NCBI RefSeq assembly: GCF_900105075.1
Contig: NZ_FNSK01000001.1
Location: forward strand, 757,001-821,000
Direction: 5' to 3'
From: Rhodobacter sp. 24-YEA-8
Lineage (GTDB): Bacteria; Pseudomonadota; Alphaproteobacteria; Rhodobacterales; Rhodobacteraceae
DNA length: 64,000 nucleotides
How positions within the stretch are numbered: the first letter of the stretch is position 1; each line of letters begins with the position of its first letter. The notes under the pieces were generated by a model. That model saw only the letters and a program-made list of their open reading frames with translations, did not search any database and was not told the DNA's origin. Shown in pieces: positions 1 through 64,000 of the stretch. Position numbers and translations under genes: made by a program.

Positions 1-2
1 GC

Positions 3-110
3 CGGGCCAGCCATGCGGCAACGGTGACCGCGCTTCTTGAATGGGCCGTCGAGGGCCGCGCCGCCAGTGTCGAACTGGCGCCTGTTACGGCGATGCTGGA
101 TGTCGACTGA
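3..110 (+). CDS. 3' end of an unidentified protein-coding gene
   Basis: The first bases hold an open frame (codons from base 3) that ends in TGA at 108-110, giving the last 35 residues of a protein whose start lies outside the window. The tail ends TAMLDVD and shows no motif I can assign to a family. It stops 4 bp before the first possible start of the acetyltransferase gene, so the two are probably co-transcribed. Codon composition matches the neighbouring genes. Confidence 0.6.
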   Translation, partial: RASHAATVTALLEWAVEGRAASVELAPVTAMLDVD

Positions 111-120
111 GCAGATGGTA

Positions 121-549
121 ATGATCCGCCCGGCCCTGCGCGCCGATGTGCCAGCGATCTTTCGCATCCGTCTTGCGGTGCGGGAAAACGCGCTGAGCGA
201 GGCGGAACTGGCCGCGCTGGGGATCACGCGCGAGACGGTGGCAGAGCTGGTTGAGGCGCCTGGCACCGCCTGGGTGGCGCAAGAGGCAGGCAAGATTCTT
301 GGCTTTTCGATGATCGACCGCGAGGAAGGCTGCCTCTTTGCCGCTTTCGTGGCGCCGGAGGCCGAGAGCAGGGGCATTGGACGCGCGCTGACCAGCGCCG
401 CCGAAGCTGCACTTTTCGCCGATCATGCGGAAATCTGGCTGGAAACGGCGGCAGGCAGCCGGGCCGAGGGCTTTTATCGCCGCCTTGGCTGGGGCGGGGA
501 TACGCCGGTGGGGGATGGCGATCTGCGGCTGACAAAGCAGCGCGGCTGA
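121..549 (+). CDS. GNAT family N-acetyltransferase
   Basis: This encodes a small acetyltransferase of about 142 residues that would transfer an acetyl group from acetyl-CoA to an amine; the substrate cannot be read from sequence. The protein starts MIRPALRADVPAIFRIR, a typical GNAT beta1-alpha1 opening. It carries the acetyl-CoA-binding motif A around VAPEAESRGIGRALTSAAE (R/Q-x-x-G-x-G/A form) and ends in the usual FYRRLGW segment. ATG 121 is preferred over ATG 115 because it gives the normal N-terminus, but neither has a strong ribosome binding site. It follows the upstream frame by only 10 bp. Confidence 0.9.
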   Translation: MIRPALRADVPAIFRIRLAVRENALSEAELAALGITRETVAELVEAPGTAWVAQEAGKILGFSMIDREEGCLFAAFVAPEAESRGIGRALTSAAEAALFADHAEIWLETAAGSRAEGFYRRLGWGGDTPVGDGDLRLTKQRG

Positions 550-584
550 GGTGTCACGCCGCGTCACCCGCTGACAGGCGTGGC

Positions 585-1283
585 TCAGCTGCGCGCCTTG
601 CGGTAGCTGTCTTTCACCGCGATCAGCACGCCGTCAAAGCTGAAAATATCGCAGCCCCGCATATCGACGCTGGCCCCCGCCGCCGAAGTGCCGCGAAAGC
701 GCCAGGTCGACAACCCGGTCTCGCCGGTGATGTGATGCGCGCCCTCAAGCCAGGCGGCGTCAGGGAAGGCCGCGAACAGCGCCGCATAGGCCGCCCGCAC
801 TGCCGCCTGACCCTGATGGATCAGGCCTTCGGCCTCGGGCCCGGCCGCGCCGTGAAAGGCAGGATCGGCTGACATACAGCCCATCAGCCCGTCAAGATCG
901 CGCGCATTGAAACAGTCCATCAGCCGCGCCATGGTTGCGAGGCGTGCCTCATCCCGGGCATCATCAACCACCTCAACCTCGAGGAAAGACAGCGGCGCGG
1001 TGCCGGCATTGGTCACATTGTGTTCAACCCCCACCCGGCGCGAGTAGGGCACGCCCTGGCTCAATGCCGCCTGTGCCCGCCCGCCACCGGAGAGATCAAG
1101 GCCCAGCACACCATCCGTCAGCGGCACGATCACATAGTCATGGCCATGGCGGTGCCAGCCAGTTTCGGCCCCCGGCACGAAACGCCATTCGGTGACGCGA
1201 AAACGCTCGTCGTCAATATGGGTGACGGGTTCGGCCTGGGGTTTCGGGGCCCGGGGTTCAGATGCGGGCGGGTGTTCAGACAT
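585..1283 (-). CDS. Cupin domain fused to a SnoaL-like (NTF2 fold) domain protein
   Basis: The 232-residue protein joins two small folds. Residues about 15-110 look like a cupin barrel, with metal-ligand-type histidines in GWHRHGHDYVIVPLTDG and a later EHNVTN segment. Residues about 115-230 look like a SnoaL/NTF2 domain (MDCFNARDLDGLMGCMSADP, then AAWLEGAHHITG and WRFRGTSAAG). The start at 1283 follows a clear GGAGG on the minus strand, so the longer frame opening at 1337 is not needed. Cupin and SnoaL domains usually occur as separate proteins; the fused form suggests a small-molecule sensor or isomerase/cyclase-like enzyme, but the substrate is unknown. Confidence 0.8.
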   Translation of the reverse strand: MSEHPPASEPRAPKPQAEPVTHIDDERFRVTEWRFVPGAETGWHRHGHDYVIVPLTDGVLGLDLSGGGRAQAALSQGVPYSRRVGVEHNVTNAGTAPLSFLEVEVVDDARDEARLATMARLMDCFNARDLDGLMGCMSADPAFHGAAGPEAEGLIHQGQAAVRAAYAALFAAFPDAAWLEGAHHITGETGLSTWRFRGTSAAGASVDMRGCDIFSFDGVLIAVKDSYRKARS

Positions 1284-1379
1284 GGTGACCTCCGGTTTGC
1301 TGCACCGATGCTTGCGCAGGCCGGTTGCCTGCCGCAAGCCTGTCGTCCGTCTGGCCTGACCATGCGGAGCGGTCTGGCG

Positions 1380-1841
1380 TTAAAGCGCCTCTTTCACCGC
1401 CTCCATCGCGACATAGGTCGAGGTCTGCGCCACATGCGGCAGCGCCGAGATCCGTTCGGCCAGCACCCGGCGGTAATCGGCGATATCGGCGGTGCGCACC
1501 TTAAGAAGGTAATCGAAGCGGCTGGCAATCATATGGCATTGCTCAACCTCGGGCACGGTCAGAACGGCGCGGTTGAAGGCCTGGAGCGCCGCCTCGCGTG
1601 TATCGGCCAGCCGCACCTCGACAAAGGCCACATGCGCCAGCCCCATTTTCACCGGGTCGAGAATGGCGCGATACCCCGCAATCACCCCGTCTTCCTCAAG
1701 CCGTTTCATCCGCGCCTGGACCGGGCTTTTCGACAGACCGACCCGGCGCGCAAGTTCCACCGCTGAAACCCGGCCCTCGACGGCCAGAATGCGCAGAATC
1801 GCATGATCAAATCGATCAAGATCAACAAGGGGATTTGGCAT
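1380..1841 (-). CDS. putR: Lrp/AsnC family regulator, probable proline utilisation regulator PutR
   Basis: The 153-residue protein has an AsnC-type winged helix at residues 8-60 (DHAILRILAVEGRVSAVELARRVGLSKSPVQARMKRLEEDG). It is followed by a C-terminal RAM/ligand-binding domain (VAFVEVRL, then VEQCHMIASRFDYLLKVRT). It is divergent from putA with 103 bp between the starts, the arrangement known for PutR in Rhodobacter, where it activates putA in response to proline. PutA here lacks its own DNA-binding domain, so a separate regulator is expected. The name rests on family and position. Confidence 0.9.
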   Translation of the reverse strand: MPNPLVDLDRFDHAILRILAVEGRVSAVELARRVGLSKSPVQARMKRLEEDGVIAGYRAILDPVKMGLAHVAFVEVRLADTREAALQAFNRAVLTVPEVEQCHMIASRFDYLLKVRTADIADYRRVLAERISALPHVAQTSTYVAMEAVKEAL

Positions 1842-1857
1842 GTAAAATCAACCTTTT

Positions 1858-1874
1858 CTGGCCATAATGGCCAG
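1858..1874. promoter_or_regulatory. Candidate PutR operator, perfect palindrome
   Basis: A perfect inverted repeat, CTGGCCATAATGGCCAG (8-bp arms around one base), lies 16 bp before the putR start codon and 70 bp before the putA start. Lrp-type proteins bind palindromic sites, and nothing else in the gap explains this sequence. The assignment to PutR is inference. Confidence 0.55.
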
Positions 1875-1944
1875 CGTTTGCGGAAAGATCAGGAATACTG
1901 ACTGGCAGATCAGGTGTATCATAGTCAAAACGCAGGAGGTCTGC

Positions 1945-4900
1945 ATGACAAATTCGCTTGATCTGGTCGCTGATGGAAGTCTTGCCCCCGAGGGGGAGCT
2001 GGTGCGGGATCTGATCGCGCAAAGCGGTTTGGATCAGGCGGACCGTGACCGGATCGCGGCGGCGGGTGCCGATCTCGTGCGCCGCATCCGCTCGGGTGCG
2101 AAGCCGGGGCTGATGGAGGTTTTCTTCGCCGAATACGGGCTCTCGACCGATGAGGGTATCGCGCTGATGTGTCTGGCCGAGGCGCTTTTGCGGGTGCCGG
2201 ATGCGCCGACGATGGATGCTCTGATCGAGGACAAGATCGCGCCCTCGGACTGGGGCAGGCATCTGGGCCAGTCGGCCTCGTCGCTTGTCAACGCCTCGAC
2301 CTGGGCATTGATGCTGACCGGCAAAGTGCTGGACGAGCGTGGCCCGGGGATCGCAGGCAGCCTGCGCGGCGCGATCCGGCGGCTGGGCGAGCCGGTGATC
2401 CGTTCGGCCACCACGCGCGCGATGAAAGAGATGGGCCGCCAGTTCGTGCTGGGCGAAACCATTGAAAAGGCCATGAAACGCGCGACCGAGCTGGAAGGGA
2501 AGGGCTATACCTATTCCTATGATATGCTGGGCGAAGGCGCCAAGACCGAGGCCGATGCCCGCAGCTATCACCTCGCCTATACCCGCGCGATCACCGCAAT
2601 TGCCGGGGCGGTAAAGGGCCGCGACATCGGCGCCAATCCGGGCGTTTCCGTTAAGCTTTCCGCAATCCATCCGCGTTATGAAGTGGCCCATGAGGCGCGC
2701 GTTATGGACGAACTTGTGCCGCGATTGCGGGCTTTGGCGGGGCTCGCGAAATCGGCCGGGATCGGGCTGAATGTCGATGCGGAGGAGGCGGACAGGCTCG
2801 ATCTGTCGCTGAAGGTGATTGCGGCCACGCTGGAAGACCCGTCGCTGGCGGGCTGGGACGGCTTTGGCGTGGTTGTGCAGGCATATGGCCGGCGCTGCGG
2901 GGCGGCGATCGATGTGCTTTACGATCTTGCGACCCGGCTGAACCGCCGCATCATGGTGCGCCTGGTGAAGGGCGCCTATTGGGATTACGAGATCAAACGC
3001 GCCCAGGTGATGGGGCTGGAAAGTTTCCCGGTCTTTACCCGCAAACAGGCGACGGATGTGTCTTACATCAGCAATGCGCAAAAGCTGCTGGGCATGACCG
3101 ACCGCATCTATCCGCAATTTGCGGGTCATAACGCCCATACCGTGGCGGCGGTGCTCGACATGGCGGCGGCGGCGGGCGTGAAACCCGAACAATATGAGTT
3201 CCAGCGCCTGCATGGCATGGGCGAAAGGCTGCATGAGATCGTTCATGCCGATCAGAACACGCGCTGCCGCATCTATGCGCCGGTCGGCGCGCATCGCGAT
3301 CTGCTCGCCTATCTCGTGCGGCGGCTGCTGGAAAACGGGGCGAATTCGTCCTTTGTCAACCAGATCGTTGATGAGGACGTGACCCCGGAACAGGTCGCCG
3401 CCTGCCCGCTGGCCTATATGGAAAGCGTCTCGCCGGTCGAGAACCCGGCTGTGCCGCCGGCACCGCAGATCTTCCCGGGCCGGGTCAATTCGAAAGGTTT
3501 TGACCTGACCTCGCGCACCGATCTCCGTCAGATTGAGGCCGCGATGCAGCCGCATCTGACCCAGACATACAGCGCCGGGCCGGTCATCGCGGGCCGCGCC
3601 GCCGGTGCTTTGCGCACGGATGTGGTGAACCCGGCGACGGGCGAGAGGGTGGGCCATGTCCTCGCCGCCTCCCGCGCCGATGTTGATACCGCCTTGCGCC
3701 TGGCCGAGCCCTGGGCCGCCGATGCTGCCACCCGGGCCACCGTCCTGCGCCGCGCAGCCGACGCCTATGAGGCAAATTTCGGCCAGATCTTCGCGCTGCT
3801 CACGCGTGAGGCCGGCAAAAACGCCCCCGATATGGTCGGCGAACTGCGCGAAGCGGTTGATTTCCTGCGCTACTATGCCAATGGCGCCGAGGCCCTGACC
3901 GCCCCCGCCCGGGGTCGCTTCACCTGTATCAGCCCGTGGAACTTCCCGCTGGCGATCTTTTCGGGCCAGATCGCGGCGGCGCTCGCGGCTGGCAATGCCG
4001 TGCTGGCGAAACCGGCGGAACAGACGCCGCTGATCGCCGCGCTGGCCGTCGATCTTTTGCATCAGGCCGGGGTGCCGGTCACCGCGCTGCAGCTTTTGCC
4101 GGGCGAGGGCGATGTGGGCGCCTGGCTCACATCGGATCCGCGCGTGGATGGGGTCGCCTTTACCGGCTCGACCGAAGTGGCGCTGCTGATCCGCCGTGCG
4201 ATGGCGGAAAACCTTGCCCCCGGCGCGCCGCTGATCGCCGAGACCGGCGGGATGAATGCGATGGTGGTTGATTCCACCGCGCTGCCGGAACAGGCGGTGC
4301 GCGACATCGTGGCCTCGTCCTTCCAGTCGGCGGGACAGCGCTGTTCGGCCTTGCGTTGCCTTTACGTGCAGGAAGACATCGCGGCCCCGATCCTCGAGAT
4401 GCTGGAAGGCGCGATGGACGAGCTGTCGATCGGCAATCCGGGTCTTCTGACCACCGATGTCGGGCCGGTGATCGATGCCGAGGCCCTTACGACCATCCGC
4501 GCCCATATCGATCAGGCGCGGGTCGAGGGGCGGCTGGTCAAGGAACGCGCGGTGCCGGGGCAGGGAACATTCGCGCCGCCTGCGGTGATCCGCGTGCCGG
4601 GGATCGCTGCGATGGAGCGTGAGATTTTCGGCCCTGTCCTGCATGTCGCGACCTTCAGGGCCGGTGAGATCGACAAGGTTATCAATGAGATCAATGCCAC
4701 CGGCTATGGTCTGACCTTCGGCCTCCATACCCGCATCGATGACCGCGTGCAGCATTTCGTCGAGCGCATCCATTCCGGCAATATCTATGTCAACCGCAAC
4801 CAGATCGGCGCGGTGGTGGGCAGCCAGCCCTTCGGTGGCGAGGGGCTTTCGGGCACCGGACCAAAGGCCGGCGGCCCGGATTACCTGACCCGCTTCACCC

Positions 4901-5385
4901 GCCAGGCGGCGCCGCTGCAAGGCGCCACCGGGGCGGTCACCAGCGAGGCCGAGGTCGCCGCAGCACTTGCCAGGGCAGCTGAGGTCGCACCGTCAGAGCC
5001 GCTCGATCTGCCCGGTCCGACCGGAGAATCGAACCGGCTTGGCCATTTCGCCTGCCCGCCGGTCCTGTGCCTCGGACCAGGAGCTGCGGCGGTGGCGGCC
5101 CAGGCCAATGCGGTCACCGCGCTCGGCGGCGTGGCGGTTGCGGCTGACGGTCTTGACCCTGAGGCGCTGACCAGGCTGCAGGGCTTCAGCGGCGCACTGT
5201 TCTGGGGCGAAGAGGCCGGGGCACGCAGCCGCGCCCTCGCATTATCCGCCCGCAAAGGCGCCATCCTGCCGCTGATCACCGGCGCACCCGATCGCGCCCA
5301 TGTCACGCTCGAGCGTCATGTCTGCATCGATACCACGGCATCGGGCGGCAACGCCAAGCTGCTCTCCGAGGTGGCGGAAGCATAG
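1945..5385 (+). CDS. putA: Bifunctional proline dehydrogenase / L-glutamate gamma-semialdehyde dehydrogenase PutA
   Basis: The 1146-residue enzyme oxidises proline to pyrroline-5-carboxylate with FAD and then the semialdehyde to glutamate with NAD, channelling the intermediate. The FAD barrel covers roughly residues 120-470 (RLVKGAYWDYEIKRAQ; RRLLENGANSSFVNQI). The aldehyde dehydrogenase part covers about 520-1000, with ISPWNFPLAIF, the glutamate in AETGGMNAMV and the catalytic cysteine in SAGQRCSALR. The C-terminal stretch of about 130 residues is a degraded-looking extension. It lacks the N-terminal ribbon-helix-helix domain of the trifunctional E. coli type, so it does not repress itself. 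The start at 1945 follows a strong AGGAGG; longer upstream frames lack one. Confidence 0.97.
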   Translation: MTNSLDLVADGSLAPEGELVRDLIAQSGLDQADRDRIAAAGADLVRRIRSGAKPGLMEVFFAEYGLSTDEGIALMCLAEALLRVPDAPTMDALIEDKIAPSDWGRHLGQSASSLVNASTWALMLTGKVLDERGPGIAGSLRGAIRRLGEPVIRSATTRAMKEMGRQFVLGETIEKAMKRATELEGKGYTYSYDMLGEGAKTEADARSYHLAYTRAITAIAGAVKGRDIGANPGVSVKLSAIHPRYEVAHEARVMDELVPRLRALAGLAKSAGIGLNVDAEEADRLDLSLKVIAATLEDPSLAGWDGFGVVVQAYGRRCGAAIDVLYDLATRLNRRIMVRLVKGAYWDYEIKRAQVMGLESFPVFTRKQATDVSYISNAQKLLGMTDRIYPQFAGHNAHTVAAVLDMAAAAGVKPEQYEFQRLHGMGERLHEIVHADQNTRCRIYAPVGAHRDLLAYLVRRLLENGANSSFVNQIVDEDVTPEQVAACPLAYMESVSPVENPAVPPAPQIFPGRVNSKGFDLTSRTDLRQIEAAMQPHLTQTYSAGPVIAGRAAGALRTDVVNPATGERVGHVLAASRADVDTALRLAEPWAADAATRATVLRRAADAYEANFGQIFALLTREAGKNAPDMVGELREAVDFLRYYANGAEALTAPARGRFTCISPWNFPLAIFSGQIAAALAAGNAVLAKPAEQTPLIAALAVDLLHQAGVPVTALQLLPGEGDVGAWLTSDPRVDGVAFTGSTEVALLIRRAMAENLAPGAPLIAETGGMNAMVVDSTALPEQAVRDIVASSFQSAGQRCSALRCLYVQEDIAAPILEMLEGAMDELSIGNPGLLTTDVGPVIDAEALTTIRAHIDQARVEGRLVKERAVPGQGTFAPPAVIRVPGIAAMEREIFGPVLHVATFRAGEIDKVINEINATGYGLTFGLHTRIDDRVQHFVERIHSGNIYVNRNQIGAVVGSQPFGGEGLSGTGPKAGGPDYLTRFTRQAAPLQGATGAVTSEAEVAAALARAAEVAPSEPLDLPGPTGESNRLGHFACPPVLCLGPGAAAVAAQANAVTALGGVAVAADGLDPEALTRLQGFSGALFWGEEAGARSRALALSARKGAILPLITGAPDRAHVTLERHVCIDTTASGGNAKLLSEVAEA

Positions 5386-5549
5386 CGGCCCGACCTGATG
5401 GGCGGGCCCTGGCAAGGCTCGCCCAGGTTTGCGACCCGCCCAACTGCTCCCCCGCGCTTGCGGTTTTCTTTGCGTTCGCTTTGACCGCGCTGAACATGGT
5501 GGGGCTCTGGCTGGGTAAACTGTCCCGTGGATTGGTAATCCTCCCCGTT

Positions 5550-6560
5550 TTAAAGGGGTGCAGAAGCAGACTTCAGGCAGCCATCTTCAGTTGTCTCGAG
5601 CGGGTGTGATACCGCCGATACCCATGTTGGGCGCCCATTGTTGTGAGTCCATAGCCAGTCAGTTGCGATCTGTTGCGCCTCCTCGATGGCTTCAAAGACG
5701 CAGAGGCCCAGCCATTCATGCCGGACCGTTCTGTTGTATCGTTCGACATATATCGAGCCCGAACGCCATGCGTTCGAGTGAGGGCGAGATGGTTCTGCTG
5801 GGGTTTCCCGGGCTGGATGTGGTTCAGGGCGCTGCCCTGCTTTTCGGCCCAGATCATCAGCGTAGAGCTGATGTATTCCGGGACATTGTCCACTCGTATC
5901 GCCAGAGGTTTGCCTCGCCATTCTATGTGGAGGAGGATCAGGAAACGGTCCAGTGGACAGTTTCCCCGACGAACGGGTTCAGGGACAGGACCACCCGCTC
6001 AGCCAGGTATGAGTAGGATCAGAAATCGATCCGGGGGATCGATTACCCGACGAATGTGACGTCGACCTCAATGCCCAGCCCCTCACGGTTGAAGCCGCAC
6101 AGCGCGTTCAAGAGCCGGATCTGGCGGCCATCGGCCAATCGATCAGCCATAAAGTCCATCGACCAGACCGTGTTCGGTGCCTCAGGGGCGCTGAGCTCAT
6201 CGCGTTTGTCGCGCTTGATCCTCCGGCGGGGCTTGATCCTCAGGTTCAATTCCAGCTCGCAGTAGATCCTATGGACGCGCTTATGGTTCCACGGGTGCCC
6301 CTGGACATTGCGCATGTGCAGGAAGCATAGCCCGAAGCCCCAGGTCCGATGTGCCTTGGTCGGCCCTTCCAGCAGGTCTGCGATGAACTCATTCTCAGCA
6401 TCGCGCTTCGGGCTGTAGCGAAAGCAGGTCTCGGCTCGACCCAAATGCCCGGCAGGCCAGCGCGATGCTGCCCCCCTTCGTCGCCACTGCCTTCTCTGCC
6501 AGTTCCCGGCGTTGAGCTGGTGTTGCGCCGCGCCAGCTTCTGCACAAACGGCCGCTACTT
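5550..6560 (-). pseudogene. Frameshifted IS3-family transposase (orfB) remnant
   Basis: Pieces of one IS3-type orfB can be followed on the minus strand through three frames. From about 6545 to 6430 there is RGATPAQRRELAEKAVATKG. From about 6430 to 6050 come CFRYSPKRDAENEFIADLLE, WNHKRVHRIY, TVWSMDFMAD and FNREGLGIEVD. From about 5920 down there is the DN(G)PEYIS segment, IQPGKPQQN, then after another shift YVERYNRTVRHEWL. The integrase-core aspartates and glutamate are recognisable, but at least three frameshifts break the gene and no orfA is visible upstream. The family normally has an intact orfB of around 280 residues, so this copy is dead. Confidence 0.85.
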
Positions 6561-6689
6561 TCTGCACAAAAAAATTTTCCGTCAGGAACTGATTACGCAG
6601 CCGGGGTATCTGCGGATCCTGACTGCGAGACTGCGCCTGCGATCACCGTCGCCCATATAGCGGCCCCGTCGAGGATCAACGGGGCCATT

Positions 6690-6905
6690 GGTGTTCCACC
6701 AGACCTGCGACCGGCGCGCGGTGCAGATTTTGTAAGGGCGGAACAGGTCATCCGCCTCGTCCGGATCGACCGACACGGGTTCAAACCCATTCGCGACATG
6801 TGCGGCCCATGCCTCATTCGGCGTCATGTGACGCATCTTGCCGGTTTCCGGATCCTCGAACTTCGGCAGGCCGCGATGCGGCTCATTGTTATATTCATCA
6901 ACCAT
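6690..6905 (-). pseudogene. Fragment of a Mu-like transposase (MuA/TniA type C-terminal part)
   Basis: About 70 codons read YNNEPHRGLPKFEDPETGK, then MRHMTPNEAWAAHVANGFEP and DEADDLFRPYKICTARR. These match the late integrase-core and mu-C-type region of Mu-like phage transposases. The frame is closed just upstream and loses similarity after ARRSQVWW, so only a middle piece survives. It lies directly behind the IS3 remnant, consistent with successive insertions and deletions. The assignment is from memory of the family. Confidence 0.6.
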
Positions 6906-7152
6906 TGCCCATGCGGCGGTGAGAGGATGTGTTGAACTGTATCATCCGGCCCTTCGTCCATTTGCCATACCATGGCTGTCCATAAAGCTCCTCATTTGAG
7001 CGGGCCGAGATCGTAGCGGATAGTCGCACTTTGGCCGCTTTCAGCCGTAGGAGCAGCGATGGCCAGCCCTCATTGGAGTGGTCGGCGTAGAATTTCTGCG
7101 CCAGCAGCCCAAGCTGGTTCCATTGAAACTCGGTCTCCGGGAAATCCGGTGT
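6906..7152 (-). other. Unassigned stretch between mobile-element remnants and a truncated SDR gene
   Basis: An open minus-strand frame here includes LGLLAQKFYADHSNEGWPSL and YGQPWYGKWTKGRMIQFN. It reads like real protein rather than a GC-rich shadow, but has no start, no clear upstream part and no family I recognise. It may be a fragment of a gene carried by the mobile DNA. I see nothing else in this stretch. Confidence 0.25.
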
Positions 7153-7782
7153 GGCGCATTGATTGACGAAAGCATGGCCCGGAGTCCTCGCGACGCCGAT
7201 GATTACTACCGCAGCAAGATGCAATCCGACGCGGCCGTGCAGGAGTTCCTGCACCGTCACCCCGAGATGTTCGCGGCCTTTGTGATGCCCGGCTGGATGC
7301 ATGGCCCCGGCGATCTGGGGCCGACGGCGGCGGGACAGTTCACGCTGGACTATCTGAAGCGGTCACTTCCCGGCATTCCGCCCGGCACCTTTTCCTTCGT
7401 TGATGCCCGCGATGTGGCATTCGCCATGGCGGCAGCGGCGGAAAAGGCGCGGCGGGGAGAGCATTATCTGGCGGCGGGCCACCATATCGCCATGCCCGAT
7501 CTGGTGCGGATCTATGAGCAGGTCACCGGCACACCCTCCCCACGGCGGCAGATCCCGGTCGCCATCCTCTGGCCCATTGCGGCGGTGCAGGAACTGGCCG
7601 CCCGGGTCACTGGTCGCCCGGCGCTGCTCAGCCTCGCCACGGTACGGACCATGCGGGCCGAGGCCGAGCGCACCCGCTTTAATCCCGAAAAATCGCAGAC
7701 TGAGCTCGGCCTGACCTTCCGCCCCATCGCCGAGACGATCCGCGACGAGGTGGCATGGTTCAAAGCGCAGGACATGGCGTGA
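7153..7782 (+). pseudogene. 5'-truncated NAD(P)-dependent short-chain dehydrogenase/epimerase
   Basis: The surviving 209 codons begin near the catalytic YxxxK (DADDYYRSKMQSD). They run through MPGWMHGPGDLGPT and the substrate-binding half (SFVDARDVAFAMAAAAEKAR, then EHYLAAGHHIAMPDL) to a normal C-terminus. The N-terminal Rossmann nucleotide-binding part with its GxxGxxG motif, about 120-140 residues, is missing. Similarity starts abruptly where the mobile-element debris ends, so the gene was cut by that insertion or a deletion. The upstream frame open to 7078 is not homologous and has no ribosome binding site. Resembles atypical/extended SDRs of the dihydroflavonol-reductase type. Confidence 0.75.
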
Positions 7783-7985
7783 TGCGGGGCAGGTAGCCGG
7801 GCGAGTGCGCAGGTGCGCCCATCATGACACAAGACACCCCCGAAAACAGCGTGATGGCCCTTAAAATGCTGGAACACCAGGCCGATTTGACTCAGATGCG
7901 TCGTCACGCCGATGCAAGGCTGGGTGAAACGTACACTCTTCGCCAGGTTGCCAACACTGGTCGTTTGAACAGTTTTTGCAGTGCC

Positions 7986-8726
7986 TCAAACAATGCCGCG
8001 CAGGAGCATTTCCGCACCCAGCAGAGCGAGCATGATGAGAAACCAGCGCCGGAAGGTCTGGGGGCTGATGGCGCGGCGCAGATAATGCCCAGCCCGCATC
8101 CCGGCCAGCGCCGGCGCGACGGCCATCACCGAGAGCACAAACTGATCGCCCTGCCAGACCGCCTGCGAGGCCAGACCAAGGGCAAGCGCGATGGTCGATG
8201 TCGTAAAGGACATTCCAAGCGCCTGCACCAGATCGTCTTTTTTCAGCCCGAGCGCCTGCAGATAGGGCACGGCCGGGATGACGAACACGCCGGTGGCCCC
8301 GGCAACCAGCCCGGTTGCCAGCCCGATCAATGGCGACAGCCAGGTTTCATGTCGCGACGGCACCCGGAACGGCGGCGCGAATAAAGTATAGAGTGCATAG
8401 GCGATCAGGGTGGCTCCAAGGGCCTTCGTCGTCAGTGAGAGATTACCCGAGCTCATCAGTGGGGCGCTGATCAGCGTTCCTGCCATGCTTGCAACCATCA
8501 TGGGCCAGAGGCGCCGCACGAGGCCCGAGAGGCCGGGGCCGGCAAGAAGCTGCCAGAGATTCGTGACCATCGAAGGCACGATCAGCAGGCTCGCTGCGGC
8601 CGGCGGCGACAAGAGCGCGCCCAGAACGCCCATGGCGACCGTCGGCAGGCCCATCCCGGTCACCCCCTTGACGATCCCGGCCAGGAGGAAGGTCGCGGCA
8701 ACCAGAAATATCGTGAGATCGCTCAT
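7986..8726 (-). CDS. Sulfite exporter TauE/SafE family membrane permease
   Basis: The 246-residue protein is almost entirely hydrophobic helices and shows the duplicated TauE/SafE pattern: FLLAGIVKGVTGMGLPTVAM near the N-terminus, and LIGLATGLVAGATGVFVIPA, the equivalent segment of the second half, near residue 140. Family members export small sulfur or organic anions across the inner membrane. It is divergent from a LysR regulator gene 97 bp away, which is its probable regulator. ATG 8726 is chosen; a GTG 18 bp upstream is an alternative and neither has a strong ribosome binding site. The substrate is unknown. Confidence 0.88.
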   Translation of the reverse strand: MSDLTIFLVAATFLLAGIVKGVTGMGLPTVAMGVLGALLSPPAAASLLIVPSMVTNLWQLLAGPGLSGLVRRLWPMMVASMAGTLISAPLMSSGNLSLTTKALGATLIAYALYTLFAPPFRVPSRHETWLSPLIGLATGLVAGATGVFVIPAVPYLQALGLKKDDLVQALGMSFTTSTIALALGLASQAVWQGDQFVLSVMAVAPALAGMRAGHYLRRAISPQTFRRWFLIMLALLGAEMLLRGIV

Positions 8727-8781
8727 GCACCCTGCATAGGGCACAGTGATCGTGCGGCAATGCGAAAGTTCGATAGTATGG

Positions 8782-8798
8782 CTTCGGCTGTTCCGAAG
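8782..8798. promoter_or_regulatory. Candidate LysR operator palindrome
   Basis: CTTCGG-CTGTT-CCGAAG is a perfect 6-bp inverted repeat in the gap between the divergent exporter and LysR genes, 26 bp before the LysR start. LysR proteins bind interrupted dyads in such gaps. Function is inferred from position. Confidence 0.4.
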
Positions 8799-8823
8799 GC
8801 TGATTTTGCGCTATATGACGGGG

Positions 8824-9720
8824 ATGCGCTTTGATCTTACCGACCTTCGCCTCTTTCTTGCTGTGGCCGATGCCGGCAGCATTACCCATGGCGCTGCCGA
8901 TGCCGGGCTGTCGCTGCCCGCCGCAAGCGAGCGGTTGCGGGATATGGAACTCTCTGCCGGCCTTCGGCTGCTCGAGCGCGGTCGGCGCGGCGTCACGCTG
9001 ACCGAAGCGGGCGCGGCCCTTGCCCATCATGCACGGCTGATCACCCGGCAGATGGCGGTAATGCGTGGCGAGCTTGGCCACTACGCCACCGACCTGCGCT
9101 CGACGGTGCGGCTGTTGTCGAATACCGCCGCAATGGCCGAGCACCTGCCGCAGCGGCTGGCCGGATGGATGACCGCCCATCCGCGCGTCGATCTCGATCT
9201 GAAGGAACGCCAGAGCCCCGACATCGCGCGCAGCGTGGGGGCGGGCTTTGCCGATATCGGCGTTCTTTCGGCGGCAGGGGCGGTACAGGACGGGCTGATC
9301 CTGCAGCCCTTTGCCAACGACCGGCTGGTCGTCGTCGCCGCGCAAACGGATGATCTTGCAGCCCTGCGCCGGGTCCGTCTTGCGGACCTTGCCGGGCGTT
9401 CTTTCATCGGGCTGTCGGCAAGTGCCCTGCAGGATCACATCACCGCGCAGGCTGCCGCAATCGGGCTGCACCTACACTACCGCGCAAGATTGCGCAGCTT
9501 CGAAGCCATCTGCCACATGGCCGGAGCGGGCGCCGGACTTGGCATCGTGCCCCAGACGGCGGCCGCGCGTATGAAGCGACCGGCCCGGATCGCGATCATC
9601 CCGCTTGCCGAGGGTTGGGCGCAGCGGCGCCTGTCGGTCTGCATCAAGGCGGGGATCGCGCTTTCCGCGCCGGCACAGAGCCTCTTCACTCATCTGACAG
9701 GGGCGGCATCCGCAGGGTGA
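8824..9720 (+). CDS. LysR family transcriptional regulator
   Basis: The 298-residue protein has the LysR helix-turn-helix at residues 2-60 (DLTDLRLFLAVADAGSITHG, then LSLPAASERLRDMELSAGLR and LLERGRRGVTLTEAG). A periplasmic-binding-like effector domain follows. ATG 8824 gives the standard N-terminus (MRFDLTDLRLF); a second ATG lies 9 bp upstream, and the longer frame from 8746 adds an unusual 26-residue extension. It faces away from the TauE-like exporter gene, the classic layout for a regulator and its target. Its last 35 bp overlap the convergent hydrolase gene. Confidence 0.92.
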   Translation: MRFDLTDLRLFLAVADAGSITHGAADAGLSLPAASERLRDMELSAGLRLLERGRRGVTLTEAGAALAHHARLITRQMAVMRGELGHYATDLRSTVRLLSNTAAMAEHLPQRLAGWMTAHPRVDLDLKERQSPDIARSVGAGFADIGVLSAAGAVQDGLILQPFANDRLVVVAAQTDDLAALRRVRLADLAGRSFIGLSASALQDHITAQAAAIGLHLHYRARLRSFEAICHMAGAGAGLGIVPQTAAARMKRPARIAIIPLAEGWAQRRLSVCIKAGIALSAPAQSLFTHLTGAASAG

Positions 9721-10624
9721 CGCGATCCGGCCAGGGGTTTCTTCCCTCGCGCAACCAGTCCAGGGTTTCACGCCAGAACCCGTCGGCATGACTGCTGTGG
9801 AACAGGTTGAAATGGCCGATGCCCTGCCGGCCGTAATCGGCGGGATGCAGTAACGCCGCGCTGCGATCTGCGCCGGAATAATAGCCAAGCGTGCGGCGGA
9901 TGGCTGGCAGTGTCCCCAATTCGTCATCCGAGACCGCCACGGCGAGAATATCCGCACGTACATTGGCCATGCGCCGCATCACATGCCTTCTTTCAGCTGC
10001 CGGATGCGACCATTCGAAACGCGCACGGCGGAAGGCCCATTCACAGGCCACACCTGTCGGCAGATCCTCCAGCCAACCCAGCCGACGCCCGGGAAAATAG
10101 CCACAAAGCGCCGTGAGAACCGGCATCGTGAGATGCCATTTGAACAGCAGTGCCAGGCGATGACGGGGGGCGTAGTCCCCCCACCACGCGTATTGCGCAC
10201 CGACGGTCAGCATTCGCTCGATTTGTTCTGCACCGCGCGCAGGGCCGGGCAGAAAGCCGCCGATGCTGTGGCCCACCACCATCAGAGGCCCCCCGCCTTG
10301 CCCGGCCATAAAGTCCAGCGCCGCCGCGAAATCCCGCTCGCCCCAGTCCCGCCATCGATAGCCGCTGCCTCGCAGACTGGCCGGGCGCGACAGGCCGATG
10401 CCGCGATAGTCGTAGGTCAGAACCTCGAACCCATACCCTGCAAGGAAACCCGCATAGCGATGGTAGTACCGCGCAAGCACACCCGTGGCAGGGTTGATGA
10501 TGATACGGCCTGCAGAGCGGCCCGGGCCGCACCAGAGATGACCCTGCAAAGTGATGCCATCGTCGCATTGTAGCATAACAGGGCGGAAGGATGGGGACTC
10601 GTGATGTGTGATCTGGCGTTTCAT
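9686..10624 (-). CDS. Alpha/beta hydrolase fold protein
   Basis: The 312-residue protein has the strand order of an alpha/beta hydrolase: YDYRGIGLSRP, then the nucleophile elbow GHSIGG (serine nucleophile), and a late histidine in GIGHFNLFHSSH. An acid residue around AVSDDELG could complete the triad. It would hydrolyse an ester, lactone or similar bond. It is divergent from a TetR gene with only 60 bp between starts, so it is probably controlled by it. No signal peptide, so it is probably cytoplasmic. Its 3' end overlaps the LysR gene tail. Confidence 0.88.
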   Translation of the reverse strand: MKRQITHHESPSFRPVMLQCDDGITLQGHLWCGPGRSAGRIIINPATGVLARYYHRYAGFLAGYGFEVLTYDYRGIGLSRPASLRGSGYRWRDWGERDFAAALDFMAGQGGGPLMVVGHSIGGFLPGPARGAEQIERMLTVGAQYAWWGDYAPRHRLALLFKWHLTMPVLTALCGYFPGRRLGWLEDLPTGVACEWAFRRARFEWSHPAAERRHVMRRMANVRADILAVAVSDDELGTLPAIRRTLGYYSGADRSAALLHPADYGRQGIGHFNLFHSSHADGFWRETLDWLREGRNPWPDRVTLRMPPLSDE

Positions 10625-10653
10625 ACCTGCCAGACTAACGGTCAGGCCAATTG

Positions 10654-10677
10654 AGTATATACACTGGTAGGTATACT
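10654..10677. promoter_or_regulatory. Candidate TetR operator / overlapping promoter
   Basis: AGTATA and TATACT form an inverted repeat with a 12-bp spacer in the 60-bp gap between the hydrolase and TetR starts. TATACT also resembles a -10 box and ends 8 bp before the TetR start codon. Autoregulation of both genes from this site is the likely reading. Confidence 0.5.
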
Positions 10678-10684
10678 TATCGGT

Positions 10685-11257
10685 ATGGCCAAGGTATCTG
10701 CCCCAACCCGCGACCGTCTACTTGAGGCAGCTGGCAAGCTGTTCTACGCCGAGGGCCTGCGCGCCGTCAGTATGGATGATATCGCCGAGGCGGCAGGGGT
10801 GACCAAGCGCACACTGTACTACCATTTCCGCAGCAAAGACGACCTGATCGCCGCCTGGTTGGAGACACGCGATCAGCCCAACCTGGCGGCGTTTCGGCGC
10901 TGGTTTTCCAGGGCGGAAGGCGATGTCGCCGACAGGATCCAGGCGATCTTCGACAATCTGGCCCGCGCGGCGCGGCGGCGGACATGGAAGGGCTGTGGTT
11001 TCCTCCGGGCCTCGGTGGAGCTTGTCAATCTGCCCGGCCACCCGGCCATCATTGCGGCCCGTGCCCATAAGAAGCGGGTCGAAGACTGGATCTGTTCGGA
11101 GTTGCTGCGGGCTGGCATTCCCGGGGACACCAGAGCGATAGCCGCTCAGATCATTCTGCTGCTGGACGGTGCCTTTGCGGTTGTCCTGCTGCATCGCGAC
11201 CCGGTCTATTTCGAGAACGCCGGAAAGGCAGCGGCCGTCCTGATCCGATCCTGCTGA
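10685..11257 (+). CDS. TetR/AcrR family transcriptional regulator
   Basis: The 190-residue protein has a canonical TetR DNA-binding domain at residues 6-52 (RDRLLEAAGKLFYAEGLRAV, then MDDIAEAAGVTKRTLYYHFR and SKDDLIAAWL) and a helical ligand-binding C-terminal part. It probably represses itself and the divergent hydrolase gene; the ligand is unknown. No ribosome binding site precedes ATG 10685 and a -10-like TATACT lies 8 bp before it, so the mRNA may be leaderless. Confidence 0.93.
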   Translation: MAKVSAPTRDRLLEAAGKLFYAEGLRAVSMDDIAEAAGVTKRTLYYHFRSKDDLIAAWLETRDQPNLAAFRRWFSRAEGDVADRIQAIFDNLARAARRRTWKGCGFLRASVELVNLPGHPAIIAARAHKKRVEDWICSELLRAGIPGDTRAIAAQIILLLDGAFAVVLLHRDPVYFENAGKAAAVLIRSC

Positions 11258-11349
11258 CGCCGTGCGGGAAACGGCAAGTTCCGGGGCGAAGGCTGCTTGC
11301 AGGCCGTCAGCATCTTGACAGCGCGTTAAATCGAAACATGTGAAGTTAC

Positions 11350-11793
11350 ATGAAACGTGACAGCCGCCTTTCCTCGGTCCTTCATGCGCTGCTGCATATG
11401 GCAGAACATGACGGGCCCATGACCTCTGAGGCGCTTGGGCTATGCCTCGGCACCAACCCTGTCGTGGTGCGCCGCACCATGGGGCTCTTGCGTGAGGCGG
11501 GGCTGGTTGCTGCCGCACGCGGCCATGCTGGAGGCTGGCGCATCTCGGCAGACCTGGGGCAGGTCAACCTGCGGCAGCTGCACGAAGCGCTTGGCGAGCC
11601 AGCGATCTTTGCCATCGGCAACCGCAACGAGACGCCGGATTGTCTGGTGGAACGGGCGGTGAATGCGGCGCTGGATCACGCGTTCCATGAGGCCGAAGCG
11701 CTGCTGCTGGAGCGGTTCGCAGAGGTTTCACTGGCCGATCTGGCCGAGGATTTCGCGCGCCGTCATGCCGAAAGGCGGGCCGCACAGGAGTAG
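11350..11793 (+). CDS. Rrf2 family transcriptional regulator
   Basis: The 147-residue protein begins with an Rrf2-type winged helix (RLSSVLHALLHMAEHDGPMT, then CLGTNPVVVRRTMGLLREAG and GWRIS). It lacks the three spaced cysteines that bind an Fe-S cluster in IscR or NsrR, so it probably senses something else. In related bacteria this kind of Rrf2 gene commonly sits just before a thioredoxin-reductase-like flavoprotein gene. Here only the first codons of that gene remain, starting 5 bp downstream. Confidence 0.9.
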   Translation: MKRDSRLSSVLHALLHMAEHDGPMTSEALGLCLGTNPVVVRRTMGLLREAGLVAAARGHAGGWRISADLGQVNLRQLHEALGEPAIFAIGNRNETPDCLVERAVNAALDHAFHEAEALLLERFAEVSLADLAEDFARRHAERRAAQE

Positions 11794-11797
11794 AGAC

Positions 11798-11837
11798 ATG
11801 TAGGATGTGATCGTGATCGGGGGCAGTGGTGGCGCAA
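11798..11837 (+). pseudogene. Start of a truncated thioredoxin-reductase-like flavoprotein gene
   Basis: After a spacer with GGAG, an ATG at 11798 is followed by TAG and then codons for DVIVIGGSGGAS. That is the dinucleotide-binding opening of FAD/NAD(P) oxidoreductases (family form M-Y-D-V-I-V-I-G-G-S). The second codon, normally Tyr (TAT/TAC), is TAG, and all homology ends after about 13 codons. The gene was therefore both stopped and cut by the element that follows. Confidence 0.7.
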
Positions 11838-11852
11838 GCGTCAACCAAAACG

Positions 11853-12180
11853 CAAGCAGTCACCCCGAAGGGTTGTGCTTGATTTCCGAACTGAGCGGGA
11901 GCATTGTGTCCGTGGGCGTCGAAACCCGGACTGAGGTATACCCGACTGCCGATTTACACGGCCCTCCGTTGGCGCGGAGGTGTTGGGCGAACGCATCCTT
12001 GGCGGGATGCAGGACGACAGCTTGGCGGCTGTCCGTCGTCCGACAGCTTATGTCGGGACGGGGGCGCCATGCAATACCCTTTCGGGGGAAAAGCGTCCCG
12101 CCTGTCTCTCAGCAGGTTTCGAACGTCCCGGCGCCAGCCTGTCGCTGGCAAAACGGCCGTCGAAAGCCGTCTTCTGAGAG
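11853..12180 (+). ncRNA. Highly structured non-coding RNA or leader with repeated apical loops (unknown class)
   Basis: This stretch has no credible coding sequence but an exceptional series of hairpins. They are 11853-11881 (CAAGCA/TGCTTG, inner CCC-GAA-GGG), 11909-11930 (TCC, GGG-CGTCGAAA-CCC, GGA), 11963-11980 (CCTCCG-TTGGCG-CGGAGG), 11993-12010 (GCATCC-TTGGCG-GGATGC), 12016-12033 (GACAGC-TTGGCG-GCTGTC) and 12040-12056 (CCGACA-GCTTA-TGTCGG). A last domain is closed by CTCTCAG 12106-12112 with CTGAGAG 12174-12180. It contains 12133-12149 (GCCAGC/GCTGGC) and 12153-12170 (ACGGC-CGTCGAAA-GCCGT). Three hairpins share the loop TTGGCG and two share CGTCGAAA, with different stems. The closing stem includes the GAGAG that is the only ribosome binding site candidate for the gene at 12191. 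I recognise no known RNA class; strand is inferred from the downstream genes. Confidence 0.65.
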
Positions 12181-12190
12181 TAAAAACGAT

Positions 12191-12373
12191 ATGACCAAGC
12201 ACGATATGGGGCAGTTCCATCTGCCGCCCGTTCGCCATGACCAGTTGCACGATGATGTTGCCCTTGCGCTGGACGCTATCACAGCGCCGCAGCCGAGCGC
12301 CCGCGAGTTGGCCGAAGCCGCCAGCTACCTGCGCCACGCCCTGCACCTGATCAAATCGGGGGTGGCAGCATGA
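12191..12373 (+). CDS. Small hypothetical protein of inserted element (gene 1)
   Basis: A 60-residue protein starting MTKHDMGQFHLPPVRHDQLH, mostly helical and without cysteines or membrane segments. Its end overlaps the next gene by ATGA (12370-12373), and it is the first of seven tightly coupled small genes. The start is 10 bp after a GAGAG that lies inside the closing stem of the structured RNA, so its translation may depend on that fold. No family is recognised; small proteins of this style are common in alphaproteobacterial prophages and islands. Confidence 0.7.
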   Translation: MTKHDMGQFHLPPVRHDQLHDDVALALDAITAPQPSARELAEAASYLRHALHLIKSGVAA

Positions 12374-12645
12374 TTGCGGATCGTCAAATCTTCGCGGGCC
12401 TTGTTCCTGATGAGCGCGCCAATGATTTCGCCTATACGGTTGCCGCCCTGATCAGGACTGCCCGGATCGCGCTGGAGAGCAGCGATACCGGCGGTACCAG
12501 CGAGGCCGTGAAGCTCGGTAGCATCGCCCTGACACTTGAGGTCGCGGAGGAAATGCAAGCCGTAGTGATAGACGGCACCGAGGAGCATGAACGCGCGCGG
12601 GGCATGGGCTTCTGGACGAAGGAGGCTGGCCATGAAGCGGCGTGA
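12370..12645 (+). CDS. Small hypothetical protein of inserted element (gene 2)
   Basis: A 91-residue protein, largely alpha-helical (ANDFAYTVAALIRTARIALE, then VKLGSIALTLEVAEEMQAVV). It is coupled to the gene before by a 4-bp overlap and overlaps the next by 14 bp. No catalytic motif or known domain is visible. The helical pattern suggests a small dimeric or binding protein, as is common among prophage accessory genes. Confidence 0.7.
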   Translation: MIADRQIFAGLVPDERANDFAYTVAALIRTARIALESSDTGGTSEAVKLGSIALTLEVAEEMQAVVIDGTEEHERARGMGFWTKEAGHEAA

Positions 12646-12997
12646 CCTCCTGACTCTCGCCCCTGCCGCCCTGGCTGGCTGCGCAGTTCCCGCCAGAGCC
12701 TGCACCCTGCGCCTCGATGAAACGCTGGTCGCCACCGCCTATCGGGAATGGGCCGCTTTCCGTGCCTATATCAACGGACCCGCGACCGAAGGGATGAAAA
12801 ACACAGAGTTTAATCCGCTGGTCGAAGAACTGGACGGGATGGGGCTGGTTCTGCTGACCATCCCGGCCGAGAGCGCCGCCGACTTCATCATGAAGGTGAT
12901 TGCCTCGACTGATTGGGGGCAAGGCGGGATGCCTGACATCACGGAACTCCCGGAGCTCTGGGCCGAGGCCCGCGCACTTGTGGGGGTGTCGCAATGA
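12632..12997 (+). CDS. Small exported or lipoprotein-like hypothetical protein (gene 3)
   Basis: The 121-residue product starts MKRRDLLTLAPAALAGCAVP. This is an RR-containing, Tat-like signal followed by a lipobox (LAGC), so the mature protein may be a lipoprotein or exported. The remainder (ATAYREWAAFRAYINGPATE, then a helical end) resembles a group of short proteins with Tat-like signals seen in Rhodobacterales prophages and islands. I know no function for them. It overlaps both neighbours. Confidence 0.7.
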   Translation: MKRRDLLTLAPAALAGCAVPARACTLRLDETLVATAYREWAAFRAYINGPATEGMKNTEFNPLVEELDGMGLVLLTIPAESAADFIMKVIASTDWGQGGMPDITELPELWAEARALVGVSQ

Positions 12998-13185
12998 GCC
13001 AGGTCCTCGACGCACTTGATGAACTTACTCGTGCCCGCGATCTGGTCCAGCTTCTCGAGATGACCACCCGGCACGATCCCGATGACGACCGCAAGGCTCT
13101 GGCTTCGGGCTGTGAGGCCGCGCTGATCCGGCTGAATGCTGGACTGGCTCTCCTGAAACCCGCCGCAGAGGGGGCGAGTGAGTAA
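12994..13185 (+). CDS. Small hypothetical protein (gene 4)
   Basis: A 63-residue helical protein (MSQVLDALDELTRARDLVQL), starting within an ATGA overlap with the exported protein gene and overlapping gene 5 by 8 bp. It is acidic and leucine-rich with a heptad-like pattern, suggesting a short coiled coil or helical hairpin. No known family. Confidence 0.65.
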   Translation: MSQVLDALDELTRARDLVQLLEMTTRHDPDDDRKALASGCEAALIRLNAGLALLKPAAEGASE

Positions 13186-13372
13186 TATGGAAGATTTCAA
13201 GTTTCGCGCCGCCCGCCTCTGCACTCCGCATGAAAACCTCTGCGCCGCAATCGGGCTGATCCAGACGCAGATCCTTGCGAACGAAAAGAGGTTGAACCCG
13301 GAAGTGATGTTCGGCCTAAGCCATTTCAAAACAGTGCTCTTGAAATGGCAGTCTCTTTACTGGTCGCCATGA
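13178..13372 (+). CDS. Small hypothetical protein (gene 5)
   Basis: A 64-residue protein (MSNMEDFKFRAARLCTPHEN onward). Starts at 13178 or at the internal ATG 13187 are both possible. It overlaps gene 4 at the front and meets gene 6 at an ATGA junction at 13369-13372. No family or motif is recognised. Confidence 0.6.
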   Translation: MSNMEDFKFRAARLCTPHENLCAAIGLIQTQILANEKRLNPEVMFGLSHFKTVLLKWQSLYWSP

Positions 13373-13629
13373 CCGGGGAGGCAGAGGAACTTCCCTGGGA
13401 CGACGAGGACAATGTTCCTGCTACAGCGGCAGGCCGCGCCTCCTATGCTGCCGGGGTTCTGGAGGTCGAAGCGCCGCAGTCCCTGCTGGCCCCCGATGGC
13501 GGTCCATCTTCCGAGATCATGGACTTCTGCCAGAAGACCGGCGTGAGCCTCGACTTCATTTTCTGCGGCGATGTGAAGGGTATGCTCCGGGCTGCATATC
13601 GCCGGGAAAAGGGCGCGGCAACGGCATGA
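13369..13629 (+). CDS. Small prophage-type hypothetical protein (gene 6)
   Basis: An 86-residue protein. The start at 13369 forms an ATGA overlap with the previous stop; an in-frame ATG at 13345 would add eight residues. The C-terminal part, EIMDFCQKTGVSLDFIFCGD followed by VKGMLRAAYRREKG, is like a short conserved segment found in hypothetical proteins of Rhodobacteraceae prophages and islands. It has two cysteines but no clear metal site. Function unknown. Confidence 0.65.
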   Translation: MTGEAEELPWDDEDNVPATAAGRASYAAGVLEVEAPQSLLAPDGGPSSEIMDFCQKTGVSLDFIFCGDVKGMLRAAYRREKGAATA

Positions 13630-13895
13630 CCTATTCCGACAAGGTTCGGGCCGAAATCGCCGCCCGCTATGGTGTCCCGGTGCGCTGTCAGGTGAAGATT
13701 ATCCCGCCCGGGATGATCGCGGAGGCCTATGACCCATGGGCGCCCGCCGGATCTGTGCGGCGGGGGCGTCAGCTCACCGCGAAAGATCGCCGGAAGATAG
13801 TCGAGATGCGGGACGGTGGCGCGAGCTTCCGGCAGATCGGCAGGTATCTCAATCGCAGCACAAGCCTCGTTTATAGCGTGGCCGGGTGCCCGTAA
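13626..13895 (+). CDS. Small helix-turn-helix protein of inserted element (gene 7)
   Basis: An 89-residue protein whose second half is a resolvase-type helix-turn-helix (QLTAKDRRKIVEMRDGGASF, then RQIGRYLNRSTSLVYSV). It probably binds DNA and could regulate the element. It overlaps gene 6 by 4 bp and is followed at once by a terminator, which marks it as the last gene of the operon. Confidence 0.75.
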   Translation: MTYSDKVRAEIAARYGVPVRCQVKIIPPGMIAEAYDPWAPAGSVRRGRQLTAKDRRKIVEMRDGGASFRQIGRYLNRSTSLVYSVAGCP

Positions 13896-13900
13896 GCGCA

Positions 13901-13937
13901 AAGCCCCCGGCTTCGATCGGGGGCTTGATCGCTTTTA
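13901..13937 (+). terminator. Intrinsic terminator of the small-gene operon
   Basis: A perfect 9-bp stem (AAGCCCCCG / CGGGGGCTT, 13901-13909 and 13918-13926) is followed a few bases later by a TTTT run, 5 bp after the stop of the last small gene. Confidence 0.8.
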
Positions 13938-14059
13938 CAGCTTCTAGTCGATGTCATGCTGAATAAATTAAGCGCAAGCCGTGAGGTGGGCTGTGAGGTG
14001 GACTGAGAAATGCAGTCACAACCTAATGCTTTGAAACTTATTATAAATTTGAAGATGAA

Positions 14060-14134
<75 letters not shown>

Positions 14135-14261
14135 GCCGTCTCGGTGAGCGGGGGAATAAACATAATCATTCCCGACCGCAAGCCCCTTTTCTTGCTCTTG
14201 TGACAGGTTCCTTCCGGCGGGCTCTGGACCGTGCCGGGGGGAGAGGCTATTTCTTCAGGGC

Positions 14262-14513
14262 ATGGACCAGTTCGAGAAAAATCCCCCCCAGGACAGACCC
14301 GTGGAGAGACCTGCGGACAGACCCGCGCGCAAGGTGGCCGGTGCCCCGGTTGTGAGCGCGGCGGCCACGCGGGAAGGGCGGCTCAAGGCGGCGCTGAAAG
14401 CCAATATGGCAAGGCGAAAGGCGCAGGCGCGGGGACGGGCGGAAGGCCCCGGGCCCGAGGAGGGGGCCCATGGCCAGTCGGGCGGAAATATCGGTTCGGA
14501 AGAAGGCAGTTAA
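14262..14513 (+). CDS. Small conserved hypothetical protein upstream of murA
   Basis: An 83-residue, very basic and proline-rich protein with a conserved-looking core (REGRLKAALKANMARRKAQA), otherwise low complexity. Short proteins ending in this RLKAALKANMARRKAQ-type segment are often found just before murA in Rhodobacteraceae. The function is unknown. It is probably disordered outside the one basic helix. Confidence 0.65.
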   Translation: MDQFEKNPPQDRPVERPADRPARKVAGAPVVSAAATREGRLKAALKANMARRKAQARGRAEGPGPEEGAHGQSGGNIGSEEGS

Positions 14514-14685
14514 GCCGTGACCCCGGGATCTGGTCTGAGGGGATCAGGTCCGTGGCATCTGACAGGCGGCAAGGTCGCCGACAGATCCAGGAACCGGCGC
14601 GGATCTGTCGGGGCGATGCGTAACAAGGGCTGTGACCGGGCCCGAGAGTGGCGGTCATAACAAGGATAAAGGGTAAGAGGCGGGC

Positions 14686-15954
14686 ATGGATTCGATTCTG
14701 GTTAAGGGCAACGGCGCACTCAACGGGGTGATTCCCATCGCGGGCGCCAAGAATGCCTGTCTGACACTGATGCCTGCGACGCTTTTGTCGGAAGAGCCGC
14801 TGACGCTGACCAATGCACCGCGTCTTTCGGATATCCGGACGATGACGAGCCTGCTGGAATCGCTTGGGGTTGAGGTTTCGGCGCTGCAGGATGGCAAGGT
14901 CATCACCATGTCGTCGCATGGCACGCTGAACCCGACGGCGGATTATGACATTGTACGCAAGATGCGGGCGTCCAATCTGGTCCTTGGCCCGCTGCTGGCG
15001 CGGCTGGGTCATGCGGTCGTGTCGCTGCCCGGGGGCTGTGCGATCGGGGCGCGGCCGATGGATATTCATATCGATGCTCTTTCGGCACTTGGGGCCGAGA
15101 TCGATCTGCGGGACGGCTATCTTCATGCGAAAACGCAGGGCGGGCTGAAGGGCGCGGTGCATGAGATGCGCTTTGCCTCGGTCGGTGCGACCGAGAATTT
15201 CGTCATGGCGGCGACGCTCGCCAAGGGCACCTCGGTCCTGAAAAACGCCGCGCGCGAGCCCGAAATCGTTGATCTTGTTCATTGCCTGCGCCGCATGGGC
15301 GCGGAAATTGACGGCGAGGGCACCTCGACCATCACCATTCAGGGCGTGACCAGCCTGCGCGGCGCTACGCATCCGGTGGTGACTGACCGGATTGAGCTGG
15401 GCACCTATATGCTCGCGCCTGCGATCTGCGGCGGCGAGGTGGAATGTCTGGGTGGACGGATCGATCTGCTGGCGGCCTTTTGTGAGAAACTTGACGCGGC
15501 GGGGATTTCCGTCACCGAGACCGAAAAGGGCCTGAAAGTCGCGCGCAAGAATGGCCGCGTGAGGGCGGTCGATGTGGTGACCGAGCCTTTCCCGGGTTTC
15601 CCGACCGATCTTCAGGCGCAGATGATGGCGCTTTTGTGCACCGCCGAGGGCACGAGCGTTCTGGAAGAGAAGATCTTCGAGAATCGCTTTATGCATGCGC
15701 CGGAACTGATGCGGATGGGTGCCAGAATCGAAGTTCATGGCGGTCATGCGACCGTGCATGGCGTCGAAAAGCTGCGTGGCGCGCCGGTGATGGCGACCGA
15801 TCTGCGCGCGAGCGTGTCGCTGATTCTCGCCGGCCTCGCGGCCGAGGGGGAGACGGTGGTGAGCCGGGTCTATCACCTTGATCGCGGCTATGAGCGGGTC
15901 GAGGAGAAGCTTCTCGCCTGTGGGGCGCATATCGAACGGATCAGTGGCGTCTGA
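14686..15954 (+). CDS. murA: UDP-N-acetylglucosamine 1-carboxyvinyltransferase MurA
   Basis: The 422-residue enzyme transfers enolpyruvate from PEP to UDP-GlcNAc, the first committed step of peptidoglycan synthesis in the cytoplasm. The family signature is complete: [15 protein letters not shown] with Lys22/Asn23 near the start, and the catalytic loop [13 protein letters not shown] with Cys118, the residue attacked by fosfomycin. Length matches the usual 420 or so. ATG 14686 follows GTAAGAGG. The DUF2948 gene begins 10 bp after the stop and is probably in the same operon. Confidence 0.97.
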
Positions 15955-15964
15955 GGGGGCGGAT

Positions 15965-16441
15965 ATGGCAGATGCGCGTTTTGAGGATGGCGATGAGGCA
16001 CCGCTGAAGCTGGTGGCTCTGGAGCCAGAGGATCTGACGGTGATCGCCAGCCTGATCCAGGACGCGGTTCTGCCAGCCACCGAGATGAAATATGATCGCA
16101 AGCGCCGCCGTTTTGCGGCGCTTGTCAATCGCTTCCGCTGGGAAGACAGCGGTTTTGCCGAACGTTCCGGACGTGCCTATGAACGGGTGCGCAGCCTGTT
16201 GATGGTTGAAGATGTGCTTGAGGTGCGCAGCCAGGGCATCAGCCCGGGTGACGCCGATCAGGTACTGTCCGTTCTGGATCTGGCCTATGCGCCGGGCGAG
16301 GACGGCACCGGGGCGCTGACGCTGATCCTTGCCGGAGACGGGCTGATCGAGCTGCGGCTGGAAGCCCTGGAAGTGGTGCTGACCGATGTGACGAAACCCT
16401 ATATCGCGCCATCGGGGAAAAAGCCGGAACACCGGGACTGA
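15965..16441 (+). CDS. DUF2948 family protein
   Basis: A 158-residue protein with the DUF2948 pattern (PLKLVALEPEDLTVIASLIQ, then KRRRFAALVNRFRWED). The family is found in alphaproteobacteria, very often directly after murA, and has no known function; the position hints at the cell envelope. The start at 15965 follows GAGGGGG, and a longer frame overlapping murA is unlikely to be used. Confidence 0.9.
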   Translation: MADARFEDGDEAPLKLVALEPEDLTVIASLIQDAVLPATEMKYDRKRRRFAALVNRFRWEDSGFAERSGRAYERVRSLLMVEDVLEVRSQGISPGDADQVLSVLDLAYAPGEDGTGALTLILAGDGLIELRLEALEVVLTDVTKPYIAPSGKKPEHRD

Positions 16442-16468
16442 CCGCCGGCCCTTGCCGGGCTTGCGGTC
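16442..16468. terminator. Probable bidirectional terminator between convergent genes
   Basis: ACCGC-GGCCC-TTGC-CGGGC-GCGGT form an interrupted hairpin just after the DUF2948 stop codon and before the stop of the opposing gene. There is no clear T-run on either side. Confidence 0.45.
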
Positions 16469-16486
16469 AAAGGAGCTGCCGCAGTT

Positions 16487-17005
16487 TCAGCCGGGCGGGC
16501 AGGAGGTCAGCCAGAGCTGGTCCCAGGGCTCATCCCCCGGGCTGGAGAAAATGGCATAGCGCAGCTGGCGCCCGAGATCGGTGAAGAGGAGGCTAGACGG
16601 AGCCTTGTCGCCCTCGATGGGGAAGGCGCCGATCTGGTTGCCCTCGACCGAATAGACCAGACCCTCCCAGACGCGACAGGCTTCCAGCTGGTCTTCCGAA
16701 GGCGCATCTTCGGGCCCGGGGGGCGGGCAGCCGTCATAGATCACACCGGTATCGCGGCTGGTGCCCATATTGGTGCGGATCTCGCCCCAGAGCTCGCGCC
16801 CGTCCCGGGTCTCGATGTCAAAGATCGCAAGCACCATGCCGCTTTGTTCCCAGCTTTGCAGCGGGCGGAAGCTGAGGCGGAAGCCGGTTTCTTTGTCGGA
16901 ATAGACGGATTGGGTCACCGGGCAGGCGACGTCCGCGATTGCGGGCGCCACAGTTGATGTCAGCGCGAGGGCGAGGCCCGCGCGGCTGAAAAGGCGGCGG
17001 ATCAC
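16487..17005 (-). CDS. Hypothetical secreted protein
   Basis: The 172-residue product has a Sec-type signal peptide ([20 protein letters not shown], cleaved after about residue 24). The mature part has four or five cysteines ([28 protein letters not shown]), which suggests disulfide bonds in the periplasm. I recognise no domain. The start is a GTG in a 4-bp GTGA overlap with the tyrS stop, so the gene is translated from the tyrS mRNA. Confidence 0.75.
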
Positions 17006-18252
17006 TCCAGCACCACGAGCGCGTGGCGCTTTTTACCGGCGGTGAGTTTCACCGGATCGGCCAGCTCGCCCGCGCCAAGGCGCAGGCCCGCATCAAGAAT
17101 GATCTCGTCATTCATCTTCGCGCCCCCTTCGGCGATCAGCCGTTTCGCATCTTTGCCCGAACCCGAAAGCCCGGCGCGGACCAGCAGTTGCACGATGCCG
17201 ATACCATCGGCCACTTCGTCCGCGGTCAGCGCCACGGTCGGCAGGTCATCGCCGATACCGCCCTTTTCAAACACCTCGCGCGCGGTTGCCTCAGCCGCCT
17301 TCGCCGCTTCTTCGCCATGCAAAAGCGCGGTGGCGAGATTGGCGAGGATGATCTTCGCCTCGTTGATTTCAGACCCTTGCAGCGCACCCAGCCGGTCGCA
17401 TTCTGCAACCGGCAGCTCAGTGAAGATCTTCAGGAACCGCGCCACATCGGCATCGGTCGTATTGCGCCAGAACTGCCAGAATTCATAAGCCGAGAGCATC
17501 TGGTCATTCAGCCAGACCGCGCCATTGGCGGACTTGCCCATCTTGCGCCCGTCAGACGTGGTCAGAAGCGGTGTCGTCAGCCCGTAAATCTCTTTCTCCG
17601 CGACGCGGCGCGCAAGGTCGATCCCGTTGACGATATTGCCCCACTGGTCTGATCCACCCATCTGCAACAGGCAGCCGTAACGGCGGTTGATTTCAACGAA
17701 ATCATAGGCTTGCAGGATCATGTAGTTGAATTCGAGGAAAGAGAGCGATTGCTCGCGATCCAGCCGCGACTTAACGCTTTCAAAAGACAGCATCCGGTTG
17801 ACCGAGAAATGCCGCCCGATATCGCGCAGGAAATCGAGGTAATTCAGATGATCCAGCCATTCGGCATTATTGAGCATGATGGCCCCATTGGGCGCATCCG
17901 AGTAATCGAGATATTTCGCGAAAACGCGGCCCATACCGGCGATATTCTCGTCGATCTTTTCCGGGGTCAGCAGCGGGCGCTCTTCCGATCGGAACGAGGG
18001 ATCGCCCACTTTGGTCGTGCCGCCGCCCATCAGCGTGATCGGTTTATGGCCGGTTTTTTGCAGCCAGCGCAGCACCATGATGTTCATCAGATGGCCGACA
18101 TGCAGGCTTGCCGCCGTCGCGTCATAGCCGATATAGGCGGGCACCACCCCCTTGATCAGGGCCTCGTCCAGCGCCTGATAATCGGTGCAATCGGCCACAA
18201 AGCCGCGCTCGAACATCACACGCAGGAATTCTGATTTCGGATGGTAGGTCAT
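17002..18252 (-). CDS. tyrS: Tyrosine-tRNA ligase TyrS
   Basis: The 416-residue class I synthetase charges tRNA-Tyr. The HIGH-type motif is HVGH ([12 protein letters not shown]) and the KMSKS motif is KMGKS ([13 protein letters not shown]); the substrate pocket [12 protein letters not shown] is present. A C-terminal S4 RNA-binding segment ([14 protein letters not shown]) completes the usual architecture. The start at 18252 gives the standard N-terminus; the much longer open frame upstream is antisense to anmK and not real. It is divergent from anmK. Confidence 0.97.
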
Positions 18253-18321
18253 GGGTCGCGCTCCGCGCTTTCGCTTGCATATAGTCAGGCGGGTATAGCC
18301 GGGCGGGGGGTAAAGGAAAAG

Positions 18322-19491
18322 ATGGGCAGCATGGCGGAAAAAGATCCCTGGAAAAGTGCCTCCCCTAAGCATGGCGACCATAAAGGCGATCAGGGGCCGG
18401 CGGTCTGGGCGCTTGGCACCATGTCGGGGACCTCGCTTGATGGGGTCGATGCGGCGATGGTGCTGACCAACGGCCATGAGGTGCTGGAATTCGGCCCCTC
18501 GGCCTTTCGCCCCTATACCCCGGCCGAGCAGGCGGTCCTGCGTGCAGCCCTCGGGCGCTGGCCCGGCGAGCCCGGCGTGGCCGAGGCGACCGAGATTGTC
18601 GAGACCGCCCATGCCGAGGTGATGGCGCGCTTTGACGGTGTGCAGATCGCAGGCTTCCACGGCCAGACTCTGGCGCATGATCCGGGCGGGCGTGGCACGC
18701 ATCAGGCGGGGAATGGCCAGCTGCTGGCCGATACGCTTGGCCTGCCGGTGTTGTGGGATTTCCGCACCGCAGATGTGCAGATGGGCGGGCAGGGCGCACC
18801 GCTTGCGCCGTTCTACCATTTCGCGCTGGCGCGTTGGATCGGCGCGACCGCGCCGGTCGCGTTTCTCAACCTGGGCGGCGTTGGCAATCTGACCTGGGTC
18901 GATCCCGCACTGCCGCATCCACAATCCGAAGGCGCGCTGCTGGCCTTTGACACCGGCCCGGCCAATGCCCCGGTCAATGACCTGATGCAGGCCCGACTGG
19001 GGAAAAGCCATGACGAGGGGGGCGCGGTGGCGGCAAAGGGACGGGTGAAAAAGCCCGTGCTGGATCAGTTCCTTGCCCATCCCTATTTCCTGAAAATGCC
19101 GCCGAAATCGCTGGATCGTGACGCTTTCGCGGGGCTGGTCGCTGCGGTCAGAAAGCTCGACACCGCGGCGGCGGCGGCGACGCTGACCGCAGCGGCGGTT
19201 GCGGCAGTGGTTGAAGGCGCGAAACATTTCCCGCGCCCGGTCTCGCGGCTGCTGGTCACCGGCGGCGGGCGGCATAATCCGGTGATGATGAAAGGCCTCT
19301 CAAAGCGGCTCGGCTGTCCGGTCGATCCGGTCGAGGCGGTCGGCCTTGACGGGGATATGCTCGAAGCCCAGGCCTTCGCCTTCCTCGCGGTGCGGGTGGC
19401 GAAGGGGCTGCCGACCTCGTGCCGGACAACCACCGGCGTTGCGGCCAATATCGGCGGCGGCACCCTGTCGCGGCCAGCACTGTCAGACTGA
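18322..19491 (+). CDS. anmK: Anhydro-N-acetylmuramic acid kinase AnmK
   Basis: This 389-residue kinase opens and phosphorylates 1,6-anhydro-MurNAc from recycled peptidoglycan to MurNAc-6-phosphate. The ATP-binding opening [15 protein letters not shown] and the family motifs FHGQT, DTGPAN and TGGGRHNP are all present. ATG 18322 follows AAAGGAAAAG. The first 25 residues before the conserved domain are longer and more charged than usual. It is divergent from tyrS, with 69 bp between starts. Confidence 0.95.
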
Positions 19492-19494
19492 GCG

Positions 19495-19545
19495 GCAGCA
19501 GCCCCCGGACCGCAGGTTCTGCGGCGGATCGGGGGCTGATGCTGC
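19495..19545 (+). terminator. Long palindromic hairpin after anmK
   Basis: GCAGCAGCCCCCG pairs with CGGGGGCTGATGCTGC around an inner hairpin CCGCAG-GTT-CTGCGG, starting 4 bp after the anmK stop. The stem is very stable but no T-run follows, so it may act as a terminator or as an mRNA end-protecting structure. Confidence 0.6.
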
Positions 19546-19695
19546 ATTATCGCACCATGTGAAGCCTGTATTGCACAGTAAACTTTGCGTGCCAGGCGTT
19601 TAATTCCTGCGCCCGAATTCTATCTGTTGCCAGACCTGTCGCGACAGGGATTGCGACCCGGAAATATGCGCCCGGCAGGGCGCTGCTCTGAATGG

Positions 19696-20721
19696 ATGAC
19701 TGGCTTGGCAACCTTTGAATTTTACGCGACCGGCGATCAGATCGGCACCTATGGCGCGGCCAGCGGGCAGGGCAATGGGATGGAGATGGTCGTCACCCTG
19801 ACCAATGTCCATGCGATCGGCGGTTCCACCGATATTTACCGGATCGTTGTCTCCCAGGCCAACAGCAACGACACCACTTTGCATAACGGCCAATGGGTGT
19901 CGATCTACACCTGGTCGGAAAGCAACCCCTCCGGCACATTGGTCTACAGCCAGCTGAACCCGCAGGACGATATGTTCCAGGGCCGGGCTTCGGGCGCGAA
20001 TTACCAGATTTTCAGCTACAGTTCCAACCTGGTGATTGACCTGCGCGGCGTTGCGAACGGCACTGCCACCTATGGCGCCGAACAGAACGAGGCGCTGAAT
20101 GCGCAGCTGCCCTTCACCGGATTTGCTAAAGACCCGCAGGATCTGTTTCCGCCAATCCCTTGTTTCGTCAGCGGAACCCGGATCCTGACAAAGCGTGGCC
20201 CCGTTGCGGTAGAACAGTTGCAGCCCGGCGACCGGGTCTGGACCCGCGGCCATGGGATGCAGCGCATCCGATGGATCGGATCAGCGTCAGCGGCCGGTAT
20301 AGCGCATCTGGCACCGGTGCGCTTTGACACCGGCATCCTTGGCAATGACCGTCCGGTCTTTCTGTCGCAACAGCATCGCGTGCTGATCAGCGGCTGGCAG
20401 GCGGAGTTGAATTTCGGCGCAGAGGAGGTCCTCGTCGCTGCGCTGCATCTGGAGGATGGCGAGCGGGTCCGGATCGAGAGCCGGCCACGGGTCGAATACT
20501 GGCATATCGCTTTCGCGCAGCATGAGATCATCTGTGCCAAAGGTATGCTGGCCGAGAGCCTCTTCCCCGGCCCGATGGCGCTTGCATCGCTTTCGCCTGC
20601 CGCGCGGGAAGAATTGCTGGCGCTGTTCCCGGACTATTTCGGCGAGAGTGCGCGGGGGGGGCCGCAGACGACGCGACAATGCCTGACCCGGCGCGAGGCG
20701 CAGCTGCTGCATCTTGTCTGA
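19696..20721 (+). CDS. Hint (Hedgehog/intein) domain-containing protein
   Basis: A 341-residue protein. The first 150 residues form a beta-rich N-terminal region (TFEFYATGDQ, STDIYRIVVSQ). The Hint_2-type domain begins at PCFVSGTRILT, with the candidate catalytic Cys156, and contains VEQLQPGDRVWTRGHGMQRI and LSQQHRVLISG. It ends in a conserved YWHIAFAQHEIICAKGMLAE region. Hint domains can self-cleave at the N-side cysteine. Rhodobacteraceae carry many such proteins, thought to be secreted or surface-linked, but their role is not established. ATG 19696 fits the family; a TTG at 19585 would add 37 unlikely residues. Five tandem-like TCTGA repeats follow the gene. Confidence 0.85.
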   Translation: MTGLATFEFYATGDQIGTYGAASGQGNGMEMVVTLTNVHAIGGSTDIYRIVVSQANSNDTTLHNGQWVSIYTWSESNPSGTLVYSQLNPQDDMFQGRASGANYQIFSYSSNLVIDLRGVANGTATYGAEQNEALNAQLPFTGFAKDPQDLFPPIPCFVSGTRILTKRGPVAVEQLQPGDRVWTRGHGMQRIRWIGSASAAGIAHLAPVRFDTGILGNDRPVFLSQQHRVLISGWQAELNFGAEEVLVAALHLEDGERVRIESRPRVEYWHIAFAQHEIICAKGMLAESLFPGPMALASLSPAAREELLALFPDYFGESARGGPQTTRQCLTRREAQLLHLV

Positions 20722-20745
20722 GGCGGTCTCTGGCCATAACCGCGA

Positions 20746-20775
20746 TCTGATCTGATCTGATCTGATCTGATCTGA
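20746..20775. repeat. Pentanucleotide tandem repeat, six TCTGA units
   Basis: Six perfect, uninterrupted copies of TCTGA lie between the stop codons of the convergent Hint-protein gene and purN. Such a repeat can change length by slippage. Being outside coding sequence, it could at most affect transcript ends. Confidence 0.95.
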
Positions 20776-20806
20776 ACAGGGACCGGATACGCGACCCAGA
20801 CGCCAC

Positions 20807-21400
20807 TCAGCCGGTGGTGAAAACCGGGCTGTGATCGCCTGCCGCATAGCGGCGCAGCACTTCCGGGTAGAGACGGTGTTCCTCGCGCAGAACCCGCGCG
20901 GCGAGGGTTTCGGCTGTATCCCCTGCCAGGACCGGCACCCGTGCCTGACCCAGCAATGGCCCGTCATCCAGCACCGCCGTCACCTCATGCACTGTGCAGC
21001 CCGCCTCCTGATCGCCCGCATCAAGCGCGCGCTGATGGGTGTGCAGCCCGGGATATTTCGGCAGGAGGGATGGGTGGATGTTCAGCATCCGGCCCTGAAA
21101 CCGCGCGACAAAGCCCGGCGTCAGCACGCGCATGAACCCGGCAAGGCAAAGGATATCCGGCTGTGCCGCCTCGATATGGGCGATCAGTTCGGCCTCGAAA
21201 GCCGCGCGGTCGCCCTTGAACGGGCGGTGATCGACGGCGGCCGTGGCAATGCCGGCCGCGCGCGCTTTTTCCAGCCCCGAGGCCGTGGGATCATTCGATG
21301 CCACCAGCACCGCGCGGGCCGGATGGTCGCCGGTCATCGACCTGACCAGCGCCACCATATTCGAGCCACCCCCCGAAATCAGGATGGCAACCCGTTTCAC
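20807..21400 (-). CDS. purN: Phosphoribosylglycinamide formyltransferase PurN
   Basis: The 197-residue enzyme moves the formyl group of 10-formyl-THF to GAR in purine synthesis. It shows the phosphate-binding GGGSNM near the start, the catalytic segment [15 protein letters not shown], the [20 protein letters not shown] motif with the catalytic His, and [11 protein letters not shown] with the catalytic Asp. It overlaps purM by ATGA and is second in that two-gene operon. Confidence 0.97.
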
Positions 21401-22482
21401 AGCAGGCGCCCTTTATAGATCACGCCTTCGCCCGAAGCATCCTGCGCCACGATCCGGCCCATCCGCACCGGCTCTTCGCCGGCAGCTTTCAGGCTGGCCT
21501 CGATTGCATCAGCCCGGCCGGCGTCAACCACCAGCATCATGCCGATGCCGCAATTGAAGGTTTTCAGCAGTTCCGGCTCCGACATGCCGGCAGTCTCGGC
21601 CAGCCAGCGGAAGACGGCCGGCAGATCCCAGGCGCCAAGGTCGATCTCGCAGGCGAGGCCGCCATTTTCGTCCGGGGCGGGCAGCACGCGCGGCGGATTC
21701 TCGGTGATGCCGCCGCCGGTGATATGCGCAAGCCCATGCACGCCGCCCAGTTTCGCCGCCGCCAGCGCCTGTTTGACGTAAAGCCGGGTCGGGGCGAGCA
21801 GCGCCTCGCCCAGCGTCGATTGCGCCCAGGGGCAGGGATCGGACCAGCCAAGGCCGGAAATCTCGACCACTTTGCGCACAAAGCTATAGCCGTTGGAATG
21901 GACGCCGCTCGACTTCAGCCCGATCAGGATATCGCCCTCGGCGACCCCGGCGGGCAGGTGGGTGCCCCGCTCCATCGCGCCAACCGCAAAACCTGCGAGG
22001 TCGAAATCGCCCTTGTGATACATGCCCGGCATCTCGGCGGTCTCGCCCCCGATCAGGGCGCAGCCGGAATCGGCGCAGCCCTTTGCGATGCCTTCGATGA
22101 TCCGGGTCGCCTGATCGACATCAAGCTTGCCGGTGGCGAAATAGTCGAGGAAGAACAGAGGCTCCGCGCCCTGGCAGACGAGGTCATTGACGCACATCGC
22201 GACCAGATCGACGCCGATAGTATCGACATTGCCGGTATCGATCGCGATCCGGAGCTTGGTGCCAACCCCATCGGTTGCCGCCACCAGGATCGGATCCTTA
22301 TAACCCGCATCCCTGAGGTCGAAAAGCGCGCCAAAGCCGCCAAGCCCCCCCATCACGCCCTTGCGCGACGTGGCCTTTGCGGCCGGTTTGATCCGGTCGA
22401 CCAGCCGGTTTCCGGCGTCGATATCGACGCCCGCGCCCGCATAGGTCAGCCCTTGTTTCCCGGCATTCTCGCTCGTGGTCAT
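21397..22482 (-). CDS. purM: Phosphoribosylformylglycinamidine cyclo-ligase PurM
   Basis: The 361-residue enzyme closes the imidazole ring of AIR using ATP, a step of purine synthesis. Family motifs include [13 protein letters not shown] near the start, [41 protein letters not shown] and [16 protein letters not shown] 22482 gives the normal N-terminus; the frame continues upstream without a start of its own. It is the first gene of the purM-purN operon. Confidence 0.97.
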
Positions 22483-22686
22483 TCGCCCGTCTCCCGGCCC
22501 GCTGGTCGCCCGTTCAATATCCGGCCCGCTTAGCCCAAAGCCTTGCAAAGCGCAACGCGCCCCGGCAGGCAAGACAAAGACAGCGGTTTCGAATCCTTGA
22601 CCCCCGGCCATCATCTGCTTAGGCAGGTTGCACTTTCCGGGAGGCATATGGCACAGGGGGCACCCCCCGCGGCATACGCTCCTGCC

Positions 22687-22762
22687 GGGCCTGTAGCTCA
22701 ATGGTCAGAGCAGGGCGCTCATAACGCCTTGGTTGGGGGTTCGAGTCCCTCCGGGCCTACCA
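22687..22762 (+). tRNA. tRNA with CAT anticodon (Met or, more likely, Ile2)
   Basis: The sequence folds as a complete tRNA: acceptor GGGCCTG paired with CGGGCCT, D-arm GCTC, anticodon loop CTCATAA (CAT), T-arm GTTCGAGT, encoded CCA at 22760-22762. It lacks initiator features. CAT is shared by elongator Met and Ile2, where TilS makes lysidine. The GAGCAGG ... CTTGGT body resembles Ile2 more, but I cannot decide by eye. The acceptor ends in a G1-U72 wobble. Recombinase remnants follow directly, which marks it as an integration site. Confidence 0.9.
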
Positions 22763-22826
22763 ATATACTGATTTCAGCCATATTTTGCTGAGAAATGTGT
22801 CCCGCAAGACCATACTGCGGGACACC

Positions 22827-23101
22827 TCACCACTCCAAGGCTGCCAAAACCTGCATGGCATCACCTGACATAGCGCGCCGCTGGGCGCCCTTCGTGTATA
22901 CCTCAGAGGTCTTGGCCTGGCTGTGAGCCATGATTGCCATGATCTGGTGCTGGCTGCATCCGGCCTCGGCAAGCAACACGGCCACTGCCTTGCGAATCCC
23001 ATGTGACGATTTGCCGACAATGCCCGCTGCCGCGCACCATTTCTGAACTCGGTTGCGCAGGCTTTCCGGGCTGGAAAACGGCTTCCCATGATCGGTCAGG
23101 A
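22827..23101 (-). pseudogene. C-terminal remnant of a phage-type tyrosine recombinase
   Basis: About 91 codons on the minus strand read LTDHGKPFSSPESLRNRVQK, then SSHGIRKAVAVLLAEAGCSQ, HQIMAIMAHS, and SEVYTKGAQRRAMS, ending at a stop at 22827. HGIRK supplies the HxxR motif and VYTKG the catalytic tyrosine, so this is the end of an integrase catalytic domain. The N-terminal two thirds are gone. It sits 65 bp from the 3' end of the CAT tRNA and was probably the integrase of an element inserted there. Confidence 0.8.
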
Positions 23102-23174
23102 GATAGGTAGGCCCTACGACCTTTGCGGCGCGGGTAAGGGCCGGCCGGCAGAGAACCCGCCGACCGGCTTGTCG

Positions 23175-23393
23175 CTACAAGTCTATGCCCTCAGACAGCG
23201 TCAGCGAGTCATCCGAGTCGACGGCGAGATATCGGAAAGTGCTCTCCATCTTCGTGTGACCGAGCAGAAGCTGAATGGCCCGCAGGTTGCCGGTCTTCTT
23301 GTAGATCTGCGCAACCTTCGTCCGGCGCATCGAGTGATTCCCGTAAGCGTTCGGCTCGAGACCTATCGATGCAACCCAGTTACGCAAGATGCA
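23175..23393 (-). pseudogene. C-terminal remnant of a second tyrosine recombinase
   Basis: About 70 codons read NHSMRRTKVAQIYKKTGNLR, then AIQLLLGHTKMESTFRYLAV, with the HxxR motif (HSMRR), the LLGHT segment and the active-site tyrosine (FRYL). A TAG lies just upstream in the same frame, so only the end of the gene is left. It differs clearly from the neighbouring remnant and belongs to the group of short recombinases spread with plasmids and IS-rich islands. The IS3 element starts 24 bp upstream. Confidence 0.8.
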
Positions 23394-23496
23394 GGCCTAC
23401 TGCCGCGTCGACAGATTGAGCTACTCCCCGGAAATCGGACAGTGACGGAAGCTACGATCTGACGTTTGCTGGTCTCCACGGACGAGGAGATCAGGC

Positions 23497-23793
23497 ATGC
23501 GAAAACGCAGGAACCATGACGCGGGCTTCAAGGCGCGCGTGGCACTTGAGGCCATCAAGGGCGAGCGCACTGTGTCGGAGTTGGCGGCCGAATACGGCGT
23601 GCATCCGACGATGATCCATCAATGGAAGAAATCGCTGCTCGACGGGGCTGCGGACATCTTCGAGCGCGGCGGCAAGAAGCCCGCGACGGAGGTGGATGAA
23701 GAGACGGTCCGGTCATTGCACGCCAAGATCGGGGAGCTGGCTGTCGCCAACGATTTTTTGTCACGAAAGCTCAAGCCGTGGAGCGGAAAGTGA
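23497..23793 (+). CDS. IS3-family transposase OrfA
   Basis: A 98-residue protein with the IS3 OrfA helix-turn-helix (HDAGFKARVALEAIKGERTV, then SELAAEYGVHPTMIHQWKKS) and a leucine-zipper-like C-terminal helix (EETVRSLHAKIGELAVANDF). It binds the IS ends and, when fused to OrfB by frameshifting, forms the active transposase. It overlaps orfB by 16 bp in the -1 frame. Confidence 0.95.
   Translation: MRKRRNHDAGFKARVALEAIKGERTVSELAAEYGVHPTMIHQWKKSLLDGAADIFERGGKKPATEVDEETVRSLHAKIGELAVANDFLSRKLKPWSGK
23754..23760 (+). promoter_or_regulatory. Slippery heptamer for -1 frameshifting (OrfAB)
   Basis: T TTT TTG lies in the orfA reading phase X XXY YYZ (codons GAT TTT TTG), 33 bp before the orfA stop. 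A -1 slip here moves exactly into the orfB frame, which is open through the junction, giving an OrfAB fusion. The usual IS3 site is A AAA AAG; this is a T-based version. Confidence 0.65.
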
Positions 23794-24644
23794 GGCGTGG
23801 GATGATCGAACGGGACCACCCTGCACTGTCGATCGGGGCGCAGTGCCGCCTGCTGTCGATCTCGCGCTCGTCGTTCTGCCACGAGCCGGCTGGAGAGACT
23901 GATCAGAACCTCGGCCTGATGCAGCTGATCGACCGGCAGTTCATGGATACGCCCTTCTACGGCGTCCGGCAGATGACCTGGCATCTGCAAAACGAGGGGC
24001 ACGGCGTGAACCAGAAGCGCATCCGGCGGCTGATGCGGCTCATGCGTTTGATGCCGATTTACCAGAAGCCCAACACCAGCAAGCCGAGAAAGGGCCACAA
24101 GACCTATCCCTACCTGCTGGGCGGGCTGCGGGTCGATCGCCCCGGTCAGGTCTGGTGCGCCGACATTACCTATCTCCCGATGCGGCGGGGGTTTCTGTAT
24201 CTGGTCGCCATCATGGACTGGTTCACGCGCAAAGTTCTGGCCTGGCGCATATCGAACACCCTGGAAGCGGACTTCTGCGTCGAGGCGTTGAACGAGGCCA
24301 TCCACCGGTTCGGCGCGCCCACAATCATGAACACTGACCAAGGCAGCCAGTTCACGTCCTTCGCTTGGACAGATCGGCTGAAACGCGTCGGAACCCGCAT
24401 CTCGATGGACGGCAAGGGGCGGTGCATCGACAATGTCTTCATCGAGCGCCTGTGGCGGTCCCTGAAATACGAATGCGTCTATCTGCATGCCTGGGAGACC
24501 GGGTCTCAGGCAAAGGCCGCAATCGGATCCTGGGTCAGCTTCTATAACCATCGGCGGCCACACACTGCCCATGGCGGGTTGCCCCCCGCCGTGGTCTACT
24601 TCAACAGCATCGAAACCGACCGGCAGGCACAGGCAGTAGCTTAA
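23778..24644 (+). CDS. IS3-family transposase OrfB (DDE integrase core)
   Basis: The 288-residue frame holds an HTH_21-type N-terminal part and the rve integrase core with DDE residues in CADITYLPM, NTDQGSQFTS and NVFIERLWRSLKYE, followed by YNHRRPHTAHGG. There is no premature stop. The frame opens with a GTG at 23778 that is probably not used alone, since translation normally enters by frameshift from orfA. Confidence 0.95.
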   Translation: MERKVRRGMIERDHPALSIGAQCRLLSISRSSFCHEPAGETDQNLGLMQLIDRQFMDTPFYGVRQMTWHLQNEGHGVNQKRIRRLMRLMRLMPIYQKPNTSKPRKGHKTYPYLLGGLRVDRPGQVWCADITYLPMRRGFLYLVAIMDWFTRKVLAWRISNTLEADFCVEALNEAIHRFGAPTIMNTDQGSQFTSFAWTDRLKRVGTRISMDGKGRCIDNVFIERLWRSLKYECVYLHAWETGSQAKAAIGSWVSFYNHRRPHTAHGGLPPAVVYFNSIETDRQAQAVA

Positions 24645-24901
24645 ACATCCTCGAAAACTGTCCAAGCATCGGGGAGTAGCTCAGACTGCCGGGTCATCGG
24701 ACAGGCACTGTCGGCGCTGACGACGAGGGCTGTTGAAGCAGTTTGTTCTGTCACTGAAGCTGGCTGAAAGGCCCAGCTGATGCACTGACCGGCCTCAAGG
24801 GAGGCCAGAGGGGGCGGCAACCCGTCGCTTTGAGCCCATAGCCGCCGGTCAGCGACTTCCTCTATACTTCGAAAGTCCGTTCCCAAATTTCAGGTTTGCC
24901 C

Positions 24902-25702
24902 ATGCGCATGTATCAGGTCGATGCCTTTACCGATCAGCTTTTCGCGGGTAATCCCGCCGCCGTTCTGGTGCTTGAAGACTGGCTTCCTGATCATCTGATG
25001 CTGGCCATCACGCAGGAGAACAATCTTGCCGAGACCGCCTTTGTCAAACCTCGTCAGGATGGCGCATGGGATCTGCGCTGGTTCGCCCCTGCACATGAGG
25101 TGGATTTCTGCGGCCATGCCACTTTGGCAACGGCGCATATCCTGTTCACGAAGCAGGGTGCCAGTTCCGAGCTTGTATTTCATACCCGTGTCGGCGAACT
25201 GAGGGTGTCGAAAGCGGCGCAGGGTTATCGCCTCGACATTCCCCGCCTGGACCCCGAAGCCATTGAGAGCCTCCCGCTTGAAATCGCCGAGATTTTTTCA
25301 GTTCCCCATGCTGGCATGTTCCGGAACTTCGAGAACATCTTCGTTGACCTTGGCAGTGCAGAAGCTGTCCGGAACTTCGTGCCCGATCTGAGCGCAATTT
25401 CCAGGCTCGGCTCTGTCGGATTGGTCGTCACAGGGGTAGATGCTGACGATGCTCCGCCAGATTTTGTCTCGCGTTATTTCGCACCCGGCGCGGGTATTCC
25501 CGAAGATCCGGTCACCGGGTCCATCCATGCAACACTTGTGCCCTATTGGGCTGCAAAACTGGGTCGGGACAGACTGATGGGTTTTCAGGCTTCGGCGCGT
25601 GGTGGCTGGCTGGACTGCGAGTTGACCGAGAAAAGGGTGCTTCTGTCAGGCAACGCCGTCACGTTCATGGAAGCTATCATTCTCATCCCTCAGGCGGTCT
25701 GA
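24902..25702 (+). CDS. PhzF family isomerase/epimerase
   Basis: The 266-residue protein has the two-domain PhzF form: MYQVDAFTDQLFAGNPAAVL at the start, the catalytic glutamate in NNLAETAF (Glu44), FCGHATLATAHIL, and the second-half motif EDPVTGSIHATLVPYW. PhzF enzymes isomerise small hydroxy- or amino-acid-like compounds. Without a phenazine cluster nearby, this one is a housekeeping or catabolic isomerase of unknown substrate. ATG 24902 is chosen over an upstream TTG. Confidence 0.93.
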   Translation: MRMYQVDAFTDQLFAGNPAAVLVLEDWLPDHLMLAITQENNLAETAFVKPRQDGAWDLRWFAPAHEVDFCGHATLATAHILFTKQGASSELVFHTRVGELRVSKAAQGYRLDIPRLDPEAIESLPLEIAEIFSVPHAGMFRNFENIFVDLGSAEAVRNFVPDLSAISRLGSVGLVVTGVDADDAPPDFVSRYFAPGAGIPEDPVTGSIHATLVPYWAAKLGRDRLMGFQASARGGWLDCELTEKRVLLSGNAVTFMEAIILIPQAV

Positions 25703-25851
25703 TCCGAACGGCCGGTTCGTCCTGCATAGCGGCCACCGCTGGCCCGGTCCAGCGAGGCCGGGGGCAGGCAGGCCATCGGATCGACGCTTTGAGCCCATTG
25801 CGGACGCTTGGAGGTTGGTGGCATGATCTGCGCCGATGGAGGGTGCTGCCA

Positions 25852-26325
25852 ATGATCGACCGCCCAGCACGAGATGCAGCGGCTCAGACCCTGCGAAGCT
25901 TCATAAGCGGGAAGATTACCAACGTCGCTTTCGAAGATTTGCAGCCACAAACAGATGATCCGGCAATTCACGCGATTTGGGATACCTGTTGGATTTTCTA
26001 CGACGACTTCAAAACCCACCGCCTCGAGGGCAAAAACCGGTTAAACTTGGAACAGAGGAAGTCCTGTGTTCGATGGATTGTCTTTTTGCACAGCGACCTG
26101 GAATATAGCTGGCCACCGATCAGGCAACCAGGAAGTGATCCCAATCTTAGGGTAAGCAGGGGCCTCTGGCGTAGCGTCTTTTTCGGACCCTTCGACCTTT
26201 TACCAGAAGAAGTAAGCGAGTTCATGAGCGCGGGGTATTACGCTGTCTGGCCCTTCAATTCGGTGAAAGACTACAAGCAGGCAATTCGATCTCCGCGCAT
26301 GCTGGCAGGGATACGCGCTCCATAG
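25852..26325 (+). CDS. Hypothetical protein (about 157 aa)
   Basis: A 157-residue protein starting MIDRPARDAAAQTLRSFISG, with a tryptophan-rich middle (WDTCWIFYDDFKTHRLEG, CVRWIVFLHSDLEYSWPP) and no signal peptide or known motif. A GGAGG 9 bp before ATG 25852 supports this start over the longer frame reaching back into phzF. Lower GC and more AT-ending codons than its neighbours suggest recent acquisition. Similar short proteins are common as stand-alone accessory genes; I assign no function. Confidence 0.7.
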   Translation: MIDRPARDAAAQTLRSFISGKITNVAFEDLQPQTDDPAIHAIWDTCWIFYDDFKTHRLEGKNRLNLEQRKSCVRWIVFLHSDLEYSWPPIRQPGSDPNLRVSRGLWRSVFFGPFDLLPEEVSEFMSAGYYAVWPFNSVKDYKQAIRSPRMLAGIRAP

Positions 26326-26680
26326 TGCGACCGTCTGCTTCGTCCCGCATAGCTGACACGCTACCCAACATGAACCGGGCTGACGCCGGGTGTTTAACCC
26401 TGGCTTTAAGAGGGCGTTCAACCCGTGCCGGGAAGGGCGCTCAGGCCCCGTTTTCAAAACTCGCCTGGTGCAAGTTCTGTTGTCAAACGGTGCAACTTTC
26501 GCTGTCACGCTACAATAGTGCAACAATGCCCAGGCCTGGTGAGGTCCTGGAAAGTGAGTTCGTTTGCTTATTTGCATTTTGCGAAAACTGTGAAGACAAT
26601 AGTTTGCAAATTTTCGAAGTTTCGTTTTCTTTTCCTGTCGCGCAATATTATTGTCCTCTCGATTCCCGGGGAGGTGCGCC
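26326..26680 (+). promoter_or_regulatory. AT-rich upstream region of pccB with TTGC-type repeats
   Basis: This 355-bp gap holds no gene. Its last 130 bp are much richer in AT than the surroundings and contain TTTGCTTA (26563), TTTGCATT (26571), TTGCGAAA (26579) and TTTGCAAA (26603-26610). The RamB-like regulator PccR of Rhodobacter sphaeroides acts on TTTGCAAA half-sites before pccB, so these are candidate sites for the same control. Further upstream, GTGCAA occurs three times (26468-26536). A GGGGAGG ribosome binding site ends the region. Confidence 0.5.
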
Positions 26681-28213
26681 ATGAAAGATATCCTGCAAGA
26701 GCTTGAAGACCGTCGCGCGGTGGCGCGGGCAGGGGGCGGGCAGCGGCGTATCGATGCGCAGCATGCCAAGGGGAAACTCACCGCGCGCGAGCGGATCGGG
26801 CTTTTGCTCGATGAGGGCTCGTTTGAGGAATTCGACATGTTCGTCGCCCATCGATGCACTGATTTCGGGATGGAGCAGGACCGGCCTCCGGGGGATGGGG
26901 TCGTCACCGGCTGGGGCACGATCAATGGCCGTATGGTCTATGTCTTCAGCCAGGATTTCACCGTGTTCGGCGGCTCGCTATCCGAGACCCATGCGCAGAA
27001 GATCTGCAAAATCATGGATATGGCGATCCAGAATGGGGCGCCGGTGATCGGGATCAACGATTCCGGCGGGGCGCGGATCCAGGAGGGCGTGGCCTCGCTT
27101 GCCGGCTATGCCGATGTGTTCCAGAGGAATGTTCTGGCCTCGGGCGTGGTGCCGCAGATCTCGCTCATCATGGGGCCCTGCGCAGGGGGCGCGGTCTATT
27201 CGCCGGCGATGACCGACTTCATCTTCATGGTGAAAGACAGCTCTTACATGTTCGTCACCGGCCCCGATGTGGTGAAAACGGTCACGAATGAGGTGGTGAC
27301 GGCCGAGGAACTCGGTGGCGCCTCGACCCATACGAAGAAATCTTCGGTGGCGGATGGTGCGTTTGAAAACGATGTCGAGGCGTTGGCCGAGATCCGCCGG
27401 CTGTTTGACTTCCTGCCACTCAACAATCGCGAAAAAGCACCGGTGCGGCCGTTCTTTGACGAGCCGGGCCGGATCGAGCAGAGCCTTGACACGCTGATCC
27501 CTGACAATCCGAACCAGCCCTATGACATGAAAGAGCTGATCCATAAGATCGCCGATGAGGGTGATTTTTACGAGATCCAGAAGGATTACGCCGGCAATAT
27601 CATCACCGGTTTCATCCGGATCGAGGGGCAGACGGTGGGCGTGGTCGCGAACCAGCCGATGGTGCTGGCGGGGTGCCTCGATATCGATTCCAGTCGCAAG
27701 GCGGCACGGTTCGTGCGCTTTTCCGATGCGTTCGAGATCCCGATCCTGACGCTGGTTGACGTGCCGGGCTTTCTGCCGGGCACAAGCCAGGAATATGGCG
27801 GCGTGATCAAGCATGGCGCGAAATTGCTGTTCGCTTACGGCGAGGCGACGGTGCCCAAGGTCACGGTTATCACCCGCAAGGCCTATGGCGGCGCCTATGA
27901 CGTGATGTCCTCGAAACACCTGCGCGGCGATTTCAACTATGCCTGGCCCACCGCCGAGATCGCGGTGATGGGGGCGAAGGGCGCGGTCGAGATCCTGTAC
28001 CGCTCGGAGCTGGGCGATAAGGACAGGATCGCCGAGCGCACGAAGGATTATGAGGACCGTTTCGCCAATCCTTTCGTCGCGGCCGAGAAGGGCTTTATCG
28101 ATGAGGTGATCCAGCCCAGATCCACCCGGCGGCGTGTGGCGCGCGCTTTTGCGAGCCTTCGCAACAAGAAACTCTCGAACCCGTGGAAGAAGCACGACAA
28201 TATTCCGCTCTGA
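26681..28213 (+). CDS. pccB: Propionyl-CoA carboxylase beta subunit PccB
   Basis: The 510-residue carboxyltransferase subunit moves CO2 from biotin to propionyl-CoA, giving (S)-methylmalonyl-CoA. It has the N-terminal and C-terminal crotonase-like halves: [20 protein letters not shown], then [20 protein letters not shown], and later [20 protein letters not shown] and [20 protein letters not shown] 26681 follows GGGGAGGTGCGCC. It starts the propionate block shared with pccA and mcm downstream. Confidence 0.97.
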
Positions 28214-28238
28214 AACCCCCATGAGGTGAGGTCGGGAT

Positions 28239-28658
28239 ATGTCTTCTCTGTTCAGCCGTCTTTTTATTGCCAGTTCTCTGGCGCTTTGCCTTGCGGCGGG
28301 GCGCTGCGACGATGGGGAGGCCGCCGCGACGGGCGAGGGGGTAATCGCGCTGCCTTCGGGCAAAGCCGCCGAATGGCTCGACGTGCAGAGCGATACAGCC
28401 GGAGTTGAGGGCGCGACCGCGCGCTTTCGTTTCATCGATAAGAGCCTGAAACCGGGCGAGGACCGCAGCGAAGATATGCAGAGCCTTTGTGACACATTCG
28501 CGCGTGAGCGGGTTGCGGCCATGGTGCCCGCGCCGCGCCAGATCGTGATCACTCTGGCCGATCGCCCGGTGCCTTTCGGCGCGACCGATCCCGAAGCCGT
28601 GCAGCTTTTCGAGGCATATCGCCTCGAAAACGCTGCCTGCATCTGGGAGATGTTCTGA
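28239..28658 (+). CDS. DUF6497-like hypothetical exported protein
   Basis: A 139-residue protein with a signal peptide (SLFSRLFIASSLALCLAAG). The mature domain contains KAAEWLDVQSDTAGVEGATA, ITLADRPVPFGATDPEAVQL and CIWEMF at the end. Proteins of this type are regularly found right after pccB in Rhodobacteraceae. I believe they are the DUF6497 group, without known function. It begins 25 bp after the pccB stop and so is in the same transcript. Confidence 0.7.
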   Translation: MSSLFSRLFIASSLALCLAAGRCDDGEAAATGEGVIALPSGKAAEWLDVQSDTAGVEGATARFRFIDKSLKPGEDRSEDMQSLCDTFARERVAAMVPAPRQIVITLADRPVPFGATDPEAVQLFEAYRLENAACIWEMF

Positions 28659-28869
28659 AGATGGCACTACATCTGGTTGAAAACAGGGGTAAAACACCTC
28701 CTTCTGATGTAATGGAGTCACAGGGTGGCAACTTACTCACGCGCGCGTGTTTTTCGGCCCCGGATTCCGCTATCTTCACCTCAGGCCGACCCCAAGCGGC
28801 CTTTACCTCGCAAAGGGACAGGGCCGGCATAGTGCTGGCCTCAAGATCCCTGAATGAATGGAGCAGAAG

Positions 28870-29010
28870 ATGTCGAGCACTATCCGTATTGTCGTTGCAC
28901 TGGCTTTCGTGGGCACCATTGCTGCCTGCGCAAAGAAAGTTGAAGAAGAAGTGGTGTATATCGACCAGCCGGTTTCGGTCGAGCCGGTCTATACCGGTAA
29001 ATACAAGTAA
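28870..29010 (+). CDS. Micro-lipoprotein, copy 1
   Basis: A 46-residue gene: MSSTIRIVVALAFVGTIAAC followed by AKKVEEEVVYIDQPVSVEPV and a YTGKYK end. The lipobox (TIAAC) predicts a lipid-anchored peptide of only 28 residues. The second gene 220 bp on encodes a close relative with the same AKK...PVSVEP.YTGKYK frame, which supports both as real. An AGCAGAAG precedes the start. The role is unknown. Confidence 0.8.
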   Translation: MSSTIRIVVALAFVGTIAACAKKVEEEVVYIDQPVSVEPVYTGKYK

Positions 29011-29017
29011 GACGACC

Positions 29018-29051
29018 GCTCAGCCCGGACGAAGATTCGGACGGGCTGAGC
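29018..29051 (+). terminator. Terminator hairpin after micro-lipoprotein copy 1
   Basis: GCTCAGCCCG and CGGGCTGAGC form a perfect 10-bp stem 7 bp after the stop codon; a short T run (CGTTTC) follows. Confidence 0.7.
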
Positions 29052-29232
29052 CGTTTCTGCGGCGCGTGGCACTGGCCGGCGCCGGCCGTTTTGGGCCTGT
29101 CTCAAAGCATGTCAGAGCTGTTGCCGCATTCGTTGCGCAGGCTTTTGCAAATTCTGTGAAATCTCCGATTCCCTTCTGCGAGCGCACACCATATGGTGCG
29201 GCACATCACCCTGATTCGCACTGGAGGTTGTC

Positions 29233-29361
29233 ATGCGGACCACTGCTATCGTCGCCCTTATCGCTCTCTCGACCCTGGCCGCTTGCGCCAAGAAAACCGA
29301 GACCGTTGTTGTTGCTGAGCCCGTTTCGGTCGAGCCGACCTACACCGGCAAGTACAAGTGA
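29233..29361 (+). CDS. Micro-lipoprotein, copy 2
   Basis: A 42-residue gene: MRTTAIVALIALSTLAACAK followed by KTETVVVAEPVSVEPTYTGK and YK. It shares the lipobox, the PVSVEP..YTGKYK ending and the overall length with copy 1, so the two are tandem paralogues. A GGAGGTTGTC ribosome binding site lies just before ATG 29233. A protein this short is probably a structural or modulating outer-membrane lipopeptide; nothing specific can be said. Confidence 0.85.
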   Translation: MRTTAIVALIALSTLAACAKKTETVVVAEPVSVEPTYTGKYK

Positions 29362-29367
29362 TTTCGC

Positions 29368-29398
29368 AGGGCGGTTGATCCCTGACGGATCGGCCGCC
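29368..29398 (+). terminator. Terminator hairpin after micro-lipoprotein copy 2
   Basis: GGGCGG-TT-GATCC and GGATC-GG-CCGCCC form a 13-position stem around CTGAC, directly after the stop codon, followed by a weak pyrimidine stretch. Confidence 0.65.
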
Positions 29399-29514
29399 CG
29401 GCTTTCCTGCCTGACCGGATTTATTCCGGGTTTTCTGTCGAATGTTTCCGGCGCCGCTGGCGCCACGCCTGCCCAGCCTGCTAAAGCCGGTTCCGCAAAG
29501 AAAGGAACCGCGCC

Positions 29515-29913
29515 ATGTTAAAGCACAGGGGCTTTCCGGGGCGTCTTACCGGAACCGATTTCCAATTCACCATCCGTCGTGCCAATCTCAAGGATGGGCC
29601 GGCAAAGATCATCCGCCGCGAGCGGTTCAGGGATCGCAAATTCGTCGACCGCAAGGCTGACGAGGCCTTTATGGCGGCACTCTGGGCCTGTTTCGGCGAA
29701 GAGGTTTTCGAGCGTGGCAATCTTGATGCCGGGCGTCTGTCCTGGCTGTTTGGCCGCGAGGTCGTGCCCGCAGAGGATCCCTTCAACCCGGCCAGCTATG
29801 AGGCCCTGCTGAAGATCGATGTCAAACGCGCCGAGGCGGCCTTTCCGGCTGTCTTTGCGCCGGATGCACCGGCTGTCAGCTTTGACGAGGATGACGGGGA
29901 GGATTGGGAATGA
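29515..29913 (+). CDS. Hypothetical protein (132 aa)
   Basis: A 132-residue protein with a basic N-terminal half (MLKHRGFPGRLTGTDFQFTI, then RRERFRDRKFVDRKADEAFM) and a very acidic end (FDEDDGEDWE). No signal peptide, no motif I can assign. The ribosome binding site AAGGA sits in the 3' arm of a small hairpin GGTTCC-GCAAAGAAA-GGAACC (29489-29509), which may tune its translation. Confidence 0.7.
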   Translation: MLKHRGFPGRLTGTDFQFTIRRANLKDGPAKIIRRERFRDRKFVDRKADEAFMAALWACFGEEVFERGNLDAGRLSWLFGREVVPAEDPFNPASYEALLKIDVKRAEAAFPAVFAPDAPAVSFDEDDGEDWE

Positions 29914-30094
29914 TCCTCCTGCCGGCAGTCTTTTCGCGTCACATGACCCCGGCAGCCCCGGCCATAAACGCCGGCCTGGCGGGTTTCAGCCGCTTTGGCG
30001 GTCGCATTTACGTGAAAACTGCCGGCATATCTTTTGCAACGCAAAAGAATGCGCTAGAATCGGTCTCAACCATAACAAACCGAGGCAGTCTCTC

Positions 30095-30349
30095 ATGCGT
30101 AAACTTGTCCTGCTCCTCCCGATTCTCGCCCTGCCGCTGGCTGGCTGCGTCAATAATGGCGGCGGCTATAACAACGGCTATGGCAGCTCTTCGCCGATGG
30201 ACAGCGCCGCTGTGCGCACCGTTGGCGGCGCCGCAGCCGGCGCGCTGGTTGCAAGCGCAACCGGTGGTTCGAAAACCCAGGGCGCCCTCATCGGCGCCGT
30301 TGCCGGCGGCGGCTCCTGCATGGTGCCCGGCCTCAACAACTGTAACTGA
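30095..30349 (+). CDS. Small lipoprotein with glycine-zipper segment
   Basis: An 84-residue protein. MRKLVLLLPILALPLAGCVN is a lipoprotein signal (lipobox PLAGC). The rest is a Gly/Asn/Tyr-rich linker and a glycine-zipper-like stretch (VGGAAAGALVASATGGSKTQ, then GALIGAVAGGGSCMVPG) that probably associates with the membrane. It resembles small outer-membrane lipoproteins of the 17-kDa/SlyB type, but is much shorter. It ends before a strong terminator. Confidence 0.8.
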   Translation: MRKLVLLLPILALPLAGCVNNGGGYNNGYGSSSPMDSAAVRTVGGAAAGALVASATGGSKTQGALIGAVAGGGSCMVPGLNNCN

Positions 30350-30400
30350 TCCGTCACCCGCAGCCGCGGGGTCTGATCTTATTTTCGACAATCTGAAACG

Positions 30401-30435
30401 GGGTCTTCCGGCAGCATATGCCGGAGGACCCTTTT
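30401..30435 (+). terminator. Intrinsic terminator 43 bp before pccA
   Basis: GGGTC-T-TCCGGCA and TGCCGGA-G-GACCC form a 12-bp stem with loop GCATA, followed by TTTT (30432-30435). It ends the small-lipoprotein transcript. Any transcript entering pccA from upstream has to read through it. Confidence 0.85.
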
Positions 30436-30478
30436 GCATTTCGGCCCGTTTGGCCCGGGCCGGGACTGAGGGAGAGCC

Positions 30479-32482
30479 ATGTTCAAGAAGATCCTGATCG
30501 CGAACCGGGGTGAGATCGCCTGCCGTGTCATCAAGACCGCACGGAAGATGGGCATTAAGACGGTCGCCGTCTATTCCGATGCCGACCGCAATGCGCTGCA
30601 TGTGCAGATGGCGGATGAGGCCGTTCATATCGGCCCGGCTCCGGCGAACCAGTCCTATATCGTGATCGGGAAGATCCTTGACGCCATCCGCCAGACCGGC
30701 GCCGAGGCGGTGCATCCGGGCTATGGCTTCCTGTCTGAGCGGATGGATTTCGCCGCCGCCCTTGAGGAAATGGGCGTGGTGTTCATCGGGCCGCCCTCTC
30801 CGGCGATCGAGAAGATGGGCGATAAGATCACCTCAAAGAAACTGGCGCAGGAGGCCGGGGTCTCGACGGTGCCGGGCTATATGGGGCTGATTGCCGACGC
30901 GGAAGAGGCCGCGCGCATCTCGGACCAGATCGGCTATCCGGTGATGATCAAGGCCTCTGCGGGCGGTGGCGGCAAAGGGATGCGGATCGCCTGGACGGCC
31001 GATGAGGCGCGCGAAGGGTTCGAGTCGTCAAAGAACGAGGCGGCGAACAGCTTCGGCGATGACCGCATTTTCATTGAAAAATTCGTGACGCAGCCGCGCC
31101 ATATCGAGATCCAGGTGCTGGCCGACAAACACGGCAATACCGTCTATCTGCATGAGCGCGAATGTTCGATCCAGCGCCGGAACCAGAAGGTCATTGAAGA
31201 GGCGCCGTCGCCCTTCCTTGACGAGGCGACCCGCAAGGCGATGGGCGAACAGGCCTGTGCGCTGGCGAAAGCGGTGGGTTACACCAGCGCGGGGACGGTG
31301 GAATTCATCGTCGACGGCGCGCGGAATTTCTACTTCCTCGAGATGAACACCCGGTTGCAGGTGGAACATCCCGTGACCGAACTGATCACAGGCATCGACC
31401 TTGTCGAGCAGATGATCCGTGTGGCAGCGGGCGAGAAGCTGCCCTTCGTGCAATCGGATCTGAAGATCAACGGCTGGGCGATGGAAAGCCGGCTTTACGC
31501 CGAAGACCCCTATCGCAACTTCCTGCCTTCGATCGGCCGCCTGACCCGTTACCGCCCGCCCGCTGAGGGGCAGACCGCGCGCGGTGGCATCGTGCGCAAT
31601 GATACCGGCGTCTATGAGGGCGGCGAGATCTCGATGTATTACGACCCGATGATCGCGAAGCTCTGCACCTGGGCGCCGACCCGTGAGGCCGCGATTGGCG
31701 AGATGCGCCTGGCGCTGGACACATTCGAGGTCGAGGGGATCGGCCATAACCTGCCCTTCGTCGCGGCGGTGATGGATCACCCGAAATTCGTCGCAGGTGA
31801 CATCACCACCGCCTTTATCGCCGAAGAGTATCCCGAGGGTTTCCAGGGCGCGACGCTGCCCGAGACGGAGCTGAAACGGATGGCGGCGGCGGCGGCAGCG
31901 ATGAACCGCGTGGCCGAGATCCGGCGGACGAAGATTTCCGGCACGATGGACAATCACCAGCGCAGGGTGGGGGATGACTGGGTCGTGAGCCTTGGCGGCC
32001 ATGATTTCGCGGTGACGATTGCGGCGGATCGCGAGGGCTCGACCGTGGGCTTTGCAGATGGCAGCAGCCTGCGCGTGAGTTCAGACTGGGTGCCGGGCCA
32101 GCCGCTGGCGCGGATCGCGGTCGATGGTTCGGATCTGGTGATGAAGGTCGACAAGATCCCGATGGGGTTCCGCCTGCGCAGCCGTGGCGCCGATCTGAAA
32201 ACCCATGTCCGCAGCCCCCGCGCGGCAGAACTTGCCAGGCTGATGCCCGAGAAACTGCCGCCGGACACCTCGCGTTTCCTTCTGTGCCCGATGCCCGGGC
32301 TGGTGGTGAAGATCCAGGTCGAGGAAGGCCAGGAGATCCAGGAAGGCCAGGCGCTCGCCACAGTCGAGGCGATGAAGATGGAGAACATCCTGAAGGCCGA
32401 GAAGAAGGGCGTGGTGAAGCTGATCAAGGCCAAAGCCGGCGAAAGCCTCAGGGTGGATGATGTGATCATGGAGTTTGAATAG
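30479..32482 (+). CDS. pccA: Propionyl-CoA carboxylase alpha subunit PccA (biotin carboxylase and carrier)
   Basis: The 667-residue subunit carboxylates its own biotin with ATP and bicarbonate. Domains in order are biotin carboxylase (KILIANRGEIACRVIKTARK near the start; ATP-grasp loop ASAGGGGKGMRIAW; RDCSIQRR-type HERECSIQRRNQKVIEEAPS), a BT linker domain, and a biotinyl domain with the lysine in ATVEAMKMENIL about 35 residues from the end. It works with PccB encoded 2.3 kb upstream. The gene for an Mrr-type nuclease starts 4 bp after its stop. Confidence 0.97.
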   Translation: MFKKILIANRGEIACRVIKTARKMGIKTVAVYSDADRNALHVQMADEAVHIGPAPANQSYIVIGKILDAIRQTGAEAVHPGYGFLSERMDFAAALEEMGVVFIGPPSPAIEKMGDKITSKKLAQEAGVSTVPGYMGLIADAEEAARISDQIGYPVMIKASAGGGGKGMRIAWTADEAREGFESSKNEAANSFGDDRIFIEKFVTQPRHIEIQVLADKHGNTVYLHERECSIQRRNQKVIEEAPSPFLDEATRKAMGEQACALAKAVGYTSAGTVEFIVDGARNFYFLEMNTRLQVEHPVTELITGIDLVEQMIRVAAGEKLPFVQSDLKINGWAMESRLYAEDPYRNFLPSIGRLTRYRPPAEGQTARGGIVRNDTGVYEGGEISMYYDPMIAKLCTWAPTREAAIGEMRLALDTFEVEGIGHNLPFVAAVMDHPKFVAGDITTAFIAEEYPEGFQGATLPETELKRMAAAAAAMNRVAEIRRTKISGTMDNHQRRVGDDWVVSLGGHDFAVTIAADREGSTVGFADGSSLRVSSDWVPGQPLARIAVDGSDLVMKVDKIPMGFRLRSRGADLKTHVRSPRAAELARLMPEKLPPDTSRFLLCPMPGLVVKIQVEEGQEIQEGQALATVEAMKMENILKAEKKGVVKLIKAKAGESLRVDDVIMEFE

Positions 32483-32486
32483 ATCC

Positions 32487-33401
32487 ATGGCGATCCCGGA
32501 ATTTCAGACATTCATGCGACCGGTTCTCCAGGAGGTCGCCGATCGGGGACCTGTCCTGACACGCGACCTGACGGTGATCGTCGCAGACCGGCTTGGCCTC
32601 TCTGAGGATGAGCGCGCTGAGATGGTCTCGTCGGGCAATAAGACGCGGCTTTTTGACCGCGTTGCATGGGCCGCCACCTATCTTTGTCAGGCGGGGTTGC
32701 TGGAGCGCCCCCGCCGCGCGGTTCTGCAAATCACCGCTTCCGGTCGTGAGGCCTTGCAGTCGGGGCCGGACCGCATAACCCGGGCATGGCTGCAAGAGAT
32801 TTCGCCACAGTTCCGGGTCTTTTCGCTGGGTGCCTCGGCCGATGAGGCCGACGCAGGTATCGTGGCGGGGGCGGCGGCAGGGGCATTGACGCCTGATGAG
32901 GCGATCCGGAATGCGCATCGTCAGCTGGATGAGGCCTTGGGTCAGGAGCTTGTGGAGCGGCTGGTCACCGCCAGCCCCGCATTCTTCGAACACACGATCC
33001 GGGAGCTGCTGGTGAAAATGGGCTATGGCGAGGGGCGTCATGCTGCCGATGTTCTTGGCGGTGCCGGGGATGACGGCGTTGATGGTGTCGTCAATCTCGA
33101 TACGCTTGGCGTTGATCAGGTCTATTTTCAGGCCAAACGTTACCGCCAGGATATTGCCGTTGGCTCGGGGGCCCTGCGTGATTTCTTTGGAGCCCTCGCG
33201 CTGAAGGATGTGACCAAGGGCATCTTTGTTACCACAGCGCGTTTCTCCGACTCCGCACGTCTGACGGCCGAAAAGCTCAATAAACGTATCGTTCTGATTG
33301 ACGGGGCAGAGCTCGCACGGCTTCTGATCAGGTTTTCGGTGGGATGCCGCATTCGGGAAACCTACAAGGTTTCCGAAATCGAAGAAGATTTCTTCGAATG
33401 A
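32487..33401 (+). CDS. Mrr-type restriction endonuclease (type IV-like)
   Basis: The 304-residue protein has an Mrr_N winged-helix part (residues 5-95: FQTFMRPVLQEVADRGPVLT, then WAATYLCQAGLLERPRRAVL, QITASGREAL). A C-terminal Mrr catalytic domain follows, with HTIRELLVKMGYG, GAGDDGVDGVV (catalytic Asp), and YFQAKRY (QxK of the PD-(D/E)xK fold), then GIFVTTARFSDSARLTAEKL. Such enzymes cleave modified or foreign DNA and need no own methylase. All catalytic residues seem intact. It begins 4 bp after pccA and must share its transcript, an odd place for a defence gene. Confidence 0.9.
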   Translation: MAIPEFQTFMRPVLQEVADRGPVLTRDLTVIVADRLGLSEDERAEMVSSGNKTRLFDRVAWAATYLCQAGLLERPRRAVLQITASGREALQSGPDRITRAWLQEISPQFRVFSLGASADEADAGIVAGAAAGALTPDEAIRNAHRQLDEALGQELVERLVTASPAFFEHTIRELLVKMGYGEGRHAADVLGGAGDDGVDGVVNLDTLGVDQVYFQAKRYRQDIAVGSGALRDFFGALALKDVTKGIFVTTARFSDSARLTAEKLNKRIVLIDGAELARLLIRFSVGCRIRETYKVSEIEEDFFE

Positions 33402-33408
33402 GCGGAAT

Positions 33409-33906
33409 TTACCGCCCCGCCGGGTTCTTCTCCAGCGCCTCGGTGCGGGCGATGGGCATTTTGTCGATGGTGTTGATGATCTCGCGTGCCGCGCGGGGCG
33501 AAGGGCGGCGGACCGGCGAGCGCCAGTCCTTGTCCATCATCACCAGCGAAAACCCACGCGGGCGCAGTTTGCGGCGGATCTCGGACGGGGTTGCGGGGTC
33601 GGTATCGGTGATCAGCACCACATCCCGCGCCGTCAGCTGCGGGTAAAGGTCGGGCAGGATTTCCATCTGCCGGATGAAATTCGGGTCGTGCGGATTGTCG
33701 GCAAAGACGATCACAGGGCGCCGAACGAACAATTCGTCTGCTTCGGAAATCTCTGAGGCAGGCACCGGGCCGAACGGGGCGCCCAGATCGGGCATCTCTG
33801 CTGTCGGCTCTTCAGACGGGGCCTCCTGCGCCTGCAGGAGGGAGGGAACAAGGCCCGCAATTGCGGCCATGAGAACGAGGGAACGGCGGTCGAGCTTATG
33901 ATCCAT
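33409..33906 (-). CDS. DUF4174 domain-containing exported protein
   Basis: A 165-residue protein with a signal peptide (LDRRSLVLMAAIAGLVPSLL) and an acidic linker, then the DUF4174 region (RRPVIVFADNPHDPNFIRQM, RDVVLITDTDPATPSEIRRK, LRPRGFSLVMMDKDW). The fold looks thioredoxin-like but without a CxxC pair. Family members are found in alphaproteobacterial periplasms and their role is not known. It is transcribed against the propionate genes, between the nuclease gene and mcm. Confidence 0.82.
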   Translation of the reverse strand: MDHKLDRRSLVLMAAIAGLVPSLLQAQEAPSEEPTAEMPDLGAPFGPVPASEISEADELFVRRPVIVFADNPHDPNFIRQMEILPDLYPQLTARDVVLITDTDPATPSEIRRKLRPRGFSLVMMDKDWRSPVRRPSPRAAREIINTIDKMPIARTEALEKNPAGR

Positions 33907-33998
33907 GCTCCGGATATAGAGTGGATCGGGCGAAACCCCAAGCGGCGAGATGCGCCTGATCGACAGATCGGGCCAGTCTGGCGAACGGAGTGACGAGA

Positions 33999-36140
33999 AT
34001 GAGCGATCAGAACACCCCTGACCTGGCCTCCTGGGAGGCTCTGGCCTCGAAGGAGCTGAAGGGTAAACCTGCCTCCAGCCTGAACTGGCAGACGCTGGAG
34101 GGGATCGAGGTCAAGCCACTCTATACGGCGGCCGATCTGGAGGGGCTGCCGCAACTGGGCGAGCTTCCGGGTGTGGCGCCCTTCACCCGTGGTCCGCGCG
34201 CGACGATGTATGCGGGCAGGCCCTGGACGATCCGGCAATATGCGGGGTTTTCGACCGCCGAAGAGAGCAACGCCTTCTACCGCAAGAACCTTGCAGCGGG
34301 GCAGCAGGGCGTCTCGGTCGCTTTCGATCTGGCCACGCATCGGGGCTATGACAGCGACCACCCGCGCGTGGTGGGGGATGTGGGCAAGGCCGGTGTGGCA
34401 ATCGATTCCGTCGAGGATATGAAGATCCTGTTCGACGGGATTCCCTTGGATAAAGTCTCGGTTTCCATGACGATGAATGGCGCGGTGATCCCGATCCTCG
34501 CCTCGTTCATCGTGGCGGGCGAAGAGCAGGGCCATTCGCGCAGCCTTCTTTCGGGCACCATTCAGAATGACATTCTGAAAGAGTTCATGGTCCGCAATAC
34601 CTATATCTATCCGCCTGAACCAAGCATGCGGATCATCGCGGATATCATTGAATATACGTCGAAAGAGATGCCGAAATTCAATTCGATCTCGATCTCCGGC
34701 TATCACATGCAGGAGGCGGGGGCGAATCTCGTCCAGGAGCTGGCCTATACTCTGGCCGACGGGCGCGAATATGTCCGGGCCGCGCTGGCGGCCGGGATGA
34801 ATGTCGATGATTTCGCCGGGCGGCTGTCGTTCTTTTTTGCCATCGGCATGAATTTCTTCATGGAAATTGCGAAACTCAGGGCGGCGCGGATGCTCTGGAC
34901 CCGCATCATGCAGGAGTTTGAACCCAGGAAGCTGTCCTCGCTGATGCTGCGCACCCATTGCCAGACATCCGGCGTCAGCCTGCAAGAGGCCGATCCCTAT
35001 AACAACGTGGTCCGCACCGCCTATGAGGCGATGTCGGCGGCGCTGGGGGGGACGCAAAGCCTTCATACCAATGCGCTCGACGAGGCGATTGCGCTGCCGA
35101 CCGAATTCTCGGCCCGGATTGCAAGGAACACCCAGCTGATCTTGCAGGAAGAGACCGGCATCACCCATGTCGTCGATCCGCTGGCAGGGTCTTACTATGT
35201 CGAAAGCCTGACCGCGCAACTGGCAGAGGAGGCCTGGAAGCTGATTGAAGAGGTCGAGGCGATGGGGGGCATGACCAAGGCGGTTGCCTCGGGCATGCCG
35301 AAGCTGAGGATCGAGGAAACCGCGGCCCGGCGTCAGGCGATGATCGATCGTGGCGAAGAGGTCGTGGTCGGCGTCAACAAGTACCGCAAGGCGAAAGAAG
35401 ACCCGATCGACATTCTCGAGATCGACAATATGAAAGTGCGCGATGCCCAGATCGCGCGGCTTGATCAGATCCGCGCGACCCGTGACCAGGTGGCCTGTGA
35501 TGCGGCGCTCCTGGAACTGGGGCGACGCACTGTCGAGGGCGGCAATCTGCTGGAAGCCGCCGTTGAATGCGCGCGGATGCGGGCCTCCCTTGGGGAAATC
35601 AGCCTCGCGATGGAAGGTACATTCGGGCGTCACAGGGCGGAGGTGAAGACTTTGGCAGGGGTTTACGGAGCCGCCTATGAGGGCGATGCGGGATTCGAGG
35701 CGATCCAGAAAGACGTCGAGGCTTTCGCGGAAGAAGAGGGCCGCCGGCCCCGGATGCTGGTCGTGAAAATGGGCCAGGATGGACATGATCGCGGTGCCAA
35801 GGTGATCGCGACCGCCTTTGCCGATATCGGCTTTGACGTGGATGTGGGGCCTTTGTTCCAGACCCCGGAAGAGGCCGCGCAGGATGCCATCGACAATGAC
35901 GTCCATATCATCGGTATCTCGTCCCAGGCGGCGGGGCATAAGACGCTCGCGCCCCTGCTGATCGCGGCGCTGAACAAGGCCGGTGCGGGGGATATCATGG
36001 TGATCTGCGGCGGCGTGATCCCGCAACAGGATTACGAATACCTGAAGACGGCCGGGGTGAAGGCGATCTTCGGGCCGGGCACCAATATCCCAGATGCGGC
36101 GAAAGAGATCCTCGACCTGATCCGGGCGACACGCGCCTGA
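33999..36140 (+). CDS. scpA: Methylmalonyl-CoA mutase
   Basis: The 713-residue adenosylcobalamin enzyme rearranges (R)-methylmalonyl-CoA to succinyl-CoA. The substrate barrel spans about 1-560 ([90 protein letters not shown]). The B12-binding Rossmann domain follows at about 580-700 with DxHxxG ([10 protein letters not shown]) and the GG motif ([13 protein letters not shown]). Length matches the single-chain form. ATG 33999 is preferred to GTG 33990 because of the GGAG spacing. Completes the pccBA-mcm route for propionate. Confidence 0.97.
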
Positions 36141-36163
36141 TACCGGCATTTTTACAGTGGAAG

Positions 36164-36186
36164 GGGGGCGATACCGCCCCCTTTTT
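36164..36186 (+). terminator. Intrinsic terminator after methylmalonyl-CoA mutase
   Basis: GGGGGCG-ATAC-CGCCCCC followed by five T residues, 24 bp after the stop codon. Confidence 0.88.
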
Positions 36187-36192
36187 CATCTG

Positions 36193-36552
36193 ATGAGGTT
36201 CGCTTTGCGGTTTGCTGGGCTAATGGCCCTTTCACTGATCCTGCGATGGCTGAGACATTGCTCCTGGACCTTCCCGACCCAGGCGCCCGCGCCGCCCCGT
36301 CATGCGGCTGTCCCGCCGGACATAGAGGCGAAGGCGCAATGGCAGGCAGACAACCCGGGCCGGGATCAGAATGCGTCGCTGGAGCGGCAATGCGCGATGA
36401 TCCCGACGCATCTTCTGTCGCGCAAAAGTGCAACACCGCGCGCCGCAGGCGTGGATCCGGCGGGCACGCTTTTGGGCCGCCCCTCTCTACCCATCCACGG
36501 GAAAGACAAGAGGCAGATGACATCGCTTCAATTCCCCTTCATCTGTCCTTAA
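36193..36552 (+). CDS. Doubtful open frame with a hydrophobic N-terminus
   Basis: A 119-codon frame starts MRFALRFAGLMALSLILRWL, which looks like a signal anchor, but the rest is proline/arginine-rich and its end runs into a dispersed palindromic repeat. It begins just after the mutase terminator and has no good ribosome binding site. It may be a degenerate or species-specific small membrane protein, or chance. Without it, the 36187-36537 stretch holds nothing I can identify. Confidence 0.25.
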   Translation: MRFALRFAGLMALSLILRWLRHCSWTFPTQAPAPPRHAAVPPDIEAKAQWQADNPGRDQNASLERQCAMIPTHLLSRKSATPRAAGVDPAGTLLGRPSLPIHGKDKRQMTSLQFPFICP

Positions 36553-36598
36553 ATATCCCGGGGGACGCGGCAAAGCCGCGCGGGGGCAGGGCCCCCGA
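36538..36598 (+). repeat. Dispersed intergenic palindromic repeat, half copy (A)
   Basis: Contains CATCTGTC-CT-TAAATATCCC, a GGGGGA spacer, GCGGC-AAA-GCCGC and GGGGGC-AGG-GCCCCC. It matches the right half of the full copies near 51.8, 59.2 and 60.8 kb. Lies between the convergent mcm and DUF1289 genes. Confidence 0.85.
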
Positions 36599-36607
36599 CT
36601 GGCGCCC

Positions 36608-36958
36608 TCACTCCTCTCCCCGGCCGAGCCGGGCCGCGCGACCGCCGCGACGCTTGACCAGCGAGGCCGCGCGCGAGGGCAGCTCATCCATGATACGCCG
36701 GCGCTCGGGCGCGGTGATCGAGGACCAGGCGCCGATCTCTGAGAGCGTGCGGTAGCATCCGACGCAGATCTTCGCCTCGGAATGGATCACACAGATCTTC
36801 ACGCAGGGGCTCTCGATCTCGTTGCGGGCCCAGATGTCGTCCTTCACGATCTGCCTTTCTGGCTTCGGCCCCGGATCTTTGGTCATCCGCTCACCGGTCC
36901 TGCTGTCACCGGTCCCTGGATCATCAGAGACCCGATCATCGGGACCGCGCTCATCCAT
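36608..36958 (-). CDS. DUF1289 domain-containing protein
   Basis: The 116-residue protein has the DUF1289 cysteine pattern [20 protein letters not shown], then [20 protein letters not shown], which probably binds a metal. The N-terminal 40 residues are charged and low complexity; an internal ATG at 36886 would remove 24 of them. The start overlaps the ruvX stop (ATGGATGA), so it is the third gene of the ccmI-ruvX operon. The function of DUF1289 is not known. Confidence 0.88.
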
Positions 36959-37427
36959 GGCGCGCGATCTGGTCCAGCCGGTCCAGCGCGCCTTGCAGAA
37001 TATAGCCCGCCGCCACCGCGTCGATCACCTCTTTCCGACGCTTTCTCGACGCATCCGCCTCAAGAAGCGCCCTTTCTGCCGCAACGGTTGACAACCGCTC
37101 ATCCCACCAGGTGATCGGCAGTGGCGTCAGTTTTTCCAGATTGCGGGCGAAGGCGCGGGTGGATTGTGCCCGCGGCCCCTCGCTGCCATCCATGTTCAGC
37201 GGCAGGCCCAGCACGATCGCCTTCCCCTCGCGCGCCTTTATCAGATCCAGCAGCTTCGCCGCATCGAGGGTGAATTTCTCGCGCCGGATCACCAGGGTCG
37301 GCGTGGCGACCGAGCGGCGCAGGTCCGAGATCGCGACGCCGATGGTTTTGGTGCCCAGATCCAGACCGATAATCGCGCCGGAAGGCGGCAGTTCGGCCAT
37401 CAGCTCTGAGATATCATCAAGGATCAT
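36951..37427 (-). CDS. ruvX: Holliday junction resolvase-like RuvX (YqgF)
   Basis: The 158-residue protein has the RNase H-like YqgF fold: [17 protein letters not shown] with the first catalytic Asp, [36 protein letters not shown] with the catalytic Glu, and [18 protein letters not shown] with the last Asp. The family takes part in pre-16S rRNA 5' end processing and was first named as a resolvase. It overlaps ccmI by 4 bp and the DUF1289 gene by 8 bp. Confidence 0.95.
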
Positions 37428-38836
37428 GGCGTGACCTCGGCCGCCGGGATGGCTTTGGCGGCGGCTTCGATCAGCGCGCGCTCAGCGGCCCCGGATTCCC
37501 CGGGCTCCTCCGGCCAGGCGCTGCGGGCGCGCGTCAGCATGTCCCGCGCCTCCTCCATCCGTCCCAGCACCACAAGGCCGCGGATCAGCTGTGCCCATTC
37601 CGCGCCCGAGCCGCCCTCGCTTTGCAGCCGCGCGCCAAGGCCCGCAACCATTCCCGCCGCCATCTCGCCGATCTCGGCCTCGCTCTTGCCGGCGGCGGCC
37701 GCGATGTCTTCGGCGCCAGGCCCGCGCAGCGCCTGGTCTCCGGCTGCCGCTTCTGCCTCGGGCAGCTGATAATCCCAGGCCCCGGCGAACCAGGCCGCAG
37801 CCCGGATCTGGTCACGCAGGCGCGGCACCCAGAACCCATCCTGCGGCCCCTGTTCGATCAGCGGCCGCCAGAGCGCGAAGGCCCGGTCCGGCCGCCCGCC
37901 CTGGGCATAAAGCTCGCCCGCAAAGAGAAAGAGGGGGCCGGTGGCCTCGCTGACCGGCGGCAGCGCCGTCAGCACCGCGCGGTCCTCGCCCCGGGGCTGG
38001 AAGCCCTGGGCTGCGGCCAGCAAAAGATCCGCCACCCGGCCAAGCCCGGCGCGCCCGTCAAGGCCAAGGCCCCGGACCACCTCGGCCTCGGCCTCGGGCG
38101 AGACATAGCCCGAGGCCTGTTCCACCAGCAAAAGCGTCAGAAAGCTGTAATCGGTTGCGCTGGCCTTAGACCCGCGCACCTCGATCAGACGCCGCTGCGC
38201 GAGGATCGCATCGGCGTAATTCCCCAGCCGCGCCTCGATGGTCGCGCGCAGCCCGAGGCCCTGGAGGTTGTCAGTCACCGCCGGATCCACCGTTTCGCGC
38301 AGCTTTTGCAGCGGCTCGACCATGTCCGGCTCCGGCTCGGCCGGGATGATCGGGGGCAGGTTCGCGACATAGACCGCCTGCGAGGGTCGGGTTGCCATAC
38401 GGGCTTCGGCCTCGGCCAGCCGCGTCGCCATGGGCAGATCAGGCTGCCCGGGCCGCCCAAGCTGCAGATAGAGAAATACTGCCCCCGCCACCGCAATTAC
38501 GATCACCCCGACCGCCAGCACCAGATCGCGCGGCGAGCCGGCATCTGAAACAGCGCGCCGGTTCTGCCGGTCTGCTTCCAGGAGCCGGCGCCCGATTTCG
38601 GCCCTGAGCCGCTGCGCCTCGGCCCCGGCAAGCGCCCCGCGCGCCTCATCCTTCCCGATCCCGGCAAGCTGCTGGCGATAAAGGCTGACATCCCGTGCGA
38701 GTTCCGGTTCCGGCGGGGTGCGGCGGGCAAAAAGCAGGCTGAGGGTCAGGAGGATCGCAATCCCGCCCGCAAGCATCGCCGCCACCATCCAGAACCCGGT
38801 GGCATCGCCCAGTCCATCCATCATCCGCCCCATCAT
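37424..38836 (-). CDS. ccmI: Cytochrome c biogenesis protein CcmI
   Basis: The 470-residue protein has a periplasm-in/out membrane anchor of two helices ([20 protein letters not shown] at residues 17-36 and [14 protein letters not shown] near 111). A conserved cytoplasmic loop lies between them ([20 protein letters not shown]). A periplasmic TPR region follows. CcmI delivers apocytochrome c to the heme ligation complex. It heads the ccmI-ruvX-DUF1289 operon and is divergent from soxB. Confidence 0.93.
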
Positions 38837-39171
38837 CCGCGCATCAACCCTGTTGGTGATGTAATGGTTTTAACCGCTTTGCAAAAGCCCGCCCTGCCGG
38901 GCCAATCGACGCAGCCCGGCGGGCAGGTGCCGGCCAGCGGCGCCACGAGGTCAGCGCCAGGTCGCTGTGTCGTAATTTTCCCGATTGTGCCGCGTGAAGG
39001 CGGTGGCGTTTTCCATCTCTCGGGCAGAAGATAGGAGGCCGGATTCCGGCCCTGCAGTCCCCGTCCGCCACGGCCACGACAATGGGCCCCAATACTAGGC
39101 CGGGCAGGGGGCAGGACGGAAATCGGAGGCTATGAAAGCGACATGCGAAACGCGCGGCGGAGGTTCACCAG
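38837..39171. other. Intergenic region between ccmI and soxB, with a strong hairpin
   Basis: This 335-bp gap separates two divergent operons. At 38887-38924, GCCCG-CCCTG-CCGGGC pairs with GCCCGG-CGGGC around an 11-base loop, a very stable structure without a T-run. I looked for a glycine, THF or SAM-type riboswitch before soxB and found none of their conserved cores. soxB has a good GGAGG at 39160. Confidence 0.5.
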
Positions 39172-40419
39172 ATGAGGCGTTATTCGGTCTTTGCCCTTGC
39201 CCGCGAGGCGTTGCGCTACCATTCCGGCTGGGGAAAGGCCTGGGCCTCGCCCGAGCCGAAGAAGCAATATGATGCCATCATCATCGGTGCTGGCGGTCAT
39301 GGTCTCGCAACGGCTTATTATCTTGGCAAAAACCACGGCATCAGGAATGTCGCGGTGATCGAGAAGGGCTGGCTCGGCGGCGGCAATACCGGCCGCAATA
39401 CGACCATCATCCGCTCGAACTATCTGCAGGATCCTTCCTCGGCCATCTTCGAAAAGGCGCGCGCGCTTTACGAGAACCTGAGCCAGGATCTGAACTACAA
39501 TATCATGTTCTCCCCGCGCGGTCTTCTGATGCTGGCGCAGACCCATCATGAGGTCCGGGGCTATAAGCGCACGGTCCACGCGAACCAGCTGCAGGGCGTC
39601 ACCACCGAATGGCTGGAACCCGCGCAGGTCAAAAAGGTCGTGCCGATCATCAATCTGCACGGGCCGCGCTATCCGGTTCTGGGCGGACAGTGGCAGGCGC
39701 GGGGCGGCACTGCACGCCATGATGCCGTGGCCTGGGGCTATGCGCGGGCCTGTTCCGACATGGGCATGGACATTATCCAGAATTGCGAAGTCACCGCCGT
39801 GCGTCAGGAAAACGGTGTGGTGACAGGGGTCGAAACCACGCGTGGCGAAATCTCCTGCAAAAAGCTTGGCATCGTCGTGGCCGGCCATTCCGGCGTGCTC
39901 GCGGAAATGGCGGGCTTCCGACTGCCGATCGAATCGATCGCGCTTCAGGCGCTGGTCTCGGAACCGATCAAGCCGGTGCTCGACATCGTCGTGATGGCCA
40001 ATACCGTCCACGGCTATATCAGCCAATCCGACAAGGGCGAGCTGGTGATCGGCGGCGGCACCGACGGCTTCAACAACTATACCCAGCGTGGCTCCTTCCA
40101 TCATGTCGAGGAAACGCTGCGCGCCCTGGTTGAGACCTTCCCGATCATCTCGCGGCTCAAGATGCTGCGCCAATGGGGCGGCATCGTCGATATGACCGGC
40201 GACCGCTCGCCGATCATCTCGAAAACCCCACTCGGAAACTGCTTCATCAATTGCGGCTGGGGCACCGGTGGCTTCAAGGCGATTCCCGGCTCAGGCTGGG
40301 CGATGGCCGAGCTGATCGCCAAAGGCGAGCCGGGCGCTTTGGCCCGGGAATTCGATATGTGGCGCTTCAAGGAAGGCCGCTTCATCGACGAATCCGTCGC
40401 CGCAGGCGTTGCCCATTGA
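39172..40419 (+). CDS. soxB: Sarcosine oxidase beta subunit SoxB
   Basis: The 415-residue subunit binds FAD non-covalently and FMN through a histidine, and oxidises sarcosine. The FAD motif is YDAIIIGAGGHGLATAYYLG (residues 33-52); GGTARHDAVAWGYARA is the region of the covalent flavin. GWGTGGFKAIPGSGWAMAEL closes the FAD site near the end. ATG 39172 with a strong GGAGG gives the standard MRRYSVF start. First gene of soxBDAG. Confidence 0.96.
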   Translation: MRRYSVFALAREALRYHSGWGKAWASPEPKKQYDAIIIGAGGHGLATAYYLGKNHGIRNVAVIEKGWLGGGNTGRNTTIIRSNYLQDPSSAIFEKARALYENLSQDLNYNIMFSPRGLLMLAQTHHEVRGYKRTVHANQLQGVTTEWLEPAQVKKVVPIINLHGPRYPVLGGQWQARGGTARHDAVAWGYARACSDMGMDIIQNCEVTAVRQENGVVTGVETTRGEISCKKLGIVVAGHSGVLAEMAGFRLPIESIALQALVSEPIKPVLDIVVMANTVHGYISQSDKGELVIGGGTDGFNNYTQRGSFHHVEETLRALVETFPIISRLKMLRQWGGIVDMTGDRSPIISKTPLGNCFINCGWGTGGFKAIPGSGWAMAELIAKGEPGALAREFDMWRFKEGRFIDESVAAGVAH

Positions 40420-40429
40420 TGCGCCCGCT

Positions 40430-40482
40430 CATTCATCTGTCCAGAAATATCCCGGGGGTCCGGGGGCAGCGCCCCCGGCTCC
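40430..40482 (+). repeat. Dispersed intergenic repeat, half copy (B), inside the sox operon
   Basis: ATTCATCTGTCCAGAAATAT with CCCGGGGG after it and GGGGGC-AGC-GCCCCC match the right half of the repeat family. It fills most of the 85-bp gap between soxB and soxD. Confidence 0.75.
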
Positions 40483-40504
40483 TGGCCAGCCCGGGGGCAC
40501 CCCA

Positions 40505-40828
40505 ATGCTGATCCTTGAATGTCCCTGCTGCGGTGTCAAAGCCGAGGAAACCGAACTCGCCCCCGGTGGCGAGGCGCATCTGAAACGTTTCGGCCCCGGC
40601 TCCTCTGACGCCGAATTCGAGACCTATATGTTTGCGCGCAAGAACCCCAAAGGCGTGCATTTCGAACGCTGGCGCCATGCCTATGGCTGCGGCAAATGGT
40701 TCCTCGCCGCGCGCGACACCGCGACGCTCGAGGTCTTCGGGACCTATCCGGCCCAGACCACGGAACCCCCTGCAGAACTGATAGCAAAGATCCAGGCGAA
40801 ACGGCCGGGTTGGAAGGGCTGGAAATGA
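40505..40828 (+). CDS. soxD: Sarcosine oxidase delta subunit SoxD
   Basis: The 107-residue zinc-binding subunit of the heterotetramer has the cysteine set CPCCGVKAEE near the start and HAYGCGKWF further on, the usual His/Cys zinc ligands. It ties the alpha and beta subunits together. Its stop overlaps the soxA start by ATGA. Confidence 0.95.
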   Translation: MLILECPCCGVKAEETELAPGGEAHLKRFGPGSSDAEFETYMFARKNPKGVHFERWRHAYGCGKWFLAARDTATLEVFGTYPAQTTEPPAELIAKIQAKRPGWKGWK

Positions 40829-43800
40829 GCGCGAGGCTGCAAAAAGGCGGGCGCCTGATCAACAGATCGGCCCGGATGGAATTCACCTTCAACGGCAAAA
40901 GGCTGAACGGGCTTGCCGGCGACACGCTGGCCTCGGCGCTTCTGGCCAATGACCAGCTGCTGGTCGGGCGCTCGTTTAAATATCACCGCCCGCGCGGTAT
41001 CATGGCCTCGGGTCCGGAAGAACCCAATGCACTGGTCGCCCTTGGCGAGGGCGCAAGGTTTGAACCCAATCAGCGCGTCACCACGACCGAGCTTTTTGAC
41101 GGGCTGACCAGCGCCAGCCAGAACCACTGGCCGTCTCTGGAATTTGACATCGGCGCGGTGAACAACAAACTCGCGCGCTTCCTGCCGGCGGGCTTTTATT
41201 ACAAGACCTTCATCCATCCGCGTTCGGCCTGGAAGCACCTGTTCGAGCCGGTCATCCGCCGCTCGGCCGGTCTCGGCAAACCGCCGGAAGAGGCCGATGC
41301 CGACCGTTACGAATATACCTATGGCCATGCCGATATCCTGATTGCCGGCGGCGGCATTGCCGGGCTTCAGGCCGCGCTGGTTGCGGGGGCTTCGGGTGCG
41401 AAAGTACTGATCCTCGAGCAGACCGCGCATTGGGGTGGCCGCGCGCCGGTCGATGGCGATATCATCGACGGCAAACCGGCCGAAGCCTGGATCGCCCAGG
41501 CGCTCCAGACCCTTGGTGCGATGGAAAATGTCAGCTTCCGCGCACGCACGATGGTTTCGGGCGTCTATGATCACGGCTATGTGCTGGCCGAAGAACGCAT
41601 TGCCGACCACACCCCCGGCGACGGGCGGCCCCGCAAACGCCTCTGGCGTATCCGGGCTGCGAAAGTCATCGCCGCGACAGGTGCGCTGGAACGCCCGCTG
41701 TCTTTCGCTGGAAATGATATTCCCGGCGTCATGCTGGCCTCTGCCACCCGCGATTATGCGGTGAATTTTGCGGTCTCGCCGGGCGAGCGCACGGTTGTCG
41801 TCACCAATAATGACGATGCCTACCGCACCGCGATCACGCTGAAAGAGGCGGGGCTTGAGGTCACCATCGTCGATGCGCGTGCCTCGACCTCCGGCGAGCT
41901 GCCGTCCCGTGCCCGCGCCATGGGCATCCGGATCGAGACCGGGCGCGGCATCGTAAAGGTGAAAGGCGGCAAGCGCGTCACCGGTGTCGCCATCGGCCTC
42001 CAGGCCGGTGAGGGCGGTGCGGTTGAAGAAATCGCCTGCGATGCGGTTGCGATGTCGGGCGGCTGGTCGCCGGTCGTGCATCTGTGGTCCCATTGCGGCG
42101 GCAAGCTGATCTGGGACGAGGCGCGTGCGCTGTTCCGCCCCGATGCCACCCGCCCGCCGCTGGGCGAGGATGGCACTGCCATGGTCTATCCGGCAGGCGC
42201 CGCTAATGGCGCACTGGCGGCGGCAGAGGCGCTGAGCGATGCGGCCTCGCAGGCCGCGCTGGCGGTTGAGGCTGTCGGCCATAAGACGGACGCGGTCGCG
42301 ACGGCTTCGGCGGATGTGATCGAAGAGGGCGCGATGCTGCCGGTCTGGATCATGCCGGCCTCGGCCGGGATCGATCTGAAATCGAAAATGTGGCTCGATT
42401 TCCAGAATGACGTTAAGGTCTCTGACGTGCAGCTTGCCGCGCGCGAAGGCTATGTCTCGGTCGAACATACCAAGCGCTATACCACGCTCGGCATGGCGAC
42501 GGATCAGGGAAAACTCTCGAATATCAACGGTCTGGCGGTGCTTGCTGAGGCTTTGGGCGAACAGATCCCCCGGGTTGGCACCACCACCTTCCGCCCGCCT
42601 TACGCGCCTGTGACCATCGGTGCGCTGACGGGTGAGGCTCGCGGCGACATCTTTCAGCCGCTGCGCAAGACGCCGATGCATGACTGGCACCTGGCCCATG
42701 GCGCCTATATGGAGCCGGTCGGCCTCTGGCAGCGGCCCTATACCTATCCGCGCGCGGGCGAAACGCATGAACAGGCGGTCAACCGCGAGGTGGTCAACAC
42801 CCGCGAGCGTCTGGGCCTGCTTGATGCCTCGACGCTGGGCAAGATCCTCGTGAAAGGGCCGGATGCGGGGAAATTCCTCGATATGCTCTACACGAATGTG
42901 ATGTCTAATCTCGGGATCGGCAAATGCCGCTACGGGCTGATGTGCAACGAACAGGGCTTCCTGTCGGATGACGGTGTGGTGATCCGCATCGCCGAAGACA
43001 CCTGGCTTTGCCACACCACCTCGGGTGGGGCGGACCGGATCCATGGCTGGATGGAAGACTGGCTGCAATGCGAATGGTGGGACTGGCAGGTCTATACCGC
43101 CAATCTGACCGAGCAATATGGCCAGATCGCGGTTGTCGGCCCCAATGCCCGGAAACTGCTGGAAAAACTTGGCGGGATGGATGTCTCGAAAGAGGCGCTG
43201 CCCTTCATGACCTTCAGGGATGGCGAGCTGGCGGGTTTCCCCGTCCGCGTTCACCGCATCTCCTTCTCGGGCGAGCTGAGCTACGAAATCGCAGTGCCCG
43301 CGAGCCATGCGCTCGCCTTCTGGGAGCTTTTATATGCTGAGGGCGAGGAGTTCGGGCTCCAGACCTATGGCACCGAAGGCCTGCATGTATTGCGCGCCGA
43401 AAAGGGCTTTATCATGATCGGGGACGAGACCGACGGGACGGTGATCCCGCAGGATCTCAACCTCGACTGGGCGATTTCGAAGAAGAAAGAAGACTTCCTC
43501 GGCAAACGCGGCCAGCAACGCACCTTCCTCGCGGCAAAAGACCGCTGGAAGCTGGTGGGCTTTGAAAGCCTGGACGGGTCGGTGATCCCGGATGGCGCCT
43601 ATGTCATTGCTGCGGGCACCAACGAATACGGGTTCCGCAATTCCCAGGGCCGCATCACCTCGACCTATCATTCGCCGACGCTGAAAAGAGGCATCGCGAT
43701 GGGGCTTCTGAAAGACGGCCCGGCACGGATGGGCGAGGTGGTCGAATTCACCGCCATGTCCGGCGGCGTCTCGGTCGCGGCAAAGGTGGTTGACCCGGTT

Positions 43801-43836
43801 TTCTATGACAAGGAAGGGGAGAAGCAGAATGTCTGA
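40825..43836 (+). CDS. soxA: Sarcosine oxidase alpha subunit SoxA
   Basis: The 1003-residue subunit has an N-terminal 2Fe-2S-ferredoxin-like fold without cluster cysteines (FTFNGKRLNGLAGDTLASAL, FKYHRPRGIMASGPEEPNAL). An NAD-binding flavoprotein domain follows (ADILIAGGGIAGLQAALVAG; GGWSPVVHLWSHCGGK). The C-terminal GcvT-like half binds THF and takes the methylene group (YTANLTEQYGQIAVVGPNAR; FSGELSYEIAVPASHAL). It turns sarcosine plus THF into glycine, 5,10-methylene-THF and H2O2 with the other subunits. The long antisense frame opposite is not coding. Confidence 0.97.
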   Translation: MSARLQKGGRLINRSARMEFTFNGKRLNGLAGDTLASALLANDQLLVGRSFKYHRPRGIMASGPEEPNALVALGEGARFEPNQRVTTTELFDGLTSASQNHWPSLEFDIGAVNNKLARFLPAGFYYKTFIHPRSAWKHLFEPVIRRSAGLGKPPEEADADRYEYTYGHADILIAGGGIAGLQAALVAGASGAKVLILEQTAHWGGRAPVDGDIIDGKPAEAWIAQALQTLGAMENVSFRARTMVSGVYDHGYVLAEERIADHTPGDGRPRKRLWRIRAAKVIAATGALERPLSFAGNDIPGVMLASATRDYAVNFAVSPGERTVVVTNNDDAYRTAITLKEAGLEVTIVDARASTSGELPSRARAMGIRIETGRGIVKVKGGKRVTGVAIGLQAGEGGAVEEIACDAVAMSGGWSPVVHLWSHCGGKLIWDEARALFRPDATRPPLGEDGTAMVYPAGAANGALAAAEALSDAASQAALAVEAVGHKTDAVATASADVIEEGAMLPVWIMPASAGIDLKSKMWLDFQNDVKVSDVQLAAREGYVSVEHTKRYTTLGMATDQGKLSNINGLAVLAEALGEQIPRVGTTTFRPPYAPVTIGALTGEARGDIFQPLRKTPMHDWHLAHGAYMEPVGLWQRPYTYPRAGETHEQAVNREVVNTRERLGLLDASTLGKILVKGPDAGKFLDMLYTNVMSNLGIGKCRYGLMCNEQGFLSDDGVVIRIAEDTWLCHTTSGGADRIHGWMEDWLQCEWWDWQVYTANLTEQYGQIAVVGPNARKLLEKLGGMDVSKEALPFMTFRDGELAGFPVRVHRISFSGELSYEIAVPASHALAFWELLYAEGEEFGLQTYGTEGLHVLRAEKGFIMIGDETDGTVIPQDLNLDWAISKKKEDFLGKRGQQRTFLAAKDRWKLVGFESLDGSVIPDGAYVIAAGTNEYGFRNSQGRITSTYHSPTLKRGIAMGLLKDGPARMGEVVEFTAMSGGVSVAAKVVDPVFYDKEGEKQNV

Positions 43837-44392
43837 TCCGGTTTCTGCCCTGAAAGGCGCGGTTGCCCATGGGTTCGCCCATGTGGAAGAGATCGGCCCG
43901 CTGGGCATGATCACATTGCGCGCCAAACCCGGCACCGAGGGGCTTGCGGCGGCGGTCAAAGCCGCAACGGGCTGCGACCTGCCCGGTGCGCGCAGGATCA
44001 CCCATGCCGGCACGAACAGCTGCGGCTGGATGAGCAATGACGAATACCTTCTCGTGCTGCCATACGGCGATGTGGCGAAGGCCCTTGCCGCGATTGCTGC
44101 GGCGATGGCGGGCGCTCATCATCTGGCGGTTGATGTCTCGGATGCGCGGGCGGTGTTCCGCGTGACCGGGCCGCAGGCCGATCAGGTGCTGCGCAAGCTG
44201 ACCCCGGCCGATCTGGATAAGGTGGAGGCGGATGAGATCCGTCGCTCGCGCTTTGCCCAGGTCGCAGCGGCTTTCTGGCCGGTCGCGGCAGAGGGGGCAG
44301 ATGGTGGCTATACGCTGGTCTGTTTCCGCTCGGTTGCGGGCTATGTCATGGGCCTTCTGACACATGCGGCGCAGGCGGGCAGCGAACTCTGA
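43829..44392 (+). CDS. soxG: Sarcosine oxidase gamma subunit SoxG
   Basis: The 187-residue subunit overlaps soxA by 8 bp and has the GcvT-related gamma-subunit features GTNSCGWMSNDEYLLVLP and VDVSDARAVFRVTGPQADQV, ending GYVMGLLTHAA. It completes the heterotetramer; no catalytic role of its own is known. Last gene of the operon. Confidence 0.95.
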   Translation: MSDPVSALKGAVAHGFAHVEEIGPLGMITLRAKPGTEGLAAAVKAATGCDLPGARRITHAGTNSCGWMSNDEYLLVLPYGDVAKALAAIAAAMAGAHHLAVDVSDARAVFRVTGPQADQVLRKLTPADLDKVEADEIRRSRFAQVAAAFWPVAAEGADGGYTLVCFRSVAGYVMGLLTHAAQAGSEL

Positions 44393-44427
44393 CCGGCGGC
44401 GCTTTTGGGCCTGGATTAATATTGCGC

Positions 44428-44448
44428 AGACCCATTTCTGACGGGTCT
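44428..44448 (+). terminator. Weak hairpin after soxG
   Basis: AGACCC-ATTTCTGAC-GGGTCT, 36 bp after the soxG stop, without a T-run. A possible Rho-assisted or processing site. The rest of the 200-bp gap shows nothing else. Confidence 0.4.
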
Positions 44449-44591
44449 GTCCTGCATTGCTTTTGAATCGCGAAAGCACATTGGCGTTAGCCGGAGACGC
44501 CCCCGTTTCCGCAACCCGGGCCAATGTTTGCACATAAAGACGGATCGTTTAATCTCGCCTTGTATTGCTTGCTGATCCGGAGCTTTTGCAG

Positions 44592-45005
44592 ATGCCGAGA
44601 TTGACCCTTCCGGCTTTTTTCGTCTTCATTATAACATCCTCCCTGGCCAGGGCCGAGATCGGCGTCTGGCGCTGTACGCTCGGACCTGTCACTGATCGGA
44701 CCCCCTTTTTTTCGGGGAATCTTCTGATTGCCTATGACACTGAAACGACGCAGCTTTGGGTCAATGATGTCGGGATTGCCGGGATAGATAAGGGCTTTAT
44801 CCCGGCAAAGGTCACGAACAGCGCAGGCGAGGTCGTTCTGCGCTGGAAGCTCAGACTGGCGCAGCATCTCGGCGAAAAAATCGTACGCTTTGCCTATAAG
44901 GCGCAATTTGATGCGACCGGGCGCAGCCTTACCGCAACCGGCTGGGTTGAAGGCTGGCGCGACCCGCCCGCAGCCACAGTTTCGGGCCCCTGCGTTAAGG
45001 CGTAA
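44592..45005 (+). CDS. Hypothetical secreted protein (137 aa)
   Basis: The protein starts with a signal peptide (RLTLPAFFVFIITSSLARA, cleaved near residue 21). Its beta-rich mature part contains IGVWRCTLGPVTDRTPFFSG, TTQLWVNDVGIAGIDKGFIP and GRSLTATGWVEGW, with two cysteines. It lies alone between soxG and sodB. Its fold may be a small lipocalin-like or beta-sandwich domain, but I do not recognise a family. Confidence 0.7.
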   Translation: MPRLTLPAFFVFIITSSLARAEIGVWRCTLGPVTDRTPFFSGNLLIAYDTETTQLWVNDVGIAGIDKGFIPAKVTNSAGEVVLRWKLRLAQHLGEKIVRFAYKAQFDATGRSLTATGWVEGWRDPPAATVSGPCVKA

Positions 45006-45149
45006 GGCAAAATCCGCGCGTTTTGCGGCGCGCGATCAGGTGACCTTACAGGGCGTTGTTTCGCTTTGTCTTGCCCGCAGGGCTTGACCTTCGGGGCGGA
45101 TACGCCCTTATTCCAGACGTAACGCCCCATCCGAACAGGAGTGAGTCCG

Positions 45150-45749
45150 ATGACGTTTCATCTTCCCGATCTGCCCTATAAATACAACGCCCTTGAGCCG
45201 CTTGGCATGTCGATGGAAACGCTGGAATTCCACCATGACCTGCATCACAAGGCCTATGTCGACAATGGTAACAAGCTGATCGCCGGCACCGAATGGGAGA
45301 AGAAGTCGCTCGACGAGATCGTCGTCGGCACCTACCAGGCTGGCGCCGTGGCGCAGAACGGCATTTTCAACAATGCCTCGCAGCACTGGAACCACAACCT
45401 GTTCTGGGAAATCATGGGGCCTGACCAGGTCGGCATCCCCGGCGCGCTGGAAAAAGCGCTGACCGAAAGCTTCGGCTCGGTCGCGAAATTCAAGGAAGAT
45501 TTCGCCGCAGCCGGCGCCGGTCAGTTCGGCTCGGGCTGGGCCTGGCTGGTGAAAGACAAAGATGGCGCGCTCAAAGTCACCAAGACCGAGAATGGCGTCA
45601 ACCCGCTGGTCTTTGGTCAGACCGCGCTTCTGGGCTGCGATGTGTGGGAGCATTCCTACTATATCGACTTCCGCAACAAGCGCCCGGCTTACCTGTCGAA
45701 CTTCCTCGAAAAGCTGGTGAACTGGGAAGCGGTCGCCGCGAAACTCTGA
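45150..45749 (+). CDS. sodB: Superoxide dismutase, iron type
   Basis: The 199-residue enzyme disproportionates superoxide. Metal ligands lie in LEFHHDLHHKAYVDN, NHNLFWEIM and DVWEHSYYIDFRNKRPAYL. The active-site glutamine sits in FNNASQHWNHN, the position typical of iron rather than manganese enzymes. ATG 45150 follows CAGGAG. It stands alone with its own terminator. Confidence 0.95.
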   Translation: MTFHLPDLPYKYNALEPLGMSMETLEFHHDLHHKAYVDNGNKLIAGTEWEKKSLDEIVVGTYQAGAVAQNGIFNNASQHWNHNLFWEIMGPDQVGIPGALEKALTESFGSVAKFKEDFAAAGAGQFGSGWAWLVKDKDGALKVTKTENGVNPLVFGQTALLGCDVWEHSYYIDFRNKRPAYLSNFLEKLVNWEAVAAKL

Positions 45750-45774
45750 TCCGCCACTGACGGACAGCAAAAGG

Positions 45775-45810
45775 GCCCCGCCGCATCGCGCTGGCGGGGC
45801 TTCTTTTTTT
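45775..45810 (+). terminator. Intrinsic terminator of sodB
   Basis: GCCCCGCC and GGCGGGGC form an 8-bp stem followed by TTCTTTTTTT, 26 bp after the stop. Confidence 0.92.
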
Positions 45811-45983
45811 GGCGCGGCTTTGCCTTGTGATCCTGCGCACCAGATCCTGGCCTTGCGCCGCCTGACCCGTGACACCCCGGCGCGTCGCGGATGTTCCGGA
45901 CCTGTACGGAACGCATCTTCCCTTTCCCCCGGCCCGGGGTGAAGGTCGTGGCCAGAAAATGGTTAAGGGCAGGAGCCTGCGTC

Positions 45984-47048
45984 ATGGGATGGAGAAAGAC
46001 GGTGCCTGCGCTTTGCCTGGCGCTCGGTGCAGCGGGCGCGCTGCCAGAACCGGCAACGGCCCAGGACTGGTTCACGCGTGAGGCCTGTACCACGGGTGAG
46101 ATCCGGATCTGGCGCGAGGTTCTCTCCGGGGCGGATGAGGCGCACTATTCCGCCATTGCCGGGGAAGTGCCGAACAGCCTGGGCCGGTTCTGGAAGATCA
46201 CCGCGCCCGGCGGCCAGACCTCCTGGCTCTGGGGCACCTATCATGTCTCTGAGCGCCGCCTGCTTGCTTTGCCACAAGAGCTGCGCGAGGTGCTTGAAAC
46301 TGCCGATGTGGTCGCGCTGGAGTTCAATCCGCAGCCTGACACCCGCGCTGATATCCGCCGCGCCAATGACCAGGCCTGGATGTTCATTAGCCCGGGAGCA
46401 CCGCCGGATGACCGCGCGGATTTCCCGCCACAGATCCTGGACCATATCGCGCTGCGGCTTGAGACCTACGCCTGGGATCCTGGCTATATGTCGATGATGA
46501 CCGATGCCGGTCTGTTCAGCCTGTTGCTGTCAGACCCCTGTTCGGATTTCACCCCATTCATGCCGGCCCAGGACTATTTCATCGCCCAGACCGGCTGGCT
46601 TGCGGGCGCGCGGATTACGGGGCTGCAAGAACCATGGGAGCTGGGCGCAGAGCTGACGGCGCCGGAGCGCGCGGCGGCGGCACGGGTGGCGCTGCTGCTT
46701 TACGGGCTTTATCTCGGTCCCGACTCCGCGCGCGCCGGGCTGCGGGAAACCGGCTTCGCGCTTTATCTCGAAGGGCGGATCGGGTTGATGGATGCCTGGT
46801 CGGATGCCTGGACCGGGCAGGTGCTGGGGGCTGCGCGCGGGCGTGAGGTTGTGGATCTTGCCGAAAGCTATCTGCTGGTCGAACGCAATGCGATCTGGAT
46901 GGAAAAGATCCGGATGCTGGCCGATCAGGGCAATGCGGTGATTGCGGTCGGGGCCTCGCATCTGCCGGGAGATCTGGGGCTGGTGAGCATGATCCGCGAT
47001 GCAGGTTACCAGGTGGAGCGAGTGGCGCTGCCGGGCGAGATGCCCTGA
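45984..47048 (+). CDS. TraB/GumN family protein, exported
   Basis: The 354-residue protein has a signal peptide (WRKTVPALCLALGAAGALPE, mature from about 25). It carries the two TraB/GumN hallmarks: SWLWGTYHVSERRLLALPQE early and IAVGASHLPGDLGLVSMIRD near the end, each with a GxxH-like motif. The TIKI-related family includes metal-dependent proteases, so a periplasmic peptidase is possible but unproven here. ATG 45984 has AGGAG; the longer frame from 45891 would hide the signal peptide. Confidence 0.88.
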   Translation: MGWRKTVPALCLALGAAGALPEPATAQDWFTREACTTGEIRIWREVLSGADEAHYSAIAGEVPNSLGRFWKITAPGGQTSWLWGTYHVSERRLLALPQELREVLETADVVALEFNPQPDTRADIRRANDQAWMFISPGAPPDDRADFPPQILDHIALRLETYAWDPGYMSMMTDAGLFSLLLSDPCSDFTPFMPAQDYFIAQTGWLAGARITGLQEPWELGAELTAPERAAAARVALLLYGLYLGPDSARAGLRETGFALYLEGRIGLMDAWSDAWTGQVLGAARGREVVDLAESYLLVERNAIWMEKIRMLADQGNAVIAVGASHLPGDLGLVSMIRDAGYQVERVALPGEMP

Positions 47049-47121
47049 GCGCGGTCGCGGAGGCCCGGCTGTGGCCCGCCGGGGATGCCTCCGGCGGGGA
47101 TTCCGGATCAGGGCAAATGGC

Positions 47122-47688
47122 TCAGGCCGTGAGGCGGGCCTGGAGCGCGGCAGTGAGCGCCTCTGTCAGCGCGGGCACATCGGGGACGGCGCTGAACTGG
47201 GTTTTCAGCGAGGCATCGGCGAACCCTTCGCGGATGATATGGTCGATCAGCGCGAGGAGCGGCTGCCAGTACCCATCGGTATCGAGCAGGAAGATCGGTT
47301 TCTTATGCAGCCCGATCTGCGCCCAGGTCAGCACTTCGAAAAATTCGTCGAGGCTGCCGGCGCCGCCCGGCAGCACCACAATCGCATCCGAATTCATGAA
47401 CATGACCTTTTTGCGCTCATGCATATCTTCGGTGATCACAAAAGTGGTCAGATCGCGTTTGCCTTTTTCAAGCCCCAGCAGATGCACCGGAATCACGCCA
47501 AGCGTGGTGGCGCCGGCCCCCTGGGCGGCGCGTGCGACCTCGCCCATCAGGCCGACATCGCCGGCGCCGTAGACGAGACGCCATTTTTGCGCGGCGATTT
47601 CGCGGCCGAAGCTCTGGGCAGTGGCGACATGTGCGGGATTGGATCCGGGGCGCGAGCCGCAGAAGACGCAGATTGAGGGAAGCTGCAT
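47122..47688 (-). CDS. LOG family protein (lysine decarboxylase-like, nucleotide phosphoribohydrolase)
   Basis: The 188-residue protein opens SICVFCGSRPGSNPAHVATA and carries VYGAGDVGLMGEVARAA, GVIPVHLLGLE, and the active-site stretch ERKKVMFMNSDAIVVLPGGA followed by GSLDEFFE. The usual motif PGGxGTxxE appears as PGGAGSLDE, a Thr-to-Ser change. Members hydrolyse cytokinin-riboside or other nucleoside 5'-monophosphates. CAGGAG lies before the start. Stands alone. Confidence 0.92.
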   Translation of the reverse strand: MQLPSICVFCGSRPGSNPAHVATAQSFGREIAAQKWRLVYGAGDVGLMGEVARAAQGAGATTLGVIPVHLLGLEKGKRDLTTFVITEDMHERKKVMFMNSDAIVVLPGGAGSLDEFFEVLTWAQIGLHKKPIFLLDTDGYWQPLLALIDHIIREGFADASLKTQFSAVPDVPALTEALTAALQARLTA

Positions 47689-47857
47689 GGAGACTCCTGA
47701 ATTCGATTGCCAGCGGGGGCGATATCGGGGTTTGCTTTAGGGGAAAACCTGCCGGGATGCGATGGGAAACCTGACGAAGAAGCGTCGGGGAAACCTGTCC
47801 GGCCGGAAGGGAGCTGAGACCGCGCGGATCGCGCGACGGTGACGGAGAGGGGAACGG

Positions 47858-49282
47858 ATGAAGGCCTGGAGTGACTTGGGCGCGGGCGCGCGTACGGTGG
47901 TATCGGTTGCGGGTGCGGGTGCGGTTCTTGCTCTGGGGGTGATGGTATCGGGCTGGCGGCCAGAGGCCGGTGGTGGCACGGGCGGAGGCGAGGGGACAGA
48001 GCCTGCCGCGCAGATCGCGCAGCTTCCGCAGGATGGGCAGATTGAGACCAGCGCCGTGCAGGCAGGCCAGGACGGGGCGGTTGCTGCCGCCGATGCGCCC
48101 TCTGCGGCTGCAGATATTGCCGCGCCGGTCATCACCACCTGGGCGGTGGCTCCGGGCGGTCATGCGACCATCGGCGGGCTTGGCGAGCCGGACGCGCAGG
48201 TGCTGGTTCTTGTCGACGGGGCAGAGATCGGCGCGACGCGGGCGACCCGTGGCGGCGAATTCGCGCTGGTGACCACGCTTGCGCCCAATCCGGCGCCCGC
48301 GATCCTCAGCCTTGTCATGGTGCTGGAGGATGGCAGACGGATCCCTTCGGCCGAAGTGATCGCGATGGGGCCAGTGACTGGCGCGGCAGTTCCGCCTGCG
48401 CAGACTGCTGCGGCGGAGACCGCAACGGGAGAGGCTGCAGCAGAAGCGGCCGGCACGGCAGAGCCGGTTCCCGATATCGCACCGGTTGCGACTTTGGAAG
48501 CAGGCGCAGAGGGTGCTCCGGTGGCGCTGAAGATCAGCGAGGAAGGGGTCGTGCTCCTCCAGCCCTCAAACCCGGCGAACACAAATCAGATGCCCCCGGT
48601 TCTGGTCCAGACCATCTCTTATCTGTCGCCCGGGATCGTGCAGATTGGCGGCAGTGGCGCGCCCGGGGCCTATATCCGTCTCTATCTCGATGACCAGCCG
48701 GTGGGGCCGGCAGAGGTCGGGGTCGAAGCGGCGGGTGGCTGGCAGGCAGAGATCCCGGGCATTGCGGCGGGGCTTTACACGTTGCGGGTCGATCAGCTGG
48801 ATGCCGGGGGCAAGGTGACCTCTCGGGTCGAGATCCCGTTCCGCCGTGAAACACCCGAGGCGCTGGCCACACTGGCCGGGGGCGGGGAGGATGCGGCAGG
48901 CACCGGTGAGGCGCCGCCCGAAATCGCGCTGCAGCCGTCAGCCGCGACCCTTCCTGTCGTGGCGGCGCCCGCAGAGCTTGCCGCGCTGACCGGAGCGGAA
49001 CCCGCTTTGCCGCAAACATCAGAGCAGCCGCTCGCGTCAGCGGCTCCCGCCGTCGGCGAAACGCCCGCTCCAGCCTTGCCGGGGAGCCCGGAGCAGGCCG
49101 CCTTGCCGGTGACGCCCGCTATTTCGGTTACGGTGCAGCCCGGTCATACGCTCTGGGCCATCGCGCGCGAGGAATTCGGGGAAGGGGTCTTGTATGTCCA
49201 GCTTTTCGAGGCCAATCGCGACCGTATTCTCGATCCGGATCTGATCTATCCCGGCCAGGTCTTTACGATTCCGGGACGCTGA
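47858..49282 (+). CDS. LysM peptidoglycan-binding domain protein, membrane anchored
   Basis: A 474-residue protein with an N-terminal membrane anchor ([20 protein letters not shown]), an alanine/proline-rich middle of low complexity, two Ig/Big-like beta segments ([40 protein letters not shown]), and a C-terminal LysM ([20 protein letters not shown], then [20 protein letters not shown]). It would sit in the periplasm bound to peptidoglycan. ATG 47858 follows GGAGAGG. Confidence 0.88.
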
Positions 49283-49338
49283 TCCGGGCCACTGACGGGC
49301 TGATCTGAGACGGGCCGGATCGCGCCGGGCCTGCCGCT

Positions 49339-49800
49339 TTATGGCGGCCCGGCTCTGGTCATATTGCCCTGGCAGCAGGCAATCACTTCGGGATGATCGG
49401 CACAGCAATCATTCAGCAAATGGGAAATCGCGGCTCCGAGGCCGCTGGGATCGACCGCATAGAACACATTCCGCGCCACTTTACGCGCGGTGAGCAACCC
49501 GGCCTGTTCCAGTTGCGACAGGTGGAAAGAGAGCCGCGAGGCCGAAAGCCCGAGCCGTCGCGCGATCTCTCCCGCAGCCAGCCCGTCAGGCCCGGCGGGA
49601 ACCAGCAGGCGGATCAGGTCAAGCCGGTCGCCATGCGACAGGGCCGAGAAGGCGCGCAGGGCCTGCCCGCGCTGAAGCTGATCAAAGGGCGCGGCCAGCC
49701 CGGGTTCGCCAGAGGGCGCCGCGCCTAAATCCGCGTTCGGAGCTGCCGGGGCCGGAAGATCCGGTGTGGCCGGTTGATCGGGGTCTTTACTCTGATCCAT
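49339..49800 (-). CDS. ArsR family transcriptional regulator
   Basis: The 153-residue protein has an ArsR winged helix at about residues 45-120 (RAFSALSHGDRLDLIRLLVP, ARRLGLSASRLSFHLSQLEQ, AGLLTARKVARNVFYAV). A C-terminal tail with CCADHPEVIACC follows, a possible metal-sensing cysteine cluster. The N-terminal 40 residues are proline/alanine-rich. It is divergent from an Atm1-like exporter and probably controls it, as in arsenic or heavy-metal responses. Confidence 0.9.
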   Translation of the reverse strand: MDQSKDPDQPATPDLPAPAAPNADLGAAPSGEPGLAAPFDQLQRGQALRAFSALSHGDRLDLIRLLVPAGPDGLAAGEIARRLGLSASRLSFHLSQLEQAGLLTARKVARNVFYAVDPSGLGAAISHLLNDCCADHPEVIACCQGNMTRAGPP

Positions 49801-49802
49801 AA

Positions 49803-49826
49803 TTCAACTATTCATGAATCCTTGAA
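49803..49826. promoter_or_regulatory. Candidate ArsR operator
   Basis: TTCAA and TTGAA (49803-49807, 49822-49826) flank a central perfect palindrome ATTCATGAAT (49810-49819), just before the ArsR start and in the gap to the ABC gene. ArsR-type operators are AT-rich dyads of this size. Confidence 0.55.
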
Positions 49827-49914
49827 ATAACTCAAGCCATCATTGCGCCGGGCCGCGGAATTTGCGGCCACAGCCTGAAAAGCCCGCAATGGCAGCTCTT
49901 CGTGAAGGCCATCC

Positions 49915-51747
49915 ATGTCCGCTCCCGACACAATTCCCTCCGCATCACCCGATGCGCCGGCCTCCGGCTGGCAGACCATCCTGCGGGTTGCGCCGCATCT
50001 GTGGCCGAAAGACCAGCTCTGGGTCCGGCGCCGGGTGATGATCGCGCTGGCCTTCCTGCTGGTGTCCAAAGTGATTTCGGTGATCACACCCTGGTTTTAC
50101 AAACTGGCGGTGGATGGTCTTGCCGGAGAGGGCGCGGCGGATCCGGCGCGGATCATGGCGCTTGGCGCGGTGGGGCTGGTGGTGGCTTACGGGCTGGCGC
50201 GGCTTGGCGCGGTGCTGTTCCAGGAATTGCGCGATGCGGTCTTCGTGCGGGTCGCCCAGAGGGCGCTCAGGCGGCTGGCGCTTGAGACCTTCAGCCATAT
50301 CCACCGCCTGTCGATGCGCTACCATATCTCGCGCCGTACCGGCGGACTGTCGCGGATTATCGAGCGTGGTGTGAAAGGGGTCGAGTTCCTCTTGCGGTTC
50401 CTCCTGTTCTCGATCGGGCCGCTGATCCTTGAACTGGTGCTGGTCACGCTGATCTTCGCCTTCGCCTTTGGCTGGAGCTATGCCGCCGTGGTGGCGGTGA
50501 CGATCACGCTTTACGTCTGGTTCACCTTCGCGGTGACCGAATGGCGGGTGAAAATCCGTCAGGAGATGAATGATCAGGATACCGATGCCAATCAAAAGGC
50601 GGTGGACAGTCTCCTGAACTATGAAACCGTGAAGTATTTCAACGCAGAGGCACGCGAGGCCGAGCGCTATGACGGCGCCATGCAGCTTTATGAGACCGCA
50701 GCGGTGAAGACCGGGCTCTCGCTCTCGCTCCTCAATGTCGGTCAGACATTCCTGATCACGGCGGGGCTGATCGCGGTGATGGTGATGGCGGCGCTCGGGG
50801 TGCAGCAGGGGCAGCTGACGGTCGGCGATTTCGTCATGGTCAATGCCTATATGATCCAGATCACCCTGCCGCTGGGCTTCCTCGGCACGGTCTACCGCGA
50901 GATCCGCCAGGCGCTGGTCGATATGGGGGCAATGTTCGGTCTCCTGTCGCAGCCGGCAGAAGTGGTGGACGCGCCCGATGCAAAGCCGATCGCGGTAAGC
51001 GGCTGCGAGATTACCTTCGACAATGTGTCCTTCTCCTATGATCCCTCGCGCGAGATCCTGAAAGGCGTGAGCCTGCGCGTGGCCCCGGGCGAGACGCTCG
51101 CGCTTGTCGGGCATTCGGGATCGGGGAAATCGACGATCGCGCGGCTGATGTTCCGCTTTTATGACGTGACCGGGGGCGCGATCCGGATCGACGGTCAGGA
51201 TATCCGCGATGTGACGCAAAGCTCGCTGCATGAGGCGATTGGCGTCGTGCCGCAGGATACGGTGCTCTTCAATGACACGATCCGCTACAATATCGGCTAT
51301 GGCCGCGCCAATGCGACCGAGGCAGATATCATCGCGGCGGCGCGGGCGGCAAAGATCCATGACTTCATCGAAAGCCTGCCGGACGGCTATGACACCACCG
51401 TCGGCGAACGCGGGCTGAAGCTTTCGGGCGGCGAAAAGCAAAGGGTCGGCATTGCGCGTACCATCCTGAAGAACCCGCCGATCCTGATCCTGGACGAGGC
51501 CACTTCGGCGCTGGACACCCAGACCGAGCGCTCAATCCAGGAGAGCCTGCATGAGATGGGCGAGGGCCGCTCGGTGATCACCATCGCGCACCGGCTCTCG
51601 ACCATTGCAGATGCGGATTGCATCCTGGTGATGGAGGCGGGCCGTGTGATCGAACAGGGCCGCCATGAGGCGCTTCTGGCCAAAGGTGGCCGCTATGCCG
51701 CGATGTGGGCGCAGCAGCGCGCCGAAGAAGAGGATGCGGCGGCGTGA
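49915..51747 (+). CDS. Atm1-type ABC transporter, fused membrane and ATPase domains
   Basis: The 610-residue half-transporter has six membrane helices in residues 40-330 and an ATPase domain at 360-600 with Walker A GHSGSGKST, signature LSGGEKQR, Walker B ILILDEATSALD and the H-loop IAHRLST. LGFLGTVYREIRQALVDMGA matches Atm1/ABCB7 exporters, which move glutathione-bound metals or sulfur compounds. The adjacent ArsR gene supports a metal-detoxifying role. ATG 49915 follows a weak ribosome binding site (GAAGG). Confidence 0.92.
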   Translation: MSAPDTIPSASPDAPASGWQTILRVAPHLWPKDQLWVRRRVMIALAFLLVSKVISVITPWFYKLAVDGLAGEGAADPARIMALGAVGLVVAYGLARLGAVLFQELRDAVFVRVAQRALRRLALETFSHIHRLSMRYHISRRTGGLSRIIERGVKGVEFLLRFLLFSIGPLILELVLVTLIFAFAFGWSYAAVVAVTITLYVWFTFAVTEWRVKIRQEMNDQDTDANQKAVDSLLNYETVKYFNAEAREAERYDGAMQLYETAAVKTGLSLSLLNVGQTFLITAGLIAVMVMAALGVQQGQLTVGDFVMVNAYMIQITLPLGFLGTVYREIRQALVDMGAMFGLLSQPAEVVDAPDAKPIAVSGCEITFDNVSFSYDPSREILKGVSLRVAPGETLALVGHSGSGKSTIARLMFRFYDVTGGAIRIDGQDIRDVTQSSLHEAIGVVPQDTVLFNDTIRYNIGYGRANATEADIIAAARAAKIHDFIESLPDGYDTTVGERGLKLSGGEKQRVGIARTILKNPPILILDEATSALDTQTERSIQESLHEMGEGRSVITIAHRLSTIADADCILVMEAGRVIEQGRHEALLAKGGRYAAMWAQQRAEEEDAAA

Positions 51748-51771
51748 CCTTTCTCCGGGCTTTGCAGCCCG

Positions 51772-51894
51772 GATGCCTCCGGCGGGGATATTTAAGAGAC
51801 AGATGAATAATACTTTCCCTTTTCATCTGTCTCTGAATATCCTGGGGGTGAGCGGCGAAGCCGCGAGGGGGCAGGGCCCCCTTTTCTGCCCGGT
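51772..51894. repeat. Dispersed intergenic palindromic repeat, full copy (C)
   Basis: GCCTCCGGCGGGGATATTTA then AGAGACAGATGAA and, after 14 bases, TTCATCTGTCTCTGAATATC form a long palindrome. GGGGGTGAGCGGC, GCCGC and GGGGGC-AGG-GCCCCC follow. It lies between the ABC exporter and the caspase-like gene. Confidence 0.9.
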
Positions 51895-51981
51895 CAGGAT
51901 TACCGCATCCGGATGCGGGGATTTTCCCTTTGACCCGGGCGCGTGGCAGGGTGAGACTGGCGGGAGTTCCGGATCACCCAG

Positions 51982-54900
51982 ATGCTGCGCCGCTTTCTCT
52001 TTGTTCTCCTTCTGATATTCGGCCTCGCCGCGCCGGCTCTGGCCGAACGGCGTGTGGCGCTTGTGCTTGCCGCGCAGGACTATCGCCATTTGCGCCCGCT
52101 CTCGAACCCGGTGAATGATGCCCGTGCGATTGAGGATATGCTCAAGGGGCTGGGGTTTGAGGTCTGGACCGAGACCGACCGCGATCTGAGGCGGATGCGC
52201 CGGGCGCTGGAGGATTTTCGCGCGGATGGTGCCGGCGCCGATCTGGCGCTGGTGTTTTATGCCGGGCATGGCGTGGCGATTGACGGGGTGAATTACCTGC
52301 TGCCGGTCGATGCCGAGGCGAAAAGCGCCGCAGGGCTCGCGGCCACGTCCCTGCCGCTGTCCGAGGTACAGGAGGCGCTCGCCGCCATTTCGCCCAATGC
52401 GGTCTTCCTGCTCGATGCCTGTCGCGACGATCCTTTTGCCGGCAATGGCGCCTCGGAACCGGACGGGCGCGGCGCGGTGGCTCTGGCGGATGACAGCGGT
52501 GATGCGCCAAAGACGGTGCCGGGGCTTGGTCGCATCGGGCGGGCCGATGGGGCGCTGATCGCTTTTGCCGCCGCCCCGGGCGAGACCGCCGCCGATGGCA
52601 ATGGCAAAAATTCGCCCTTCACCGAGGCGCTTTTGCGTCATTTCGGCCGCGAAGGCACCGAGCTGCGCCTTTCACTGACCCTTGTGCAGCAAGATGTCTA
52701 TGACCGCTCGCGCGGGCGCCAGATGCCCTATATCGAAAGCGGCTTGCCGCGTCTTGTCTATCTCTCGGGCGAGGGGGCTCTGCCGGAACGCGAGCTTCTT
52801 CTGGTCGCGATGGAGAAATACCCGCCCGAGCTGCGCGGCGAGGTCGAGGCGGTGGCGGCGCAAAATGACATGCCGCTGGCGCCGCTTTACCGCGCGGTGG
52901 TGACGGGTGATCTGGAAAAGCTCTCGGCCGGGGAGCGCCTGATCAAGCTGGAAGAGGCCGCCCGGTCTTATACTGCCTTTGAATCCGATCTGCTCCGGCT
53001 GGCCTCGGATGACCCGCGGGTCTCGGAACTGAGGAGGAAGGCCGAGGAACAATTCGCGCTTGGGGCCTCGGAGGCAGGCCGTGTTCTGATGGCCGAGGCG
53101 GCGGCAATCGATGCGAAATCGGAAAGCTCGATCCGCGACAATCTTGTGGCGCGCACCCTGTCGCAGGCGGCGACCCATGTGCTCAATGCCAATGCGGCGC
53201 GGGCCGGCCTGCGCTATGATCTGGCGATCAGCGACCTCACCCATGCGACCGAGCTTTACAACCGGGTCCGCGCCGATTTGCCCGACCGTGATGCGAAAGA
53301 GGCCTATGCGCTGGCCCTCAGCGATCTGGCCTGGCTCTATCTGGTTGCAGGTAACAGTTCGTCTGCGCTGAGCATCACGCTCAGCCAGGTGGATTATCTT
53401 GACAGCCTGACCCGCGCCGAACCGGATGATATCGGCTGGCGCCGCCAGTTGATGTGGGCGCTGAAAGGATCGGGCGAGATCAAGGCGCAGCAGGGCTTCC
53501 TTGCCGAGGCCGATGCCGACTATGCCCGCGCCGACGAGCTGACCGCCGCGCTGATTGCGGCATGGCCCGATGATCAGGATCTGCGGCGCGAGCGCGAGGT
53601 GATCCTGAACAGCCGTGGCTCGATCCGGCTGACATTGTCGGATTTCCAGGGCGCGCTCGCGGCGCATCAGGCGGCGCTGGAAATTGCGCTGGCGCTTTAT
53701 GATCTGTCGCCCGACAGCGTGACCCATGCGCGCGATGTCTCGTTCACCCAGGAAAAGCTTGGCGATGTCTGGTCGGCGCTTGGTGATTATGAGCGCGCCC
53801 GCGCGGCCTATGACATCGCGCTCGGGATCAGCCAGGACCTCGTGAACAGATATCCCGGCATTGCGGGCTACCAGCTTGATCTGGCCGTCGGCTATGAGCG
53901 GCTGGGCGAGATGCTGATGGGCGAGCAGCAATATGATTCGGCGCTGGCCGTGCTGATGGAGGCGCAGAAGATCCGCGATGAGCAGCAGGCGAAGGATCCG
54001 GGCAATGTCGTGCATAAGCGCGACAGCGCGGTGACCCTTTCGCGGATCGGTGATGTGCTGCTGGCGATGGGGGACACTGGCTCTGCCCTGATGAACTGGC
54101 AGCATGCGCTCGGGCTCCGGCGCGAGCTGGTCGATCTTGACCCGCAAAACGCGATCTGGCTGCGCGATCTGTCGATTTCCTATGAACGGATCGGTGGGCT
54201 CTATCTGGGCGAGGGCGCGCTTGACGAGGCGCTCGAGGCGGCGAATGAGGCGCTGATCCTACGGCAGGCGGTGGTGGATATCGACCCGCAAAATCTGCCG
54301 CCGCAACGCGATCTGACGATCTCGCTGGAGCGGCTGGCACGGATTTACGGCGAGCTGGGCGATACGACCACCGCGCGCGAGTTTTATACCCGCTCGCTTG
54401 AGATCCGCCGCTGGCTGGCCGCGACCGCGCCGACGGTGCAGCTTTATCAGCTGGATGTCGCCTTTACCCTCGTCTCGATGGGCGAGGCGCTCTGGCGCAA
54501 TAACGAGCCGGCGGCGGCGCTGCCGCTGCTGGATGAAGGCCGCGAGATCCGCGAGGCGGTGCGGGCCGCAGCACCCGCAGACCGGCCCGAGGATGTCTCG
54601 CTTCTGCGCGAGCTGAGCATTGGTCTGAACATCCAGGTCCAGGTATTGCTGGCTTTGCAGGACATTCCCCGCGCAATCGATCTGGCCCGCCAGTCTGTTG
54701 AACGGATGGATCGGGTGGCGGTGCTGCGCCCGAATGATCCCACTTTGCTTCTGGACCGGATGTTCGCTGCCAATCGGCTGGGGGGCGCGCTGGAAGCCTC
54801 TGGTGATCTGGCGGCGGCACTTGCGGCCTATCGCGAGGCGGCGGGCTATGCTTTCGCGGCGTCCTCGGCTGATCCCTGGAATGTGATCGCGGCCCAGGAT

Positions 54901-55389
54901 TACGCCACGGCGCTGGAAAATGCGGGCCGGGTGCTGATGGCGCAGGAGAGTTTCACCGCCGCAAAACAGGATTACGAGGCGGCGGTGGCGCTGCGGAAAT
55001 GGATCGCGGGGCAAAAGCCGGCCTCTGTCGCCGATCAGCGTGCTCTGGCCTATGCGCTGCGCTTTCTGTCAGACGCGAACTATTTTCTAACGGAACTCGA
55101 AGCCGGGCGCGGCAATGAGGAAGAGGCGCTGGCGATCCTGCGCTGGATTGCCGGGGTCCAGCCGGAAAACCCCTATAATGTGACCGATCTCGCACAAAGC
55201 CTTTATCGCGCGAGTTTCTATTACCGCGATGGGTCGGTCTATATCACCGAGTCGGTGGCGCTTTTGCGCGGGCTCGAGGCGGCGGGGCGGCTGCCGGAGG
55301 GGCCGTTCCGCGACTGGATCACGGTCTACGGCGAACGGCTTGAGGCGTTGCGGGCCGGGACGGGGGCGGATGCCGCGCCGGTGCCCTGA
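51982..55389 (+). CDS. Large metacaspase-like (peptidase C14) protein with TPR repeats, exported
   Basis: A 1135-residue protein. A signal peptide (MLRRFLFVLLLIFGLAAPAL) is followed by a caspase domain (about 23-260). The catalytic dyad is His96 in FYAGHG and Cys147 in LLDACRDDP. The rest is a very long array of tetratricopeptide-like helices (repeated E/D-x-A-x-x-x-Y/L units, for example LGDYERARAAYDIALGISQD and LGDTTTAREFYTRSLEIRRW) that probably binds partner proteins. It should act in the periplasm. Bacterial caspase homologues cut after Arg/Lys; the substrate is unknown. No obvious NACHT or partner gene is adjacent. Confidence 0.88.
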   Translation: MLRRFLFVLLLIFGLAAPALAERRVALVLAAQDYRHLRPLSNPVNDARAIEDMLKGLGFEVWTETDRDLRRMRRALEDFRADGAGADLALVFYAGHGVAIDGVNYLLPVDAEAKSAAGLAATSLPLSEVQEALAAISPNAVFLLDACRDDPFAGNGASEPDGRGAVALADDSGDAPKTVPGLGRIGRADGALIAFAAAPGETAADGNGKNSPFTEALLRHFGREGTELRLSLTLVQQDVYDRSRGRQMPYIESGLPRLVYLSGEGALPERELLLVAMEKYPPELRGEVEAVAAQNDMPLAPLYRAVVTGDLEKLSAGERLIKLEEAARSYTAFESDLLRLASDDPRVSELRRKAEEQFALGASEAGRVLMAEAAAIDAKSESSIRDNLVARTLSQAATHVLNANAARAGLRYDLAISDLTHATELYNRVRADLPDRDAKEAYALALSDLAWLYLVAGNSSSALSITLSQVDYLDSLTRAEPDDIGWRRQLMWALKGSGEIKAQQGFLAEADADYARADELTAALIAAWPDDQDLRREREVILNSRGSIRLTLSDFQGALAAHQAALEIALALYDLSPDSVTHARDVSFTQEKLGDVWSALGDYERARAAYDIALGISQDLVNRYPGIAGYQLDLAVGYERLGEMLMGEQQYDSALAVLMEAQKIRDEQQAKDPGNVVHKRDSAVTLSRIGDVLLAMGDTGSALMNWQHALGLRRELVDLDPQNAIWLRDLSISYERIGGLYLGEGALDEALEAANEALILRQAVVDIDPQNLPPQRDLTISLERLARIYGELGDTTTAREFYTRSLEIRRWLAATAPTVQLYQLDVAFTLVSMGEALWRNNEPAAALPLLDEGREIREAVRAAAPADRPEDVSLLRELSIGLNIQVQVLLALQDIPRAIDLARQSVERMDRVAVLRPNDPTLLLDRMFAANRLGGALEASGDLAAALAAYREAAGYAFAASSADPWNVIAAQDYATALENAGRVLMAQESFTAAKQDYEAAVALRKWIAGQKPASVADQRALAYALRFLSDANYFLTELEAGRGNEEEALAILRWIAGVQPENPYNVTDLAQSLYRASFYYRDGSVYITESVALLRGLEAAGRLPEGPFRDWITVYGERLEALRAGTGADAAPVP

Positions 55390-55545
55390 CCCGGCAGGGC
55401 GAAGGCGCGGGGGGCAGAGGCGGGTACCGGCACAGGTCATGGGGGCGGATAGGGGCCTAAAGGGGCGCGCGGGACTTGGCAAGTTTGCCGGAATCCCTGT
55501 AAGACGTGGCGGAACAAGGACTGACGGCAGGAAGGCCTGGGGCAA

Positions 55546-56256
55546 GTGAGCGACACCAACAGTTTCATTGACGAAGTCACCGACGAACTTCGCCGCGAAA
55601 AGCTGACACGGGCTTTCCGCCGCTGGGGCTGGATCGGTGGCGTCCTGATCCTGGTGATCGTGGCCGGTTCGGGCTGGCAGCAATGGTCACAGGCCCGGGA
55701 CGAAGCGCGGGCCGAGCTTTTTGGTGATGCGCTTCTTGAGGCGCTGGATACCGGCTCGCCCGAGGCGCGGCGCGAGGCGCTGGCCGCGATTCCCGCCACC
55801 GGCTCCCAGGCGGTGATCCGCGACATGATCGAAGCCTCGGATCCGCAGGAAGACAAGCCGGCAACGCTGGCTGCGCTGGATAAGGTGATCGCCGATCAGA
55901 CCCTTGACCCGGCCTGGCGCGATCTTGCCATCTTGCGGCGCGTGATCGTTGCAGGGGCTGATCAGCCCGTGGCCGAGCGTCGTGCGGCGCTTGAGGGCAT
56001 TGCGGTCCCGGGCCGGCCCTACCGGTTGCTGGCGGCCGAACAGCTGGCCTGGCTGCTGATCGAAGAGGGCAATGCCACGGCGGCGATCGCGGCGCTGAAC
56101 AGCCTCTCGACCGATCAGGAGGCCAGCGCGGCCTTGCGGGGCAGGGCAGGGCAGATCGTCACGGTGCTGGGCGGCAATCCGGCCGAAGTGGTGAGCGATG
56201 TGGCTCCGTCTGACGCGGCGGCAGCTTCTGGCGCAGCGCCGGCGGGCAACGAATAA
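55546..56256 (+). CDS. YfgM-like membrane-anchored tetratricopeptide protein
   Basis: The 236-residue protein has a basic cytoplasmic start (TDELRREKLTRAFRRWGWIG), one membrane helix at about 27-46 (IGGVLILVIVAGSGWQQWSQ) and a periplasmic TPR-like domain. It precedes bamB and der, the same order as yfgM-bamB-der in E. coli, where YfgM binds the Sec translocon and periplasmic chaperones. The start is a GTG at 55546. Confidence 0.82.
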   Translation: MSDTNSFIDEVTDELRREKLTRAFRRWGWIGGVLILVIVAGSGWQQWSQARDEARAELFGDALLEALDTGSPEARREALAAIPATGSQAVIRDMIEASDPQEDKPATLAALDKVIADQTLDPAWRDLAILRRVIVAGADQPVAERRAALEGIAVPGRPYRLLAAEQLAWLLIEEGNATAAIAALNSLSTDQEASAALRGRAGQIVTVLGGNPAEVVSDVAPSDAAAASGAAPAGNE

Positions 56257-56339
56257 ACGGCACAGACCACGTGCTGCGGGAGAGGCCAGAGTGCCGCCGG
56301 CAGAACAGAGAAACTGGAATGATGAGGCAGGGCGTGAGC

Positions 56340-57668
56340 ATGAAACGGCGGATCGGCTGGCTGATGGGCGCGGTGGCGGGGCTGGCACTTCTGGGTGCCT
56401 GCGGGGAACGTGAACTGATCCTCTCCGGTGAGCGGATCGATGTGCGCGATGTGCTGGCCGGCTCTTCGTCGCGCGATGCAGGCCCCGTGGCACGTTCCGC
56501 CCCGATCAGCCTGCCTGCACAGCAAAACAATGCCGACTGGGCGCAGCGCGGCGGCAATGCCCGCCATGACGCGCCGCATGCGGCGCTGCGGGCCACACCG
56601 CAACTGGCTTTCGCGACCTCGATCGGCGAGGGCTCTTCGCGCCGTCACCGCATCGCAGCCGCGCCGGTTGTTGCGGGAGGGCGGGTTTTCACCATCGACG
56701 CGGCCATGGTGGCCTCGGCTGTTTCCACCAATGGCGCGCTGTTGTGGCAGGCCAATCTGACGCCTGCAACCGATCGCGGTGGCCGGGTCTCGGGTGGTGG
56801 TCTCGCGGCGGATGGTGGCCGGCTTTATGCCTCGACCGCTTATGGCGAAGTGATCGCCATGGATGCGGCCACGGGCCAGATGCTCTGGCGGCAGCGTGTC
56901 GACAGCCCGATCCAGGGCGCACCTGCGGTGGCGGATGGCGTGGTCTATGTCGCGGGGCGTGATGGCGCGGCCTGGGCGATCAATGCCGCTGACGGCAAGG
57001 TGCAATGGCAGGTGATCGGAACGCCGGGCGCTGCGGGCTATATGGGCTCGGCTGCACCGACGGTTGCTGACCGCGCGGTGATCTTCCCGTCGGGCGCGGG
57101 TGACCTGCTGGCCGTGATGAAGATCGGCGGCGGCTCGAAAATCTGGCAGAAATCCATCGCGGGGCGCCGCCCGGGCATCGCCTATGGCGAGGCGCAGGAC
57201 GTGACCGGCGACGCGGCCCTGGTGGGCGGCACACTTTACACCGGCACCGCAGCCGGTCGCACGGTTGCGATGGATGTCAGCTCGGGCGAGCGGATCTGGG
57301 AGGCCGAAGAGGGCGCGCTCGGGCCCCTGGCGATGGGCGGCGGCTCGGTCTTTATCGTCTCGGACGAGGCGCGGCTGGCGCGGCTTAACGCCGCGACCGG
57401 CGAGGTGATCTGGGCGGTGGCACTGCCCTATTTCACCGCCGAGAAGGTGAAAAAGCACAAGGCGATCACCGCCCATTACGGACCGGTTCTGGCCGGTGGC
57501 CGGATCTGGGTGGCCTCGTCGGATGGCGTGCTGCGCGGCTTCTCGCCGGTCGATGGCGCGCTGGTTGCGAATGTGGAGATCCCGGGCGGTGCGGCCACAC
57601 AGCCGGCGGTCGCGGGCGGAACACTTTACGTGGTCTCGAACAGCGGTCAACTTCTGGCTTTCCGCTGA
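56340..57668 (+). CDS. bamB: BamB-like outer membrane assembly lipoprotein, PQQ repeats
   Basis: A 442-residue lipoprotein (MKRRIGWLMGAVAGLALLGA, lipobox LGAC) with repeated PQQ-type blades (ALLWQANLTPATDRGGRVSG, GRLYASTAYGEVIAMDAATG QMLWRQ, and similar) forming an eight-bladed propeller. BamB helps BamA fold outer-membrane proteins. An ATG pair at 56319/56322 would add seven residues; 56340 gives the cleaner signal. The der gene follows 43 bp on. Confidence 0.88.
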   Translation: MKRRIGWLMGAVAGLALLGACGERELILSGERIDVRDVLAGSSSRDAGPVARSAPISLPAQQNNADWAQRGGNARHDAPHAALRATPQLAFATSIGEGSSRRHRIAAAPVVAGGRVFTIDAAMVASAVSTNGALLWQANLTPATDRGGRVSGGGLAADGGRLYASTAYGEVIAMDAATGQMLWRQRVDSPIQGAPAVADGVVYVAGRDGAAWAINAADGKVQWQVIGTPGAAGYMGSAAPTVADRAVIFPSGAGDLLAVMKIGGGSKIWQKSIAGRRPGIAYGEAQDVTGDAALVGGTLYTGTAAGRTVAMDVSSGERIWEAEEGALGPLAMGGGSVFIVSDEARLARLNAATGEVIWAVALPYFTAEKVKKHKAITAHYGPVLAGGRIWVASSDGVLRGFSPVDGALVANVEIPGGAATQPAVAGGTLYVVSNSGQLLAFR

Positions 57669-57711
57669 GGCGATTGCCGTGTAACAGGGCGAGCTTCAGG
57701 AGAACCGTGTC

Positions 57712-59190
57712 ATGAGCTTCACCCTCGCCATTGTTGGCCGCCCGAATGTGGGCAAATCCACGCTGTTCAACCGGCTGGTGGGCCGCAAGCTTGCGCTGGT
57801 CGATGACCAGCCCGGCGTCACGCGCGACCTGCGCGAGGGCGATGCAAAGCTGTTTGATCTGCGCTTTACCGTGATCGATACGGCGGGGCTTGAGGAGGTC
57901 ACCGATGACAGCCTGCAGGGCCGGATGCGCCGCCTGACCGAACGCGCGGTCGAGATGGCCGATGTCTGCCTTTTCGTGATTGACGGACGGGCAGGGGTCA
58001 CGGCGACTGATGAAACCTTTGCCGAGATCCTCAGGAAGAAAAATGCCCGCGTGATCCTTGGCGTCAACAAGGCCGAGGGCAAGGCCGGCGATTCCGGCGC
58101 GCTGGAGGCCTATTCGCTGGGCCTTGGCGAGCCGGTCCGCATGTCCGCCGAACATGGCGAGGGCATGGATGATCTCTATCACATCCTGCGCCCCTTTGAG
58201 GCCGAGTTCGCGGAACGCGAGGCCGAGATCACGCCGCAAACCGATCTCGACCTGCCCGAAGACAGCGAGTTCGACAGCGATGACGAAGGCGCCGATGAGA
58301 GCTGGCGGCCCTCGCTCACCAAGCCATTGCAGATTGCGGTGATCGGGCGCCCGAATGCCGGAAAATCGACGCTGGTGAACAAGATCCTAGGCGAGGACCG
58401 GATGCTGACCGGCCCCGAGGCCGGGATCACCCGCGATGCGATCTCGATCAAGACCGACTGGATGGGCACGCCGATCCGGATCTGGGACACGGCCGGTATG
58501 CGCAAAAAGGCGCGGGTGGTCGAAAAGCTTGAAAAGCTCTCCGTTTCGGACGGGTTGCGCGCGGTGCGCTTTGCCGAGGTCGTGGTGGTCTTGCTGGATA
58601 ATGAGATCCCCTTCGAGACCCAGGATCTGCGGATCGCGGATTTTGCCGAGACCGAGGGCAGGGCGGTCGTGGTTGCAATCAACAAATGGGATCTGGAAAC
58701 GGATCGCCAGGACAAGCTGGCCGAGCTGAAAGAGATGTTCGAGCGCCTGCTGCCGCAGCTGCGCGGCGCGCCTTTGGTGACAATCTCGGGCAAGACCGGG
58801 CGCGGCATGGACCGTCTTCATGACGCGATTCTGCGCGCCCATGCGGTCTGGAACCGCAGGGTGGCGACAGCGCGGCTGAACTCCTGGCTCTCGGCTATGA
58901 CCGAAGCGCACCCGCCACCCGCGCCGGGCGGCCACCGGATCAAGATGCGTTACATCACCCAGGCCAAGACACGGCCGCCGGGCTTCGTGATCAAGTGCTC
59001 GCGGCAGGATGAAGTGCCGGAGAGCTATAAGCGCTATCTGATTAACGGGTTGCGGGATCATTTTGAGATGCCGGGCACGCCGATCCGTCTCTTCTTGCGT
59101 GGCCAGGGGGAGCAGAACCCGTTCCGTGAGAAGAAATTCCACACACCGTCGCGGCTGAGAAAACACCAGGGCAAACAGGTGAAGAAGTAA
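57712..59190 (+). CDS. der: Ribosome-associated double GTPase Der (EngA)
   Basis: The 492-residue protein has two GTPase domains in tandem: GRPNVGKST with DTAGLE, and GRPNAGKST with DTAGMR and NKWD. A C-terminal KH-like domain follows ([20 protein letters not shown]). It acts in 50S ribosome assembly. The acidic linker between the G domains ([18 protein letters not shown]) is longer than in many species. Start at 57712 follows CAGGAG. Confidence 0.97.
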
Positions 59191-59322
59191 GGGAGGGGGC
59201 CAGCCCCCTCGCGGCTTTGCCGCTCACCCCCGGGATATTTTCAGACAGATGAAAATGCTCTGAGCCTGTTCATCTGTCTTTAAATATCCCCGCCGGAGGC
59301 AAGGGGCCCGCGAGGGCCCCTG
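59191..59322. repeat. Dispersed intergenic palindromic repeat, full copy (D, reverse orientation)
   Basis: Read from left: GGGGGC-CA-GCCCCC, GCGGC-TTT-GCCGC, TCACCCCCGGGATATTTTC, AGACAGATGAA, 17 bases, TTCATCTGTCT, TTAAATATCCCC, GCCGGAGGC. It lies between the convergent der and serS genes. Confidence 0.9.
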
Positions 59323-59329
59323 TTCTGTT

Positions 59330-60622
59330 TCAGACGAGCACCCCATCCACGCCGATGCGGGTTTTGCCACCGAGATAGCGGTGCAGCACATCAGGAATCT
59401 CGACCGAGCCATCCGCCTGCTGGCCGTTTTCCAGGACCGCGATCAGGCAGCGCCCGACGGCAAGGCCGGATCCGTTGAGCGTCGCGATGAAATCGGGCTT
59501 GCCCCCTTCGGAAGGGCGGTAGCGTGCGTTCATGCGCCGCGCCTGGAACTGGCCACAGGTCGAGATCGAAGAGATTTCGCGATACCGGTTCTGTCCGGGC
59601 AGCCAGACCTCGATATCATGGGTTTTCTGCGCGCCAAAGCCCATATCCCCGGTGCAAAGCACCACGGTGCGATAGGGCAGGCCCAGCTTTTGTAAAATCG
59701 CCTCTGCCTGTGCCGTCATACGCTCATGTTCCGCCAGCGCGGTTTCCGGCGTGCAAAGTGTTACCATCTCGACCTTTTCGAACTGGTGCTGGCGCAGCAT
59801 GCCAGTGGTGTCCTTGCCGGCCGATCCGGCTTCCGAGCGGAAACATTGTGTATGGGCGGTCATGCGGGTCGGCAGCGCGGCCTCGTCGATAATCTCGCCG
59901 GCGGCCGAGTTGGTGAGCGTGACCTCCGAGGTCGGGATCAGCCACCAGCCATTGGTGGTCTCATAGCTGTCTTCGGCGAATTTCGGCAGCTGGTTGGTGC
60001 CGAACATCGCTTCCGACTTCACCAGAACCGGGGTCCACATTTCAGTCAGCCCATGTTCGTCAACATGCATGTCGATCATGAACTGCGCCAGTGCGCGGTG
60101 CAGCCGGATCACCGCGCCTTTCAACACCACAAAGCGTGCTCCGGAGAGCTTGGCGGCGGTGGCGAAATCCATGCCCGGTCTGACACCAGCAATCTCGAAA
60201 TGCTCGACCGGCGTGAAATCGAAGGTTTTCGGTGTGCCCCAGCGGCGGATCTCGACATTGTCAGTCTCATCGGCGCCTTCGGGCACTTCGGCGAGCGGCA
60301 GGTTCGGGATCGTGGCCAGCCGGTCGCGCAGGGCTTTGTCTTCAGCCTCTGCCTCAGAGGTCAGGCGGGCGATCTCGGCCTTTTTCTCGGCCACCAAAGC
60401 GCGCAGCCGCTCGAATTCGGCATCATCGCCACGCGCTTTCGCGGCGCCAACCTCTTTCGAGGCGCGGTTCTGGTCTGCCTGAGCAGTTTCGGCCGCGAGG
60501 ATCTTCGCGCGGCGGGCCTCATCCAGCGCCAGCAAGGCAGGCGAAAGAGCGGCCAACCCGCGACGGGAGAGCGCCGCATCAAAAGCGGCAGGGTTTTCGC
60601 GGATCATGCGGATATCATGCAT
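59330..60622 (-). CDS. serS: Serine-tRNA ligase SerS
   Basis: The 430-residue class II synthetase has the N-terminal coiled-coil arm (about residues 30-105, charged with [20 protein letters not shown]) and the catalytic core with class II motifs (motif 2 near [20 protein letters not shown], then [14 protein letters not shown]; motif 3 [17 protein letters not shown]). The start at 60622 gives [18 protein letters not shown], typical of the family. Confidence 0.97.
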
Positions 60623-60721
60623 GGAACTGGCCTCGCTGGCTTGCAGGAATTGCGGTGCTGTTTATGGCAGATGCCTGCGGGCGGGGAAAGAGGGCGAGGC
60701 GCGCGCCCCTGGCTGCGGGCG

Positions 60722-60836
60722 GATGCCTCCGGCGGGGATATTTAGAGACAGATGAAATCCGCACTGGTTATTCATCTGTCCTGAAATATCCCGGGGGGTG
60801 AGCGGCTTTGCCGCGAGGGGGCGAGCAGCCCCCTTC
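60722..60836. repeat. Dispersed intergenic palindromic repeat, full copy (E)
   Basis: GATGCCTCCGGCGGGGATAT then TTAGAGACAGATGAA, 14 bases, TTCATCTGTCCTGAAATATC, CCGGGGGG, TGAGCGGC-TTT-GCCGC and GGGGGC...GCCCCC. It lies upstream of serS and yajC, which are divergent. The remaining bases of the 60623-61007 gap hold no gene that I can see. Confidence 0.9.
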
Positions 60837-61007
60837 TGCTGCCAGACAGGGCGGCCGTCACGCCTGAGCCTGTCCATGGTGCGGTTCCTCTGGCGCAAGC
60901 GGCAAAAAACGCTTACATGGGCCGGTGATCGGGGAGGCGGGGCGCGCGCCGGATGGTGCGACCTGCCTTCTCACTGCCAACCGACAGATGCCGGAGACAT
61001 AGCCACA

Positions 61008-61334
61008 ATGTTCGTGACCCCCGCTTTCGCCCAGGCCGCCGCGCCCGGAGCAGGTTCCGCCCTAGCTTCCTTTGTTCCGCTGATCCTAATTTTCGGCATC
61101 ATGTATTTCCTCATGATCCGCCCGCAGCAAAAGAAGATGAAAGAGCATCGTGCCATGGTCGAGGCGCTGCGCCGGGGCGACCAGGTGGTCACCCAGGGCG
61201 GTATCGTCGGCAAAGTGGTCAAAGTGCAGGAAGACGGCATGGTCGAGGTCGAGATCGCCGAGGGCGTCAAGGTCAAGGTGGTGCGTCAGACCATCACCCA
61301 GGTCCTGAATCGCACCGAAGCTGCGGCGTCCTGA
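61008..61334 (+). CDS. yajC: Preprotein translocase subunit YajC
   Basis: The 108-residue inner-membrane protein has one helix (SFVPLILIFGIMYFLMIRPQ) followed by the conserved QKKMKEHRAMVEALRRGDQV and VTQGGIVGKVVKV. It associates with SecDF. ATG 61008 is close to the helix as usual. It is the first gene of the yajC-secD-secF cluster. Confidence 0.95.
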   Translation: MFVTPAFAQAAAPGAGSALASFVPLILIFGIMYFLMIRPQQKKMKEHRAMVEALRRGDQVVTQGGIVGKVVKVQEDGMVEVEIAEGVKVKVVRQTITQVLNRTEAAAS

Positions 61335-61426
61335 GACCCCGCGCAATCCCGGGCTTTGCCCGGGGCCGCACCTGATGCCGGTCCGCCTCCCGGTCCGGTA
61401 TATGATATGTGAGTTCTGAGGCTGAC

Positions 61427-63094
61427 ATGACGCCGACCGAGACCTGGAAAAGAGTTCTGATCCTGCTGGTATGTGCCTGGGGGATCATCGCTGCGCTGCC
61501 CAATGCGTTTTACGACCGTGTGGAGCGGCATAATGATGCGGCAGCCGATATCGCGAAAGCCGATGGTGTGGCCACGACAGAAGAGGCCGCGGATCTGGCG
61601 CTCTGGCCGAACTGGGCGCCTTCGGCGCTGATGCCGCTGGGGCTTGATCTCAGGGGCGGCGCGCATCTTCTGGCGCAGGTCCAGGTCGAGGATGTTTACA
61701 AGGCGCGGATCGACGGGCTCTGGCCCGAAGCGCGCGATGCGTTGCGCGATGTGCGCGATGATGTCGGGGCCGTGCGCCGCGCGCCGTCGCCCGAAGATAC
61801 ATTGCGCATCACCATCTCGCGCCCCGAGAATATGGCGAAAGCCATGGCGGCGGTGCAAAAGCTCGCTTCACCGGTGATGACGCTGACCGGTTCGCAGGCC
61901 TCTGATATCACCATCACCTCGCAGGGTGCGGATATCGTGATCCAGCTGACCGCGAGCGAAAAGACCGCGACCGATGACCGCACGATGCAGCAAAGCCTCG
62001 AGATCATCCGCAACCGCGTCGACCAGGCAGGGACCCGCGAGCCGACGATTCTGCGCCAGGGCTCTGACCGGATCCTGATCCAGGTGCCGGGCATCGGGTC
62101 GGCGGCCGAGCTGAAATCGCTGATCGGCACCACCGCGAAACTGACCTTCAACGCCGTGGTTGGCAGCACCTCGGATGCCGGTGCCAATCCGGGGCCGCGC
62201 AATATGTTGCTGCCGTCGAAAGACCAGCCCGGCCTTTACTACATCGTCGAGGAAACGCCGGTCGTCTCGGGCGAGAACCTTGTCGACAGCCGCCCGGCCC
62301 AGGATGACATGCAGCGCCCGGCGGTGAGCTTCCGCTTTGACACGGCAGGCGGGCGCCGGTTCGGCGATTACACCGCCAATAATATCGGCAAACCCTTTGC
62401 CATCGTGCTCGACAATCAGGTGATCTCGGCGCCGACAATCCAGGCCCATATCTCGGGCGGGGCAGGGATCATCACCGGCCGTTTCTCGGTCGAGGAAACC
62501 ACGGAACTTGCGGTTCTTCTGCGCGCCGGCGCCCTGCCGGCCAAGATGGACTTTCTGGAAGAGCGCACCATCGGGCCGGAGCTTGGCGCCGATTCCATAG
62601 AGGCCGGCAAGACGGCGGCGATCATCGGCCTTGCGGCGGTGCTGATCTATGTCGTCGCCTCCTACGGTCTGTTCGGCTGGTTCGCCAATGTGGCGCTGGT
62701 TCTGAACGTGATCATTCTTGTGGCGCTGTTATCGGCGATCGGGGCGACCCTGACATTGCCCGGGATCGCGGGGATCGTGCTGACCATGGGCATGGCCATT
62801 GACCAGAACGTGCTGATCTTTGAGAGGATCCGCGACGAATTGCGCGACGGCGCCAATCCGCAGCGCGCCTGTCAGGTCGGGTTTGAACGCGCCTTTTCGG
62901 CCATTATGGACGCCAATATCACCGCGCTGATGACCGGCTTCATCATGTTCTGGATCGGTTCGGGTCCGGTCAGGGGCTTTGCGGTGACCTTCACGCTGGG
63001 CGTGATCACCTCGATGTTCACGGCCGTCTATGTGACGCGGCTGGTTGTCGAGCTGTATATCAACAACAAACGCCCGAAAACACTCGTGGTTTAA
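61427..63094 (+). CDS. secD: Protein translocase subunit SecD
   Basis: The 555-residue protein uses the proton gradient to drive late steps of Sec export. It has one N-terminal membrane helix, the DLRGGAHLLAQV motif of the first periplasmic domain, a P1 region ending in VSFRFDTAGGRRFGDYTANN, and five C-terminal helices with GMAIDQNVLIFERIRDELR. ATG 61427 fits; a GTG 18 bp upstream is possible. Confidence 0.96.
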   Translation: MTPTETWKRVLILLVCAWGIIAALPNAFYDRVERHNDAAADIAKADGVATTEEAADLALWPNWAPSALMPLGLDLRGGAHLLAQVQVEDVYKARIDGLWPEARDALRDVRDDVGAVRRAPSPEDTLRITISRPENMAKAMAAVQKLASPVMTLTGSQASDITITSQGADIVIQLTASEKTATDDRTMQQSLEIIRNRVDQAGTREPTILRQGSDRILIQVPGIGSAAELKSLIGTTAKLTFNAVVGSTSDAGANPGPRNMLLPSKDQPGLYYIVEETPVVSGENLVDSRPAQDDMQRPAVSFRFDTAGGRRFGDYTANNIGKPFAIVLDNQVISAPTIQAHISGGAGIITGRFSVEETTELAVLLRAGALPAKMDFLEERTIGPELGADSIEAGKTAAIIGLAAVLIYVVASYGLFGWFANVALVLNVIILVALLSAIGATLTLPGIAGIVLTMGMAIDQNVLIFERIRDELRDGANPQRACQVGFERAFSAIMDANITALMTGFIMFWIGSGPVRGFAVTFTLGVITSMFTAVYVTRLVVELYINNKRPKTLVV

Positions 63095-63109
63095 GGGGAG
63101 GATACGGTT

Positions 63110-64000
63110 ATGGCATGGCGTCTTAAACTCGTCCCCGCAAAGACGAATTTCGACTTCTTCAAACATCAGTGGATCACCTTCTCGCTTTCGATCGGGATGA
63201 TTGTCGCCTCGCTTGTCTGCGTGGCGGTGATGGGGCTGAATTTCGGGGTCGATTTCAAGGGGGGCACCACGATCCGCACCGAATCGACCGCAGCGGTCGA
63301 CGTGGCGGAATATCGCGAGGCGCTGGCCGCCCTGCAGCTGGGCGATGTCTCGATCTCGGAAGTGAAGGACCCGTCCTTCCGCCCTGACCAGCATGTCGCC
63401 CAGATCCGCATCGGTGCGCGCGAAGGCGAAGAGGCGGTGACGCCCGAAGTGATCCAGGAAATCGAAGAGGCGCTGAAAGCCGTCGATCCGGCGATCACAT
63501 TCCCGTCGGTGGAATCGGTTGGCCCGAAGGTCTCGGGCGAGCTGATCTGGAAAGCGGTTGCCGCGATTTTTGCAGGGTCGGCAGCGATCCTCGTCTATAT
63601 CTGGATGCGGTTCGAATGGCAGATGGCGGTTGGCCTGGTGGCGGCGCTTTTGCATGACGTGATCGTGACGGTGGGGATCTTCTCGCTGTTCCAGATCCGG
63701 TTCGACCTCTCGATCGTGGCGGCGTTGCTGACGATCCTTGGCTATTCGGTCAATGATACCGTGGTGATCTTTGACCGGCTGCGCGAGAACCTTGCGAAAT
63801 ACAAGGCGATGCCGCTGCGCGAGATGATGAACCTCACCACCAACGAGACGCTGTCGCGGACAGTGATGACGGCGACCTCGACGCTTCTGGTTCTGATCGT
63901 TCTGCTGATCTGGGGCGGCGATGTGATCCGGGGCTTTGTCTTCGCGATGACGCTGGGTGTGGTGCTCGGTACCTGGTCGACGCTCTATATGGCGAAGAAT
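63110..64000 (+). CDS. secF: Protein translocase subunit SecF (3' end outside window)
   Basis: The frame is open from ATG 63110 to the window edge, 297 codons without stop. SecF motifs are present: GLNFGVDFKGGTTIRTES, SVESVGPKVSGELIWKAV, and the helix pair with LGYSVNDTVVIFDRLRENL. Normal length is about 320, so some 25 residues are missing. It begins 15 bp after secD with AGGGGAGGAT before it. Confidence 0.95.
   Translation, partial: MAWRLKLVPAKTNFDFFKHQWITFSLSIGMIVASLVCVAVMGLNFGVDFKGGTTIRTESTAAVDVAEYREALAALQLGDVSISEVKDPSFRPDQHVAQIRIGAREGEEAVTPEVIQEIEEALKAVDPAITFPSVESVGPKVSGELIWKAVAAIFAGSAAILVYIWMRFEWQMAVGLVAALLHDVIVTVGIFSLFQIRFDLSIVAALLTILGYSVNDTVVIFDRLRENLAKYKAMPLREMMNLTTNETLSRTVMTATSTLLVLIVLLIWGGDVIRGFVFAMTLGVVLGTWSTLYMAKN

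Follow-up and report, generated by a model that had tools for sequence, protein, structure and literature searches.

RNase P cuts C4 antisense RNAs out of a longer transcript, and the a' and b' segments of these RNAs bind a target around the ribosome binding site, as described in the accessible parts of two reports (PMC5320573, PMC12197685); the accessible part of the former adds that a 4-base difference in a between phages P1 and P7 is enough to restrict cross-regulation. The phage P1 record lists the C1 operator, promoters, a1, b1, C4 (77 nt), a2, b2, icd and ant1, an order and scale similar to those of the locus described here. Both C4 and c4-a1b1 are listed as motifs, the latter from gammaproteobacteria and phages, in the accessible part of a further source (PMC2864571), and phage P1 scores 68.8 bits with the Rfam C4 model and 51 bits with that of c4-a1b1. 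The sRNA-Xcc1 family of Xanthomonas integron cassettes is treated as a trans-acting sRNA and found 5' of symE in the portions of the literature available; one paper names both families and, in its available portion, sets sRNA-Xcc1 and C4 side by side without joining them.

We analyzed a 64,000-nucleotide stretch of Rhodobacter sp. 24-YEA-8 (the window), of which positions 11853 to 12180 had been described in an initial annotation as a structured RNA with three hairpins sharing the loop TTGGCG, two identical octaloops and a three-way junction closed by CTCTCAG/CTGAGAG, in a layout assigned to no RNA class. The hairpins, the octaloops and both heptamers (12106-12112 and 12174-12180) are all present, but the layout does have a counterpart: it is that of a C4 antisense locus, and its 3' half matches the Rfam family sRNA-Xcc1. 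We are highly confident that these positions form an antisense RNA locus of the C4 type, carried by a phage or by an island of phage origin. This judgment covers the C4-type reading and not the role of the hairpins. The features are as follows.

11853..11881, + strand: palindrome CAAGC...CACCCCGAAGGGTTG...GCTTG, 5' of the RNA; an operator or hairpin, judged from sequence
11909..11930, + strand: a1 hairpin, with a1 = GTCGAAA at 11918-11924
11917-11924 and 12158-12165, + strand: the two copies of the octaloop CGTCGAAA, containing a1 and a2
11931..11935, + strand: b1 = CTGAG, complement of b' (k = 5 match in the window)
11963-11980, + strand: TTGGCG hairpin 1, CCTCCG-TTGGCG-CGGAGG
11993-12010, + strand: TTGGCG hairpin 2, GCATCC-TTGGCG-GGATGC
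12016-12033, + strand: TTGGCG hairpin 3, GACAGC-TTGGCG-GCTGTC
12048..12052, + strand: TTAT/G, predicted RNase P cut and C4 5' end, by analogy with phage P1
12052..12132, + strand: C4-type core, a predicted three-helix junction (Rfam match, covariation, model R2, local fold)
12052-12058 with 12126-12132, + strand: C4 helix P1
12101-12104 with 12113-12116, + strand: C4 helix P3
12106..12112, + strand: b' = CTCTCAG, loop of helix P3
12117..12122, + strand: a' = TTTCGA
12133..12149, + strand: linker hairpin GCCAGC-CTGTC-GCTGGC, between C4 and a2
12153..12170, + strand: a2 hairpin, with a2 = GTCGAAA at 12159-12165
12174..12180, + strand: b2 = CTGAGAG, ten bases 5' of the start codon, where the ribosome binding site is expected
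12191..12373, + strand: first gene of the operon presumed to be under control; encodes 60 aa, without a convincing family

As read from these features, the locus runs from a1-b1 through three UUGGCG hairpins to the C4 RNA, a2-b2 and the start of the first gene; hairpins aside, the C4 class has its parts in the same order. Both a copies and both b copies in the window are complementary to a single arm consisting of CTCTCAG (b') and TTTCGA (a'). The identity of the two CGTCGAAA octaloops can thus be attributed to their shared complement and not to a shared binding protein. A scan for a sigma-70 consensus promoter found none at the locus. By eye, palindromes like that at 11853..11881 are present in many relatives, some of them centred on TTGGCG; one promoter-side palindrome, ACCCCGAAGGGTTGTGCTTGATT, also lies without C4 at 1501-1523 (- strand) of L006 in genome G012, where its neighbours, again by eye, are a terminator-like hairpin, a tRNA-like sequence and a preceding GC-rich, hairpin-rich stretch. 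Three loci (L342 at 2640-2715, L227 and L301) have tandem a2 copies 3' of C4 on two different hairpins, so that the a word is present three times in all. The linker between C4 and a2 forms a hairpin with a YCYGUCA-like loop in many loci, and the loose word YCYGNN occurs in 46 of 52 linkers.

For comparison, 79 named loci were carried forward. L134 and L136 were added by hand; L055 and L120, which we judged unlike C4, were left out, as were duplicates of the window and L005. Our script left L136 and L217 unplaced, giving 77 parsed loci; removal of L216, L325, L335, L339, L349 and L355, which failed the a1/a'/a2 test (some lie near a contig edge), gave 71, among which L134 stayed despite failing it too, and removal of redundancy gave 59. 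Of these 59, 31 lie on viral contigs, 22 on named genome contigs and 6 on further genome stretches. An exact-match parser placed no second a copy in seven of them, and the b and duplex tests were run on the other 52; register was the criterion by which 22 of the 59 cores were picked for covariance model R2. Where a search spanned more than 40 genomes the filters were stricter, and the RF02221 and R2 counts below are therefore lower bounds.

In 70 of the 77 parsed loci, six bases of a1 were followed by their reverse complement and then by a repeat of the same six bases, whereas swapping a1 between loci gave this ordered relation in only 407 of 5502 trials. The corresponding b relation held at 6 bases in 38 of the 52 loci with both copies placed, compared with 135/2588 in the control. 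The letters themselves vary from locus to locus: a1/a'/a2 read CTCAAAA/TTTTGAG/CTCAAAA in L133, GTCAGAA/TTCTGAA/GTCAGAA in L135, GTGAGAA/TTCTCAC/GTGAGAA in L136 and GTGACAA/TTGTCAA/TGACAA in L137, while a' and b' stay complementary to both target copies, over only 5 bases in the case of the window's b1. The predicted C4:a1b1 duplex was equaled by at most one of 60 shuffled targets in 46 of 52 loci and the predicted C4:a2b2 duplex in 33 of 52; taken alone, the window gave a weaker signal, its scores being only moderately better than those of shuffles (5/300 and 11/300 as good). Genome G012, of the same genus as the window, carries two such islands, L003 and L005, and the a sequences of its two loci, GTCGAAA and GTGACAG, differ. 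L003 reaches 87% identity over 521 bases; by eye, one pair of its hairpin 1 is broken and its third loop reads CTGGCG. L005 has different stems throughout, three unchanged loops and a different a sequence. Differing a/b sequences are a suggested reason why one genome holds several compatible copies.

We observed that Rfam RF02221 (sRNA-Xcc1) matches 12052-12140 on the + strand at 55.5 bits, against a cut-off of 53, a score that admits the window's C4 core to the family; with E values up to 1, the + strand of 11700-12450 had no further Rfam family listed. At the same limit, the window was not listed for RF01695 (C4, cut-off 45 bits), RF03163 (c4-a1b1, cut-off 46.7 bits) or isrK, and the best RF01695 match in the window's own genome, at another place, reached 17.9 bits. 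With no RF01695 match, the window is therefore not filed under RF01695. The idea that no known Rfam family applies thus fell for the 3' half and stood for the TTGGCG hairpins, which lie outside RF02221. Among the full-layout loci of named genomes, 1 of 17 (L258) reaches an Rfam cut-off for this RNA, and that family is sRNA-Xcc1.

The helices of the C4 core covary. Across 22 sequences including the window, 87.8% of the cells were paired compared with 75.1% after shuffling, and 63 double changes were counted compared with 26.6; no shuffle was as high in either paired cells or double changes, and two other covariation measures were reached by 5/500 and 8/500 shuffles. Model R2 scores the window at 82.5 bits, the window itself being in the model. 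A TATG occurs in the 8 bases that precede the CGGG of the C4 helix in 44 of 59 loci. Helix P2 has a conserved internal loop, GTCCA...AAA (GUCCA...AAA in RNA) in 46 of the 59 cores and ATRCAA (AURCAA in RNA) in the remaining 13, and by these letters there are two sub-types of alphaproteobacterial C4.

The RNA stretch as a whole folds better than shuffled sequence (z -2.70, 0/100), but only the first of the three hairpins appears in the full-length minimum-energy fold, with hairpins 2 and 3 at a pair probability of ~0.22. This fold is dominated by long-range pairing that captures C4, and the three-helix C4 fold, supported by covariation and by local folding, is absent from it. Folded alone, the piece 11945-12050 forms all three hairpins and the piece 12040-12190 forms the three-helix junction. 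Closure of a junction by CTCTCAG and CTGAGAG has a probability of ~0.01 in the full-length fold, and the two heptamers are better read as the b'/b2 antisense-target pair.

The interval between b1 and C4 is occupied by TTGGCG hairpins in the loci examined, three in 43 of the 59 non-redundant loci, two in 15 and four in one, and the spacing between them varies. TTGGCG in array position has a stem of at least 4 pairs in 156 of 163 instances, in loci that had been selected for two hairpins, compared with 6 of 249 instances at other places on that strand of these loci. Where a locus has three or more hairpins, the last of them, whose stem was not a selection criterion, was assessed in 44 loci with 38 distinct sequences: 96.8% of its cells were paired (shuffled mean 58%; 0/500 shuffles as high), with 62 double changes compared with 18.6 in shuffles, and double changes fell at all five pairs, which 26/500 shuffles also reached. 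Identical loops on non-identical stems had been put forward as a pattern beyond chance, and these counts bear this out; covariation is seen in the last-hairpin stems as well as in the C4 helices. A survey of 3.06 Mb outside the loci gave 299 hairpins with a hexaloop on a stem of 7 or more Watson-Crick pairs; the loop was TTGGCG in none and its reverse complement in one, a limited test because most array stems are shorter (4 to 6 pairs). A generic stable loop was rejected on the same absence from long stems, at least 7 pairs in a survey where most array stems fall below that length.

A viral scan blind to C4 returned 88 stretches, of which 87 were analyzed. In 26 of these, both stems had at least 5 pairs: the C4 motif lay next in 20, five were coding repeats inside open frames with a spacing that is a multiple of 3, and one, L339, met the contig end 24 bases on. 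The 61 other stretches, with a shorter stem, included 2 with the C4 motif and 55 with a spacing that is a multiple of 3. We therefore rejected an array that exists independently of C4, the long-stem viral pairs occurring only with C4, bar the five coding repeats and L339. A first viral pattern of three TTGGCG yielded no stretch with three hairpins among the matches listed.

Since both pattern searches required TTGGCG, the frequency of the array must come from searches that did not. In the window's family, the RF02221 search gave at least two TTGGCG in 6 of 8 loci and none in L138 and L139, and the R2 search gave an array in 4 of 10 loci, from genomes partly shared with the RF02221 search. In the class, R2 matched at least 37 of 385 genomes, with an array in 2 of 30 listed loci. 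The array is found in only some of these loci and therefore marks a sub-type: within Alphaproteobacteria, one kind of C4 locus conserves tandem UUGGCG hairpins as a module, and others manage without them. Among the matches listed in the literature on hexaloops, on alphaproteobacterial C4 and on sRNA-Xcc1 with C4, a body from which subscription journals are largely absent, we found no published description of the array.

The initial annotation had also suggested that CGCCA could pair with the TTGGCG loops. In 35 of the 59 loci, compared with 13.6 in shuffles, CGCCA lies in the interval from the last hairpin to a2, and this enrichment favors such pairing. However, L005, L190 and L137 are among loci that have CGTGC, CGTTC or CGAAA there and keep the TTGGCG loop, and in L388, returned by the class search, two hairpin loops read TTGCCG, as if changed together, yet CGCCA is still present (by eye). 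The common CGCCA site falls in the conserved C4 helix P2, and we consider the pairing weak and do not uphold it.

All 22 named contigs bear alphaproteobacterial names, though the pattern also matched many other bacteria (among the matches listed); we take the named array carriers to belong to Rhodobacterales, Hyphomicrobiales and Sphingomonadales, with one MAG labelled Rhodospirillales. L135, from the window's family, is identical in the compared region to L194 of Pseudaestuariivita rosea. Several relatives lie in phage DNA: L301, on a viral contig, is flanked by a tape-measure gene and an integrase gene; L342 is followed on its viral contig by a small gene, an integrase and a major head protein; and L303, also viral, has a terminase gene ~5 kb off and a first gene that is weakly excisionase-like (E 4.7e-5). 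The initial view of an RNA under selection, phage-borne in relatives and probably regulatory, is supported. Neither the RNA described here nor those of its relatives matched a phage or plasmid record by blastn, and L004 (G032) was dropped as a relative, looking like a chance 50-base match.

In the window, small open reading frames continue 3' of the gene at 12191 as far as 13895. The one at 13626 encodes a helix-turn-helix domain (41 bits, cut-off 27), and no convincing family was found for the six others tried. The DNA behind L005 is 86% identical to the first open reading frame (183 bases), with 11 gap bases that shift the frame. Across loci, 17 of the 59 first genes encode a small, often acidic protein that matches a loose SIERLIDLLDALDGDPDLE-like helix expression; none of seven first-gene proteins tried reached a Pfam curated cut-off. 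At 11800-11840, after a regulator-like gene, a flavoprotein-like frame starts (with DVIVIGGSGG, which we take to be a flavoprotein-like motif) and is broken off about where similarity to L005 begins, and this is for that reason likely the left edge of an inserted island. A tRNA-Thr lies at 14060-14134 (- strand), near the right-hand limit of the small-gene island; the window showed no direct repeat of at least 12 bases, and the tRNA was set aside as an attachment site. Eight tRNA matches were seen in 7 of the relatives' 17 8-kb loci. The next longer open reading frames beyond the island presumably are ordinary chromosomal genes, which they resemble; with so short an island and chromosomal-looking neighbors, the locus may be a remnant and inactive.

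How an intact locus would work can be modeled on P1 and P7. The + strand transcript would be the leader of a small-gene operon that begins at 12191. We infer that RNase P would cut this leader before 12052 to free C4, which would then pair through a' and b' with a2-b2 and block translation of the first gene at 12191; a1-b1 would be a second target on the same transcript. By the same analogy, C4 would silence the operon in a lysogen and act against incoming phages whose a/b type matches, and would so have a role in immunity.

The role of the UUGGCG hairpins is a separate matter, and the protein-binding and antitermination roles raised by the initial annotation both stay among the readings weighed here. 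Our leading guess, held tentatively, is that the hairpins offer several docking sites for a phage or host RNA-binding protein that would gate leader transcription, C4 synthesis or C4 processing. One loop on freely varying stems, in two to four copies at variable spacing, is what such docking would leave, and both the absence of TTGGCG from the 299 long-stem hairpins (a limited test) and the two TTGCCG loops of L388 (by eye) agree with it. However, there is no protein candidate; by eye, several loci have a loop other than TTGGCG on the hairpin next to b1, as the upstream palindrome usually does; and since the loci were mostly found by the TTGGCG pattern, the first two loops are constant in part because of that selection. 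Our next guess, possible but on the doubtful side, is a rigid, fast-folding spacer that keeps a1-b1 off nascent C4, with UUGGCG merely a stable loop. The hairpins do lie between b1 and C4, and some separation would be useful since the full-length fold captures C4 by long-range pairing; other alphaproteobacterial C4 loci dispense with them, in keeping with a spacer, but a mere spacer would have no need of one constant loop, and elsewhere in the DNA examined no long stem was seen to carry TTGGCG as its loop.

The same long-range pairing could instead point to a cis switch without a separate antisense RNA, in which the central arm would pair with either the 5' or the 3' copy, as mutually exclusive partners, and open or close the start site. 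We consider this improbable: sRNA-Xcc1 is a discrete RNA of ~100 nt on Northern blots, mapped to 88 nt (accessible part of PMC2996969), Acinetobacter C4-like RNAs appear to be processed from longer transcripts (accessible part of PMC5320573), and 44 of 59 loci retain TATG ahead of the C4 helix. Slightly less probable still is an ANTAR-type antitermination element, in which a NasT-like protein would bind a dual hexaloop and polymerase would read into the operon. The hexaloops stand in tandem, their stems vary freely and their fourth base is G, all of which recalls such elements; in the accessible part of PMC8934654, that G is the base-specific contact in EutV and the ANTAR rule is A1 plus G4. 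NasT is known in Paracoccus and Bradyrhizobium, as far as the available excerpts go, and the window's own genome has three ANTAR matches. However, loop position 1 is U and not the conserved A, a scan of 11700-12450 found no terminator-like hairpin, and ANTAR matches occur in 4 of 8 array-carrying genomes (the window's own included) and in 6 of 12 genomes searched. Of the readings weighed for the hairpins, we retain protein docking and a spacer.

The sRNA-Xcc1 family itself also takes on a different look. RF02221 matches at least 8 of 295 genomes of the window's family and at least 51 of 299 of its phylum. Outside the family, 30 loci were returned (one of them, L153, from the window's class) and 26 were placed; a1/a'/a2 was found at 6 bases in 15 of these 26, compared with 57/650 for swapped partners, and at 7 bases in 7 of 26, compared with 18/650. 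No TTGGCG hairpin array was seen in the 30 loci, among the matches listed. These relations suggest that sRNA-Xcc1 is a C4-type locus, which would tie an integron and island sRNA family to phage C4 loci and predicts that its real target is the gene directly 3'. A largely unannotated RNA of alphaproteobacterial phages is hereby placed in a class with a worked-out mechanism. One genome, G602, has nine sRNA-Xcc1 matches and two RF01695 C4 matches of at least 66 bits. As a speculation that is rather unlikely to hold in full, we propose that alphaproteobacterial phages share a distinct C4 clade whose multivalent UUGGCG array recruits a specific RNA-binding protein, making a protein-sensing switch, and that sRNA-Xcc1 is of the same cis-encoded phage class. 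If true, an RNA-only immunity switch would have been turned into one that senses a host or phage protein.

Among known systems, the ANTAR dual-hexaloop RNA shares tandem hexaloops and G4 with the window, which has U1 in place of A1 and no terminator found. IsrK/orf45/anrP of Gifsy-1 is, in the available part of its description, also a prophage leader RNA that controls an antirepressor operon, and the isrK model matches the a1-b1 part of phage P1 at 35.1 bits, under its cut-off of 50. Compared with the immI region of P1 and P7, no icd or ant antirepressor gene was recognized among seven open reading frames of the window, and the window's C4 is below the reach of the RF01695 and RF03163 models. 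Alphaproteobacterial C4 differs from that of P1 and P7 by the conserved internal loop in helix P2, and P1 and many loci of other classes have a hairpin and a T run where the window has its UUGGCG hairpins (by eye, among the matches listed). The likenesses are duplicated targets, a b' loop and an a' strand in a three-helix RNA, and a b2 that adjoins the start codon. P1 C4 is annotated to start after TTAT, just as TTAT precedes G at 12048-12052, and the palindrome at 11853..11881 is placed like the P1 C1 operator Oc4, which overlaps the c4 promoter. An RF01695 locus of another genome, inspected by eye, has the same layout.
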